Positions 1 through 46,808 of a stretch of 46,808 bases of DNA are shown here, piece after piece. The translations under genes were made by a program, and so were the position numbers. The notes beneath the pieces are model-generated. The model saw only the letters and a list, made by a program, of their open reading frames with translations. It did no database searches and was not told where the DNA came from. Numbering within the stretch: position 1 is the first letter of the stretch; every line of letters begins with the position of its first letter. Source of the stretch: an uncultured Pseudomonadota bacterium (GTDB taxonomy: Bacteria; Pseudomonadota; Alphaproteobacteria; RF32; CAG-239). The stretch spans positions 653-47,460 of the forward strand of contig CADAAN010000011.1 in assembly GCA_902785935.1 (NCBI GenBank). Direction: 5' to 3'.

Positions 1-1494
1 GAAAGAGGCCACTTGCGGCGAATGCGTGATGGTCAAAACCTGAACATGCTCTGATAACTTCAAAAGCCGATTGCCGACCGCCTCAGCCGCGGCACCGCTC
101 AGACCGGCATCAACCTCATCAAAAACAAGCGTTTCGATATGACTGCTCAAAGCAAGGTGTACTTTAATGGCAAGCATAAAACGCGCCAACTCTCCGCCTG
201 AAGCAATTTTATTTAAAGCCCCGAAAGGTGTGCCCTCATTGGTCGCAACCTCAAAAAAGACGTCATCAAAGCCTTTTGAAGACCAACCCTGTTCATCTTT
301 TGTATTGACGCAAACACGAAAGACCGCTTTTTCCATCTTCAAAAACTTGAGCTCTTCCTGTACCTTTTTGCTCAATTCTTGAGCCGCATTTAAGCGGCAT
401 TGGTGCAATATTTGCGCTTTTTGCTTAAAGTCTTCTTTGAGTTGCGCGGCTTGTTTTGCCAAAACCTCTGTATCATCACCGTTTTTTTCAATCAAAGCCA
501 ATTTTTCGGTGATTTCTTGCAAAACATCAGGCAAATCGTCAATTGAACAACGATGTTTTCGTGCCAAATCTTTTAAGGCAAACAAGCGTTCTTCTAAGGT
601 ATTGATGTCATTTTGATTGTATGAGACCTGCGTTGAGGCTGTTTCAATCTGAGATGCGGCCTCATCAACTTCAATCAATGCCGTGTCCAAAGCTTCGGCA
701 ATATTTTGAAATTTGCCATTTGTCATTCGGTTGACCTTATCAATTGCGCTTAAAGCGTGTCTGATGGAACTTGCAAGACCCTGACCTTGCAAAGACTGAT
801 ATGCCGTATTTAAATTTTCTAAAATTTTTTCAGATGACATCATCTCTTGGCGCTTTTGATTTAAGGATTCTTCTTCGCCTTTTTGGGGCGCGAGATTTTC
901 AAGTTCCGATTGATAATGTTTTAATGTTTCTTCTTCTAAAACCGCTTTTTCATACATTGCCGAAACATCGTTTAATTTTTTAACGATTGCAATATACGCT
1001 TTGTATGCAATTTGCGTGTTTTCAAGTTCTTTGGTATATCCGCCGAAAGCGTCCAAAAGATCAATGTGATTAAGCGGATCTAAAAGCCCTTGATTGTCAA
1101 ACTGACCGTTAATCTCGGCAAGCTGTGATGCAAGCTGTTTTAACAACTTTAATGTAACGGGTTGATCATTGACTAAAATTTTGCTTTTTGCATCGGTTGA
1201 AAGTGTGCGCTTAATGATGATTTCGTCATCAACATCAAGCTCATTTTCTTTGCAAATTTGGTAAAACGGTGAGGATTTATCTTTTATTTCAAAGGTTGCC
1301 GTCACACAAAGTTTATCTGCATTTTTGCGGATAGCACCCGTATCCGCTCGCGCGCCTAAAGCAAAACCAAGACTTTCCATCAAAATAGATTTTCCGGCGC
1401 CCGTTTCGCCTGAAAAAACCGTCAGCCCGCCTGAAAAATCAAGTTCTGCTTTTTCAATCAAAACAACGTTGTTTATTAAAAGACGGGTCAGCAT
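1..1494 (-). CDS. recN: DNA repair protein RecN (C-terminus beyond the window edge)
   Basis: RecN is an SMC-like ATPase acting in double-strand-break repair. The frame is open from the ATG at 1494 to base 1, giving 498 residues; full-length RecN is about 550, so only the C-terminal end is missing. Visible are the N-terminal Walker A (GETGAGKS, about residue 30), a long central coiled coil, the ABC signature SGGELARFMLAIK and the Walker B ETLVFDEVDAGLSG near the end. It begins 6 nt after the bamD stop, so it is probably the third gene of an lpxC-bamD-recN transcription unit, an order common in Alphaproteobacteria. Identification is secure. Confidence 0.96.
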   Translation of the reverse strand, partial: MLTRLLINNVVLIEKAELDFSGGLTVFSGETGAGKSILMESLGFALGARADTGAIRKNADKLCVTATFEIKDKSSPFYQICKENELDVDDEIIIKRTLSTDAKSKILVNDQPVTLKLLKQLASQLAEINGQFDNQGLLDPLNHIDLLDAFGGYTKELENTQIAYKAYIAIVKKLNDVSAMYEKAVLEEETLKHYQSELENLAPQKGEEESLNQKRQEMMSSEKILENLNTAYQSLQGQGLASSIRHALSAIDKVNRMTNGKFQNIAEALDTALIEVDEAASQIETASTQVSYNQNDINTLEERLFALKDLARKHRCSIDDLPDVLQEITEKLALIEKNGDDTEVLAKQAAQLKEDFKQKAQILHQCRLNAAQELSKKVQEELKFLKMEKAVFRVCVNTKDEQGWSSKGFDDVFFEVATNEGTPFGALNKIASGGELARFMLAIKVHLALSSHIETLVFDEVDAGLSGAAAEAVGNRLLKLSEHVQVLTITHSPQVASF

Positions 1495-1500
1495 TTGTCT

Positions 1501-2232
1501 TTACTTTATCAGATTTTGTGCTTTTTTGTTCCAAGAACTGTCAGGATAGTTATAGTTCAAAACTTCTGCCATCTTGCGTGCATTATCGTTTAAGCCTAAA
1601 ATTGTATAAATCTCAACCTCGCGATAAAGTGCCTCTTCAATATGGACGGTTGTTTGATATTTTTGGATTACTTCATCAAAACGATTGAGTGCCGAAAGAT
1701 AATTTTTTCCGTTAAGGTAAAAACGCGCAATGTTCATTTCTTGTGCTGCTTCATGCTCTAAAGCCAAATTCATTTTAGCCTTGGCATCTGCGGCATAATC
1801 TGTATTTTCAAAAAGCGTCACAACATCATTAAGAGCCCTATATGCATTTTTTGAAGCCGTTTGATCCTTATCTGACGGATTGATTTGATCATACCAACAA
1901 ATGGCGCGCATATAATAGGCATAATCAATATCTTTGCTTGCCGGATGATATTTGATAAATCTGTCCAAGCTCATCAACGCATCGTCATATTTTGCATCTT
2001 TATAATAAGCGTATGCCCCCATCAATTTGGCCTTAACCGCCCATTTGGAATAAGGGTGTTCCATCTCAACTTTTTCAAAATATGTGGCCGCTTTTTCATA
2101 CTGACCTTTTTGCAAACGACGATGTGCTTTGGTATAAAGGGTTTCGGCAGATAACATACTTGTATCTTCTTTTTTAGCGGCACAAGCCGATAAAACCAAA
2201 ACAGCAGATAAAACCAACAAAATTTTTTTCAT
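1501..2232 (-). CDS. bamD: Outer membrane assembly lipoprotein BamD
   Basis: This is the TPR lipoprotein of the BAM complex, which inserts beta-barrel proteins into the outer membrane. The 243-residue product starts with a lipoprotein signal peptide and lipobox LSAC (Cys17). Tetratricopeptide-type helical repeats follow, including AETLYTKAHRRLQKGQYEKA and YAYYKDAKYDDALMSLDRF, the usual length and layout for BamD/ComL. It lies 3 nt downstream of lpxC and 6 nt upstream of recN, consistent with one operon for envelope biogenesis and repair. The position after lpxC supports bamD over a generic TPR lipoprotein. Confidence 0.93.
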   Translation of the reverse strand: MKKILLVLSAVLVLSACAAKKEDTSMLSAETLYTKAHRRLQKGQYEKAATYFEKVEMEHPYSKWAVKAKLMGAYAYYKDAKYDDALMSLDRFIKYHPASKDIDYAYYMRAICWYDQINPSDKDQTASKNAYRALNDVVTLFENTDYAADAKAKMNLALEHEAAQEMNIARFYLNGKNYLSALNRFDEVIQKYQTTVHIEEALYREVEIYTILGLNDNARKMAEVLNYNYPDSSWNKKAQNLIK

Positions 2233-2235
2233 TTT

Positions 2236-3084
2236 TTATTCCTCTATGATTTGATAAGCATCTTTTTGTGCAAATAATTTCTTTAAAACTTCATTGTTGT
2301 GAAAATGCCCCGTGCGATAGGCTTTGATATCGGCAAGCATTCTGTATCCCGAAGTGTACATATCGCCGATAAGGTCTAAAACCTTGTGTTTGACGCATTC
2401 GTTTGAAACGCGAAAACCATCGGGATTTAAGATTTTGTCGCCGTCTAAAACAACAGCATTGTCAAGACTGCCGCCTTTAATCAACCCGACAGAACGCAAA
2501 TAATCAATTTGGTACTTTTCGCAAAACGTGCGCGCCGGCGCAATTTCATTTTCAAAAAGTTCTTCCGTGATATCAGCATCAAAAATTTGTGTTCCGACAA
2601 TGAGGGATGCAAATTCAATCTTAAAATATATGTGCAAAGCATCGCTTTTTGGAGGGCATAATTCAATAAAATTGCCCTTTTCATCCTCAAAACGCACATT
2701 TTTTGTGACTTTTAAGATTTTACGCGATGCGTTTTGCTCAGCGAGTTTAACTTGATTTAATCTTTCAAGCAAAATCTTGGCGCTACCGTCCATAATCGGC
2801 AATTCCGGATTTGAAACCTTGATGAGGGCATTATCGACGCCTTTGATATAAAGGCTTGCCATCAAATGTTCAATCGTGCTGACCATTGCCTTATCTTTTT
2901 TCAAAGCCGTACAGTTAAGCGTGTCCCCGACATTTGAATAAAGTGCTTTAATATCGGTATTGTCTAAAGAAAATACAATGCCCGTATTTTCTTTCGTAGG
3001 ATTTAAGACAAGCGTGCTGTCAAGGCCGCTGTGCAGGCCTGTCCCTTTAATCTCAAATGCTGTTTCAAACGTCTTTTGTTTCAT
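2236..3084 (-). CDS. lpxC: UDP-3-O-acyl-N-acetylglucosamine deacetylase LpxC
   Basis: LpxC is the zinc-dependent deacetylase that carries out the committed step of lipid A synthesis. The 282-residue protein is a little shorter than the usual 300 or so. It has the first zinc histidine in STIEHLMASL, the pair of metal ligands in KHKVLDLIGD, and the catalytic histidine in the later YRTGHFHNNE motif. The ATG at 3084 is preceded by an AAAGGAT ribosome binding site. It starts only about 30 nt after the 3' end of rnpB with no obvious strong terminator between them, so some readthrough or co-transcription is likely. The lpxC-bamD-recN order supports the call. Confidence 0.96.
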   Translation of the reverse strand: MKQKTFETAFEIKGTGLHSGLDSTLVLNPTKENTGIVFSLDNTDIKALYSNVGDTLNCTALKKDKAMVSTIEHLMASLYIKGVDNALIKVSNPELPIMDGSAKILLERLNQVKLAEQNASRKILKVTKNVRFEDEKGNFIELCPPKSDALHIYFKIEFASLIVGTQIFDADITEELFENEIAPARTFCEKYQIDYLRSVGLIKGGSLDNAVVLDGDKILNPDGFRVSNECVKHKVLDLIGDMYTSGYRMLADIKAYRTGHFHNNEVLKKLFAQKDAYQIIEE

Positions 3085-3113
3085 TTTTATCCTTTAAACA
3101 AAACTAAAAATTT

Positions 3114-3502
3114 AGGTGGCCTGTAAGCCGGGTTTTGTATACATCATTGCTTTACCGAAAGGCAAAGATAATGCTGACAGCCATTCATCTCACCAAATCG
3201 TTGCCGATTTGCTCTTGCGACCTACCCTTGGACAGAGTGGAAACGCTCCGTCAGGAAAACCTGATACACCTTGTTTGGTCTTACATCGGATAGGGCTTGC
3301 CTTGCCCGCTGCATTGCTGAAGCGGCGGTGAGCTCTTACCTCGCCTTTTCAACCTTACCAAAGCACGCCTTGGCGGTAACTTTCTGTGGCGCTCTCCCTC
3401 GGATTTCTCCGGCCGGACGTTATCCGGTACCCTGTTTCCATGAAGCCCGGACTTTCCTCACTTTCGGATTTTACTTTCCAAAGCGCGACTGTCCGACCAC
3501 CT
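3114..3502 (-). ncRNA. rnpB: RNase P RNA, bacterial class A
   Basis: This is the catalytic RNA of RNase P, which matures tRNA 5' ends. On the minus strand the 5' part carries GAGGAAAGTCCGGGCTTC and the 3' part ends AAACCCGGCTTA followed by CAGGCCACCT, the universal core elements that form P4. The termini were set by helix P1: AGGTGGTC at the 5' end pairs with GGCCACCT at the 3' end, giving about 389 nt, typical of class A. The motif AGATGAATGGCTG also fits the family. Small open frames drawn across this segment are not genes. Confidence 0.96.
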
Positions 3503-3509
3503 GATAGGC

Positions 3510-3538
3510 AATCTATACAAAAATGATATCAAATGCAA
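3510..3538 (-). promoter_or_regulatory. Probable sigma70-type promoter of rnpB
   Basis: On the minus strand TTGCAT is followed after 17 nt by TAGATT, and transcription would start about 7 nt later. That start coincides with the 5' end of helix P1 of the RNase P RNA, which supports both calls. Confidence 0.65.
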
Positions 3539-3562
3539 GATTTTTTTATCGGTCAAATGAAT

Positions 3563-3605
3563 AAAAACACTCTCCGAGTTTTAAAGGCTCGAAGAGTGGT
3601 GTTTG
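3563..3605 (-). terminator. Intrinsic terminator of the YD-repeat gene
   Basis: On the minus strand an interrupted hairpin (ACACCACTCTTCGAG against CTCGGAGAGTGT) is followed by a T-rich stretch, GTTTTTATT. It lies 18 nt beyond the stop codon of the YD-repeat gene and separates it from the rnpB promoter. Confidence 0.7.
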
Positions 3606-3622
3606 AAAGAAGTGACAAACGA

Positions 3623-4552
3623 TTATCGATACCTTATCTTGACGTGGTTTGTCTTGCCGGCCACTTGATTGGCCTCATCGATGGTATAAATTCGACGTTT
3701 CGGCTTTGCTTGTTTTTGTTCTGACTTTTGTTTCCATGCCGGATCAGCCCAGTGATATGTTGTTGTATACGGCACTGTTCTATATTCCCAATCTTCATCA
3801 CTACAACCATCTATTTCAGGATCAAATTTTTCTTCAGGACAATACTCTTCTCTTCTTAATTCTGTTTTTGATAATATGTTACCATACTCATCATATTCAT
3901 ATTCATATTTTTTTTCACCATTGATTGATAATGTGTTTCCGTGATCATCATATTCAGACACAGTAAAATAATCAGGTGAATCCGGAGCCCAAGTATAACG
4001 AAAATCATAGTAATCTTTTTGATACTTCTTATTTTCCACATCATCGTATTCCCATATGGTTACCTCTTCACCATCATAATCATTTCGCATAACCAACCTT
4101 CCTTTATCATCATATATCATCTCCAATATCCTCTCCGAATCAAAATTTTTTGTTTCGCTAGCCAATTTTCCTTGTTCATTATATGTATATATCCACTCGT
4201 AGTCACCAGCCCTTTTGCTAACCAATTTTCCTTGATCATTGTATGTATTTTGATACAAAAATTCCTCATCGTGATGATTTGGTATCACCGGAATGCCGGA
4301 ATCAAAAGTGATGGTACCCGGAAATGTGACTTCATGGGTCACATTTCCTTTATCATCATATTCCCAAATATAATTAAACTCTCCATCTACATCATCTCGT
4401 TGTGCTATTTTATTTCCTTTATCATCATAAAAATAGGTATAACGATCATCGCTGATCAATCTTCCTTTTTCATCATAATAATAATCTGATGCCTTCACAT
4501 CGCATATTATAAAAGTTGCAAGTGAGGTTGCCAAGTATAATACTCTTTTCAT
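3623..4552 (-). CDS. Secreted YD-repeat protein with conserved IRYR C-terminal tail
   Basis: The function is not recognised. The 309-residue product begins with a Sec signal peptide of about 22 residues. Almost the whole mature region is degenerate YD/RHS-like repeats of 18 to 25 residues (YYYDEKGRLISD, YFYDDKGNKIAQ, WEYDDKGNVTHE, YNDQGKLVSK, YEYDEYGNILSK), the carbohydrate-binding-type repeat of RHS and wall-associated proteins. There is no RHS core domain or toxin tip. The last 25 residues (IYTIDEANQ, VAGKTN, KIRYR) form a tail shared with the two leucine-rich-repeat proteins in this window. The start ATG follows AGGAGAAAAAAAT. A structured, terminator-bearing leader of about 375 nt precedes it. 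A surface or secreted role is inferred. Confidence 0.8.
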   Translation of the reverse strand: MKRVLYLATSLATFIICDVKASDYYYDEKGRLISDDRYTYFYDDKGNKIAQRDDVDGEFNYIWEYDDKGNVTHEVTFPGTITFDSGIPVIPNHHDEEFLYQNTYNDQGKLVSKRAGDYEWIYTYNEQGKLASETKNFDSERILEMIYDDKGRLVMRNDYDGEEVTIWEYDDVENKKYQKDYYDFRYTWAPDSPDYFTVSEYDDHGNTLSINGEKKYEYEYDEYGNILSKTELRREEYCPEEKFDPEIDGCSDEDWEYRTVPYTTTYHWADPAWKQKSEQKQAKPKRRIYTIDEANQVAGKTNHVKIRYR

Positions 4553-4583
4553 ATTTTTTTCTCCTGTTTTTTCTTTATATTAT

Positions 4584-4671
4584 CGTCATGATGAACCCTT
4601 AATCGTCATTCTGAAATGGATTTAGGATAACGGCGTTTGATTCTGCCATGACGACTTGTTGTTAACGTCAT
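4584..4671. repeat. CGTCAT-rich palindromic repeat inserted in the leader of the YD-repeat gene
   Basis: Four CGTCAT/ATGACG units lie within about 90 bp, with arms such as CGTCATTCTGAAATGG facing CCATGACG. The segment sits between the leader terminator and the ribosome binding site, and the other leader of the same family (upstream of the gene at 31115) lacks it. It resembles a small REP or palindromic element, but its boundaries are uncertain and I see no second copy in the window. Confidence 0.4.
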
Positions 4672-4672
4672 T

Positions 4673-4930
4673 AAAAAAGTCGCACCTTTCAGGAGCGGCG
4701 GGGAGTTCATAAATCACACGAAGTAAAATGACTCCTATAACCTTTAGAAAAAAAATTCTTGTACATTCGTTATAGGCTCCCCGAGCATTATTTCGGGGAT
4801 AATTGTGTTTTTAAAATAAAAAAAACACACCTCAAAACAGTGTATCCATCACCGTACTTCGTTCGAGCTTATGAAAGCCCCGCACCCTATCAGGGTACTT
4901 GATAGAAAAGTCTGAACTTCTCTATCCGAT
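4673..4930 (-). promoter_or_regulatory. Type II structured leader RNA with two intrinsic terminators (copy 1)
   Basis: The minus-strand transcript can be aligned with the leader at 30844-31095. Shared parts in order: a hairpin GATAGA/TCTATC whose loop contains AGTT and GACTTT; a hairpin ACCCT/AGGGT followed by CGGGGCT; a first terminator (ACAC/GTGT plus eight T, 4818-4845); a hairpin CCCCGA/TCGGGG ending in GGGGAG; a stem CCTATAAC/GTTATAGG with conserved loop parts GNATGTNCA and CTAAAG; TGTGATTT; CTCCCC; and a last hairpin followed by six T (4673-4699). Stem sequences differ between copies while pairing is kept. GGGGAG can pair either locally or with CTCCCC beside the terminator. I do not recognise a known riboswitch class. 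Confidence 0.75.
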
Positions 4931-4934
4931 TATT

Positions 4935-4963
4935 ATTTTCTCATAAAAAAAATGACAAGTCAA
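4935..4963 (-). promoter_or_regulatory. Probable promoter of the type II leader and YD-repeat gene
   Basis: On the minus strand TTGACT is followed after 17 nt by GAAAAT. The -35 hexamer overlaps the last codons of the trmN6-like gene, and the predicted start coincides with the first conserved leader hairpin. The -35 is good and the -10 only moderate. Confidence 0.5.
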
Positions 4964-5697
4964 GCAAAAATCTCAAAATAAGATTTTGCATTGCGCAAAA
5001 TGGCTTCGGCTTCTTTGGTATGACCATTTCCTTCGTGTATATAAAGCGGCGGCAAAATCTCAAGCGGCGTTTTTGAATCTTTTTGCGCCGATATCATAAC
5101 GCGCTTTGCTTTTTGCCCTGACTTTGAATAAACGGGTATAACCTTAATATTGCCCGCCTGAGGTCTTAAAATGCTTAAAATTTCACCCAATACCTCAGCG
5201 CGATCAATCATATAAAATTTTCCGAACGGCTTGAGCATTTTGATACAAAATTTCAGCCATTGTTCTAAAGTGATGTCCTGTCCGTTGTGGGCTGTGGCCT
5301 TGCTGGCATTGGGTGATTGTGAACCATTGTTACCATAAGGCGGATTTGTAACCACAACATCAAACGAGCAAAATGCACACGGCGCTTTTTTTTCTCTGAT
5401 GTCAAAGACAAGATAATGAAGATTATCAAAACCGTTGGCACATGCACTTTTATTTGCAAGTTCCGTCAAATCAGGCTGAATTTCAAAGCCCGTAATTTGC
5501 ACACCTTTCAAGCGATAGGCCAAACAAAGCGAAACCCCGCCCGTACCTGCTCCGACATCCAAAATTTTTGCATTATCTTTGGTATTTGTCACCATTGATG
5601 CCAGCAAAACCGCATCTGAAGATGTTCTGTAAAAGCCGTCTTTTTGAAACATCTTTACTTTTTTATCAAGCAAATAGTCATTTGTGATTTCTGACAT
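4960..5697 (-). CDS. Class I methyltransferase, probable tRNA1(Val) (adenine37-N6)-methyltransferase
   Basis: The 245-residue protein is a small-domain SAM-dependent methyltransferase with motif I ILDVGAGTGGVSLCLA (about residues 44-59), an acidic motif II in FEIQPD, and the catalytic NPPY in VVTNPPYGNNGS. An N6-adenine methylase NPPY plus the N-terminal DGFYRTSSDAVLLASM, typical of the TrmN6/YfiC group (FRFKQFxVxxDR-like in others), favours tRNA1(Val) A37 modification. PrmC- or RsmC-like activity is less likely because of length and the missing extra domain. It lies 9 nt from tgt, another tRNA-modification gene, so the two are probably co-transcribed. Confidence 0.78.
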   Translation of the reverse strand: MSEITNDYLLDKKVKMFQKDGFYRTSSDAVLLASMVTNTKDNAKILDVGAGTGGVSLCLAYRLKGVQITGFEIQPDLTELANKSACANGFDNLHYLVFDIREKKAPCAFCSFDVVVTNPPYGNNGSQSPNASKATAHNGQDITLEQWLKFCIKMLKPFGKFYMIDRAEVLGEILSILRPQAGNIKVIPVYSKSGQKAKRVMISAQKDSKTPLEILPPLYIHEGNGHTKEAEAILRNAKSYFEIFA

Positions 5698-5706
5698 CTT
5701 AAAATC

Positions 5707-6831
5707 CTAAAGCGGTTCAATATCACCTTTTTTTTGGTTTTCATAAAACTCTGCGACATAATCGTCAAGTGTGTTTGTCGCTAAAGCTTGTCTTAAACCC
5801 TGCATCAGGCGTTCATAATAACGCACATTATGCCATGACAACAGCATCACGGCCAAAACTTCCTGACATTTTTGAAGATGGTGAATATAGGCTCTTGAAT
5901 AATGCGTGCAAAGCGGACAATCGCACCCTTCTTCCAAAGGTCTCGGATCTTCTCTGTGACGCGCGTTGCGAATATTGATTGTACCGTATTTTGTAAAGGC
6001 CTGCGATGTCCGTCCGGAACGTGTCGGCATCACACAGTCAAACATATCAACACCTCTTAATACCGCACCGACAATATCATCCGGACGACCTACGCCCATC
6101 AAATAACGAGGTTTGTCTTCAGGCAACATCGAAGGCGCATAATCAAGCACCTCAAACATTTTTTCTTGCCCTTCGCCGATGGCAAGCCCACCGATGGCAT
6201 AACCGTCAAAGCCGATTTTTTTCAATGCGTCCGCCGATTCTTGCCTCAAATCTTTGAAGACATTGCCTTGTTGAATGCCGAAAATACCATAGCCGTCCCG
6301 ATTGATAAAAGCTTTTTTACTGCGCTCAGCCCAACGCATGGAAAGCCTCATAGAGTTTGCACATTTATCATAAGGGCTCGGATAAGGCGTACATTCATCA
6401 AAGGCCATCGTGATGTTTGAATCAAGTTTGTGCTGAATTTTAATCGATTCCTCAGGGCTTAAGAAAAACTTTTTGCCATCAACGTGTGATTTAAATTCCA
6501 CCCCATCTTCACTGATTTTGCGAAGTGAAGATAAGCTCATCACCTGAAAACCGCCCGAATCGGTCAAAATAGGCTTATCCCAGTTCATAAATTTGTGCAA
6601 ACCGCCCATTTTTTCAACCAAATCAGCACCGGGACGAAGCATAAGATGATAGGTATTGCCAAGCAAAATTTCAGCACCTGTTGAGGCAACGGATTCGGGC
6701 ATCATCGCTTTGACCGTACCACATGTGCCGACCGGCATAAATGCCGGCGTATTGACAATGCCGTGTTTTGTGTAGAGCTTACCTAAACGCGACAGACCTT
6801 TCTTTTTTAGTATTTCAAATTTAAGCGCCAT
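5707..6831 (-). CDS. tgt: Queuine tRNA-ribosyltransferase
   Basis: Tgt exchanges the wobble guanine of GUN-anticodon tRNAs for a queuosine precursor. At 374 residues it has normal length. Visible are the N-terminal [16 protein letters not shown], the catalytic [13 protein letters not shown] with the nucleophilic Asp region, [16 protein letters not shown], and the zinc site [17 protein letters not shown] near the C-terminus. The start ATG follows AAAGGAAAA. It is upstream of and close to the trmN6-like gene on the same strand, and 19 nt downstream of the DnaJ-domain gene. Confidence 0.97.
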
Positions 6832-6850
6832 ATTTTTTCCTTTGTTTAAC

Positions 6851-7972
6851 TTAGTGTTCTATAATCCGGCTGTCGGGAGCAATATCAAGTCCGATGCCTT
6901 TTTTCAAGTATTGTTTTCTTATAAAGCCCATTTGCCCGTTGTCAAGCATAATTCTGTACCATACGTCATCGGGGGTATATCCGGTCACGCGGACGGTCTG
7001 ACCTTCTCGTGCTTTGATTAAAATATCGTATTTTTCGTTTGGTCCGTGCATAATGTTTTGGGAGCTTGTAATGTGGTAAAGCATTTTGACATCCGTCTTA
7101 TCAACCGGAATATTAAAAACTTTAAGCGCAACCGTATCGTCCGCCATTTCATCACCCGATGTAAAATGAACTTCTTGATAATAATCAACTTTTTTATTTG
7201 CCGGCGAAGATAAAATTCGAGCAAATAGCAATATAACAACCACGCTCAAAGCTCCGCCGAAAATCCGAGCCGTATGCATAAAAGGCGCAAGTTGGACGGC
7301 GCGTAATTTTTTGAAATCCCATTTTTGAAGTTTTGCATCCGAATGCGGCAATTTTTTTATAAAAGCATCTAAAATTGCTTTTTGTTCCGAGGAGGCATAA
7401 TCTTTGGCTTGCAAAGCCGATAAATAAGCATTTTGTAATTTTCCCTGAAGATAAAATGTTGCCGCATTATGAATTAAAAGCTTAAAATTATCGCTCACAT
7501 CAGTATTTATCGCACTTAAATTATGTTTTAAGGTTGAGATAAACGAGCGACAAAAAAGACCGTTTTTGATATTTTCAAGCGTCGTATTTTTCAAAAAGTC
7601 AAGGGCATCTTCAAATGTGCCGACAAGACGCGATGTCTCAACCTTTTTACGGATGATTTTTTGAATATGAAAAACACGTAAAAAAGGCGTTTCAAATCCT
7701 TTGGCGTCAAGATAAACTTTTAATCGTTCAAAAGCCGGAAACTCGTCTTTTTTATAAATCATTGACAGCAATACATAGGCTGTTTTGAACTGTTCGCTTT
7801 TAAGCGTATCATATGCCTTTGAAAGCTTTTGAAAAATTTCAAGTGCATCAGGTCTTTGATTAACATCCGGATGCCAAAATTTTACCTTTTCACGATAAAG
7901 CAATTTCAGCGTTTCGGGATTTGTGTGTAAATCAGCACCTAAAATCTCAAAATAACCCAAGGCATCATACAT
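6851..7972 (-). CDS. J-domain membrane protein with C-terminal SH3-like domain
   Basis: The 373-residue protein has an N-terminal J domain (residues 1-65) with the HPD motif in FWHPDVNQ, so it should stimulate an Hsp70-type chaperone. An alpha-helical region follows, then one membrane segment ([17 protein letters not shown], about residue 240), then a bacterial SH3-like domain (residues 305-365, [26 protein letters not shown]) that would lie in the periplasm. The J domain would stay cytoplasmic and the SH3 domain could sense peptidoglycan; this topology is inferred. It starts 1 nt after the stop of the MinD/ParA-like gene, so the pair is probably translationally coupled. It is not DnaJ itself: the Gly/Phe and zinc regions are absent. 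Confidence 0.8.
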
Positions 7973-7973
7973 T

Positions 7974-8744
7974 TTATTTTTCTCCTTTCATCAAATTTGC
8001 AGCCATTAACGTAACAGCCTCCAAACTTTCACAAACGGGATATCTTTCAAATAATGTGGTTTTATTTAAAACACAATCTCTGATGCGCCCATCTTGGCAT
8101 AATACACCTAAAAGTTCAATTTTTCTTTGCATAAATTTTTGAGAAGCCTCTAAAAGCGTCTGAAAAGTATGCTCTCCTTGTGAAACACTTAAAGCATGAT
8201 TAACAACGACAAAAATACGGGCATGCGGCGCAATTTTTTCAATCGTCTCAAGCTCTGCATATGCTTTAGCTAAACCGCTTGCTGAAGGAGTGACAAGCAA
8301 AATGACATCGGTTGAAATTGAAACAAGCGTATTTTTAAGCGTCGCATTATCACTTAAACAATCAATCATTATTCCGTCATACTTGGCGGCTAAATTTTGC
8401 ATATCAAGAGCCAAAATCTGCGCCCTGCCGACAGGATAAGAAGACATCATTTTTTCATGCGGATTGGCATAAATCAGCTCAAACTTGTTTTTGCTTAAAA
8501 AAACAGAGGCATTATTGAGCGATATATAACCTTTGAGCATTTTTGAAAAAGTATCTGTATGTTTTAAGCCGAATTGATAGGCAATATTTTCAGCCCCGCC
8601 GTCGGCATCAAAAAACAAAACCTTATATCCCTTTATCCCCAAAGCTTGTGCCAATGCGGCCGTCAGCCATGTTTTACCGCTTCCCTTCAAGCCGGCACAC
8701 ACTGATATAATACGATTTTGTTTTCCACTTTGCATATTTGTCAT
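7974..8744 (-). CDS. MinD/ParA-family P-loop ATPase
   Basis: The 256-residue protein belongs to the SIMIBI class. It has a deviant Walker A in CAGLKGSGKTWLTAALA with the signature lysine preceding the glycine, a switch region in VLFFDADGGAENIAYQFG, and IMIDCLSDNAT as the Walker B-like strand. The chain resembles FlhG/MinD-type regulators more than plasmid ParA, because it has no helix-turn-helix and no parB neighbour. A membrane-targeting C-terminal helix is not obvious. It is the first gene of a two-gene unit with the J-domain membrane protein, which suggests it positions or gates that protein at the envelope. The specific role is unknown. Confidence 0.72.
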   Translation of the reverse strand: MTNMQSGKQNRIISVCAGLKGSGKTWLTAALAQALGIKGYKVLFFDADGGAENIAYQFGLKHTDTFSKMLKGYISLNNASVFLSKNKFELIYANPHEKMMSSYPVGRAQILALDMQNLAAKYDGIMIDCLSDNATLKNTLVSISTDVILLVTPSASGLAKAYAELETIEKIAPHARIFVVVNHALSVSQGEHTFQTLLEASQKFMQRKIELLGVLCQDGRIRDCVLNKTTLFERYPVCESLEAVTLMAANLMKGEK

Positions 8745-8815
8745 TCAATCAAAATTGATATTTTTTTCAATCGGTTAAAAACTTTTTAACACAATTTGTT
8801 TATGATTTGAAGAAA

Positions 8816-9739
8816 ATGATGTTTTTTATAAAGAAAAAAATGAAGTTTTCGATACAAATTTTTTTAACAACGCTTTTTTTGCTTGCTTTTAATACGCAAG
8901 CAGCAATGCTGTCTTCAAAATCTGCCGACAATACGAAGATAGAAATCCTTGTAACGACATTTCCGGATTTTTATCCTTTCGGGTATAATCGGTTAGGTGC
9001 GCGCAATATGATGGAATCGCATTCCGTATTTGAAAATGTTTTGGAAAAAATGCTTGTCGGTGACACATATCTTATGCGTTATAAACCCTATGACGACACA
9101 AAAAAAGCACTTTCGGACGTGCGTCTCGGCAAAGCGGATATGTTTTTGGGAATGTATTACAGCACAAAAGCATTTGAAGGCATCGATTTTGTATTTCCGG
9201 CGGCATTAAACAATCCCGTACATTTGATGATGATGCCCGACAAAATATCTTTGATTAAAAATACGCAGGATTTGGAAAAGCTCAAAGGCATTTATTCAAA
9301 TGAAGAATATTTCAGCGACTTTATGATTCAAAATCTTAAAAATTTGAACGTTGAGGCCGTAGAAACAACGGATAAAGCTTATGAAATGCTTATGACGGGA
9401 CAAGCCGATTTTATTGTCGGAAGCTATTATTACAATTATGCCAAGATACTTGAAAAAGGCTTGAAAGGATATATTTCTTTTTCATCAAAACCTTTGTGGA
9501 GTATGCCGCTTTTTATCGGGCTTTCTAAAACCTATAAGAACAGAAAAGCCGTCAAAGCGCATTTAGAGCGCATCTTAAACAAGCCTGAATTTAAGCAAAC
9601 CGTACTTAGTGATTTGAAAGAAAATATGCGCCTTTTGGAAGAAACAACACAGGGAATCGTCGCCCCTTTATATGTGCGCAAGTCTCTTGAAAATGAATTG
9701 ACGCCTGCCGATGAAATGCAAGATGGAGGAAATAAATAA
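8816..9739 (+). CDS. Periplasmic solute-binding-like protein (SBP family 3-like)
   Basis: The product is about 307 residues with a Sec signal peptide (MKFSIQIFLTTLFLLAFNTQA). The mature part looks like a type II periplasmic binding fold: EILVTTFPDFYPFGY at the start, DVRLGKADMFLGMYYSTKAFEGIDFVFP, and a second lobe with MLMTGQADFIVG. No permease or ATPase of an ABC importer lies nearby, so it may be an orphan sensor or scavenger. The start is uncertain: ATG 8816 follows GAAG, and ATG 8840 would leave a more typical signal peptide. Its stop overlaps the next ATG by one base. Confidence 0.65.
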   Translation: MMFFIKKKMKFSIQIFLTTLFLLAFNTQAAMLSSKSADNTKIEILVTTFPDFYPFGYNRLGARNMMESHSVFENVLEKMLVGDTYLMRYKPYDDTKKALSDVRLGKADMFLGMYYSTKAFEGIDFVFPAALNNPVHLMMMPDKISLIKNTQDLEKLKGIYSNEEYFSDFMIQNLKNLNVEAVETTDKAYEMLMTGQADFIVGSYYYNYAKILEKGLKGYISFSSKPLWSMPLFIGLSKTYKNRKAVKAHLERILNKPEFKQTVLSDLKENMRLLEETTQGIVAPLYVRKSLENELTPADEMQDGGNK

Positions 9740-10404
9740 TGGTACTTTTGGTTCATCACACACTTTCACCGCAATCACGCAAAGCACGCATCATGCTTGC
9801 TGAAAAAAAAGTTCTTTTTGTTTTAAGACAAGAAGAACCGTGGAATATGTCAAAAGATTTGCTTAAACTTAATCCGGCAGGAGATTTGCCCATTTTTATA
9901 TTTGACGGCAATATTATTTCAGGCAATTATGCCGTCACCGAATATTTAGAAGAAAATTATCCAACCCCGAAGCTTATGAACGGGACACCCCTGCACCGTG
10001 CAGAAATCAGGCGTTTATGTGATTGGTTTGATCATAAATTTTATGAGCAGGTTTATAACTATATTGTCGGTGAAAAAGTTTTTAAGCGTTTTAAGAGCGG
10101 TGCGGCACCTGATTCAAAAATCCTAAAAGCCGGTATGAATAACTTAAAATTTCATATGGAATATATTGATTGGCTCACCGAACGCAATAATTATTTAACC
10201 GGATCTGAAATCAGCCTTGCCGATATCACGGCTGCAGCACATTTATCGATTTTGGATTATCTCGGCGATGTTGATTGGGAGCATTACAAAAACGCAAAAC
10301 TTTGGTATTCTACCATCAAATCGCGTCCGAGTTTTCAACAAATATTAAAAGATACCGTTAAGGGCATTATGCCATCAAAGAACTATCAAAATTTGGATTT
10401 TTAA
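9739..10404 (+). CDS. Glutathione S-transferase family protein
   Basis: The 221-residue protein has an N-terminal thioredoxin-like domain (residues 1-80) with HHTLSPQSRKARIMLAEK, the cis-proline region LNPAGDLPIFIFDG and the glutathione-contacting SGNYAVTEYLEENYP, followed by an all-helical C-terminal domain with YLTGSEISLADITAAAHLS, the N-capping-box region of GSTs. The substrate cannot be told from sequence; stringent-starvation-like or detoxification roles are possible. It overlaps the upstream gene by one base (TAATG) and is followed one base later by the lipoprotein gene, so the three form one unit. Confidence 0.88.
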   Translation: MVLLVHHTLSPQSRKARIMLAEKKVLFVLRQEEPWNMSKDLLKLNPAGDLPIFIFDGNIISGNYAVTEYLEENYPTPKLMNGTPLHRAEIRRLCDWFDHKFYEQVYNYIVGEKVFKRFKSGAAPDSKILKAGMNNLKFHMEYIDWLTERNNYLTGSEISLADITAAAHLSILDYLGDVDWEHYKNAKLWYSTIKSRPSFQQILKDTVKGIMPSKNYQNLDF

Positions 10405-10405
10405 C

Positions 10406-10870
10406 ATGAAAAAGATATTACTTTTGACAAGCATCTTCATACTTTCTTCCTGCGCATTGTTCAGCAAAGGAAAAGGACAAGTGATTTTTCATTGGGAAAG
10501 ACCACGCACGGGTGTTGAAAAATTTGCACGTGATCATTCCGAATGTATGCGTGAAGCTGAAGATTTTAAGCTTCTTCCGAATGTCAAAAACTGGTTTTAT
10601 TCCGAAGAAAAAAGAATTGACATACGTGCCGACTGGCATTCCGAAAAGGGTATTTGGGCAAGCTATGTACCGTATTGGGGCGCACAGCCGCTTGTGGTTA
10701 ATTCTATACGCGATGATAAAGATTCAAGCCCGAAGAAATATCGTGTTTGCATGGAAAAAAGAGGTTATACGCACCGCACACACGATATCCCCGTGATTAC
10801 AAACATTTTTATTTATAAACCGCAAGACGTTAACCAAGATACACCGTTTGAACAATATTATCGAGGTTAA
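10406..10870 (+). CDS. Small conserved-type lipoprotein, function unknown
   Basis: The 154-residue product starts with a lipoprotein signal and lipobox LSSC (Cys16). The mature part is rich in Trp, Tyr and charged residues and has two cysteines (HSECMREAEDF and YRVCMEKRGY) that could form a disulphide. The YRVCMEKRGY segment is a common end motif of small envelope lipoproteins, but I do not recognise the family. It is the last gene of the binding-protein/GST unit and is followed by a strong terminator. Confidence 0.7.
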   Translation: MKKILLLTSIFILSSCALFSKGKGQVIFHWERPRTGVEKFARDHSECMREAEDFKLLPNVKNWFYSEEKRIDIRADWHSEKGIWASYVPYWGAQPLVVNSIRDDKDSSPKKYRVCMEKRGYTHRTHDIPVITNIFIYKPQDVNQDTPFEQYYRG

Positions 10871-10909
10871 TACCTGTTTGTGAATTATTCCTAAAATCAT
10901 TGAAATATC

Positions 10910-10942
10910 AAACACGCCTCAACAATTCATTGAGGCGTGTTT
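10910..10942. terminator. Bidirectional intrinsic terminator
   Basis: A perfect 13-bp inverted repeat, AAACACGCCTCAA and TTGAGGCGTGTTT, with a 7-nt loop separates two convergent genes (the lipoprotein gene and the pilin-like gene) and can serve both strands. Confidence 0.85.
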
Positions 10943-10949
10943 GATGTTA

Positions 10950-11552
10950 TCAATATTCCCTTATCATAAGCTGCAAATAGCATTCACCGGCCGAACACTC
11001 TTGTTTGCAGTTTTCTGCAATAGATGAAATTGATGGTCTGTCTTGTGCAGAAGAATATCGTACACCATTTCCACCAATACCGAAAATAGGATTTTGGCCA
11101 CCATAACGATCGTGTCCCCATTCAACCGGTACAGCACTTTCCCAATTTGCAGATGTAAAAGCTGTGCAAGAATTTTCATCATTAAAATGTAAGAGCAGGA
11201 CGCCGGCTAAATATTGTCCATAGTTGCTGAGGTCTGTTTCTATAAAACCAATTGGTAATTGGCATCCGGAATCTGCTAAAGCAGTGTCATATTCCACTGG
11301 ATTGCAATCAGGCATAAGACCATATTGAGTTATACTTTCAGCACTGTTAATCACAAAATCCGCACCTAAATTTTGCCCATCAAGTTCAATAATTCTTTGA
11401 ATGACTTGATTATAAATTTCAATTGACTGATTTACTTTGTATTTAAACATTGCATTAGAATAACCTTTAAGCGCACCGGCACTTAACACACCGATAATTG
11501 CTAAAACACCGAGCATTTCGACCATACTTCTGCCATTATCATTATTTTTCAT
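10950..11552 (-). CDS. Type IV pilin-like / pseudopilin protein
   Basis: The 200-residue product has a class III (prepilin) N-terminus: a short basic leader, the cleavage region around GRSMVEML, glutamate at mature position 5, and a hydrophobic helix (VLAIIGVLSAGALKGY). The globular part has several cysteines, including CKQECSAGEC near the C-terminus, suggesting disulphides. It lacks the IRYR tail of the other secreted proteins here. No pilus assembly genes lie nearby, so it may use machinery elsewhere. The start ATG follows AGGAGAAAAAAT. A type I structured leader with a terminator precedes it, shared with the gene at 42357. Confidence 0.82.
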   Translation of the reverse strand: MKNNDNGRSMVEMLGVLAIIGVLSAGALKGYSNAMFKYKVNQSIEIYNQVIQRIIELDGQNLGADFVINSAESITQYGLMPDCNPVEYDTALADSGCQLPIGFIETDLSNYGQYLAGVLLLHFNDENSCTAFTSANWESAVPVEWGHDRYGGQNPIFGIGGNGVRYSSAQDRPSISSIAENCKQECSAGECYLQLMIREY

Positions 11553-11583
11553 ATTTTTTCTCCTATTTTCTACATCGTTACAA

Positions 11584-11750
11584 CAAAAAAATCACTTTAG
11601 AAAAAATCCAAAGTGGGAGCTAGTCAACTGTCATGCACAGTCTGTTTTATTCGTCGCATAAAATGCCCTTATTTCAACAACTCCCGAAAAACAGGAGCTC
11701 TATGCATGAATGTGTCGACTAGACACCGCAACCATTTTGGTTACGTTTTG
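11584..11750 (-). promoter_or_regulatory. Type I structured leader RNA with intrinsic terminator (copy 1)
   Basis: The minus-strand leader starts with CGTAACCAAAATGGTTGCGG (a hairpin) and continues with nested stems CTAGTC/GACTAG and TCATGCA/TGCATGA, a hairpin CTCC/GGGAG, the conserved GAAATAAGG, a small hairpin GCAT/ATGC, the conserved CGAATAA, then TAGCTCCCACTTTGG. It ends in a terminator hairpin CACTTT/AAAGTG plus seven T (11584-11616). The copy at 42388-42548 keeps the single-stranded motifs but changes the stems with compensation (TACAAG/CTTGTA, CCTAGA/TCTAGG). GGGAG can pair locally or with CTCCC abutting the terminator, as expected for an attenuator. No known riboswitch class is recognised. 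Confidence 0.8.
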
Positions 11751-11779
11751 ATTATGACATAAACACAAAAGCCTGTCAA
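11751..11779 (-). promoter_or_regulatory. Promoter of the type I leader and pilin-like gene
   Basis: On the minus strand consensus TTGACA is followed after 17 nt by CATAAT. The predicted start falls at the first base or so of the conserved leader, so the conserved RNA begins at the transcript 5' end. Confidence 0.75.
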
Positions 11780-11788
11780 GCAGAAAAT

Positions 11789-12532
11789 TCAGTATTCGAC
11801 CTTGTTGAAATATAACCCGCAGGCAGGTGCCGTGACGCCGGCATCTTTGCGTAATTTGCCTTCTAAAATCGTTTTGACGTCTTCGGGTTTTAAATGATTG
11901 TCGCCAACCATTTTTAGTGTGCCGACCATATTGCGCACCTGATGGTATAAAAACGATTTTGCCTCAACGGTAAAAATAATTTCATCGCCTCTTTTTTCAA
12001 TATCAAGCCTGTCCAGTGTCTTAAACGGTGATTTTGCCTGACAACCTGCACCGCGAAATGCGCTGAAATCATGATACCCCAAAAGGTAAGTTGCCGCTTT
12101 TTGCATCTTTTGAACATCTAAGGGAAAATTGACGTGCCAAACGCGGTTTTGATATAAAACGGAACGCGCCCGACGATTTAAAATGCGATAAATATAACCT
12201 CTTTTTTTTGCACAAAAACGTGCATGAAATGTATCAGGAACAAGCTCAATTTCAACCACACAAACGGGCGCATTGACATCACGCAATTTTGCATTAAAAG
12301 CTTCGCGCAGGTGATACAAATCCATTTTTGTATCTAAATCAAAGTGTGCAACCTGCCCAATTGCATGTACGCCGGCGTCCGTCCTGCCCGCCGCATAAAT
12401 ATCCGTTTGAACACCGCTAAAATCATAAAGCGCTTGCTCTAAATAGCCCTGCGCACTTTGCCCGATGTCTTGTTTTTGCCATCCGACAAGGTTTGTGCCG
12501 TCATATTCAACCGTTATTTTATAGCGTGCCAT
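11789..12532 (-). CDS. truA: tRNA pseudouridine(38-40) synthase TruA
   Basis: TruA modifies uridines 38 to 40 in the anticodon arm of many tRNAs. The 247-residue protein has normal length. It contains the catalytic aspartate in YAAGRTDAGVHAIGQVAHFD, the RGYIYRI strand, and FLYHQVRNMVGTL near the C-terminus. It starts 13 nt downstream of uvrD on the same strand. The pilin-like gene's promoter begins just past its stop codon. Confidence 0.96.
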   Translation of the reverse strand: MARYKITVEYDGTNLVGWQKQDIGQSAQGYLEQALYDFSGVQTDIYAAGRTDAGVHAIGQVAHFDLDTKMDLYHLREAFNAKLRDVNAPVCVVEIELVPDTFHARFCAKKRGYIYRILNRRARSVLYQNRVWHVNFPLDVQKMQKAATYLLGYHDFSAFRGAGCQAKSPFKTLDRLDIEKRGDEIIFTVEAKSFLYHQVRNMVGTLKMVGDNHLKPEDVKTILEGKLRKDAGVTAPACGLYFNKVEY

Positions 12533-12545
12533 TTTATTTTCCTTG

Positions 12546-14762
12546 TTAAACCCGTCTTAAATATGAGCCGTAAACCATTTTTTTGCCGGTTTTATCAAAA
12601 TATACTTCGCACTTGTTGTCCGCTTCAACACGAAGCAATGTACCATATCCGAAAGTTTGATGATAAACACGCGTTCCTTTCGGGTTTTGCATTTTTGTTT
12701 GATACGACCTTTTTTGATATGAAGGCTGAGGACTTTCTCGATAAGACGTATTTTGATAGGAGTTGTTAATAATTTCTAAGCATGAACTCGGCAATTCGTT
12801 TAAAAAACGCGAAGGCTCATTATTTTCCCATTGGCCGAAAATCTTGCGCGCATGGGCAAGTAAAATATAAAGTTTTTGCTTGGCGCGTGTGATGGCAACA
12901 TAGGCAAGACGCCGTTCTTCCTGTAAAGCAGATGTTCCTCCCTCGCTTAAAGCGCGTTCGTGCGGGAAAAGTCCCTCTTCCCATCCGGGTAAAAACACCA
13001 CATCAAACTCAAGCCCTTTGGCCGAATGAAGCGTCATCAACATCACGTTGTTTGAAGATGTAACATTATCCGTATCGGTGACCAAACTGACATGTTCTAA
13101 AAAGGCCTCAAGCGTCGGATATTCATCCTCATCACTCATCATGCCGGCAAGCTCTTTTAAGTTGTCAAGGCGTCCGTCGGCTTCAGGCGTGTTTTCTGAT
13201 TTGAGCATTTCGATATAGCCCGATTCTTCCATCACGCGATCAGCAAGCTCTGAAAGCTTGAGCTCGGGTGCAGCTCCTTGCCAATCTTTAAAATGCGTAC
13301 AAAGCGCACTTGCGGCATTTAAAAGCTGACCGGAAATCAGTTGCAAATCGACCATTTCCTGCATGGCGCTTAAAAGCGACATATGGTGCGCGCTTGCATA
13401 ATCTTTGAATTTTTTAACACTCGTTGCACCGATTTTGCGTGAAGGTTTATTGATAATACGCTCTAGGGCCAAGTCGTCTTCGTTTTGGGCAATGACCCTT
13501 AAATACGCAACCATATCTCTGATTTCAGCACGCTCATAAAATTTAGGCCCGCCGATGACCTGATAAGGTATGGCTTCGCTCATCAATTTTTCTTCCAAAA
13601 GACGCATTTGTGCGGCAGTTCGTACCAAAATGGCCATCTGTCGATATTCAAAATTTCGGCGATGCAGATTTTCGATTTCTCTGACAACGGTCAAAGCCTC
13701 TTCTTCACCGTTGTATGTGCTGATAAGTTTAATTCTTTCATCCTCACATAAATTTGCCGGTGAATTTTCAGCCACTTTTAAGGTCTTGCCCAAACGATCA
13801 TCATTGTGCGCAATCAAATTTGACGCAGCCTTCAAAATCGTGCTTGTTGAGCGATAGTTGCGCTCTAAGCGGATAACTTTGGCACCCTCAAAATCTTTTT
13901 CAAAGCGCAAAATATTTTCAATTTCCGCCCCACGCCATGAATAAATGGATTGATCATCATCACCGACACAGCATAAGTTGCCATATTCCTGCGCTAAAAG
14001 ACGAAGAAGCAAATATTGCGTAACGTTTGTATCTTGATACTCATCAACCATGATGTATTTGAACTTTTTTTGATACTCTTTTAAAACCTCATCATGGCTC
14101 AAAAAAATCTGCAAAACATACATAATGATATCACCGAAATCAACGGCATTAAGCTCTTTTAAACGCGCCTGATATTTTTGATAAACCATCGTCGTGACGT
14201 TGCCCTTAAAGTCACGGGCAATTTGCTCAGGCGTCAAATTTTTATCCTTAAAGCGCGAAATTTTTTCTACAATCGCGGCCGGAGGATATTTTTTATCATC
14301 GATACCCTCGGCTTCTAAAATTTGTTTAACAACGCGCTTTTGATCATCTTCATCTAAAATCGTAAAATTGCTTTTAAGTCCGACAAGTTCGGCATGACGG
14401 CGCAAAATTTTGACACAAACGCTGTGAAATGTTCCGAGCCAAACACTGTTTGCAACCGCTCCGATAAGCTCTTGCACACGCATTTTCATCTCTTTTGCCG
14501 CTTTATTGGTAAAGGTCACGACCAAGCAGTTCCACGCATTGGCCAGTCCGCAGGATAAAATATAAGCAAGTCTTGTGGTCAAAACGCGCGTTTTGCCCGT
14601 ACCGGCGCCCGATAAAACAAGAAGCGGACCATCTGTTGTTTTAACGGCCTGTTTTTGTTCGGCATTGAGAGTTTCAAGCCATGTAAATTGCGGCCTTAAC
14701 GCACTGATATTGTCATACGTTTTCGGTGTTAAATCGTCACTTAAATCAAATATATCGTTCAT
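12546..14762 (-). CDS. uvrD: ATP-dependent 3'-5' DNA helicase, UvrD/PcrA family
   Basis: This superfamily 1A helicase acts in nucleotide excision and mismatch repair. The 738-residue protein has motif I LSGAGTGKTRVLTTR, motif Ia VVTFTNKAAKEM, motif II IMVDEYQDTN, motif III VGDDDQSIYSWRGAEIENI, motif IV VIRLERNYRS, motif V MTLHSAKGLEFDVVFLPGWEEGLFPH and motif VI EERRLAYVAITRA. The C-terminal KGTRVYHQTFGYGTLLRVE region is the RNA-polymerase-interacting Tudor-like domain found in UvrD/PcrA. That tail rules out Rep. uvrC also lies in this window but not adjacent. Confidence 0.95.
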   Translation of the reverse strand: MNDIFDLSDDLTPKTYDNISALRPQFTWLETLNAEQKQAVKTTDGPLLVLSGAGTGKTRVLTTRLAYILSCGLANAWNCLVVTFTNKAAKEMKMRVQELIGAVANSVWLGTFHSVCVKILRRHAELVGLKSNFTILDEDDQKRVVKQILEAEGIDDKKYPPAAIVEKISRFKDKNLTPEQIARDFKGNVTTMVYQKYQARLKELNAVDFGDIIMYVLQIFLSHDEVLKEYQKKFKYIMVDEYQDTNVTQYLLLRLLAQEYGNLCCVGDDDQSIYSWRGAEIENILRFEKDFEGAKVIRLERNYRSTSTILKAASNLIAHNDDRLGKTLKVAENSPANLCEDERIKLISTYNGEEEALTVVREIENLHRRNFEYRQMAILVRTAAQMRLLEEKLMSEAIPYQVIGGPKFYERAEIRDMVAYLRVIAQNEDDLALERIINKPSRKIGATSVKKFKDYASAHHMSLLSAMQEMVDLQLISGQLLNAASALCTHFKDWQGAAPELKLSELADRVMEESGYIEMLKSENTPEADGRLDNLKELAGMMSDEDEYPTLEAFLEHVSLVTDTDNVTSSNNVMLMTLHSAKGLEFDVVFLPGWEEGLFPHERALSEGGTSALQEERRLAYVAITRAKQKLYILLAHARKIFGQWENNEPSRFLNELPSSCLEIINNSYQNTSYRESPQPSYQKRSYQTKMQNPKGTRVYHQTFGYGTLLRVEADNKCEVYFDKTGKKMVYGSYLRRV

Positions 14763-14777
14763 TTTTAAGTTTGCTTC

Positions 14778-14807
14778 TTGTATTTTTTTTAAAACTTTTT
14801 ATATAAT
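14778..14807 (+). promoter_or_regulatory. Probable promoter of the moxR-DUF58 unit
   Basis: TTGTAT is followed after 18 nt by a consensus TATAAT in the intergenic segment between the divergent uvrD and moxR genes. A GGAGG ribosome binding site lies further on at 14861. Confidence 0.55.
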
Positions 14808-14871
14808 AAAGCAGATAAACAAAAAGCTGATGAAATTTTTTAAGTTGTTCACAGCCATAAGGAGGTTTTTT

Positions 14872-15861
14872 ATGTCTGATTTAAGAAATAAGGTTTTAGA
14901 GCTTCAAACACACCTTCAAAGTGTGATTGTCGGTCAGGAAGATTTAATCAAAAAAATGCTGATTGCGCTGTTGTCTTCAGGACATATTTTGCTTGAGGGT
15001 GCGCCCGGACTTGCTAAAACAAAAGCCATCAAAACACTTGCTTCGTCAATCAGTGCAAGCTTTAACCGCATTCAATTTACACCGGATTTGTTGCCGTCGG
15101 ATATTACGGGCAGTGATATTTATCTTGCCGCAGAGAATAAATTTGATTTCAAAAAAGGGCCTGTTTTTGCAAATTTTGTTTTGGCCGATGAAATCAATCG
15201 TGCGCCGGCAAAAGTGCAATCCGCGCTTTTAGAGGCTATGGCAGAGCATCAGGTCAGCGTCGGCGGCAAGATTTATCATTTGCCGGATTTGTTTATGGTG
15301 ATGGCGACCCAAAATCCGATTGAGCACGAGGGGACTTATAACTTGCCGGAAGCACAACTTGACCGTTTTTTGATGTATGTTAAAATCGACCAGCCGGATG
15401 CCAAAGCCGAAAAAGAAATTTTAAGACTTGTGCGCGCCGAAGATATGGCTTGCGGTGAAGACAAAGAATGTTGGGAAAAAGAAAAAAAGCAATATCAAAA
15501 AATGTCAATAGAAGAAGTTTTGGGCGCCCAGCAAGAAGTTTTGCGCGTTCATACTTCCGAAGAGGTTGAAAATTATATTGTCGCCCTTGTGATGGCAACG
15601 CGTCATCCTGAAAAATATAACGGCGCTTTGAAAGATGTTGTACGTTATGGCGCCAGCCCGCGTGCCACCATCGCTCTTGACAGATGCGCCAAAGCAAATG
15701 CTTGGCTTGAAGGTCGCGATTATGTCACGCCGGAAGATATTCATGCCGTTTGTTATGATGTCTTACGTCATCGCTTGATTTTGAGCTTTGAAGCACTGGC
15801 TGAAAATATGAGCCCCGATGAAGTGATATCATCATTGCTTTCTGTCGTTCCTTTGCCTTAA
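14872..15861 (+). CDS. MoxR-family AAA+ ATPase
   Basis: The 329-residue protein is a MoxR-type AAA+ chaperone ATPase. It has Walker A in LLEGAPGLAKTKAIKTLA, the MoxR-typical RIQFTPDLLPSDITGSDIY, Walker B VLADEINRAPAKVQSALLEAM, sensor 1 FMVMATQNPIEHEGTYNLPEAQLDRF, and a C-terminal lid domain with GASPRATIALDR. The ATG at 14872 follows a perfect GGAGG; upstream in-frame ATGs lie on the uvrD side and have no such site. It is followed by a DUF58 gene, the usual partner. These pairs are thought to mature metal-cofactor or envelope complexes, but the von Willebrand and BatA/BatB partners are absent here. Confidence 0.92.
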   Translation: MSDLRNKVLELQTHLQSVIVGQEDLIKKMLIALLSSGHILLEGAPGLAKTKAIKTLASSISASFNRIQFTPDLLPSDITGSDIYLAAENKFDFKKGPVFANFVLADEINRAPAKVQSALLEAMAEHQVSVGGKIYHLPDLFMVMATQNPIEHEGTYNLPEAQLDRFLMYVKIDQPDAKAEKEILRLVRAEDMACGEDKECWEKEKKQYQKMSIEEVLGAQQEVLRVHTSEEVENYIVALVMATRHPEKYNGALKDVVRYGASPRATIALDRCAKANAWLEGRDYVTPEDIHAVCYDVLRHRLILSFEALAENMSPDEVISSLLSVVPLP

Positions 15862-15874
15862 AAAGAAGAATGAA

Positions 15875-16813
15875 ATGGTGATAAGCCCTATCAAATCATT
15901 GTTTTTGAAAAAAAAAGCCCCCGCTTTTGATGAATCTTTTGCGCCAAGCTTTAAGACCTTGATGCATATGAAAAAAGATGTGCCGTACTTAAAAGATTTT
16001 AATTTTAAGAAAACATCAAATCGTTCAGGCGATGCAAAATCGGTGTTTAAGGGGCGCGGTATAGAATTTGAAGAAGTACGTACATATCAGTTCGGTGATG
16101 ATTTGCGCGATATTGATTGGCGGGTGACGGCGCGCAAAAATCAGCCCTATACAAAAATTTATGCCGAAGAAAAAGACCGTGAAGTTTATGTCGTGCTTGA
16201 TTTGTCGCCGCAAATGTATTTTGCAACCAAAGGAGAACTTAAATCCGTAACGGCATCTAAAACGGCGGCGCTTTTGGGCTGGCTTGCTTTATCCTATCAT
16301 GACAAATTCGGATTGATTATCGATACCGGCGCCAAAAATTATTTTTTTAAGGCTAAATACGGTGATACGCATTTGTTGTCCGTTTTCAAAAAAACAGAAC
16401 AAATTGCTCGTGCGCAATTAAATGACAATCAACAAAGCAAGATGCCGTTACAGTCTTTACCTTTGATAGAACAAAAAATCAATCGCCGCAGCATTGTATT
16501 TGTAATTTCATCATTTGACGGACAGCCTCAAAGCGCAAAAAAACTTTTACCGATTATCCGCCAAAATGAGGTTTATCTTGTCGATATTTTTGACCCGATT
16601 GAAAAAAATGCCCCGCCTTCAGGTGTATATACGGCCGTTTATGGTGATTTTGAGGCAACACTTGATGTGTCAGGAAAAGATTTTGAGCGCGTTTATCAAA
16701 ACTATTTTGAAGAAAAACGCCGCAAAATGCAAACATTGTGCAAAAAATACGGCGCGCATTATCGCCCTGTTCAAACGGATTTGCCGATTCCCGGCCAATT
16801 AAGTCCGGTGTAG
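15875..16813 (+). CDS. DUF58 domain protein, MoxR partner
   Basis: The 312-residue protein carries the DUF58 signature in FKGRGIEFEEVRTYQFGDDLRDIDWRVTARKNQPYTKIYAEEKDR, followed by a von Willebrand A-like fold with VVLDLSPQMYF and RSIVFVISSFDG. There is no transmembrane segment, so this is the soluble form of the family. It begins 13 nt after the moxR stop and ends before a bidirectional terminator, so moxR and this gene form a two-gene unit. Its molecular target is unknown. Confidence 0.88.
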   Translation: MVISPIKSLFLKKKAPAFDESFAPSFKTLMHMKKDVPYLKDFNFKKTSNRSGDAKSVFKGRGIEFEEVRTYQFGDDLRDIDWRVTARKNQPYTKIYAEEKDREVYVVLDLSPQMYFATKGELKSVTASKTAALLGWLALSYHDKFGLIIDTGAKNYFFKAKYGDTHLLSVFKKTEQIARAQLNDNQQSKMPLQSLPLIEQKINRRSIVFVISSFDGQPQSAKKLLPIIRQNEVYLVDIFDPIEKNAPPSGVYTAVYGDFEATLDVSGKDFERVYQNYFEEKRRKMQTLCKKYGAHYRPVQTDLPIPGQLSPV

Positions 16814-16835
16814 ATTTTTTGTTGCGACATATTTA

Positions 16836-16872
16836 TAAAAAAAAAGCCTCTCGCGTGAGAGGCTTTTTTTTA
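16836..16872. terminator. Bidirectional intrinsic terminator
   Basis: Stem GCCTCTC/GAGAGGC with loop GCGT is flanked by an A run and a T run. It lies between the convergent DUF58 and oligopeptidase genes and serves both; it abuts the stop codon of the latter. Confidence 0.9.
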
Positions 16873-18690
16873 ACAGATAAGACCTTCTTTTTTGGCCAGC
16901 TTTTCGATTTCATCAATGTACTTGGTGATAAGCTTTAAGCCGTTGGCCCAAAAATCAGGCGCAGAAGCATCGATTCCGAACGGTTCCAAAAGGCTGACGA
17001 AATCCTCGACGCCGGTGTTGGAGAGCATGTCGATGTAAAGTTCGGCAAAATCACCCCGCCGTTCAAACTCATCTTCTTCGTCCCACTTTTCATAGGCCTG
17101 GATGAGGTTGTTGACAACCAGTCCGGCAAATGCGTACGAATACACATAATAAGGACTGTTGAAAAGGTGCGAAATGCCCATCCACAAATACTCGCCGTCC
17201 TCGCCCATGTCAAACCCCAGATAACGTGATGTTTCTTCACGCCAAATTTGGTTTAAGCGTTTGGTCGAAAGTTCGCCTTTCTTGCGTTCGCGGTGGGCGC
17301 GCTCTTCAAACTTGAAGAACGAAATCTGGCGATGAATGCTCTGAATCATCTCGGCCACTCTTTCGATGTAAAGCCTCAGCCTTTCTCTGTCCGTTTCGGC
17401 AGAAAGGAGCTTTTCTTGGAAAACCAGATTTTCCGCAAACTCGGAAGCTACTTCGGCCAAAGCCGTCGGTGTCGAATCGTTCAAGGTGCCGATTTGCGCC
17501 GAAAGCAGGTGATGCACGCCGTGCCCCAGTTCGTGGGCAAAAGTTGTGACGTCGCCTTCACAGCCGGTAAAATTGAGCAGGATGTACGGTGCATTTCCGC
17601 GAATGCAGTATGCGCCGCTGCGTTTGCCCTTTGCCGGCGGAACATCGATGATGCCCGCATTGATGATCGTCATCGCATAATTGAGGTAGTCGATCGAAAA
17701 ATCGCCGTACGCCGTCATGACTTGTTCAACACATTCCGGCCAGGTGATTTTGCCCTTCGGCCCCTCGATGGGATTAATCATGCGATCCTCATAAGAAATC
17801 GTGTCCTTTTTGAGCATCTTGGCAAGCAGCTTGAAAAACCTCTGCGAAATCGGAATGTAACTGTCGACAACTTCACCTGACATGGCAAGCAAATCTTCCT
17901 TACAGATGTGGTTGTGCGACAGGCTTTCGCTGACAGGCTCATCAAGGCCCCAAAGTTCGTCATCGGTGGATTTGTCCTTCAAAATCATGTTGTAACACAT
18001 GGTGATGATATGCGCGTTGTTTTTGAAAACGCGGTTCATCTCTTTGACGGCCTTTTTCCTGACATCAGGGTCAGGGGAAGATGCTTTAGCGGAAATTTCG
18101 GCCTCATTCAAGCTCTTGCCGTTCAGGCTGAACTTCATTTTGGCACAGGTTTCGCTGTAAAGACGACTCCACTGAGAAGATACAACAGACTTTTTGTCGA
18201 TAATGAAGGCGGCGCTTTCATTAAGCGTCCAATAGCTGTTGAACAGGCGTTTGAGCCAGGGTACCCATCGCGCAAGCTTGGGATGATTGAGGAATTCTTC
18301 CATCTTGTACTCATGCAAATTGTTGAGTTCAAAGTGGATAAAGCCCAACTTTTCGAAATATCCGGAAAGTTTTTCCGAAATCTTCGATTCGAAATTGGTC
18401 GCCTCTTCATCCGTCTTGTGCGTGTCGGAATACAAAAACGCAAAGTAAGAGAGCTTTTGAGAAAGCTCAATCATCTCTTCGTATTTGTGAAGGACAATCG
18501 AAAGCTGGTACGGTTCAAGATATGCAATCAAGCCCCGATACATTTCCAATTCTTTCGAAAGACGTTTGAGACTTTCTTTGTCAGCCTCAATTTGCGGATC
18601 GTCAAGGCCTTTGTAAAAGGCAAGAGATAAATCCCAATGCGGCAAAGCGGTATTCGTTTTGTCGACCTGAATTGCAACTTTTCTTTTCAT
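16870..18690 (-). CDS. M3-family oligoendopeptidase (PepF-like)
   Basis: The 606-residue protein is a zinc metallopeptidase of family M3B. The active site is in TTFAHELGHGVHHLL (HExxH), with the third ligand glutamate in ALAEVASEFAENLVF. The long helical N-terminal part (residues 20-200) is the Oligopeptidase F domain. It should cleave short cytoplasmic peptides. Base composition is visibly richer in G and C than its neighbours, and codon choice differs (many GCC, CTG, GGC-type codons), which suggests recent acquisition. It ends against a shared terminator. Upstream of its start is a perfect 40-bp palindrome. Long antisense open frames over this gene come from its composition and are not genes. 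Confidence 0.92.
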   Translation of the reverse strand: MKRKVAIQVDKTNTALPHWDLSLAFYKGLDDPQIEADKESLKRLSKELEMYRGLIAYLEPYQLSIVLHKYEEMIELSQKLSYFAFLYSDTHKTDEEATNFESKISEKLSGYFEKLGFIHFELNNLHEYKMEEFLNHPKLARWVPWLKRLFNSYWTLNESAAFIIDKKSVVSSQWSRLYSETCAKMKFSLNGKSLNEAEISAKASSPDPDVRKKAVKEMNRVFKNNAHIITMCYNMILKDKSTDDELWGLDEPVSESLSHNHICKEDLLAMSGEVVDSYIPISQRFFKLLAKMLKKDTISYEDRMINPIEGPKGKITWPECVEQVMTAYGDFSIDYLNYAMTIINAGIIDVPPAKGKRSGAYCIRGNAPYILLNFTGCEGDVTTFAHELGHGVHHLLSAQIGTLNDSTPTALAEVASEFAENLVFQEKLLSAETDRERLRLYIERVAEMIQSIHRQISFFKFEERAHRERKKGELSTKRLNQIWREETSRYLGFDMGEDGEYLWMGISHLFNSPYYVYSYAFAGLVVNNLIQAYEKWDEEDEFERRGDFAELYIDMLSNTGVEDFVSLLEPFGIDASAPDFWANGLKLITKYIDEIEKLAKKEGLIC

Positions 18691-18809
18691 AATAAATGAT
18701 ATTTATAGGTGAAACATAAAAATGATCTATTTCTTGTTACACTTTAAAAAGAATTTGACAAAAAGTCAAGCATTTTTTTCAATATGTTTGTAATTTTTTT
18801 TCTTTACAA

Positions 18810-18849
18810 AAAGTGTGTCAAAAAAAGGATCCTTTTTTTGACACACTTT
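18810..18849. repeat. Perfect 40-bp palindrome, copy A of an A/T-tract palindrome family
   Basis: Both halves are exact reverse complements, with AAAGTGTGTC at the ends, seven A, then GGATCC at the centre, then seven T. It lies 40 bp beyond the stop of the HD-domain gene. It could act as a terminator on either strand, but it is closely related to the palindromes at 21822 and 21972, which sit at gene starts. Confidence 0.85.
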
Positions 18850-18889
18850 ACAACATCAAAAAGCTTATCAAATTAAAACACTGATAAAT

Positions 18890-19606
18890 TTATCCGTTGG
18901 AAATTTGTTTTTTATATCTTGCAAAATTATTGGCAAAGGCCGATTTATCTTCGCTCGGGTGTGTATGCATATAATCGCGTACTTCCAACAATTTGGCAGA
19001 TTTTGTTGCAAAGTCCTCTCTAATTTGTTTCTTCTCTGCTTCTGAGACATCTCGTCCCAAGGCATCTGCTAAACAACACTTCATAAAATCGTTAAAATAT
19101 TGATCCGGTACTTCTTTATTAAATTCAAAAAGTTTGGCATCTTTCATTTTATCTAAATCATGCGCTTTCATATGCTGTTTACAAACAAGAGCGGCAAATT
19201 CTTTCCAATCGGCAGGGACACCCAACAAATCAGAAATTTCCTCCACTTTTTGCAAACCTTTTTCGGCATGTCCGAAATGCTTTGTCAAATCTTTTTTATC
19301 ATACGGCTCACCGCTTTCCTCTGCTTTTTGAAGTTGCTCATCAAAAGTAACGATTTTACCTAAATCGTGAAGAAGCATTGCATATTTAAGGCGCGGGGAT
19401 TCTTTTTCAATCTCTTTAATCGTTAACAAGGTATGGGCGCCGCTATTGCCTTCCGGATGAAAATCGGCGCGCTCCGGCACATCAAAAAGTCTGTCAACAT
19501 CCGGCAAATACTCTTTGAGGCGACCATTTAAATGCATCACACGAATCGCATCTGCCGTGCGCTCACAGCCCAAGGCTTGCGTTAAACCTGTTTGAAAATT
19601 TTCCAT
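18890..19606 (-). CDS. Stand-alone HD-domain phosphohydrolase related to the CCA-enzyme HD domain
   Basis: The 238-residue protein has an HD metal site: NSGAHTLLTIKEIE, then AMLLHDLGKI (the HD pair) and KHFGHAEKGLQKVEEISDLLGVP. This layout, together with PDVDRLFDVPERADFHPEGNSGAHTLL, matches the C-terminal HD domain of multifunctional CCA tRNA nucleotidyltransferases. The N-terminal nucleotidyltransferase domain is absent, and the gene has its own start with GGAGAAAAATT before ATG. It would therefore be an orphan phosphatase or phosphodiesterase rather than a CCA-adding enzyme. It follows the 725-residue unknown gene by 19 nt, so both probably sit on one transcript. Confidence 0.75.
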   Translation of the reverse strand: MENFQTGLTQALGCERTADAIRVMHLNGRLKEYLPDVDRLFDVPERADFHPEGNSGAHTLLTIKEIEKESPRLKYAMLLHDLGKIVTFDEQLQKAEESGEPYDKKDLTKHFGHAEKGLQKVEEISDLLGVPADWKEFAALVCKQHMKAHDLDKMKDAKLFEFNKEVPDQYFNDFMKCCLADALGRDVSEAEKKQIREDFATKSAKLLEVRDYMHTHPSEDKSAFANNFARYKKQISNG

Positions 19607-19625
19607 AATTTTTCTCCTTTATAAA

Positions 19626-21803
19626 TTATTCACCTATACTTTTTCCACCTCTGGTATGAGCATTACCTTTTGGTTGAGGTACTTTTATCTCATATGGCTC
19701 GATATTTGCTTGATATGTAGCCGTTAATGGTGATTTCTTCCCCATATTTTTGAAAAGATTAACACGCATACTTGCGGCTGTCGCAGCAGTGGTATATTTC
19801 TGTGCCTTATCTTTGTCCTCAGTTTTTGTTGCTACTGCTTGTAAATCTTGGACCACCTTCTGCACTTCTTCCGGAGTTGCCAAGAAAACATGATTATCCC
19901 AATATTCTTTACATTTTTCATTTCTGGCAATTTGCTCAGGGGTTGCATCTTTATCTAATTCTCTAGGGAAAGGTTCAGACATAGCTCCGAAAAATGCTGT
20001 ATAATTACCAAACTGTTTTTCATCATATGGTCCGTAAATTGCATGAACAACATTCGTTTTAGGCATATCTTCTTTTGAAATCAATGCAACTTGAACTTCT
20101 TTTTCATCCGGCGTTCCGGCATCACGAATAACTGAGAATATTTTTCCTTGTTCAACGCAATCTTTTGGTGCAATAGGATTAGTTGACATTTGTTGGTCAA
20201 ATTCCATTGTTAGATAAATGACATTTGGTTTTTCTTGTGTTTGCATAATTTCTTTAGCACGAGTGTCAAGTTCTGTCATCGCAGTTACCATTTTTTCTGC
20301 CGGCGCTAATGGTAATGGTTTTGAACCAATCGTTAAAGATTCCTTATTGAAATGCCGTTCCATAAAGTGCGGATTATCCATAGCACTAATAAATTCGACT
20401 TCATGAGTTACTTGATGTAATTTTTCTTGTTCCCGCACTACCGGCTTAAACTGATCCATATCAATTGAAACACCTCCCGTTGGAGAATATTCATTTCCTC
20501 CGGCACGAGTATAAGCAAATACATTATTACCCATCTTCTCCCCATATTCACTCCAATAATCACACCAGTCAGGTCTACAATTATAATCTGTGTAATCAAA
20601 CCCTTTTTGTTCCCATTCCAATGTTTTCGGATCTATTGAAAATCCTTGTATTGTAATCGGATTAACGGGGGCATATGAATAAGGCACGTCCTTTTGAAGT
20701 TTTGTAATCTCAAAATGTCCCAATGTTGCCTCATCATAATCATCAGCATCTAAACAGCGAGTTTGATAAAGTGTTAACATATAGCGCTCACTATTGGCTG
20801 TATCTTCAGCTAAAATATGATATTTTTTGGCAGGACCCTTTTCAATACCGGCAGTTGTTTCATATTCCTCGATATAATCTTCTATAGCCAAACCATAAAT
20901 CTGTACGGTTCCCGTTTGTCTATCCAAAGCCATTTGCTCTTGCTTTTGAGCTTCTAAACGTTCTTTTTCTTCTTGCTCTTTTTGATATGCTTTTCTTGCT
21001 TCTATTGTGTCTTCAACCAAAGCATCAACAACTTCTACGTCCGTATAACCATCAACAACAAGATAAAATTCAGGATAAGAACCATTTCTGCAATCTCGAA
21101 TAATATTACTTAAAATCTGAGCATCACTTGTCTTACGACCATAGTTGAACATTACCCTTTCTGAATCAATATGATTTTGTATAATTTCTTTCGATTCTGA
21201 ATCCAAATTTTGCAATATCTGTTTTGCTCGCTCCAACCTTGCTACTTCATCTTTGTGTTGCTGTTCTGTAGCATATTTTTGTTTAATTTCTGCTTCTCTA
21301 GCGGCTTTCTCTTTTTCTGATTTAATACCGATATTAAATTTTTCTTCCAAAATAGAATAAATAACGGCTCTTTGGGCTTCTTTTTTGCTAGATGCAACTT
21401 CGCTGTATGGCTTTCCATCAAAATACAGTGTCGCACGATTCAACGCCACACCTTTTTGATCATACCCAGCCTGTGATGTTACCCACTTATCATCCGAAAG
21501 ATTAAAAATGCTTTTAAAATTATAAAGAACCATGTTTTCTTGATGCCAATCAACAGCTTCCACTTTGTCGGCTAAAGGTTTGGGAGAACGATCAAAATCC
21601 TCTTTCTGATGCGGATTTTTCATATAATCTTTTGCCGCTTTGACAACAAATTTGACAGCATCGCGTTTTACTTTTTTGTTTTTAACAGATTCGCACCATT
21701 TTTGCACCGACGGATTATTGCTTGAAAAACGAAATTTTTCACCGTCTTCTTCAAACAAAAGATATGTTTCTTTGTCAAGGTATTCTTTAAACTGTTGAGC
21801 CAT
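19626..21803 (-). CDS. Large protein of unknown function (725 aa)
   Basis: I do not recognise this protein. It is soluble, with no signal peptide or membrane segment. Residues 1-150 form a mixed domain, about 165-290 are a charged, coiled-coil-like region rich in Glu, Lys and Gln (EKEKAAREAEIKQKY, EEKERLEAQKQEQMAL), and residues 290-725 look globular, with aromatic-rich stretches such as NCRPDWCDYWSEYGEKM. The C-terminus is basic and glycine-containing. It is probably the first gene of a two-gene unit with the HD-domain gene. A member of the palindrome family lies 19 bp upstream of its start and may control it. The adjacent divergent gene is also unknown. Confidence 0.7.
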   Translation of the reverse strand: MAQQFKEYLDKETYLLFEEDGEKFRFSSNNPSVQKWCESVKNKKVKRDAVKFVVKAAKDYMKNPHQKEDFDRSPKPLADKVEAVDWHQENMVLYNFKSIFNLSDDKWVTSQAGYDQKGVALNRATLYFDGKPYSEVASSKKEAQRAVIYSILEEKFNIGIKSEKEKAAREAEIKQKYATEQQHKDEVARLERAKQILQNLDSESKEIIQNHIDSERVMFNYGRKTSDAQILSNIIRDCRNGSYPEFYLVVDGYTDVEVVDALVEDTIEARKAYQKEQEEKERLEAQKQEQMALDRQTGTVQIYGLAIEDYIEEYETTAGIEKGPAKKYHILAEDTANSERYMLTLYQTRCLDADDYDEATLGHFEITKLQKDVPYSYAPVNPITIQGFSIDPKTLEWEQKGFDYTDYNCRPDWCDYWSEYGEKMGNNVFAYTRAGGNEYSPTGGVSIDMDQFKPVVREQEKLHQVTHEVEFISAMDNPHFMERHFNKESLTIGSKPLPLAPAEKMVTAMTELDTRAKEIMQTQEKPNVIYLTMEFDQQMSTNPIAPKDCVEQGKIFSVIRDAGTPDEKEVQVALISKEDMPKTNVVHAIYGPYDEKQFGNYTAFFGAMSEPFPRELDKDATPEQIARNEKCKEYWDNHVFLATPEEVQKVVQDLQAVATKTEDKDKAQKYTTAATAASMRVNLFKNMGKKSPLTATYQANIEPYEIKVPQPKGNAHTRGGKSIGE

Positions 21804-21821
21804 TGTTTTATCCTTTCAATA

Positions 21822-21849
21822 TATCAAAAAAACCTTCCTTTTTTTGATA
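21822..21849. repeat. A/T-tract palindrome, copy B
   Basis: Arms of 11 bp (TATCAAAAAAA and TTTTTTTGATA) flank the 6-nt centre CCTTCC. It lies 19 bp upstream of the start codon of the 725-residue protein, before its ribosome binding site. It has the same design as copies A and C; a repressor operator or a 5'-UTR hairpin is possible. Confidence 0.7.
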
Positions 21850-21944
21850 CAAATTTTTAAGCTCGGAGGATTTTTTTGTTGAAAAACAAAGAATGTGCTT
21901 AAAGATTGAAAATAGAAATATTTTTGAAAATTCTTAAAAAAGTT

Positions 21945-21974
21945 ATTGACAAAAATAAAAATATGGGTTAGTGT
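21945..21974 (+). promoter_or_regulatory. Promoter of the 330-residue unknown gene
   Basis: A consensus TTGACA is followed after 18 nt by TAGTGT. The -10 overlaps the start of palindrome copy C, so a protein bound to the palindrome would block this promoter. Confidence 0.6.
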
Positions 21975-22002
21975 ATCAAAAAAAGGAACCTTTTTTTGAC
22001 AC
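21972..22002. repeat. A/T-tract palindrome, copy C
   Basis: Arms TGTATCAAAAAAAGG and CCTTTTTTTGACACA (one mismatch) flank AA. It runs from the -10 of the promoter at 21945 to just before the GGAG ribosome binding site. Sequence and centre resemble copy A. Confidence 0.75.
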
Positions 22003-22018
22003 ATCGGAGAAAAAAACT

Positions 22019-23011
22019 ATGGTGACAAAAACAAGACAAGAACGCATTGCCCCAAAAGCTCTTGAAAGACAAACATGGGCAGGAGATGAATTAACGTTTA
22101 ATGTTCATGGATTGACTTCAACCTCAAAAATTACGCTGTATTCTGATCGTGATTTTGAATTATTTAAACAGCTTGAAGGCCGAAAGGATATTGATGTTGA
22201 TTTTTCTGCTGTCAAAACGCTTGAAGAAGGCCAATCTTTAAGAGAAAAATTCGAGGCTACATTGGACAAACCTGACCCACAAGACTATCCCAAAACCGCT
22301 GAAGAACTGGATAAAGCAGCTTATCGTCAAACAAGCGCTTTTTACATTCAAGATATTGCGCGTTCCATCACATATGATTTAGCAAATGCTTCAGAGGCAA
22401 AAGTATCGAAAGAACGCTATTCTTCCATTGTCAACTACGCCAAAGAACTTGTTCAAGCTCTTGCGGAGAATAAATCAATATACGAATTGCACGAACCAAA
22501 CAGGACGCCTCTTCAGGCATTGGCTGATCGTATTATGTATCGTGACACAATGAGAAATACAAAAGAGGCTATCGGGTCACGCAAAAGACTTTTGCTGTCC
22601 GCTGAAGATGACAAAACTTTACATGATTTAAGCAAAAATATCCCTTATACAAGAATTAATTCACGCATAATTCATGGTAAAGACGCTGATCCGGTTTGCG
22701 ATGCTTTTATGAATATTTATGAAAAAATTTCAAGACAGGCTATGACTGATTATTCCATTGCCGCACGAGATTTTAAGCGCGCATTTGTAAGACTTAAAGT
22801 TTATACGGATGCATTGCGCACTTTTGATCAAAAACTTCAACAGCATCTCTCAAAATTAAGTACGATTCAAAAAGTTGCTCAAAAACAAAAAGAAGAAGAG
22901 CAGCTTAAAGAGCAAAGAAAAATTCAAAATCGTAAAGAAGGCAAAAAACTTGCCGCGCAACAAAAACGGCAAACAATCCTTAATGAAAAACTGACAAGAA
23001 TGATGGACTGA
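22019..23011 (+). CDS. Protein of unknown function (330 aa)
   Basis: I do not recognise this protein. It is soluble and mainly helical, with an N-terminal stretch containing beta segments (DELTFNVHGL, SKITLYSDRDFELFKQL). The C-terminus is a lysine- and glutamine-rich coiled-coil-like helix (QKQKEEEQLKEQRKIQ). I chose ATG 22019 because GGAG lies 9 nt upstream; an upstream in-frame ATG at 21971 lies inside the promoter and palindrome. It is divergent from the 725-residue gene, and both carry a related palindrome at their starts, so the two may be co-regulated. A terminator follows. Confidence 0.68.
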   Translation: MVTKTRQERIAPKALERQTWAGDELTFNVHGLTSTSKITLYSDRDFELFKQLEGRKDIDVDFSAVKTLEEGQSLREKFEATLDKPDPQDYPKTAEELDKAAYRQTSAFYIQDIARSITYDLANASEAKVSKERYSSIVNYAKELVQALAENKSIYELHEPNRTPLQALADRIMYRDTMRNTKEAIGSRKRLLLSAEDDKTLHDLSKNIPYTRINSRIIHGKDADPVCDAFMNIYEKISRQAMTDYSIAARDFKRAFVRLKVYTDALRTFDQKLQQHLSKLSTIQKVAQKQKEEEQLKEQRKIQNRKEGKKLAAQQKRQTILNEKLTRMMD

Positions 23012-23032
23012 AAAAACAATCATCTGTAAAAA

Positions 23033-23064
23033 AAACAAGCATCACAACCGATGCTTGTTTTTTT
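23033..23064 (+). terminator. Intrinsic terminator of the 330-residue gene
   Basis: Hairpin AACAAGCATC/GATGCTTGTT with loop ACAACC is followed by eight T, 22 bp after the stop codon. Confidence 0.88.
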
Positions 23065-23166
23065 GTGTTATAAAAACTACCTGCCATGCTGGTGGTTCGA
23101 AAGAGCTTATGGCGACAAGTGAAAAATAGAACCTTTTTGAGTTTTTTGCATGGATAAAAATATCGT

Positions 23167-23694
23167 TTATTTTTGAGTGGCTTTAGGCTGTTTTTTAAAT
23201 ACCTTTTTGACTGCGCCCTTAATTTTTGCCGGAACGGAAAGATGTTTTTTAATCTCTTTTTCGATTTGAGCGGCATCTTTTTTTGTCATAGCATAAAGCG
23301 GAATGGAAAAAGCCCCGTAGCGACAATTTTTTGAAAGTTTTTGCATCAAAGTCAACGGATATTTTTTGCCTTTTTTAAGCTTAAAACGCAAAATATCACG
23401 GCCGCCGCAAACCCCTTTAATATGAATGCTTTCAAGCTTATCGACATCTTCCCATTTGAGCTTTGCGTTGTGGTCAATAATAATTCCGCTGTCGTCAATT
23501 TGTGCCAATTTTTGCGGCACCATGTATACATAAAAGGCGGCCAAAGCCGAAAGCAATGCCAAAATCTTTGCCACTGTCGCTAAAACAAGTTGTGCCAAAT
23601 TCTCGGCCGGCAGAAACAATGCACCAACCAGCAAAATCAAGCTGAATATTGCCCAGTAACGCAATTTTTTAAGATTGTAATAAAATTCTTTCAT
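23167..23694 (-). CDS. Two-helix membrane protein with PH-like domain, unknown function
   Basis: The 175-residue protein has two hydrophobic helices near the N-terminus (IFSLILLVGALFLPAEN and VAKILALLSALAAFYVYMV), followed by a cytoplasmic part with a short beta-rich segment (IDDSGIIIDHNAKLKWEDVDKLESIHIKG) resembling the PH-like domain of small bacterial membrane proteins of the STM3941 type. The C-terminus is strongly basic. The start ATG at 23694 follows a perfect GGAGG. A weaker in-frame start further upstream (23730) would remove that match. It is not obviously linked to its neighbours. Confidence 0.65.
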   Translation of the reverse strand: MKEFYYNLKKLRYWAIFSLILLVGALFLPAENLAQLVLATVAKILALLSALAAFYVYMVPQKLAQIDDSGIIIDHNAKLKWEDVDKLESIHIKGVCGGRDILRFKLKKGKKYPLTLMQKLSKNCRYGAFSIPLYAMTKKDAAQIEKEIKKHLSVPAKIKGAVKKVFKKQPKATQK

Positions 23695-23806
23695 GATTAT
23701 ACCTCCGATCTTTTTTATAGTATAGCACATAAAATTTCAAAATAAAGATAAATTTACGGACTATAAATATGATATTTAAGATAAAAAAATGCTATCAAAC
23801 ACTTTT

Positions 23807-24673
23807 TTAATCTTGGACAATAGCTTTATTCTTATTGGTCAGAATTTTGAGAATTTTTGCAAGTTCTTCTTTCAAATTCGGGCGGTCAACAACAATATCG
23901 ACCATCCCATGTTCTTTTAAGTATTCCGCACGCTGAAAATTTTCAGGCAATGTTTCTCTGATGGTCTGCTCAATCACACGTTGGCCCGCAAAACCGATTA
24001 AACTTCCCGTTTCGGCGATATTGATATCGCCAAGCATGGCAAATGAAGCCGAAACACCGCCCGTTGTCGGATCTGCCAATACGGAAATAAACGGAATACC
24101 TTTTTCTTTAAGCATATTCACGGCCGCAACCGTACGCGCCATCTGCATCAGCGACAAAATGCCCTCTTGCATACGTGCTCCGCCGGATGATGCCACCGTG
24201 ATAAACGGTATTTTTTTCTTTAAGGCTAAATCCGCCGCTTTGACAATGCCTTCACCGACCACGGTACCCATTGAGCCGCCCATGAACGAAAAATCCATCA
24301 CCGCGACAACACAATCAACACCGCCGATTTGCCCTGTTGCTATTTTCAAGGCATCTTGATTTTCACTTGATTTGCGATTGGCTTTCAAACGGTCTGTATA
24401 TTTTTGCGAATCCTTGAATTTTATCGGATCATCGGCCAAAACAGGCAAGTCAATCAACGTATAATTTTCATCATCAAAAAGCATTTTTAAGCGTTTGTCG
24501 ACATAAAGCCTTAAATGATGGCCGCACGATGTGCAGACATATAAGGATTTTTTCAGCTCTTTGGAAAAAAGCATCTGATTGCAATTGGGACATTTGACCC
24601 ACATATTATTTGCAATTTCTTTAGGCGTCGTCTTTTGAATTTTAGGACGAACAATGTTCATAAACCAGTTCAT
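23807..24673 (-). CDS. accD: Acetyl-CoA carboxylase carboxyltransferase subunit beta
   Basis: AccD is the beta half of the carboxyltransferase that makes malonyl-CoA. The 288-residue protein has the N-terminal zinc ribbon (CPNCNQ and CTSCGHH, residues 34-56) and the crotonase-fold core with MDFSFMGGSMGTVVGEGI, TVASSGGARMQEGILSLMQM and ADPTTGGVSASFAMLGD. Length is normal. folC, its frequent neighbour, does not follow here; a lapA-like gene lies upstream on the same strand. Confidence 0.97.
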   Translation of the reverse strand: MNWFMNIVRPKIQKTTPKEIANNMWVKCPNCNQMLFSKELKKSLYVCTSCGHHLRLYVDKRLKMLFDDENYTLIDLPVLADDPIKFKDSQKYTDRLKANRKSSENQDALKIATGQIGGVDCVVAVMDFSFMGGSMGTVVGEGIVKAADLALKKKIPFITVASSGGARMQEGILSLMQMARTVAAVNMLKEKGIPFISVLADPTTGGVSASFAMLGDINIAETGSLIGFAGQRVIEQTIRETLPENFQRAEYLKEHGMVDIVVDRPNLKEELAKILKILTNKNKAIVQD

Positions 24674-24700
24674 ATCAAAACCTCAAAATTACGGAAATTT

Positions 24701-25108
24701 TCAGTCTTTTTTAAACTTAAAGAAATTCAAAAATTTGGCCCATCGCTGTGCCTTGATTTGCTCGTCATTTTGCCCCTTTAATAAAGTAAAATTTTGTTTC
24801 AGGGACGAAAAATCGGCATTTAACTTTTCATGCTCTTTACTAAGCTTGTCATGTTCTTTATTCAAAACTTTATTGTTTTTTTTATGCTCACGCAATTGAG
24901 CACGCAAAGGTGCAGCTGCGACATAGCCGTCAAGTCTGCCAATAAAATAACCTATAATGAACAGGCCTAAAATCAAGACGCTTAAAGAGACTGTCACATC
25001 TATATCAAGCGGTTTTAGGGTAAATTTTGTAAAACCATCATTGATGACAGCCAAAACAATAACCGCAATAAAAACAGGAATTTCGATAATACCGCGAATA
25101 AAATTCAT
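24701..25108 (-). CDS. LapA-like (DUF1049) inner membrane protein
   Basis: The 135-residue protein has two N-terminal membrane helices (FIAVIVLAVINDGF and SLSVLILGLFIIGYFIGRL) and a soluble coiled-coil C-terminus (KNNKVLNKEHDKLSKEHEKL). This is the layout of LapA/DUF1049 proteins, which help control LPS assembly. The position directly downstream of ihfB, 15 nt away, is the usual place for lapA in Proteobacteria. Sequence similarity alone would be weak; the context supports it. Confidence 0.7.
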   Translation of the reverse strand: MNFIRGIIEIPVFIAVIVLAVINDGFTKFTLKPLDIDVTVSLSVLILGLFIIGYFIGRLDGYVAAAPLRAQLREHKKNNKVLNKEHDKLSKEHEKLNADFSSLKQNFTLLKGQNDEQIKAQRWAKFLNFFKFKKD

Positions 25109-25123
25109 GATAAACCTCCGTTG

Positions 25124-25387
25124 TTATTTTTGAGGATTGAGCAAACCCTGCAATTCTTTTCCCATTTTAAAGTGAATGGTGCGTCGCGCATCAACCGAAA
25201 CCGCCTTGCCCGTTTTAGGGTGGCTGCGGACAGAAAATGTCCCGAATCCGCGAAATTCAACACGATGACCCGCGGATAAAGCATTGACCATTTCATCAAA
25301 TACGATATGAACGACTTTTTCAATATCTTTAACGGTCAAATTAGGGTTTTCATGCGCTAATTTTGAAATTAATTCTGATCTTGTCAC
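25124..25387 (-). CDS. ihfB: Integration host factor beta-like / HU-family DNA-binding protein
   Basis: The 87-residue protein has the HU/IHF fold: MTRSELISKLA at the start, the VEFRGFGTFSVRS turn, PKTGKAV in the DNA-contacting arm, and IHFKMGKELQGLLN at the end. The order ihfB-lapA supports IHF beta over HU. The arm is about seven residues shorter than the usual alphaproteobacterial arm (FSVRS runs directly into HPKTG, where relatives have an RPARTGRN-type stretch first). This may alter DNA bending. Confidence 0.85.
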   Translation of the reverse strand: MTRSELISKLAHENPNLTVKDIEKVVHIVFDEMVNALSAGHRVEFRGFGTFSVRSHPKTGKAVSVDARRTIHFKMGKELQGLLNPQK

Positions 25388-25462
25388 GATACGTGCCTCT
25401 CTTAAAAAAATGTTATTTCTTCTTTAAATACAATCGTCTGATTTAAATTTAAAGTCTTTTTT

Positions 25463-26119
25463 CTATTTTACACAGATATCTGCCGCTTTTAAGTAAAAAG
25501 GTTTTGGAAAATCAAGATTTTTATCCTCAAAACGCTTTATTGCAAGAAGAGCAATATCTTTAATCGGCGGACAATTTTCAAAAACGGCGTCATGCAGGTG
25601 CAATCCGCTCGGCTTTGAAAGAAAACGCTCAACCCCGTCACCGATGAAAGTTGTTGAAAATCCTCTTAAATCAGCGATAATTTCATCGTAAAAGGCTGTT
25701 TTGCCCGATTCGATTTTTTGTAAATTTATATCATAGTAAGCGACATAAAAATCATCACGCTTTGTTTCAACAATGACGGCTGTGCGCTCGGCACGTTGTT
25801 TCGGCTCTATAAGAGAAACATAAGCATCAAAAGCATTGATGCCTGTGACGGCAATTTTATTTTGAGCCAGCGCAAAGGTGCGTGCAGCAGCAATGCTTGA
25901 CCTGACACCGGTAAATGACCCCGGTCCCGTGCAAACACCGATTAAGTCCAAATCTTTGACAGACAAGCGGTTTTCTTCGAGCAATTCTTTAATTTTAACA
26001 ATCAAAAGCTCACTTTGACCGAACATCAAAGATTGCGAAAAAACGGATTTTGCCGTTTTATCTTCAAATAAAGCAACGGAGCAATAGCTTGTTGTTGTAT
26101 CAAATGCAAGTGTCCACAT
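25463..26119 (-). CDS. tsaB: tRNA threonylcarbamoyladenosine biosynthesis protein TsaB
   Basis: TsaB is the dimerisation partner of TsaD in t6A37 synthesis. The 218-residue protein begins MWTLAFDTTTSYCSVAL, has the ASKHA-like GVCTGPGSFTGVRSSIAAARTFAL motif, and lacks the metal-binding residues of TsaD. ATG 26119 is chosen because the family starts right at this strand; the in-frame ATG at 26158 would add 13 residues (RQRKYFFNRLIK) unlike the family. It sits downstream of ihfB on the same strand but with a 75-bp gap. Confidence 0.93.
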   Translation of the reverse strand: MWTLAFDTTTSYCSVALFEDKTAKSVFSQSLMFGQSELLIVKIKELLEENRLSVKDLDLIGVCTGPGSFTGVRSSIAAARTFALAQNKIAVTGINAFDAYVSLIEPKQRAERTAVIVETKRDDFYVAYYDINLQKIESGKTAFYDEIIADLRGFSTTFIGDGVERFLSKPSGLHLHDAVFENCPPIKDIALLAIKRFEDKNLDFPKPFYLKAADICVK

Positions 26120-26214
26120 TTTTATTAACCGATTAAAAAAATATTTACGCTGTCGCATTTATAATATAAAATCCGAAAGATAACAACGATTTTTTTTAAT
26201 ATCAGGCTAATAAA

Positions 26215-27828
26215 ATGGATCAACAAAATTTGACGATATTGCTTTACTTTTCAGCGCTTTTATGCACGATTTTAACGGCGCTTGTCGTCGATTTGAGGAT
26301 AAAAGTTTTACGGTTGAAGCAAAAAAATTATTTTTTAAAGCGTGACAGAGATCGCTATGCCGAAACGATTTATGCCGCAAAAGATGGTTATTTCGCTTTT
26401 ATTTATCCCGATGAGCGCATCAATGATCCAAGGCGCGATATTACCGAACGTTGTTCCAGACGTTTGGCTGTTATGCTTGACTTAAAAAACGGGCGAAATT
26501 CATCGTTTGATGATGTTTTAGATGCCTTTTACAAAGAAGATGCCAGAAAACTTCAAAAATATCTTTCACTGATGCAAGAGGACGGCATTGCGTTTGAAGA
26601 TACTTTTCAGATGAAGAGCATCAAAAAAAATATGCGTATTTTCGGCAGCCGAATCAACGGATCGGATGGAAATCTTTATTGCGATATGCTTTGGTTCAGA
26701 GATTTAAGCGCCGAACAGATTAAAATTGAAAATTTGCAAAACAGTATGAATGAAAAAAAACGCCAGCTTACTGTTTTTCAGGATTTATTTGACCATTTGG
26801 GTTTGCCGCTTTATTTGAGAAACGAAAATCTTGATGTTATGGCTTCAAACAAGGCGTATCAAACTATTTCAAAAGATAATGAATCTAAAGAAAATTTAAT
26901 CTTAAAAGGCCTCGCTGATCAGGCTTTGCAAACAAATCAGCCACAACACCAAAAACTTCAGGCGGTTATTGATGGACAGGTCAGGTATTATGAGGCTGTA
27001 GAAACACCTTTTCATAACGATCAGACACTTGATAAAATCGGTACGGTCGGTTATTTGACAGATATAACGGCTTTTGAAGATATAAAACGCGATTTTAAGA
27101 CGCACCAAAACGCGCATCTTTCCGTTTTGGCCTCACTTGGCAGTGCCATTGCAATTTTTGATACAAAAGCAAATTTAGTCTTTTGTAATAAAGCCTTTAA
27201 GGATATGTGGCGCATTAATAGCGAGACAGAAGAAAAAAAATTGTCTTATGCTGACTTTTTAAATATTTTGCGCGCAAAAAGAATGTTACCTGAAGTCAGT
27301 GATTTTAAGGCTTATAAAACACAGGAAGAAAAGCTTTTTTCAAGCTTAATTGAGACAAAAGAAAATTTAATTCATCTGCCGGACGGGCGCACAATCAGGC
27401 GTTTGGTTTCACCGCATCCGAACGGAATAATTTTTGCTTATGAAGATGTTTCGGATAAGCTGGCTGCTGAGCGTATGATACATGAATTGATGAGTGTTGA
27501 ACAAAATATTTTGGAAAACGTGCAGGATGCCATATTGATTTTCAGCCAAGATGAACGTTTGCGCTATTTTAACGAATCGTACATTAAACTGTTTAATGCG
27601 AGTCGCATAAAATTGCAAAATTTGCCGAGCGCAATGGAGGTTTTTGATATGCAGAAGGCGTATTTTTCAAAGGTTGAACATTGGGATAATTTAGCAAAGC
27701 ATATGAAAAAGCACATTTTTGAAATTTGTGATGATTTTCAACTTCAGCGCGATGATGGTTCTGCGTTAATCGTCAAGCCTTCTATTTTGTCGGACGAATC
27801 GGTTATGGTTCGGTATCTTGAAAAATAA
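26215..27828 (+). CDS. Membrane-anchored multi-PAS sensor protein lacking a kinase domain
   Basis: The 537-residue protein has one N-terminal membrane helix (LLYFSALLCTILTALVVDL), a short coiled coil, and at least three PAS-like segments: about residues 60-170, 190-290 (YLRNENLDVMASNKAY...VGYLTDITAFEDI) and 305-415 (SAIAIFDTKANLVFCNKAF...FAYEDVSDKL), with a further partial one at 430-535. In alphaproteobacterial relatives such PAS arrays lead into a histidine kinase; here the frame stops before any H-box, N-box or G-box. It may be a truncated sensor or a kinase-independent regulator. A remnant of a different gene follows it. Confidence 0.78.
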   Translation: MDQQNLTILLYFSALLCTILTALVVDLRIKVLRLKQKNYFLKRDRDRYAETIYAAKDGYFAFIYPDERINDPRRDITERCSRRLAVMLDLKNGRNSSFDDVLDAFYKEDARKLQKYLSLMQEDGIAFEDTFQMKSIKKNMRIFGSRINGSDGNLYCDMLWFRDLSAEQIKIENLQNSMNEKKRQLTVFQDLFDHLGLPLYLRNENLDVMASNKAYQTISKDNESKENLILKGLADQALQTNQPQHQKLQAVIDGQVRYYEAVETPFHNDQTLDKIGTVGYLTDITAFEDIKRDFKTHQNAHLSVLASLGSAIAIFDTKANLVFCNKAFKDMWRINSETEEKKLSYADFLNILRAKRMLPEVSDFKAYKTQEEKLFSSLIETKENLIHLPDGRTIRRLVSPHPNGIIFAYEDVSDKLAAERMIHELMSVEQNILENVQDAILIFSQDERLRYFNESYIKLFNASRIKLQNLPSAMEVFDMQKAYFSKVEHWDNLAKHMKKHIFEICDDFQLQRDDGSALIVKPSILSDESVMVRYLEK

Positions 27829-27847
27829 TTTTTTTGCTTGATTTTAA

Positions 27848-28042
27848 GATTATGCCGTAGTCAGCAAAAAAAATACAGACAGACGTTTTTTGATTTATAA
27901 AAGCAGAAATTTTGTCGGTTATAAAGGAAAGCACATTTATACTACCGACGTAGTCAACAAAATTTTAGATAAGGTCGATTCTGTTAAAGTTCTCTGCCGC
28001 TTTCTTCCTTTATACTTATGCTTTCTGAGCATAAGTATATGA
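27848..28042 (+). pseudogene. Decayed remnant carrying the IRYR-family C-terminal tail
   Basis: The frame is open for 64 codons but has no start codon or ribosome binding site. Its middle reads HIYTTDVVNKILDKVDSVKV, which aligns without gaps with the C-terminal tail of the secreted proteins (IYTIDEANEVAGKVNSVKI): about half the residues match, and the DNA is about 60% identical over 60 bp to the tail of the gene at 41416-42357. The expected RYR stop is replaced by an extended hydrophobic run. I read it as a dead copy of the tail module. Chance similarity is possible but unlikely. Confidence 0.5.
28011..28039. repeat. 12-bp perfect hairpin in the intergenic region
   Basis: TATACTTATGCT and AGCATAAGTATA flank TTCTG. 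Neither strand has a following T run, so it is not a classical terminator. It may be part of the remnant or of a small RNA. Confidence 0.5.
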
Positions 28043-28124
28043 AAGGTAATTCAATTTGTTGCAGATATTTTAGAAAAAAAACGCAAATTTATTTAAAATT
28101 TTTTTAAAAAACTAAAAAATATTG

Positions 28125-28153
28125 TTGACAATCAAATTGTTTTAGAATATCTT
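28125..28153 (+). promoter_or_regulatory. Promoter of rpmJ
   Basis: Consensus TTGACA is followed after 17 nt by TATCTT, about 35 bp upstream of the rpmJ start codon. Confidence 0.75.
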
Positions 28154-28185
28154 GCGCCCAAACGTAACGAAAAGGAATTAAAAAA

Positions 28186-28311
28186 ATGAAGTGCTATAGT
28201 TCTTTGAAATCTAAGAAAGTACGCGATAAAGACTGCAAAGTGGTGCGTCGTAAAGGTCGTGTTTACGTCATCAATAAAAAGAATCCGAAGCTCAAAGCTC
28301 GTCAGGGATAA
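28186..28311 (+). CDS. rpmJ: 50S ribosomal protein L36
   Basis: The 41-residue protein starts [18 protein letters not shown] and ends [23 protein letters not shown], the zinc-free C-minus form of L36 normal in Alphaproteobacteria, with the usual GRVYVINK core and the RQG end. Only two of the usual zinc-ligand positions are cysteine. It is monocistronic: promoter upstream, GGAATTA ribosome binding site, terminator downstream. Confidence 0.96.
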
Positions 28312-28334
28312 TCTTTTTGATGAAGACAGAGTTT

Positions 28335-28368
28335 AAAACCCGCTGTTTTTCAGGCGGGTTTTCATTTT
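28335..28368 (+). terminator. Intrinsic terminator of rpmJ
   Basis: Hairpin AAAACCCGC/GCGGGTTTT with loop TGTTTTTCAG is followed by a T-rich stretch, 24 bp after the stop codon. Confidence 0.88.
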
Positions 28369-28382
28369 GCTAAAAGAGGGTC

Positions 28383-28411
28383 TTGACAAGTTTTTCGGAA
28401 TAATTTAGTTT
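28383..28411 (+). promoter_or_regulatory. Promoter of trpS
   Basis: TTGACA is followed after 17 nt by TAGTTT, 29 bp before the start codon. GTGAGG serves as ribosome binding site. Confidence 0.6.
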
Positions 28412-28440
28412 TATGACATCAATAAAAAGGTGAGGAAAAA

Positions 28441-29481
28441 ATGGATATCATTCTAACGGCAGACAGACCGACGGGAAAATTGCATCTCGGGCATTATGTC
28501 GGCTCATTAAAACGCAGGGTTGAGCTTCAAAACAGCGGCAAATTTGATAAAATTTATGTGATGATTGCCGATGCTCAGGCTTTGACGGACAATGCCGATA
28601 ATGTCGAAAAAATCAGAAACAGCATTCAGCAGGTCGCACTTGACTATCTTTCTTGCGGTTTGAATCCTGAAAAATCGACGATTTTTATTCAGTCACAGAT
28701 ACCTGAGTTGTGTGAACTTTCGTTTTATTATATGAATTTGGTTACTCTATCGCGTTTAGAGCGTAATCCGACCGTCAAAAATGAGATTAAACTTCGTGAT
28801 TTTAAACAAAGTATTCCGGTTGGTTTTTTGACTTATCCGATTTCGCAAGCTGCTGATATTACGGCTTTTAAGGCCAATACCGTGCCGGTAGGCGAAGATC
28901 AGTTGCCTATGCTTGAGCAGGCGCGTGAAATCGTGCGTTCGTTCAATACGACGTATGCGCCGGTTTTAATTGAACCGCAAGCCGTTTTGCCGGACAACAA
29001 ATTGTGTGCGCGTTTGCCGGGACTCGACGGCGCCAATAAAATGAGCAAATCTTTAGGTAATTGCATTTATCTTTCGGACAGTGCCGCTGAAGTCAAGCAA
29101 AAAGTGATGAGTATGTTTACCGATCCGACGCATTTAAGGGTTGAAGATAAAGGTCATACAAAAGATAACCCTGTTTTTATCTATCTTGACGCTTTTGCAA
29201 AGGATGAGCATTTCGGCGCGTTTTGGCCTGAATATCAAAATCTTTCGGAGCTCAAAGCGCATTATGAGCGCGGCGGTTTGGGTGATATGAAAGTCAAAAA
29301 ATTCTTAAATCAGGTTTTAGAAGCAACTTTAGAGCCTATCAGAGCGCGTCGTGCAGAATTTGAAAAAGATATTCCGGCCGTTTTTGAAATGCTTAAAAAA
29401 GGGAGCCTTGAAGCGCGCGAACAAGCCGCTCAAACACTTGATGATGTCAAAACAGCCATGGGCATTAACTATTTTAAGTAA
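28441..29481 (+). CDS. trpS: Tryptophanyl-tRNA synthetase
   Basis: This class I synthetase has the HIGH-type motif in [15 protein letters not shown], the tryptophan-pocket region with [15 protein letters not shown], and the KMSKS loop in [10 protein letters not shown]. The length (346 residues) is normal. The order of the catalytic motifs fits TrpRS, and the [11 protein letters not shown] form rules out TyrRS. It is monocistronic, with a promoter and a terminator of its own. Confidence 0.96.
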
Positions 29482-29506
29482 ATTGATTTTTATGGTCTTT
29501 ACGTTA

Positions 29507-29537
29507 AAAGCCGCCTCATTATCGGCGGTTTTTTTAT
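29507..29537 (+). terminator. Intrinsic terminator of trpS
   Basis: Stem CCGCC/GGCGG extended by AAAG/TTTT pairs and followed by a T run, 25 bp after the stop codon. Confidence 0.85.
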
Positions 29538-29615
29538 AAAAAATGGTGCGCTTTGCTTTGCACTTATCGGACTAACCACGCGCAAGAATGTAGAGCATTG
29601 GAAAATAAGTTGACG

Positions 29616-30356
29616 TTATTTCTTAGTCAAATCAAAAATAATTGAATAACTTTTCTCAATATCAACATCATTCGGATATGCCAAAAGTTTGCTTTGATAT
29701 AAAATATTGCTTTGAGAATAGTTATACAAATTTTCTAAATTCACGCTTAAATCTTCTTCTATTTTAAGCATTTGAGCTATAAGTTGGTTAATGAAGCTTT
29801 GCCCTAATATGCGATTAATCTTAAAACCTATATCACTCAAATAATTCAACATTTTTTCATACTCTATCACAGATAAATGGAACGGATCTAAGCTTTTTCC
29901 ATTTTCATCAATCATCTCATTTTGCGAGCTCGGAAAAGATAAAATCAGTCTACCGCCGTGGGGTAAGATATTATAAAATTTCTCAATAACTGCAAAAGGA
30001 TTGGGAGTATGCTCTATTGTTTCAAAACTGATAATAGTTGATATATCATAATCAGATAAATCTATGTTATTATTTAAATCTGCTTTTATGAATTGTAAAT
30101 TTTTGCGCTTATAATTTTTGTTTGCTTCTTTTAAGTATTTATCGTTAATATCCGCACCGACAACAAATTTTGCCTTTTGCGCAAGTAAATCGCTTCCATA
30201 ACCTGTTGCACAAGCAATATCTGCAACAATATCTTTTTTTGAGATATTATCAAGCGCATAAAGATACCGTCCGCAATGTTCAAGTTTCATAAAGAAATTT
30301 TGCGTTTTTTTATCAAAAGGATTGCAGAATTCACTATTTATATAATCTTCTATCAT
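29616..30356 (-). CDS. Class I SAM-dependent methyltransferase, unknown substrate
   Basis: The 246-residue protein has motif I VADIACATGYGSDLLAQ, VVGADINDKYLKEA as the acidic strand after it, FIKADLNNNIDL, and STIISFETIEHTPNP as motif IV, so it belongs to the Methyltransf_11/25 group. The conserved glycine loop of motif I has ACATGYG instead of the usual GxGxG. The base composition is more A/T-rich than its neighbours. The gene lies alone between trpS and tRNA-Thr and is flanked by copies of TTATCGGACT, which suggests insertion. Small-molecule or glycan modification is as likely as nucleic acid modification. Confidence 0.75.
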   Translation of the reverse strand: MIEDYINSEFCNPFDKKTQNFFMKLEHCGRYLYALDNISKKDIVADIACATGYGSDLLAQKAKFVVGADINDKYLKEANKNYKRKNLQFIKADLNNNIDLSDYDISTIISFETIEHTPNPFAVIEKFYNILPHGGRLILSFPSSQNEMIDENGKSLDPFHLSVIEYEKMLNYLSDIGFKINRILGQSFINQLIAQMLKIEEDLSVNLENLYNYSQSNILYQSKLLAYPNDVDIEKSYSIIFDLTKK

Positions 30357-30392
30357 ATTAACAACATAATCCTAAAATTTTAAAAAATATTA

Positions 30393-30448
30393 AAAGTCCG
30401 ATAGAAAATGAAAAAATGGTATTTTCGGAAAGCAAATTATCGGACTTT
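30393..30448. repeat. Inverted repeat upstream of the methyltransferase
   Basis: Perfect 11-bp arms AAAGTCCGATA and TATCGGACTTT are 34 nt apart, with an inner GAAAAT/ATTTTC pair. The right arm is repeated in direct orientation (TTATCGGACT) at 29564-29573, beyond the other end of the methyltransferase gene. Confidence 0.6.
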
Positions 30449-30471
30449 GTGGGATTAAGTCCTGACAATGC

Positions 30472-30498
30472 AAAAACCGCCTACGATTAGGCGGTTTT
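30472..30498. terminator. Intrinsic terminator-like hairpin
   Basis: AAAAACCGCC/GGCGGTTTT with loop TACGATTA. On the minus strand it is followed by a T run and would end a transcript coming from the tRNA-Thr side, after the structured segment at 30499-30630. Confidence 0.7.
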
Positions 30499-30629
30499 CA
30501 AAAATGGTGCCGGTTAGGAGATTACCTTCGGTGCTGCGTCAGATATCGGCTGGCCGACCGGCGTACTTCCGTCCGCCTTATCTTCCTTGTCAAACGCCCT
30601 TCTTTCGGGCGTTCGTCCTCCTAGATACC
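30499..30629 (-). other. Structured segment ending in a copy of the tRNA-Thr 3' end (candidate ncRNA or attachment-site remnant)
   Basis: On the minus strand this 130-nt segment lies between two terminator hairpins. Its 3' part repeats 21 nt of the neighbouring tRNA-Thr 3' end (30503-30523 equals 30661-30681), including the encoded CCA. Its 5' part has TAGGAG, which can pair with CTCCTA in the copied end, and inside are hairpins AACGCCC/GGGCGTT, GGCG/CGCC and TCGGC/GCCGA. It has no anticodon arm. It may be a small RNA born from the tRNA, or the scar of a tRNA-targeted integration. I cannot decide from sequence. Confidence 0.45.
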
Positions 30630-30662
30630 ATTAAAAACCCCAGAAAAATCTGGGGTTTTTAA
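30630..30662. terminator. Intrinsic terminator downstream of tRNA-Thr
   Basis: ATTAAAAACCCCAGA against TCTGGGGTTTTTAAT, a near-perfect inverted repeat directly beyond the tRNA 3' CCA (minus strand). Confidence 0.8.
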
Positions 30663-30738
<76 letters not shown>

Positions 30739-30747
30739 AATGGCCAC

Positions 30748-30776
30748 CTTATAGCAAACTTTTTTTTTCAATGCAA
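30748..30776 (-). promoter_or_regulatory. Promoter of tRNA-Thr
   Basis: On the minus strand TTGCAT is followed after 17 nt by TATAAG; the start would lie a few nt before the mature tRNA 5' end. Confidence 0.6.
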
Positions 30777-30808
30777 GTATTATTTTTTAGTTTTTGAGTA
30801 AATTTTTT

Positions 30809-30837
30809 TTGACATTGAATTTGAAATATGCTAATCT
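30809..30837 (+). promoter_or_regulatory. Promoter of the type II leader (copy 2)
   Basis: Consensus TTGACA is followed after 17 nt by TAATCT. The predicted start lies at about 30844, at the first conserved leader hairpin. Confidence 0.7.
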
Positions 30838-30843
30838 AAAAAC

Positions 30844-31095
30844 ATGATAAGGACAGTTTTTGACTTTCTTATTTCAGAACCGAGAGGTTCGGGGCTGTAG
30901 CAGGCTCTTCATCTAGAGATACCAGAAATGGTATCCTTTCGGATGCCTTTTTTTGGTATTTAAATTCCCCGCTTTGGTTGGGGAGATTACGGCGTATGTT
31001 CAGGTTTATTTAAACTAAAGGCCGTGATAGTCATTACTCTAGATGTGATTTGCTAACTCCCCTGCCGCTCAATTGAGCGGATTTTTTGTAATGAC
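30844..31095 (+). promoter_or_regulatory. Type II structured leader RNA with two intrinsic terminators (copy 2)
   Basis: It aligns along its length with the leader at 4673-4930. First half: hairpin ATAAG/CTTAT, hairpin GAACC-GAGA-GGTTC then GGGGCT, hairpin GATACC/GGTATC that competes with GGTATCC/GGATGCC, the latter followed by seven T (first terminator, 30930-30954). Second half: CCCC/GGGG hairpin ending in GGGGAG, stem ACGGC/GCCGT with loop parts GTATGTTCA and CTAAAG, TGTGATTT, CTCCCC, and a perfect terminator CCGCTC-AATT-GAGCGG plus six T (31065-31087). GTCATTAC at 31030 can also pair with GTAATGAC at 31088, enclosing the terminator. Confidence 0.78.
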
Positions 31096-31114
31096 ATCTA
31101 TATGGAGAAAAAAT

Positions 31115-32107
31115 ATGAAAAAATGGATTTTGATTTTAATAATATCGCTTTTATCCTTCGTATTAATGAACAAATCATTGGCATCACAAACATGGGATTG
31201 CGGCGATCAAGGTAATAATGTTGTTTGCACCCTTGATGATGATGGAACGTTTACTGTTTCCGGAAGCGGTAAAATGCAAAATTATGATACCTACGAGTAT
31301 GATTCAGGTCTTCCTAGTACCACTGCACCATGGGGCGGTGGTAGATCAATATTGTCCAATATTAAAAATATTATTATCGAAGAAGGGGTAACAAATGTAG
31401 GTAGTGCAGCCTTTGCTGGAACAACTCAAAATGAAAGTATTTCAATACCAAAAAGTGTAACTGATATTGAAAGTTATGCATTTTATGATAATTATGCGCT
31501 AAAAAGTCTTTATCTGCCCAATGTTAAAAATATAGGAGTTAGTGCGTTTTCATTTCCTTTTTCGCTTGAAAGTATTGATATGCCAAATATTGAGTATATC
31601 GCTTCTACAAATTTTTTTCTTAATACATGGGACCCTTCCAATTTGAAATATGTCGGTTTGCCGGATGGGGTGACTTTGGCTGGAAATGTTTTTGGCGGAA
31701 CGGCCGTTGCTTCATGCGGAAGAGATGGCGGGAGTTGTCTTGACTGTGCAGATGGAGAAAGTTATAAAGCAGATACGGGGTGTGTTGCCGATTGCGGCGA
31801 CGGATTTGTTGTCAGAAATCGTTTTTGTATATCTTCAGAAAAGGGTTGCGGTACAGGATATTATAACAAAAACGGCACATGTACATTAAATCCTAAGGGT
31901 TGCGAAACTTATGCTGACGACAAATGCTCGGCTTGTTCTCAAGGATATCTCTCAAAAGGCGACGGTTGTGTTGATTCTGCCGTCGGTTGTGGTGATGGTT
32001 ACAAGGCAGTCGATAAAACCTGTAAACGAAAATACTTAATCTATACCATTGAAGAGGCCAATGCTGTGGCGGGAAAGACAAATACTGTATCGATTCGTTA
32101 CAGGTAA
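31115..32107 (+). CDS. Secreted leucine-rich-repeat (BspA-like) protein with cysteine-rich region and IRYR C-terminal tail
   Basis: The function is not recognised. The 330-residue product starts at ATG 31115, which follows GGAGAAAAAAT; a signal peptide (MKKWILILIISLLSFVLMNK) comes first. Residues 30-215 hold BspA-type leucine-rich repeats of family LRR_5 (NIIIEEGVTNVGSAAFAG, SISIPKSVTDIESYAFYD). Residues 215-300 are cysteine-rich with EGF-like spacing (CLDCADGESYKADTGCVADCGDGF and further pairs). The last 25 residues (IYTIEEANAVAGKTN, then SIRYR) are the tail shared with the YD-repeat protein and the second LRR protein. Surface display or secretion is inferred. A type II leader controls it. 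Confidence 0.82.
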   Translation: MKKWILILIISLLSFVLMNKSLASQTWDCGDQGNNVVCTLDDDGTFTVSGSGKMQNYDTYEYDSGLPSTTAPWGGGRSILSNIKNIIIEEGVTNVGSAAFAGTTQNESISIPKSVTDIESYAFYDNYALKSLYLPNVKNIGVSAFSFPFSLESIDMPNIEYIASTNFFLNTWDPSNLKYVGLPDGVTLAGNVFGGTAVASCGRDGGSCLDCADGESYKADTGCVADCGDGFVVRNRFCISSEKGCGTGYYNKNGTCTLNPKGCETYADDKCSACSQGYLSKGDGCVDSAVGCGDGYKAVDKTCKRKYLIYTIEEANAVAGKTNTVSIRYR

Positions 32108-32183
32108 AAAAAGCTTTTTGCAGGATTTTTTTGTTAAACTCCAAAGTCTTGAAATTATAAAAAAATGCCGAAAGAAAAAGTAG

Positions 32184-32909
32184 TTATGCATTAAAAAAGT
32201 CATAGACCTTGGCAAAAACGATGTTGAGGTATATCAGATAAATACTGTAAAAGCCTACCAGAAAAAAACCGTGACAGTGCAAAAATATATCTGCCTCATG
32301 GGCAAAAATGCATGGAATATCAAGCAAAAATACCAACCCCAAAAACGAAAAATAATTGCCTTGCGTCTTTTTGAATATTTTTCGCACCGACCCGCTGTAA
32401 CCCTGCAAGGCTGAAATCCATGCCAAATACGGTCTGCAAAATGCAATCGGCGAAAGCATCAAAAAGAATGTCGAAAAAATCATCGCATTCAGCAAGCTTG
32501 TCTGCGGTGATTGAAGTGCGGACATGTACCCTTCAAAAAATACCAAATATTTACCCTTAAAACCCATCATCAAAGGCAAAAATGGTACCAGTATCATAAA
32601 CATTGTCAGCGCGCAGGTGATAAAAATCATCTTTGATGACGGAACGGCACTTGCAAAAATCTTTTGCCACGAAAAATAAGGCTTTTTTTGATAATAAAAC
32701 CTGAAAAATACACACCAAAAAACATAAAATCCGACTGCCCATACAAGACTCAACGGATTGGCAAAGCCTTTAGGCAACAGGTTGAATACGGCACAAAAAA
32801 TAAAACTTCCGGCCCAAAATAAATGCTGCTTATTTTGCTTTTGATTGAGGGCAAAATAAGCCTCCTTCAGAATCTTCAAAACAGGCAATATTTTAACTTC
32901 TTGAGCCAT
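32184..32909 (-). CDS. Polytopic membrane protein in the coupling-protein cluster, unknown
   Basis: The 241-residue protein has about six hydrophobic segments (for example FWAGSFIFCAVFNLLP, FITCALTMFMILVPFLPLMM, FSFLGLVFLLDIPCIF). I do not recognise a family. It starts 2 nt after the coupling-protein stop codon and is the last gene of the six-gene unit, so it is probably a membrane component that works with the VirD4-like protein. No signal peptide or enzyme motif is visible. Confidence 0.65.
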   Translation of the reverse strand: MAQEVKILPVLKILKEAYFALNQKQNKQHLFWAGSFIFCAVFNLLPKGFANPLSLVWAVGFYVFWCVFFRFYYQKKPYFSWQKIFASAVPSSKMIFITCALTMFMILVPFLPLMMGFKGKYLVFFEGYMSALQSPQTSLLNAMIFSTFFLMLSPIAFCRPYLAWISALQGYSGSVRKIFKKTQGNYFSFLGLVFLLDIPCIFAHEADIFLHCHGFFLVGFYSIYLIYLNIVFAKVYDFFNA

Positions 32910-32911
32910 TT

Positions 32912-35128
32912 TTATTCTTGCCTGACGACAGCTGGTTCATCTTCTTCAAAGGTATCAGCATCTGCATTCGGGTCATAATCAATGCCAAGCTTTGAAAGCA
33001 TATCGTCATTGATGTCTTCACGCTGAGCCACAACCCAATCCGGCACGTTCGGGCAAGGCTTCAAAGCCGCCAGTTTTTTCATTTTCGGATCAAGATACCA
33101 TCTCGGCGAATCGGCCATAATCGGACGGTCAATATAGCTTTGCATCAACACAACCTGCTTGAGCATCGGAAGGCTCAAAAGTTCCGTTGTCGAAATCACC
33201 GAAATACCTTGCAATTGATAGCTTACATTCTTTGCAAACGGATTATAGTTTTTGCCCATTTGACCTTCGTTGCGCGAAAATGAGGTTGTCTGAACGGTTT
33301 TGTTGCCTATCATCTTTGAAAAACGTTGAGCAGTGACCTCGTTGTTTTGCGACAAAATAACTTTGCACGCCGTGGTTGAAATCACGGTTTCCAAATCATC
33401 TTTGCCGTATTTGCCGGAAATTTGGCCTAAATCTTGTCCGATTAAAAGATATGACACTTTTTGTCCGCGACCGACGGCCGGTCCGTCAATAACAGCTTTT
33501 AATTTCGGCATTTGAGGAAATTCGTCCAAAACGAACAAACAGCCGAACGGCCCCATCTTGCCGTCTGTTTTATTTTCATGCTTGGGCGGGTTTGAAATCA
33601 AATACGAACTCATCAGCTCAATAAACACAGAGCTGATAACGCCAAGTGCACGTGCGTCCGTCTGGTTAATTGAAAGATAAACCGAAATCGGTTTGAAAAC
33701 ACCGGTCACAGGATCTTTGATACCGCGCAAATCCTTAAAATGAAGATCCGAAAAACTTGTTCTGGCCACAACAGCCGCGTTTTTGAAAATATTGATACCG
33801 GCAAATGCGGTTGAAATCACGGAGCCACGCTCTTTATCAGGCATGGCGGAAAGCGAGCTGAGTTCCGTATAACAACGTTGTGCGTAACCATATTTGCGTG
33901 CCTCTTCGACAGCCTCATCCAAAAGGTCATGCATCGGGTCAGCCATAGCGGCCATTTGGTCACCCTCTGCCAAACGGCGCTTAATTTCTTGTGCCTGCTT
34001 GATTTGAGCTTCAGTCAACCATTCCAAAATCATGGCAATACACGATTCTCTGCCAATCCATTTTTCAGGCAACAGATTCCACGTACCTATCGGCAAATAG
34101 TTGTCAATCGTAATCGTCCCGTTCTTCAAATCACTCAACGCTCTCGGTACCATCGGGTCACGCATGTCGTGATAATAACTTTCCAAAACGCGCTTGTCTT
34201 CTTCATCAAGTTTTCCCTCATAAATACGACCGATAAAATAATCATTTGCCCTTGCGCGCTCGCATTTTGATGTAATAAAGTGAATAAAGCCGTTCAATGC
34301 AGCACGACCGGTTTGCGACCAGTGCGGATCAGCGCCGCCTTTCGGATCTTCAACCAAAATATTGCAAATTGAATCGACGTACATATCTCTGTCCGGACCC
34401 ATTTCAGGTAAGGCATTCGGTGACAAAGGATTCCATGAAGGGTAATAAATACCTTCGGAAGGTTTATCCTCAGCACCCCAGTTGATGATAAACACCGGAC
34501 CGACTTTTGCGCGTGCGCCGGAAGTCTTGTAACAAAGCTCAGGCTTAGGGTCGTTGATAATCAAACTCAGGGTCGGCGAATGGAAAATCGTCGGCATCAC
34601 GACACCCACCGTTTTACCTGTACCCGGAGGAGCGCAACAAAGGGTTGAAAGTGTTTCTTTAAGCAAAAGCAAACGCCCGTTGAATTTGCCGACAACCTGA
34701 CAAAAGCCGTCATAACCCAAAAGTTCCATCTTTTCAATATCACGCGCCGTTGCAATACGCGCTGAACCATGTACGTTTGACTGAAATCGATACGGACACG
34801 AAACGCCGCCGACAATCAACCCCAAAGGCAATGAAATCGCCGGCAAAATAGGAACCCATCTGCTGATTGAAAATTCATTTGTTGCTGAAAGCTTGTGCAT
34901 CCAGCGTGAATATTGCTTAAACAAAAATGTCGGATGATCAAAGACGGCATTGATAAACATCTTGACGCTTTGCATATTTTCTTTTGAAATGCCATGCTCA
35001 AGCAAAAAAGACATCGGCAATGAAAAAATGGTGAGCAAAACGGTGACTGTCATCGTAATAATCATCGTCATGGCCATCCAGCGGACAGCCTTGTCATATT
35101 CTTCCCACTCAACACCTCTTTGTTTCAT
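32912..35128 (-). CDS. VirD4/TraG-type conjugation coupling protein (type IV secretion ATPase)
   Basis: The 738-residue protein has two N-terminal membrane helices, then Walker A in CCAPPGTGKTVGVVMP, the VirD4-specific SLIINDPKPELCYKTSG and YYPSWNPLSPNALP, a Walker B in LFVLDEFPQMPKL, and SYLLIGQDLGQISGKYG. These fit TraG/VirD4 and the IVB (DotL/TrbC) coupling proteins, which recruit substrates to a type IV secretion channel. Start ATG 35128 overlaps the upstream stop (TGATG); a TTG one codon upstream is less likely. No relaxase or VirB/Dot channel genes lie in this window, so the channel would be elsewhere. Confidence 0.9.
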   Translation of the reverse strand: MKQRGVEWEEYDKAVRWMAMTMIITMTVTVLLTIFSLPMSFLLEHGISKENMQSVKMFINAVFDHPTFLFKQYSRWMHKLSATNEFSISRWVPILPAISLPLGLIVGGVSCPYRFQSNVHGSARIATARDIEKMELLGYDGFCQVVGKFNGRLLLLKETLSTLCCAPPGTGKTVGVVMPTIFHSPTLSLIINDPKPELCYKTSGARAKVGPVFIINWGAEDKPSEGIYYPSWNPLSPNALPEMGPDRDMYVDSICNILVEDPKGGADPHWSQTGRAALNGFIHFITSKCERARANDYFIGRIYEGKLDEEDKRVLESYYHDMRDPMVPRALSDLKNGTITIDNYLPIGTWNLLPEKWIGRESCIAMILEWLTEAQIKQAQEIKRRLAEGDQMAAMADPMHDLLDEAVEEARKYGYAQRCYTELSSLSAMPDKERGSVISTAFAGINIFKNAAVVARTSFSDLHFKDLRGIKDPVTGVFKPISVYLSINQTDARALGVISSVFIELMSSYLISNPPKHENKTDGKMGPFGCLFVLDEFPQMPKLKAVIDGPAVGRGQKVSYLLIGQDLGQISGKYGKDDLETVISTTACKVILSQNNEVTAQRFSKMIGNKTVQTTSFSRNEGQMGKNYNPFAKNVSYQLQGISVISTTELLSLPMLKQVVLMQSYIDRPIMADSPRWYLDPKMKKLAALKPCPNVPDWVVAQREDINDDMLSKLGIDYDPNADADTFEEDEPAVVRQE

Positions 35129-36576
35129 CAATCTTTCCTAGGGTTTAATTGTTTTAATACTTTTTTGAGTTCGGCCATATCATCGCGGGACATCGGTTTT
35201 TCGGCGGCATCTATCGCCTTAGCAAACGGTTTTAATTCCGTAGGTCCGCCGCGTGATACTCTGACAACGTTGATATCCATTTCTGCCCATACATCAAGCA
35301 TATCTTCCGCATTGATGATATTGGCCGCCGAAATAACAAGATAAGCCTTAATGTCACAATCAATATCCGTATCGCCGATTGCTTCTTCCAAAGCGTCACG
35401 TGCGAGCTCAATCTTTCTGACGGGTGAAATTCGATGGCTGTTTTCCGAAAACCATAACGGTTCTTCATCATTAAAGCGTTCTTCATCAGCAAGCCAATCA
35501 CCCGGCTCATTGTCAAACATACACAAAATGATTGTTCCGTCCGACACACCTATATAATCAATTGTTGCACGTTTAATCTGAACATTTTTCAAAACACTGT
35601 AACCATTATCTTCAAGCATTGAAACGGTAGCATTTGAACTGCCGGATTTTTGAGGCTTATCATCTCTTGAATCGCGCTTTGAGTGCCTGTCATTGTCCGA
35701 GCGATTTTGTCTGTCATAACGTTCGTTTTTCGAACGACCGGCGCGAATATCTCCATCTCTGCTGTCTCTTTTAGGCTTAGATGACCGTGCGGGACGATAT
35801 TCTTCAACATCGTCATCATCATAATCATCCATGTCAAACGTCTTCTTGGCAGGTTTTGTATTTTCAAAATGGCGCGGCGGTGCCTGATAGGGCTCTTCAT
35901 CGTCAAAATCATCAACGGCGGCTTGTTTTTTATTCTTCTCGGAATCAATTTTGAAAATATCCGATTTATCAAACGAATCGATATCCAAGTCAAAATCATC
36001 GCTGCCGTCATCTATGTCAAAAATTGTATGATTTAAGGCTTCTCTTGTTGCAGTGGCTCTGTTCTTCGTCGGATTTGAATCATAACTCAAGGCAGGTGCA
36101 GGCGCGGGTGTTTGTGCCTGCGGCGTCACTTGAACGGGAACGGCTTGCGGCGTGCTGTAATCATAAATCGGTACACGCTTGCCTGTCGGACGAACTTCTT
36201 TATATGATTTGCGCTTTTGAACGACCGGAGTCGGCATTGCCGCATATTTTAATGGCTCAACCGATCCTTTAATCAATTTAATCGGAAGTGTCACAATTTT
36301 ATAAATAATCTTTTCCCATGGTACCAAGCTGAGCGCAATCCAACCCGTCAGCCAAAGCGGGATAAAAGTCAGTAAAATCAAAACAAATGCCCATTCTTTC
36401 GGGGTATCAATCACCCAACCCGACATCCAAAGATTATAGGCATATGCCCAGTGCGGAGGCCAAAAAATGTCAAAACGCCAGTTTTCAAGCACAATAACAC
36501 GCACGCCTTCAATGAAGATGATACTCCAAAGGCATCCGACAAAAGTGATTCGTGCTAAAACAAGTAGGGGTTTCAA
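35128..36576 (-). CDS. Membrane protein with disordered linker and nuclease-like C-terminal domain
   Basis: The 482-residue protein has two N-terminal membrane helices (residues 5-100; WSIIFIEGVRVIVLENW and FVLILLTFIPLWLTGWIALSL). Residues 150-320 are low-complexity and disordered: Pro/Gln-rich, then Asp-rich, then Arg/Asp/Ser-rich (RSKNERYDRQNRSDNDRHSK). The C-terminal 150 residues (ATVSMLEDNGYSVLKNV, TIDYIGVSDGTIILCMF) look like a restriction-endonuclease-like/NERD fold, but the usual E-x-K is not seen, so it may be inactive. The membrane domain resembles that of the next gene upstream (36635). It is translationally coupled to the coupling protein. The role is unknown. Confidence 0.65.
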   Translation of the reverse strand: MKPLLVLARITFVGCLWSIIFIEGVRVIVLENWRFDIFWPPHWAYAYNLWMSGWVIDTPKEWAFVLILLTFIPLWLTGWIALSLVPWEKIIYKIVTLPIKLIKGSVEPLKYAAMPTPVVQKRKSYKEVRPTGKRVPIYDYSTPQAVPVQVTPQAQTPAPAPALSYDSNPTKNRATATREALNHTIFDIDDGSDDFDLDIDSFDKSDIFKIDSEKNKKQAAVDDFDDEEPYQAPPRHFENTKPAKKTFDMDDYDDDDVEEYRPARSSKPKRDSRDGDIRAGRSKNERYDRQNRSDNDRHSKRDSRDDKPQKSGSSNATVSMLEDNGYSVLKNVQIKRATIDYIGVSDGTIILCMFDNEPGDWLADEERFNDEEPLWFSENSHRISPVRKIELARDALEEAIGDTDIDCDIKAYLVISAANIINAEDMLDVWAEMDINVVRVSRGGPTELKPFAKAIDAAEKPMSRDDMAELKKVLKQLNPRKD

Positions 36577-36634
36577 CGTTCTCTCCTGTTGTTTTTGATG
36601 ATCATACTATAAATCAGATTAATTAACAAGAGAT

Positions 36635-37132
36635 TTATTTTCCTTTTTGTTTATTTATTTTTTGTGAAATATTGTGTCTTAAAATTTCAGATTCCTTTTG
36701 CGCGGGCGAGGCAGATTTTTCTTCCTTGATTTTCTGATTGATTAAGTCCTCAACCGTCATCTTTTCACCGACGACCAAATTTTTAATGACGACATGCTTG
36801 CCTTCGCTTTCGTATTTTTCAATTTGTTTTTTATTGAAATATTCAAACGGACGCAAAAAAAGTTTAACATAATCGGTATGATAAAGCTTTTTAAATCCGA
36901 TATACCAAACAAGCAAAACAACCGACAGCGTGATAAAAAGCATATAGTCGGACAAACCTTTAATCACACCGTTTTGCTGCCAAAATGCACGCACTACCTG
37001 CCATTGTTTTAAGGATATGTAATTAAAGTTCCAGATACGCAAAATAATTTGTTGTGTCAAGGCAACCCAAAATGTTGACCACAACACGCCTATTATCAAA
37101 AACTTTAATAAATGCCCGATTTTTTTGAACAT
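36635..37132 (-). CDS. Small membrane protein, paralogous to the N-terminus of the neighbouring 482-aa protein
   Basis: The 165-residue protein has two membrane helices (IIGVLWSTFWVALTQQIILRIW and FITLSVVLLVWYIGF). The pattern GxLWS, W-F, W at about residue 47 and W at about residue 52 matches the N-terminus of the neighbouring 482-residue protein (GCLWSIIFIEGVRVIVLENW). The C-terminus is charged and helical (EDLINQKIKEEK). It lies 3 nt after the 727-residue gene. I propose it is a shortened partner of the 482-residue protein. Function unknown. Confidence 0.65.
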   Translation of the reverse strand: MFKKIGHLLKFLIIGVLWSTFWVALTQQIILRIWNFNYISLKQWQVVRAFWQQNGVIKGLSDYMLFITLSVVLLVWYIGFKKLYHTDYVKLFLRPFEYFNKKQIEKYESEGKHVVIKNLVVGEKMTVEDLINQKIKEEKSASPAQKESEILRHNISQKINKQKGK

Positions 37133-37135
37133 AGC

Positions 37136-39319
37136 TTAGCGCTCTTTTTTATCATAGCCCATCAAACCGAGTGTTGTTCCCGAAAACAGACGGGAAGGAT
37201 TGAGCGGATTTTTTGCCTTAGCTTCCTTAACGCGGCGCTTACGCTCTTCAACAGAATCACGTCCTCTCGGGTTCTTTAAATCCTCCGCCATCACTTCCAA
37301 AGGCATAGCAGTCGTATAGCTTCTCGCCTCTTCTTCCAATGTCCTTTTATCGAGTGTCTCGTCTTGTTTTTTGCCGAAGAATTTGGTATATCCCACACCC
37401 TTATCAATGATTTTTTCAGTTTCTTTATCAGCCTCGCCAATGATATCTTTAACATCATCATTCGGTGCCCGCGAAATGGCATCAAAACGTTCATTATCTA
37501 CAAATTCGGCCTGCTTTTGGGTCGCTTTTTGAACCTTTTGAACCATTTCATCGAGATACGTGTTGACTTTAAGCGCAGAGTATGTCTGAGATATCTCATC
37601 AGGTGACATGCTTTCTTTGTTCTTGTCAAATTTTTTGCGATCTTTTATCAAGCTCTCACGCCTGATTTCAGAAGTCTCGGGATTGTTGATTAAGGCATCA
37701 TATTCATCTGATATATTTTTCTTAATCCATGCCTCTTTTTCTTCCTTCGTTGTCAATTTGCCGTATTCGGACTTGGCCAAACCGCGAGCATCCTCAGACA
37801 AGGTGCGAATGGCAATCATAATTTTTTCCATACGCTTTTGACTACGTTCAACAAAGCCCTTATCGCCGGCAATCAGTTCATCATCTGACAAATATTTACC
37901 CGTTAAGCTGTCACGCCATTTTTTATCGGAACGCATCATTTCATCAACCATCTCAAGACGCGTCAGCATCATAGCACATTGACCGGCGGCTTTGATGTTG
38001 CCGACAACATATTGTACATCTTGCTCGGATAGTTTTTTCAAACTATCCATCTTTTTCGGATCTGCTTTAAATGCGCTGATGAGATTATCGCCGTATTTTT
38101 CTCTTAACTGACGTTCTTGTTCATGAGTCATCGCGGCAAAATCAATATTTTGCAAATCTTTTTTCAGATTAATAAATCTTTGAGCATATAAAGGCGCATT
38201 TTTTGTAAAGTTATTCAGTAAACCATTTGTTTCATTGTTGAATAATGTGGTTTTATCCAATGTCGGTTTCAAATTCGGTTTAGTCGTTTCTTTGGCTTTT
38301 TTCGCCGTCCTTGTTGACAAACTTCTTATGCCGTCGCCTGCCATATCAAGGGCGATATCGACACATTCTTCCAACTTATCACAGCCCCAGCTCATCAAGC
38401 CGAGGAACCAGTCTTCATACATATATTTGATGATATCTTCATCTTTGAACTTATCGCCTTTATGGTCACGGCCTAAGTGTTTATTGCGATTTTCATCAAC
38501 ATTTGCAAGCTCTGCTTCTTTTTTATCACCTTCCAAAAGTTTTTTCTGCTCAACTGTTAACGGTTTGCCCTGATACTGAGCAAGTTTAGCAGCTTCAACG
38601 GTTGTCGGAGCCGCCACGGGCGCTTGCATAAAGCTTCGTTTTTGAGCGCTTTCTTTTGTATCGTTGAGCTTAACTCCGGTATGCCCGATGGATTTATTAT
38701 CTCTGATTTTTAAGCACATATCCATCAGCTCATCAACTTTTTGGCCTGAAAAATTGCGGCTGTTATGATTAGCTCCGTATGTTGTGTACAATCCGGCATA
38801 AAAAGCACCCGATTGCTCAAGATGCGATTTCATGGCATTTCGAGTGGCTTGTTCTTTTGAGGCATCTGCAAAAAGAGGATGTTCTTTATCTTTGATAATC
38901 GTGCCCATCATATGGATATTTTTAACCATTTGCGTGCCGACAATTTCACCATTTTCTAACATAGCGTTATCCAAAAAATAATTTGCCGCTGTGCGGGGTT
39001 TACCTTCTATGGTCTTTGTCTGTCCGTGTTGCACAAGTTCAATTTTTGTGAGATTGTCTAAAAGGGTTGTTAAATCTTTTTGCGCCTTTTGGCTTGAATA
39101 CAGAATCTGTCCGACATCGCCGTTTGCTTCAAATTGTGTTTTTAAATCCGGCAATTTAATGTTGCTGACAAATCCGTAATTTTTAAGCAATTCAGGCTCT
39201 TTTTTAATCATTTCGGCCGCACTTTTTAATTGCTCATCAGAAATATCTTTTTGGCTCAAAACATCAAAAAGCATTTTTGCTTTTTCAATTTGTTCATCAT
39301 TTTTTAATTCTTCTGCCAT
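37136..39319 (-). CDS. Large helical protein of unknown function in the coupling-protein cluster (727 aa)
   Basis: I do not recognise this protein. It is soluble, highly charged and predicted helical throughout (EKEAWIKKNISDEYDALINN, RSQKRMEKIMIAIRTLSEDA). There is no signal peptide, no membrane segment and no relaxase or nucleotide-binding motif. The C-terminus is basic (RKRRVKEAKAKNPLNPSR). Its position in a coupling-protein operon would fit a cytosolic adaptor or a secreted substrate. Codon use and composition match its neighbours. Confidence 0.65.
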   Translation of the reverse strand: MAEELKNDEQIEKAKMLFDVLSQKDISDEQLKSAAEMIKKEPELLKNYGFVSNIKLPDLKTQFEANGDVGQILYSSQKAQKDLTTLLDNLTKIELVQHGQTKTIEGKPRTAANYFLDNAMLENGEIVGTQMVKNIHMMGTIIKDKEHPLFADASKEQATRNAMKSHLEQSGAFYAGLYTTYGANHNSRNFSGQKVDELMDMCLKIRDNKSIGHTGVKLNDTKESAQKRSFMQAPVAAPTTVEAAKLAQYQGKPLTVEQKKLLEGDKKEAELANVDENRNKHLGRDHKGDKFKDEDIIKYMYEDWFLGLMSWGCDKLEECVDIALDMAGDGIRSLSTRTAKKAKETTKPNLKPTLDKTTLFNNETNGLLNNFTKNAPLYAQRFINLKKDLQNIDFAAMTHEQERQLREKYGDNLISAFKADPKKMDSLKKLSEQDVQYVVGNIKAAGQCAMMLTRLEMVDEMMRSDKKWRDSLTGKYLSDDELIAGDKGFVERSQKRMEKIMIAIRTLSEDARGLAKSEYGKLTTKEEKEAWIKKNISDEYDALINNPETSEIRRESLIKDRKKFDKNKESMSPDEISQTYSALKVNTYLDEMVQKVQKATQKQAEFVDNERFDAISRAPNDDVKDIIGEADKETEKIIDKGVGYTKFFGKKQDETLDKRTLEEEARSYTTAMPLEVMAEDLKNPRGRDSVEERKRRVKEAKAKNPLNPSRLFSGTTLGLMGYDKKER

Positions 39320-39400
39320 TTCAGCCTCTCTTACTTGGTTTTTATTTATCTTAACATATTTTTTTTATTTTGTCTATTACTTTTTTGTGACAATTGTTTA

Positions 39401-40342
39401 TCAAACGCGCAATTTTTTCAAAAACGCGCCGATTCTGTGATTTTCTTTGATGCCGTCTTCGGGCGTCACTTTAATCAAACCGAATAATTTCGGCTTGATT
39501 TTTTCGTTTTGAATCGGGGCATAAACCGCCGGATTTGTCGTCAAAACCTCAAAAGCGGCTTTCGGATCCTTTGTCGCCGTCTTAAAATAATTATTAATCA
39601 AACGCTCGGCATCAATCGGAAAATCTTTTTGAGCAATTGCTTCAATAAACTTTAATTTGCGCTCACGTCTGCGTTGATATTCCTCATAAAGTGCACGCTC
39701 TATGCGTTTGCGTTGTGCTTTTAGGCGGCGCTCTTCATATGAAATCTCACAATTTTCAATATCGATTAAAATTTCGACATAAGAGATGATTGCCAATTGT
39801 AAATTCTGGTCAGATAAACCTTCGGCAAAATTTAAGAATTGCTCATCTGTCGCATTCGGATTAATGGTTGATAATTTTTCGGGAAATGCGGCAAACATCA
39901 AATCCCAGCAAAGAAGTGTGTCTTGCACGATTTGTCGGCCCAAACTCGGCTTATAATTCGGGCTTAATTTTGAAGAATCAAATGTAAGATGCGGCATTTC
40001 GATTTGCTGAGCTTCGGAAATGGCCGTGATAGAATCAATCATATTTTGGTAGGCCTGCGCAAGTTCTTCTTCATCCGTACCTAACGCGCTTGGCGCAGAG
40101 GGCTCATTTTGAATATTTTCCTTTGTGCTTAAAGGCGCAGGTATCCTTCTTGAAGGTGGGGCTTTCGGGTCTTCTTTGATATCGACTACATCACTTTTTT
40201 CTGAGGCGATAAAACTGCTTAAAAGCTTTTCAAACTCATCATCGGATTGATTGTCTGCAATTTCAACCTTTGTATCATCAGAAACGTTTTCAAGTCGCTC
40301 CATAATGCTTTCATTGATATCTGTTGTCGAATTTTCAGGCAT
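39401..40342 (-). CDS. Protein of unknown function, first gene of the coupling-protein cluster (313 aa)
   Basis: I do not recognise this protein. Residues 1-100 are acidic and disordered, ending in a Pro-rich stretch (APPSRRIPAPLS). Residues 105-300 are helical and charged (YEERRLKAQRKRIERALYEEYQRRRERKLKFIEAI), with a short globular end (KPKLFGLIKVTPEDG). There is no membrane segment. It heads the co-directional group down to 32184. It may be a cytosolic partner of the coupling protein. Confidence 0.6.
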   Translation of the reverse strand: MPENSTTDINESIMERLENVSDDTKVEIADNQSDDEFEKLLSSFIASEKSDVVDIKEDPKAPPSRRIPAPLSTKENIQNEPSAPSALGTDEEELAQAYQNMIDSITAISEAQQIEMPHLTFDSSKLSPNYKPSLGRQIVQDTLLCWDLMFAAFPEKLSTINPNATDEQFLNFAEGLSDQNLQLAIISYVEILIDIENCEISYEERRLKAQRKRIERALYEEYQRRRERKLKFIEAIAQKDFPIDAERLINNYFKTATKDPKAAFEVLTTNPAVYAPIQNEKIKPKLFGLIKVTPEDGIKENHRIGAFLKKLRV

Positions 40343-40441
40343 TTTTTCCTCCGTTTATCACACAAAAAAGGCACTTGCTTTTTAAAGTACTTTATTTTAT
40401 GTTAAACCAAAATTCTTAAAACTATATTTAAATTAGCGCGA

Positions 40442-41413
40442 ATGGAAAAAGAAAACAACATTTTTTTACCTCCTGTTGAATTTGATGAAAAAGGCTTGCG
40501 GCTCGATAAATTTTTAAGTGGCAGGCTTGATTTTTCACGATCTGAAATTCAGCGTTTAATCAAGGGCGGTTTTGTTTTTGTTGATGATGAGGCAAAATCC
40601 GATGCATCATACAAAATCAAAGAAGGCGATGATATCACACTTGAAATTCCGGCGCCTCAAGAGGCTGAGCCGAAGCCTGAAAATATAGCCATTGATATTG
40701 TTTACGAAGATGATGATTTGATTGTGGTCAATAAGCCTGCCGGCATGGTCGTTCATCAGGGAGCCGGTGTGTATCAGGGCACACTCGTCAATGCGCTTTT
40801 GTACCATTGCGGCGATTCGCTCTCAGGCATCGGCGGGGTCAAACGCCCCGGTATTGTGCACCGAATCGATAAAGAAACAAGCGGACTTCTTGTCGCGGCA
40901 AAAAATGATACGGCGCATATCGGACTTTCCGCTCAGTTTGAAAAGCACGGCATAGAACGTACCTATCTCGCTTTTGTTTGCGGCTTGCCAAATCCTCTTC
41001 AAGGCACGATTGAGGGCAACATCGGCCGGTCAAAGTATGACCGCAAAAAAATGGCGCTTTTAGCCTCGGGCGGCAAAGAAGCCGTTACGCATTATAAGGT
41101 TGTTCAGGCCTTCGGCACATATGCCGCACTGGTACAATGTCGGCTTGAAACGGGGCGCACGCATCAAATCAGGGTGCACCTGTCTTCAAAAGGGCATCAT
41201 CTCATCGGCGATAAAGTATACAGCCCGAGCAGTCGCGATTTTATTAAAATGCCCGCTTGTATCAGGACGTATGCACAAAATTTTAACCGTCAGGCCTTGC
41301 ATGCCAAAACTTTAGGCTTTATCCACCCGAGGAGCGGCGAAAAGTTGTTTTTTGAAAGCAACCTTCCCGAAGATTTGCAAGAACTTGAAAAAGTGCTTTC
41401 AAATCAAGATTGA
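40442..41413 (+). CDS. RluD-family 23S rRNA pseudouridine synthase
   Basis: The 323-residue protein has an N-terminal S4 RNA-binding domain (LRLDKFLSGRLDFSRSEIQRLIKGGFVFV) and an RluA/RluD catalytic domain with the active-site aspartate in GIVHRIDKETSGLLVAAK, preceded by VVNKPAGMVVHQGAG and followed by LETGRTHQIRVHLSSKGHHLIGDKVY. Length and S4 fusion favour RluD (U1911/1915/1917) over RluA. It ends 2 nt from the convergent LRR gene, with no visible terminator between them. Confidence 0.92.
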   Translation: MEKENNIFLPPVEFDEKGLRLDKFLSGRLDFSRSEIQRLIKGGFVFVDDEAKSDASYKIKEGDDITLEIPAPQEAEPKPENIAIDIVYEDDDLIVVNKPAGMVVHQGAGVYQGTLVNALLYHCGDSLSGIGGVKRPGIVHRIDKETSGLLVAAKNDTAHIGLSAQFEKHGIERTYLAFVCGLPNPLQGTIEGNIGRSKYDRKKMALLASGGKEAVTHYKVVQAFGTYAALVQCRLETGRTHQIRVHLSSKGHHLIGDKVYSPSSRDFIKMPACIRTYAQNFNRQALHAKTLGFIHPRSGEKLFFESNLPEDLQELEKVLSNQD

Positions 41414-41415
41414 TT

Positions 41416-42357
41416 TTATCTGTACCTTATCTTGACCGAATTGACTTTGCCTGCGACTTCATTCGCCTCATCGATGGTATAAATGCGCTTTGGAATATAG
41501 TTGCCTGAGGCTAAATCATCAAGTGAAGCATATGTTTTACCACCTGCCTTTATCTGCCCGTTTTCATCTATGCTGTATGGAATGATGTCCGGGGCAACAC
41601 CTTGAAAAGAATAGCCACACGCATTATCCTTCGGGCAATAAATGGTATCCAGTCCGGAACGATAAAAAGCGGTGGCGTCAATTCCTGTTATATTCCCGTC
41701 AGCATCTAAGAGCGAATCGGATATAACAATGCGTTTTAACCCCGTGGCATCCTGAAAGGCTTTCTTTCCAATTGTTTGCACACCGGTCAGGTCAACGCTT
41801 GTCAACCCTGTGGCACCATTAAAGGCACCCTCTCCGATTGTTTGCACACCGGTCAGGTCAACGCTTGTCAACCCTGTGGCATTTTCAAAGGCAGCATCTC
41901 CGATTGTTTGCACACCTGAAAGGTCAAGATGCCCTGTCAAACCCGTGGCTTGTGCAAAGGCATAATCTCCGATTGTTTGCACACCGGTCAGGTCAACGCT
42001 TGTCAAATTAGTGGCAATTTCAAAGGCATCCCCTCCGATATTCACATTGCCGGATGTTTTAAGCGATGTAACACCTTCAGGAACAGTTGACTTCCAAGAT
42101 CCGTCATAAAAAAGGAAAGCCAGATCCGGCACGATGGCGGCATTGCTCTCCGATCCTTTTGTGCCATAAATGGTCATCGTTTGATTGCCCTCATCACCGC
42201 TTAAAGCATAGTATGTACCGGAATTTCCGATTTCAACGCAATTGCTTTCTCCCGCGTCGCGGGCGCAATTGTCGAGTGATGATGTATCATCCGCTCTCGC
42301 CATTGTGGCAAAAAAAGTGCTAAGCATTAATGCACATATAAATTGACTTTTTTTCAT
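41416..42357 (-). CDS. Secreted leucine-rich-repeat (BspA-like) protein with IRYR C-terminal tail
   Basis: The 313-residue product has a signal peptide (MKKSQFICALMLSTFFATMARA), a short region with two cysteines (CARDAGESNC), then LRR_5-type repeats at about residues 110-215. Four consecutive repeats are nearly identical (LTSVDLTGVQTIG then AF and ATG). The C-terminus ends with IYTIDEANEVAGKVN then VKIRYR, the tail it shares with the genes at 3623 and 31115. The start ATG follows AGGAGAAAAAAT. A type I leader with a terminator precedes it, the same family as that of the pilin-like gene. Surface display is inferred; ligand unknown. Confidence 0.83.
   Translation of the reverse strand: MKKSQFICALMLSTFFATMARADDTSSLDNCARDAGESNCVEIGNSGTYYALSGDEGNQTMTIYGTKGSESNAAIVPDLAFLFYDGSWKSTVPEGVTSLKTSGNVNIGGDAFEIATNLTSVDLTGVQTIGDYAFAQATGLTGHLDLSGVQTIGDAAFENATGLTSVDLTGVQTIGEGAFNGATGLTSVDLTGVQTIGKKAFQDATGLKRIVISDSLLDADGNITGIDATAFYRSGLDTIYCPKDNACGYSFQGVAPDIIPYSIDENGQIKAGGKTYASLDDLASGNYIPKRIYTIDEANEVAGKVNSVKIRYR
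41771..42010. repeat. Near-identical 66-69 bp tandem repeats coding for the leucine-rich repeats
   Basis: The block ATTGTTTGCACACC-GGTCAGGTCAACGC recurs at 41771, 41837, 41903 (with changes) and 41972. The units are almost identical in DNA, so copy number can change by recombination or replication slippage, altering the length of the protein. Confidence 0.85.
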
Positions 42358-42387
42358 ATTTTTTCTCCTGTTTTATTCAAATTATAT

Positions 42388-42548
42388 AAAAAAATCACTT
42401 TAGAAAAATATCCAAAGTGGGAGCTACAAGAACTGCCTAGACACAGTCGAACTTATTCGTGGGTTTACCCCCTTATTTCATCCACTCCCTTTAAAAGGAG
42501 TTATTATCTAGGAAGCACCTTGTAAGCACCGCAACCATTTTGGTTACG
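42388..42548 (-). promoter_or_regulatory. Type I structured leader RNA with intrinsic terminator (copy 2)
   Basis: It has the same order as the leader at 11584: CGTAACCAAAATGGTTGCGG hairpin at the 5' end, stems TACAAG/CTTGTA and CCTAGA/TCTAGG (different bases from copy 1 but still paired), hairpin ACTCC/GGAGT, conserved GAAATAAGG, small hairpin GGG/CCC in place of GCAT/ATGC, conserved CGAATAA, AGCTCCCACTTTGGAT, and terminator CACTTT/AAAGTG plus seven T (42388-42419). GGGAG and CTCCC can pair over a long range. Compensatory changes support a real RNA fold. Confidence 0.8.
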
Positions 42549-42553
42549 CTTTA

Positions 42554-42582
42554 ATTATCTCATATTTTTTTTAAAAAGTAAA
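42554..42582 (-). promoter_or_regulatory. Promoter of the type I leader (copy 2)
   Basis: On the minus strand TTTACT is followed by GATAAT after about 17 nt; the start coincides with the first conserved base block of the leader, as in copy 1. Confidence 0.6.
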
Positions 42583-42609
42583 GAAGTTTTTTATCAAATC
42601 ATTTTTTTC

Positions 42610-42638
42610 TTGCTCAAAAGGGGAAAGGGCGCTATATA
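42610..42638 (+). promoter_or_regulatory. Promoter of uvrC
   Basis: TTGCTC is followed after 17 nt by TATATA. Its position means an in-frame start at 42610 would lie inside the promoter, which supports ATG 42661 as the uvrC start. Confidence 0.6.
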
Positions 42639-42660
42639 TATTAAAGAAAGCGAAATAAAA

Positions 42661-44466
42661 ATGTCTGATATCAAACACGGACTGGAAGTCTTAAAACAAA
42701 ATGTTAAAATCGCGCCGACCAATCCGGGCGTTTATCGCATGATATCCAAAGATGATGAAGTGCTTTATGTCGGTAAAGCCAAAAATATCAAAAAACGAAT
42801 TGTTTGGTATACAAAATTTGAAAAATTGCCAACACGTTTAAAGCGTATGGTCGCACTTGTCGATAAAATGGAATTTATCATCACAACCTCTGAAGCGGCG
42901 GCGCTTTTGACCGAAAATGAGTTGATTAAGCGTTATCATCCGCGTTTTAATATCTTGCTTAAAGATGATAAATCTTTTCCGTATTTAAGTCTTAATATGC
43001 ATGAGGATTTTCCTGCCTTGAAAAAATATCGGGGCAAAAAAACGGCCGGCACTAAATATTTCGGACCGTTTGCAAATGTATTGGCCGTCAATCATGTAAT
43101 GGATGTTATTCAAAAGATTTTTATGCTCCGTACCTGCCGTGATAATGTATTTAAGAACAGAACTCGTCCGTGCATGCTTTATCAAATCAAACGATGCAGC
43201 GGGCCTTGTACAGGTATGATTTCAAAAGAAGATTATCATAAATCGGTCAAAGAAGTCGTGCGCTTTTTAGAAGGCAAAAATACCACATTGCAAGAAGAAT
43301 TTTCTAAAAAAATGATTGAGGCCAGCGAAAACTTGAATTTTGAAGAAGCGCTTGTTTTAAGAGATAAGCTTAAAGCTTTAAGTGCCGTCACGATGGGTGA
43401 AGCGCTTGCTTACGGAGGCTTAAAATCAGTTGATGTCATCGGGTTGTACCGTCTGCAAAATCTTGCGGCAGTTGAGGTCTTTTTTTATCGGGGCGGACAA
43501 AATTACGGCAATGTTTCATTTTTCTTAAAACAAACGGAAGATGCTGAATCTTTCGAGATTTTGGAAGCTTTTATTTCAGAATTTTATGTCACTCATGATG
43601 TTCCCAAAGAAATTATTATACCCGAGGACTTGGAAAATGCTGCTTTTCTTGAAGATGCGCTTCATACAAAAATCGTTCTGCCCAAAGCGGGTGAAAAAGT
43701 CAAACTTTTTGAAAGTGCCAATATCAATGCCAAAGCCGCCCTTGAGCGATATTTAAGCCAGACAACAAGCATCAGACAAAATTTAGCGCAGATGAAAGAT
43801 GTTTTCGGTCTTGAAAAAATTCCGCAGCGAATCGAAGTCTATGACAACTCGCACAATCAGGGTTCATATGCGATAGGGGCCATGATTGTGGCCACCCCTT
43901 CCGGTTTTGATAAAAAATCATATCGTACTTTTAACATCAAATATACCTCAAATACAAATGACGATTTTGCCATGATGAAAGAGGTTTTGACGCGTCGTTT
44001 TGAGCATATGGGTGATGAGAACAGACCGGATGTCATCTTGCTTGATGGCGGACAGGGACAGCTGAGCGCCGTTTATCAAGCCTTAAAAGATTATGATTTG
44101 ACGGGCATTTCGATTATTGCAATTTCTAAAGGGCCAGAGCGCAACGCGGGCAAAGAATTTTACCATCAAAAAGACAAAGAAAGTTTTGCGCTTGAATATC
44201 GTTCGCCGCTTGCCTTTTATCTGCAAACCATTCGTGATGAAGCGCACCGCTTTGCCATCGGCACACACCGCAAAAAACGCGCTAAATCAATCTATAAATC
44301 ATCGCTTGATGAAATTGAAGGGATAGGGGCAAAGCGCAAAAGAGATTTGCTCAGATTTTTCGGCTCGGTTGAAGATGTTAAGGCGGCATCTGTCACAGAT
44401 TTGCAAAAAACGGAAGGTATCTCAAAAAAAACGGCTGAAAAAATATATAAATACTTTCATAAATGA
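42661..44466 (+). CDS. uvrC: Excinuclease ABC subunit C
   Basis: UvrC makes both incisions in nucleotide excision repair. The 601-residue protein has the N-terminal GIY-YIG-type endonuclease (PGVYRMISKDDEVLYVGKAKNIKKR), the conserved cysteine stretch in RTRPCMLYQIKRCSGPC, a UVR domain (NFEEALVLRDKLKAL), the RNase H-like C-terminal endonuclease with IEVYDNSHNQGSYAIGAM and VILLDGGQGQ, and a tandem helix-hairpin-helix at the end. The GIY motif reads GVY, as is usual in UvrC. The start is set by the promoter at 42610. The downstream gene is pgsA, the usual uvrC partner in Proteobacteria. Confidence 0.96.
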   Translation: MSDIKHGLEVLKQNVKIAPTNPGVYRMISKDDEVLYVGKAKNIKKRIVWYTKFEKLPTRLKRMVALVDKMEFIITTSEAAALLTENELIKRYHPRFNILLKDDKSFPYLSLNMHEDFPALKKYRGKKTAGTKYFGPFANVLAVNHVMDVIQKIFMLRTCRDNVFKNRTRPCMLYQIKRCSGPCTGMISKEDYHKSVKEVVRFLEGKNTTLQEEFSKKMIEASENLNFEEALVLRDKLKALSAVTMGEALAYGGLKSVDVIGLYRLQNLAAVEVFFYRGGQNYGNVSFFLKQTEDAESFEILEAFISEFYVTHDVPKEIIIPEDLENAAFLEDALHTKIVLPKAGEKVKLFESANINAKAALERYLSQTTSIRQNLAQMKDVFGLEKIPQRIEVYDNSHNQGSYAIGAMIVATPSGFDKKSYRTFNIKYTSNTNDDFAMMKEVLTRRFEHMGDENRPDVILLDGGQGQLSAVYQALKDYDLTGISIIAISKGPERNAGKEFYHQKDKESFALEYRSPLAFYLQTIRDEAHRFAIGTHRKKRAKSIYKSSLDEIEGIGAKRKRDLLRFFGSVEDVKAASVTDLQKTEGISKKTAEKIYKYFHK

Positions 44467-44525
44467 TTTTTTTGAGTTATCTTAAGAGCAGTTTTGATCA
44501 AAATTTAATAAAAAAGGATGAAGAA

Positions 44526-45218
44526 ATGTATAATTTACCGAACTTATTGACGATTTCACGTATTGTCGTGATTCCCGTCATTTTCTTGACACTTTACATC
44601 AATTCGTTTGCATGGCAAATGTTTACGGCAATTTTGTTTGTGCTTGCCTCAATTACGGACTATTTCGATGGTTATTTGGCAAGAAGTCGCGGTCAGACCT
44701 CGGCATTCGGTCGGCTTTTAGATCCGATTGCGGATAAATTGCTTGTTTCATCGGCACTTGTGCTTATTTTAGCCAAGCCTGAAATGGTCTCGTTTAAGAT
44801 TAGCTATGTGCCGGCATTCGTGATTTTGTGCCGTGAAATTTTGGTATCGGGCTTGAGAGAATTTTTGCGTGAGGTCAATGTCGGCTTGCCCGTGACACGT
44901 CTTGCAAAATGGAAGACGGGTTTTCAAATGACGGCACTTTCGATGATGATGTTCAACGGGCTTTGGCACTGGAACGGAATCGGTGAGTTTTTGCTTTGGA
45001 TTGCGGGTATTTTGACTTTTGTGACAGGGTATCAGTATTTTCAAAAGAGTGTGGATTATGTCAAAGCGGCTGAAAAAGATAAAACCGTTGAGGCTGTCGT
45101 GGTTAAAAATGAGACCGTGTCAAAAGCAAAACCGGCTCAAGGTGCCGTGAAAAAACAAACACGCAAAAAATCTGCCGCAAAGAAAAAGACGACGACACGC
45201 AAGAGTGCAAAAAAATAG
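44526..45218 (+). CDS. pgsA: CDP-diacylglycerol-glycerol-3-phosphate 3-phosphatidyltransferase
   Basis: PgsA makes phosphatidylglycerol phosphate. The CDP-alcohol phosphotransferase motif reads DYFDGYLARSRG then AFGRLLDPIADK, with all acidic residues present. There are about five membrane helices. ATG 44526 is chosen because AGGATGAAGAA precedes it and MYNLPNLLTISRI is the family start; an upstream ATG at 44463 would overlap uvrC. The C-terminus carries an added 45-residue tail rich in Lys, Ala and Thr (KKQTRKKSAAKKKTTTRK), not usual for PgsA, possibly nucleic-acid or anionic-lipid binding. The response-regulator gene starts at the next base after its stop. Confidence 0.93.
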   Translation: MYNLPNLLTISRIVVIPVIFLTLYINSFAWQMFTAILFVLASITDYFDGYLARSRGQTSAFGRLLDPIADKLLVSSALVLILAKPEMVSFKISYVPAFVILCREILVSGLREFLREVNVGLPVTRLAKWKTGFQMTALSMMMFNGLWHWNGIGEFLLWIAGILTFVTGYQYFQKSVDYVKAAEKDKTVEAVVVKNETVSKAKPAQGAVKKQTRKKSAAKKKTTTRKSAKK

Positions 45219-45905
45219 ATGCTTGAAGACAAAAAACATATTTTGGTTGTTGACGATGATGCGCCAATCAGGACGCTTCTCGGGCGCTTTTTGCGTGAAC
45301 AGGGATTCTTGGTGTCTATGGCCCAAAACGCTTCAACGGCTGAAATGTTTTTGGATCAATACAAATTCGATTTGCTGATTTTGGATGTGATGATGCCGGG
45401 GCAAAATGGTTTTGATCTTTTAAGAGAAATCAGAAAAGAGAATAATGTGCCTGTTTTGATGCTGACCGCAATGGGCGAGACACAAGATCGCATTACAGGC
45501 CTGAAAACGGGCGCTGATGATTATTTGCCAAAGCCGTTTGATACGACAGAACTTGTCTTGCGGATAAATAATATCCTTAAACGCGTTCCGGATAAAAAGA
45601 TGGAACGTGAGGTTTTAAATTTCGGCGCTGTCGTTTACGATATGCGTTTAAAAGAACTTAAAACGGCAACGGGTGAACTTATTCACTTAACAAATATCGA
45701 ACAGCAGCTTTTGAATATTTTGGGTCATAAAGCAGGACAGACATTAACGCGTGAAAAATTGGCCGAGCTTTTGGGTGGGGATAATAATTTGCGCTCGATT
45801 GATGTGCAAATGACCCGCTTAAGAAAGAAAATTGAAAAAGATTCTAAAAATCCGCGATACATTCAAACTATACGCGGCAAAGGCTATATGTTGCTTGTCG
45901 AATAA
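45219..45905 (+). CDS. OmpR-family response regulator
   Basis: The 228-residue protein has an N-terminal receiver domain with acidic pocket VVDDDAP, phospho-acceptor aspartate in LLILDVMMPGQNGF, switch Thr in LTAMGE and conserved Lys in YLPKPFDTTELVLRI. The C-terminal winged-helix effector domain has LTNIEQQLLNILGHKAGQTLTREKLAELL and RSIDVQMTRLRKKIEKD, ending GKGYMLL. The start codon directly follows the pgsA stop (TAGATG) with no ribosome binding site of its own, so translation is probably coupled. The kinase gene follows after 12 nt. In Alphaproteobacteria this place suits OmpR or a relative. Confidence 0.92.
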   Translation: MLEDKKHILVVDDDAPIRTLLGRFLREQGFLVSMAQNASTAEMFLDQYKFDLLILDVMMPGQNGFDLLREIRKENNVPVLMLTAMGETQDRITGLKTGADDYLPKPFDTTELVLRINNILKRVPDKKMEREVLNFGAVVYDMRLKELKTATGELIHLTNIEQQLLNILGHKAGQTLTREKLAELLGGDNNLRSIDVQMTRLRKKIEKDSKNPRYIQTIRGKGYMLLVE

Positions 45906-45917
45906 GAAAGGCGCAAG

Positions 45918-46808
45918 ATGCATTTAATTACGCTTCCGAAAAAAATTGACGACGATATTCGCGATTTAAGGGCAAAACTTTTGCCTAAAACGCTTTTTTT
46001 CAGAACGATGTTGCTTGTTTTTGTACCTTTGATTGTGGTACAGGTTGTTTCTATCATTGCTTATTTTAACGGCAGTTGGTCAAAGGTCGGCAGGCGTCTT
46101 TCCGACAATTTGGCGGCAAATATGGCTTTTGTCGTGGAATTATCCGAAAAAAATCCGGCACATTTTAAGGATATTCAAAAACTTTCCGAAGATTTTTATG
46201 AACTTGAAGTTGAATATTCGCAAAATGATGAAAAATACCGTGTTTTAAACGATGCGCGTTATAGCAAAATGGTGACCGGTTTTTTAGAAAAATCAATGCG
46301 CCAAAAATTTCCTAAAGCCAAGACGAGGCTTTATCTGTCGGGTAAAAAAGAACTTGTAGCGCTTGTGGATACAAAAGACGGACTTTATCAATTCAAGACA
46401 TCAACAAAAAACATTTTCAACTCGTCGATTTTCGGATTTATTGCATGGATGGTCGGGACGTCGTTTTTGCTGTTCGGGGTTGCGACATTATTTTTAAGGG
46501 TGCAGGCGCGCTCAATCAGGCAACTGGCCAGTGCCGCCGAAAATTTCGGTAAAGGCGTTGACGTGGCTTTCAAGCCTTACGGCTCATCCGAAGTTCGCAC
46601 GGCAGGTGTTGCGTTTAACAAGATGAAGGAGCGTATCAAACGCCAAATGTCTGAACGTACGCAGATGCTTGCAGGCGTTTCGCATGATTTGAAAACGCCT
46701 CTGACGCGTATGAAGTTGCGCTTGGCAATGCTTCCGAAAGGCGAGGATAATGATGCTTTTATGGCAGATGTGGTGGAAATGCAACAGATGCTTGAAGGTT
46801 ATCTTGCT
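45918..46808 (+). CDS. EnvZ-type sensor histidine kinase (C-terminus beyond the window edge)
   Basis: The frame is open from ATG 45918 to the end of the window (297 codons). Visible are a first membrane helix (TMLLVFVPLIVVQVVSIIAYF), a periplasmic domain of about 120 residues, a second membrane helix (FGFIAWMVGTSFLLFGVATLFL), a HAMP linker (RQLASAAENFGKG...VAFNKMKERI) and the phospho-acceptor H-box LAGVSHDLKTPLTRMKLRL. The catalytic ATPase domain is outside. It partners the response regulator just upstream. The EnvZ-type layout is inferred from the order and the HAMP/H-box sequences. Confidence 0.9.
   Translation, partial: MHLITLPKKIDDDIRDLRAKLLPKTLFFRTMLLVFVPLIVVQVVSIIAYFNGSWSKVGRRLSDNLAANMAFVVELSEKNPAHFKDIQKLSEDFYELEVEYSQNDEKYRVLNDARYSKMVTGFLEKSMRQKFPKAKTRLYLSGKKELVALVDTKDGLYQFKTSTKNIFNSSIFGFIAWMVGTSFLLFGVATLFLRVQARSIRQLASAAENFGKGVDVAFKPYGSSEVRTAGVAFNKMKERIKRQMSERTQMLAGVSHDLKTPLTRMKLRLAMLPKGEDNDAFMADVVEMQQMLEGYLA

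Follow-up and report, generated by a model that had tools for sequence, protein, structure and literature searches.

A conserved C-terminal tail on exported repeat proteins of an uncultured alphaproteobacterium resembles type IV pilin C-termini and may be part of a split pilin

The LPXTG, PEP-CTERM and T9SS CTD tags are C-terminal elements that consist either of a transmembrane helix followed by basic residues or of a folded C-terminal domain (CTD). In chaperone-usher pili, Ig-fold subunits are assembled by donor-strand complementation with an N-terminal donor strand. MYXO-CTERM is a C-terminal sorting tag as well (PMC11980579). The pilin of Geobacter sulfurreducens is made of two chains, PilA-N and PilA-C, which are encoded by adjacent genes and of which the C-terminal partner has a signal peptide (PMC5174107); the two chains are described as a heterodimer (PMC11046646). 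PilB of Streptococcus sanguinis is a modular pilin; by its description, module and pilin form a single polypeptide (PMC8179133). The flexible N-terminus of the protein TcpF is bound by the TcpB trimer, in one of its clefts (PMC9565799).

Here we analyzed a window of 46,808 nucleotides (the whole stretch of DNA under study) from an uncultured Pseudomonadota bacterium, in which proteins with different repeats end in the same short tail. A literature search on rumen Alphaproteobacteria with LRR proteins and C-terminal tails, and on the term 'split pilin', found no such system.

The tail and the proteins that carry it

The ORF translations show that three proteins of the window end in IYTI[DE]EANxVAGKxNxVxIRYR followed by a stop, in agreement with a previous sequence-only reading of this DNA. 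The genes for P0002 and P0003 are located on the minus strand, a point that was absent from that reading. The features are the following:

31115..32107, plus strand: P0001, exported Cys-rich BspA-type LRR passenger, 330 aa (Pfam LRR_5, PF13306, E 3e-17)
31115..31183, plus strand: predicted Sec signal peptide of P0001, MKKWILILIISLLSFVLMNKSLA (sequence; hydrophobicity scan of carriers)
32039..32107, plus strand: tail of P0001, IYTIEEANAVAGKTNTVSIRYR and stop, 22 residues (sequence, own-genome search, ORF ends)
3623..4552, minus strand: P0002, exported YD/RHS-repeat passenger, 309 aa (RHS_repeat, E 5.7e-12)
3623..3691, minus strand: tail of P0002, IYTIDEANQVAGKTNHVKIRYR and stop (translation, ORF ends)
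41416..42357, minus strand: P0003, exported BspA-type LRR passenger, 313 aa (LRR_5, E 1.7e-30; AlphaFold model)
41416..41484, minus strand: tail of P0003, IYTIDEANEVAGKVNSVKIRYR and stop (translation, ORF ends)

The earlier view that these proteins share no other similarity holds for the YD/RHS protein P0002, which is unrelated to the others; it does not hold for P0001 and P0003, which are both LRR_5 proteins. The AlphaFold model of P0003, computed with 11 relatives, contains a confident LRR part (mean pLDDT 84). The tail in the P0003 model has a low confidence (pLDDT about 52-65); the helix alone is formed and no strand.

The recurrence of the tail is far beyond chance. The genome from which the window comes (G000; 1.46 Mb in 73 contigs, read as stretches around the matches) contains 95 copies at E<=1e-3 with the 22-residue query and 119 copies with a profile. 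All of the 91 unique ORFs from G000 and its relatives end exactly at tail residue 22 plus stop, on LRR as well as on RHS/YD passengers. The proposal that exported proteins of different repeat types share a C-terminal element is borne out. The same reading had expected the motif to lie at C-termini and not to be part of a longer common domain; the tail is indeed located at C-termini and not internally, and a longer stretch before it, DDLxxGNYxxKR, is conserved in just 23 of the 84 carriers of G000, a subset of the LRR carriers. Among the 78 ORFs counted as G000, the position directly before the tail (-1) is R in 70 and position -2 is K or R in 63. A hydrophobic N-terminal signal peptide is present in 78 of the 84 full-length carriers in G000. 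The signal peptides are of the Sec type; the class III signal and hydrophobic helix of type IV pilins are absent from the carriers.

Synonymous codons differ at the conserved residues of the tail (e.g. at A7, where GCC/GCG/GCA/GCT occur 32/22/17/7 times), and the DNA 3' of the stops of the tail genes shows no relationship between copies. Since the codons are free to vary and the downstream DNA is unrelated, the tail is a protein feature with selection on the protein. The same two observations rule out a DNA repeat or a recombination site.

A Pfam scan of 77 carriers found LRR_5 in 62 and RHS_repeat in 4; the rest match FNIP, MORN or little. No part of the carriers is better conserved than the tail, while the whole proteins are only 21-56% identical to the first row of the alignment. 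These data bear on the idea that the tail reflects shared ancestry only, i.e. that it is the conserved C-terminus of an expanded family of exported LRR proteins and has no dedicated function. The large share of LRR_5 proteins and the upstream sequence common to 23 of 84 carriers would fit with this. However, at least four carriers have RHS/YD repeats, others match other families or none, and the conservation is highest in the tail itself. We consider an explanation by shared ancestry alone highly improbable.

The tail does not belong to the sortase, PEP-CTERM or T9SS-type signals. Signatures of the Sortase, PEP-CTERM, GlyGly-CTERM or MYXO-CTERM type with a transmembrane helix gave no NCBIfam match at E<=5, and no CTD model for T9SS in NCBIfam or Pfam matched. 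There is no hydrophobic run within IYTIDEANxVAGKxNxVxIRYR. The terminal aromatic residue of a BAM beta-signal is absent; the last residue of the tails is R/K/E, preceded by Y/F, and the carriers are LRR or RHS proteins. Putative OMPs of the family end in VRYAF or IKYVF. The earlier statement that the tail matches no known sorting signal holds for the Pfam and NCBIfam models, and so does the one that it has no hydrophobic helix. A basic end is not common to all tails, since the homologous tail in a second genus ends in ...EWIFE.

A further candidate, in line with the earlier reading, is a separate sorting or anchoring signal at the C-terminus, served by a peptidase or ligase of its own; a likeness to pilins would then be a convergence on a C-terminus that ends in a beta-strand. 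The strict C-terminal position and the dozens of copies per genome fit a tag, and the basic dipeptide before the tail fits a possible cleavage site. But the tail has neither a hydrophobic segment nor a match to the NCBIfam sorting models, its charged end is not conserved between genera, and the similarity to pilins survives shuffle and permutation controls (see below). It is very unlikely that the tail is a signal of this kind.

Some side observations were made on the surroundings of the tail genes. Eleven ORFs of G000 are shorter than 150 aa and contain little more than the tail; they resemble what is left of disrupted carrier genes. Several tail genes, e.g. L046, L049, L050, L062, L070 and L092, have a dispersed repeat 3' of the stop, of the form GATGAGATCCGCGGGACTTCGCCCGCGGATGACA. 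The region 32912-39319 of the window (minus strand), near the tail-bearing LRR gene, contains a gene for a T4SS coupling protein (T4SS-DNA_transf, E 1.6e-56) and neighbours that have weak or no Pfam matches.

Distribution of the tail

Close relatives in GTDB are the MAGs RUG11221, RGIG5118 (roe deer rumen), RGIG10106 (yak rumen) and RGIG9974 (yak reticulum), and the host is apparently a rumen bacterium. A profile search in the genus of the window (g1) found 116 copies of the tail in G007, 100 in G001, 30 in G010, 17 in G004 and 13 in G009, with lower counts in G003 (12), G006 (10) and G005 (5); there were none in G008 or G002. Another genus of this family, g3, has a related but diverged tail, RYTLPEADAATSNDNENMIEWIFE, at the end of the LRR proteins read in G146. 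A few tails were present in G156, e.g. KKRYTPAEANQWLNDDENIITITYKK. The number of LRR_5 matches is 70 in G146 and 0-1 in the tail-less genomes searched.

A combined tail model matched only the own genome in a class-wide sample of 385 genomes. The g1 model also produced weak matches in other genera, with E values of 0.003-0.1. Most of those inspected are L7Ae/YlxR-like or otherwise unrelated proteins; the exception, an LRR protein of G146, was retained. In these searches the tail occurs in the genus of the window and, in a diverged form, in g3.

Pilin C-termini and truncated pilins

The type IV pilins of the family share the C-terminal pattern LPxxxxxAxxxC...NxIxWxF/Y, followed by a stop. When the g3 tail model was run over 152 family genomes, it also matched the exact C-terminus of pilin-like proteins in g13 and g4, two genera without the tail. 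One of these pilins matches PilS (PF08805, E 1.9e-9) and Bundlin; a search by sequence found no PDB relative for it.

This similarity was compared by hhalign, using alignments with rows chosen by us. Tail variants (A10) against pilin C-termini (A11) gave an E value of 1.1e-6, and none of 200 column permutations was as good. The same holds for the g3 tail against pilins (E 1.5e-5, 0/200) and for the g1 against the g3 tail (E 1e-8, 0/200). The g1 tail alone against the pilin profile was not significant (11/200 permutations as good); the link to pilins therefore runs through the g3 tail and the divergent tails. With an HMM of the pilin C-terminus, tails have a median score of 3.9 bits and shuffles of -1.7. 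The tail HMM in turn gives pilin C-termini higher scores than shuffles or the ends of other ORFs. The 11 top-scoring 'background' C-termini were looked up, and nearly all are pilins or pilin-like.

The conserved Cys and Trp of the pilin C-terminal element are not a feature of the tail: the Cys is absent from tails, and the Trp is retained only in the g3 tail (EWIFE) and replaced in g1 (SIRYR). A charge of at least +2 is found in the 6 residues before YT in 84% of tails versus 2% of pilins. Homology of the tail to the C-terminal beta-alpha-beta end of type IV pilins is well supported. The nearest relatives are pilin C-termini, and not the sortase or Por-type signals to which the tail had been likened before.

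The pilin profile has about 35 matches in G000, one of which lies in the window:

10950..11552, minus strand: full-length pilin-like protein with the N-terminus GRSMVEMLGVLAIIGVLSAGALKGY (N_methyl, E 0.0023, below the Pfam cut-off; profile E 1.5e-22, which is not independent, as the sequence is one row of the profile)

AlphaFold prediction of this pilin from its single sequence gave no usable fold (pLDDT 32). An ATPase of the T2SSE family is present in 14 of 14 family genomes searched. As a side observation, a profile of the pilin N-terminus has 150 matches (186 candidates) in the 1.6 Mb genome G026 (g3); in the 20 stretches read, the N-termini are near-identical and the remainder is very variable.

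In addition to full-length proteins, there are truncated pilins of 139-165 aa, which stop where the C-terminal element would start. They are present in 11 of 11 tail-bearing genomes (G000, G001, G003, G004, G005, G006, G007, G009, G010, G146 and G156). None was found in 26 tail-less family genomes, in which the pilin frames found are longer and those read have the canonical end; the search used profiles made from truncated pilins, some genomes are incomplete, and G154, which has a tail remnant, was excluded from the comparison. The co-occurrence of tail and truncated pilin has a Fisher p of 1e-9 with phylogeny ignored, and genomes of the same genus are not independent. A profile search for the position of the tail and for a partner had been proposed earlier; it confirmed the C-terminal position, and the co-occurring partner that emerged is a truncated pilin. 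The earlier interpretation as an export, anchoring or maturation signal is partly supported.

G000 has three truncated pilins versus roughly 100 passengers. The last 10 residues are acidic in 14 of 15 truncated pilins. Four of about 15 adjoin a tail gene. In three of these four adjacent pairs, the gene of the truncated pilin comes directly upstream of, and on one strand with, that of an exported protein whose tail is divergent, namely in G000:C1 (LYTTDEALSAVTGNGNNRLSIYFK), G000:C23 (NYTASEAAIAATGHGDNSLSFYFR) and G006:C11 (QYSVQEASELLRDTPDNSITFYFR); in G146 it adjoins a tail-bearing LRR gene in convergent orientation. In L419 and L454, truncated pilins are followed by overlapping genes for exported proteins without a recognisable tail. 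Several genomes of the window's genus have a truncated pilin of another type between fabZ and tolQ (L500, L431, L448-L451; gene names by inspection), in stretches that do not all span both neighbour genes.

The tail could also act as a type IVb-pilus secretion signal, a linear segment which an intact minor pilin recognises at the tip; the carrier would be pushed through the secretin and released, with no complementation of a fold. Secretion of this type is established for TcpF with the TcpB trimer (PMC9565799). One pilin of the family matches PilS (PF08805) and Bundlin, and the tail is common to many repeat proteins of differing fold. The known signals are N-terminal, however, and such a signal alone leaves unexplained why the tail is similar to pilin C-termini and why truncated pilins occur in all tail-bearing genomes. 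A secretion signal of this kind is in our view unlikely.

A proposed split pilin and its relation to known systems

We think it probable that the tail represents the beta-alpha-beta element from the C-terminus of a type IV pilin in detached form, with which the passengers complete a truncated minor pilin, and that they are displayed on, or exported by, the pilus. A split pilin is the simplest account of the sequence similarity, the complementary absence of the element from the truncated pilins, the adjacency of the genes and the charges. The T2SSE-family ATPase, the tail without a strand in the P0003 model and the precedent of Geobacter also speak for it. Points against it are the roughly 100 passengers for three truncated pilins in G000, the small share of truncated pilins beside a tail gene, the loss of the pilin Cys and Trp in g1 tails and the g1 comparison, which alone does not beat permutations. 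The passenger would cross the inner membrane by the Sec pathway and lose its signal peptide; it would then fold and leave its tail without a partner. Once in the periplasm, the tail may complete a truncated minor pilin, whose fold lacks this element. Docking could be guided by the acidic residues at the end of the truncated pilin and by the basic KR that precedes the tail. The completed pilin would finally enter the pilus, and the passenger would be displayed on the pilus or carried out by it. Docking onto the truncated pilin, assembly and surface display are steps that we infer.

These sequence relationships suggest that the tail may serve to plug many different proteins into a pilus. We lean slightly towards an arrangement in which the truncated minor pilin is a common socket, to which about a hundred exported proteins bring the missing pilin end as a plug. 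With one shared socket and many plugs, a single pilus could present a large and exchangeable repertoire of adhesin-like proteins. We know of no other tag of this sort on the scale of a repertoire. If this is true, many separate proteins could be loaded onto type IV pili through a C-terminal tag of 22 residues, the many LRR proteins that these uncultured alphaproteobacteria encode would be linked to pili, and there would be a sequence rule for spotting pilus cargo. The pair of tag and socket is open to ordinary biochemistry.

The LPXTG (sortase), PEP-CTERM, MYXO-CTERM and T9SS CTD tags likewise are conserved C-terminal elements on many unrelated exported proteins, but their elements contain either a transmembrane helix that ends in basic residues or a folded CTD; the present tail has neither. 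Chaperone-usher pili share with our proposal that an incomplete fold is completed by a strand from another protein. However, their subunits have an Ig fold and the donor strand is N-terminal; proteins and machinery are unrelated to those described here. In the type IVb-pilus secretion of TcpF and CofJ, as proposed for the passengers, a short terminal segment of an exported protein engages a minor pilin (PMC9565799). There the signal is N-terminal and sits in a cleft between intact minor pilins, whereas here the segment is C-terminal and resembles the pilin's own end. PilB of S. sanguinis is a pilin that carries a large functional module, as would be the case here, but in one single polypeptide, while the passengers described here are encoded separately from the pilin body. 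The split pilin of Geobacter has, as here, a truncated pilin with the N-terminal helix and a separately encoded C-terminal part with a signal peptide. In Geobacter, one major pilin is split after the helix and has one partner, while here only the last ~22 residues are detached and would come from up to about 100 large passengers. If our reading is true, it would extend split pilins from the one subunit pair of Geobacter to a display platform.
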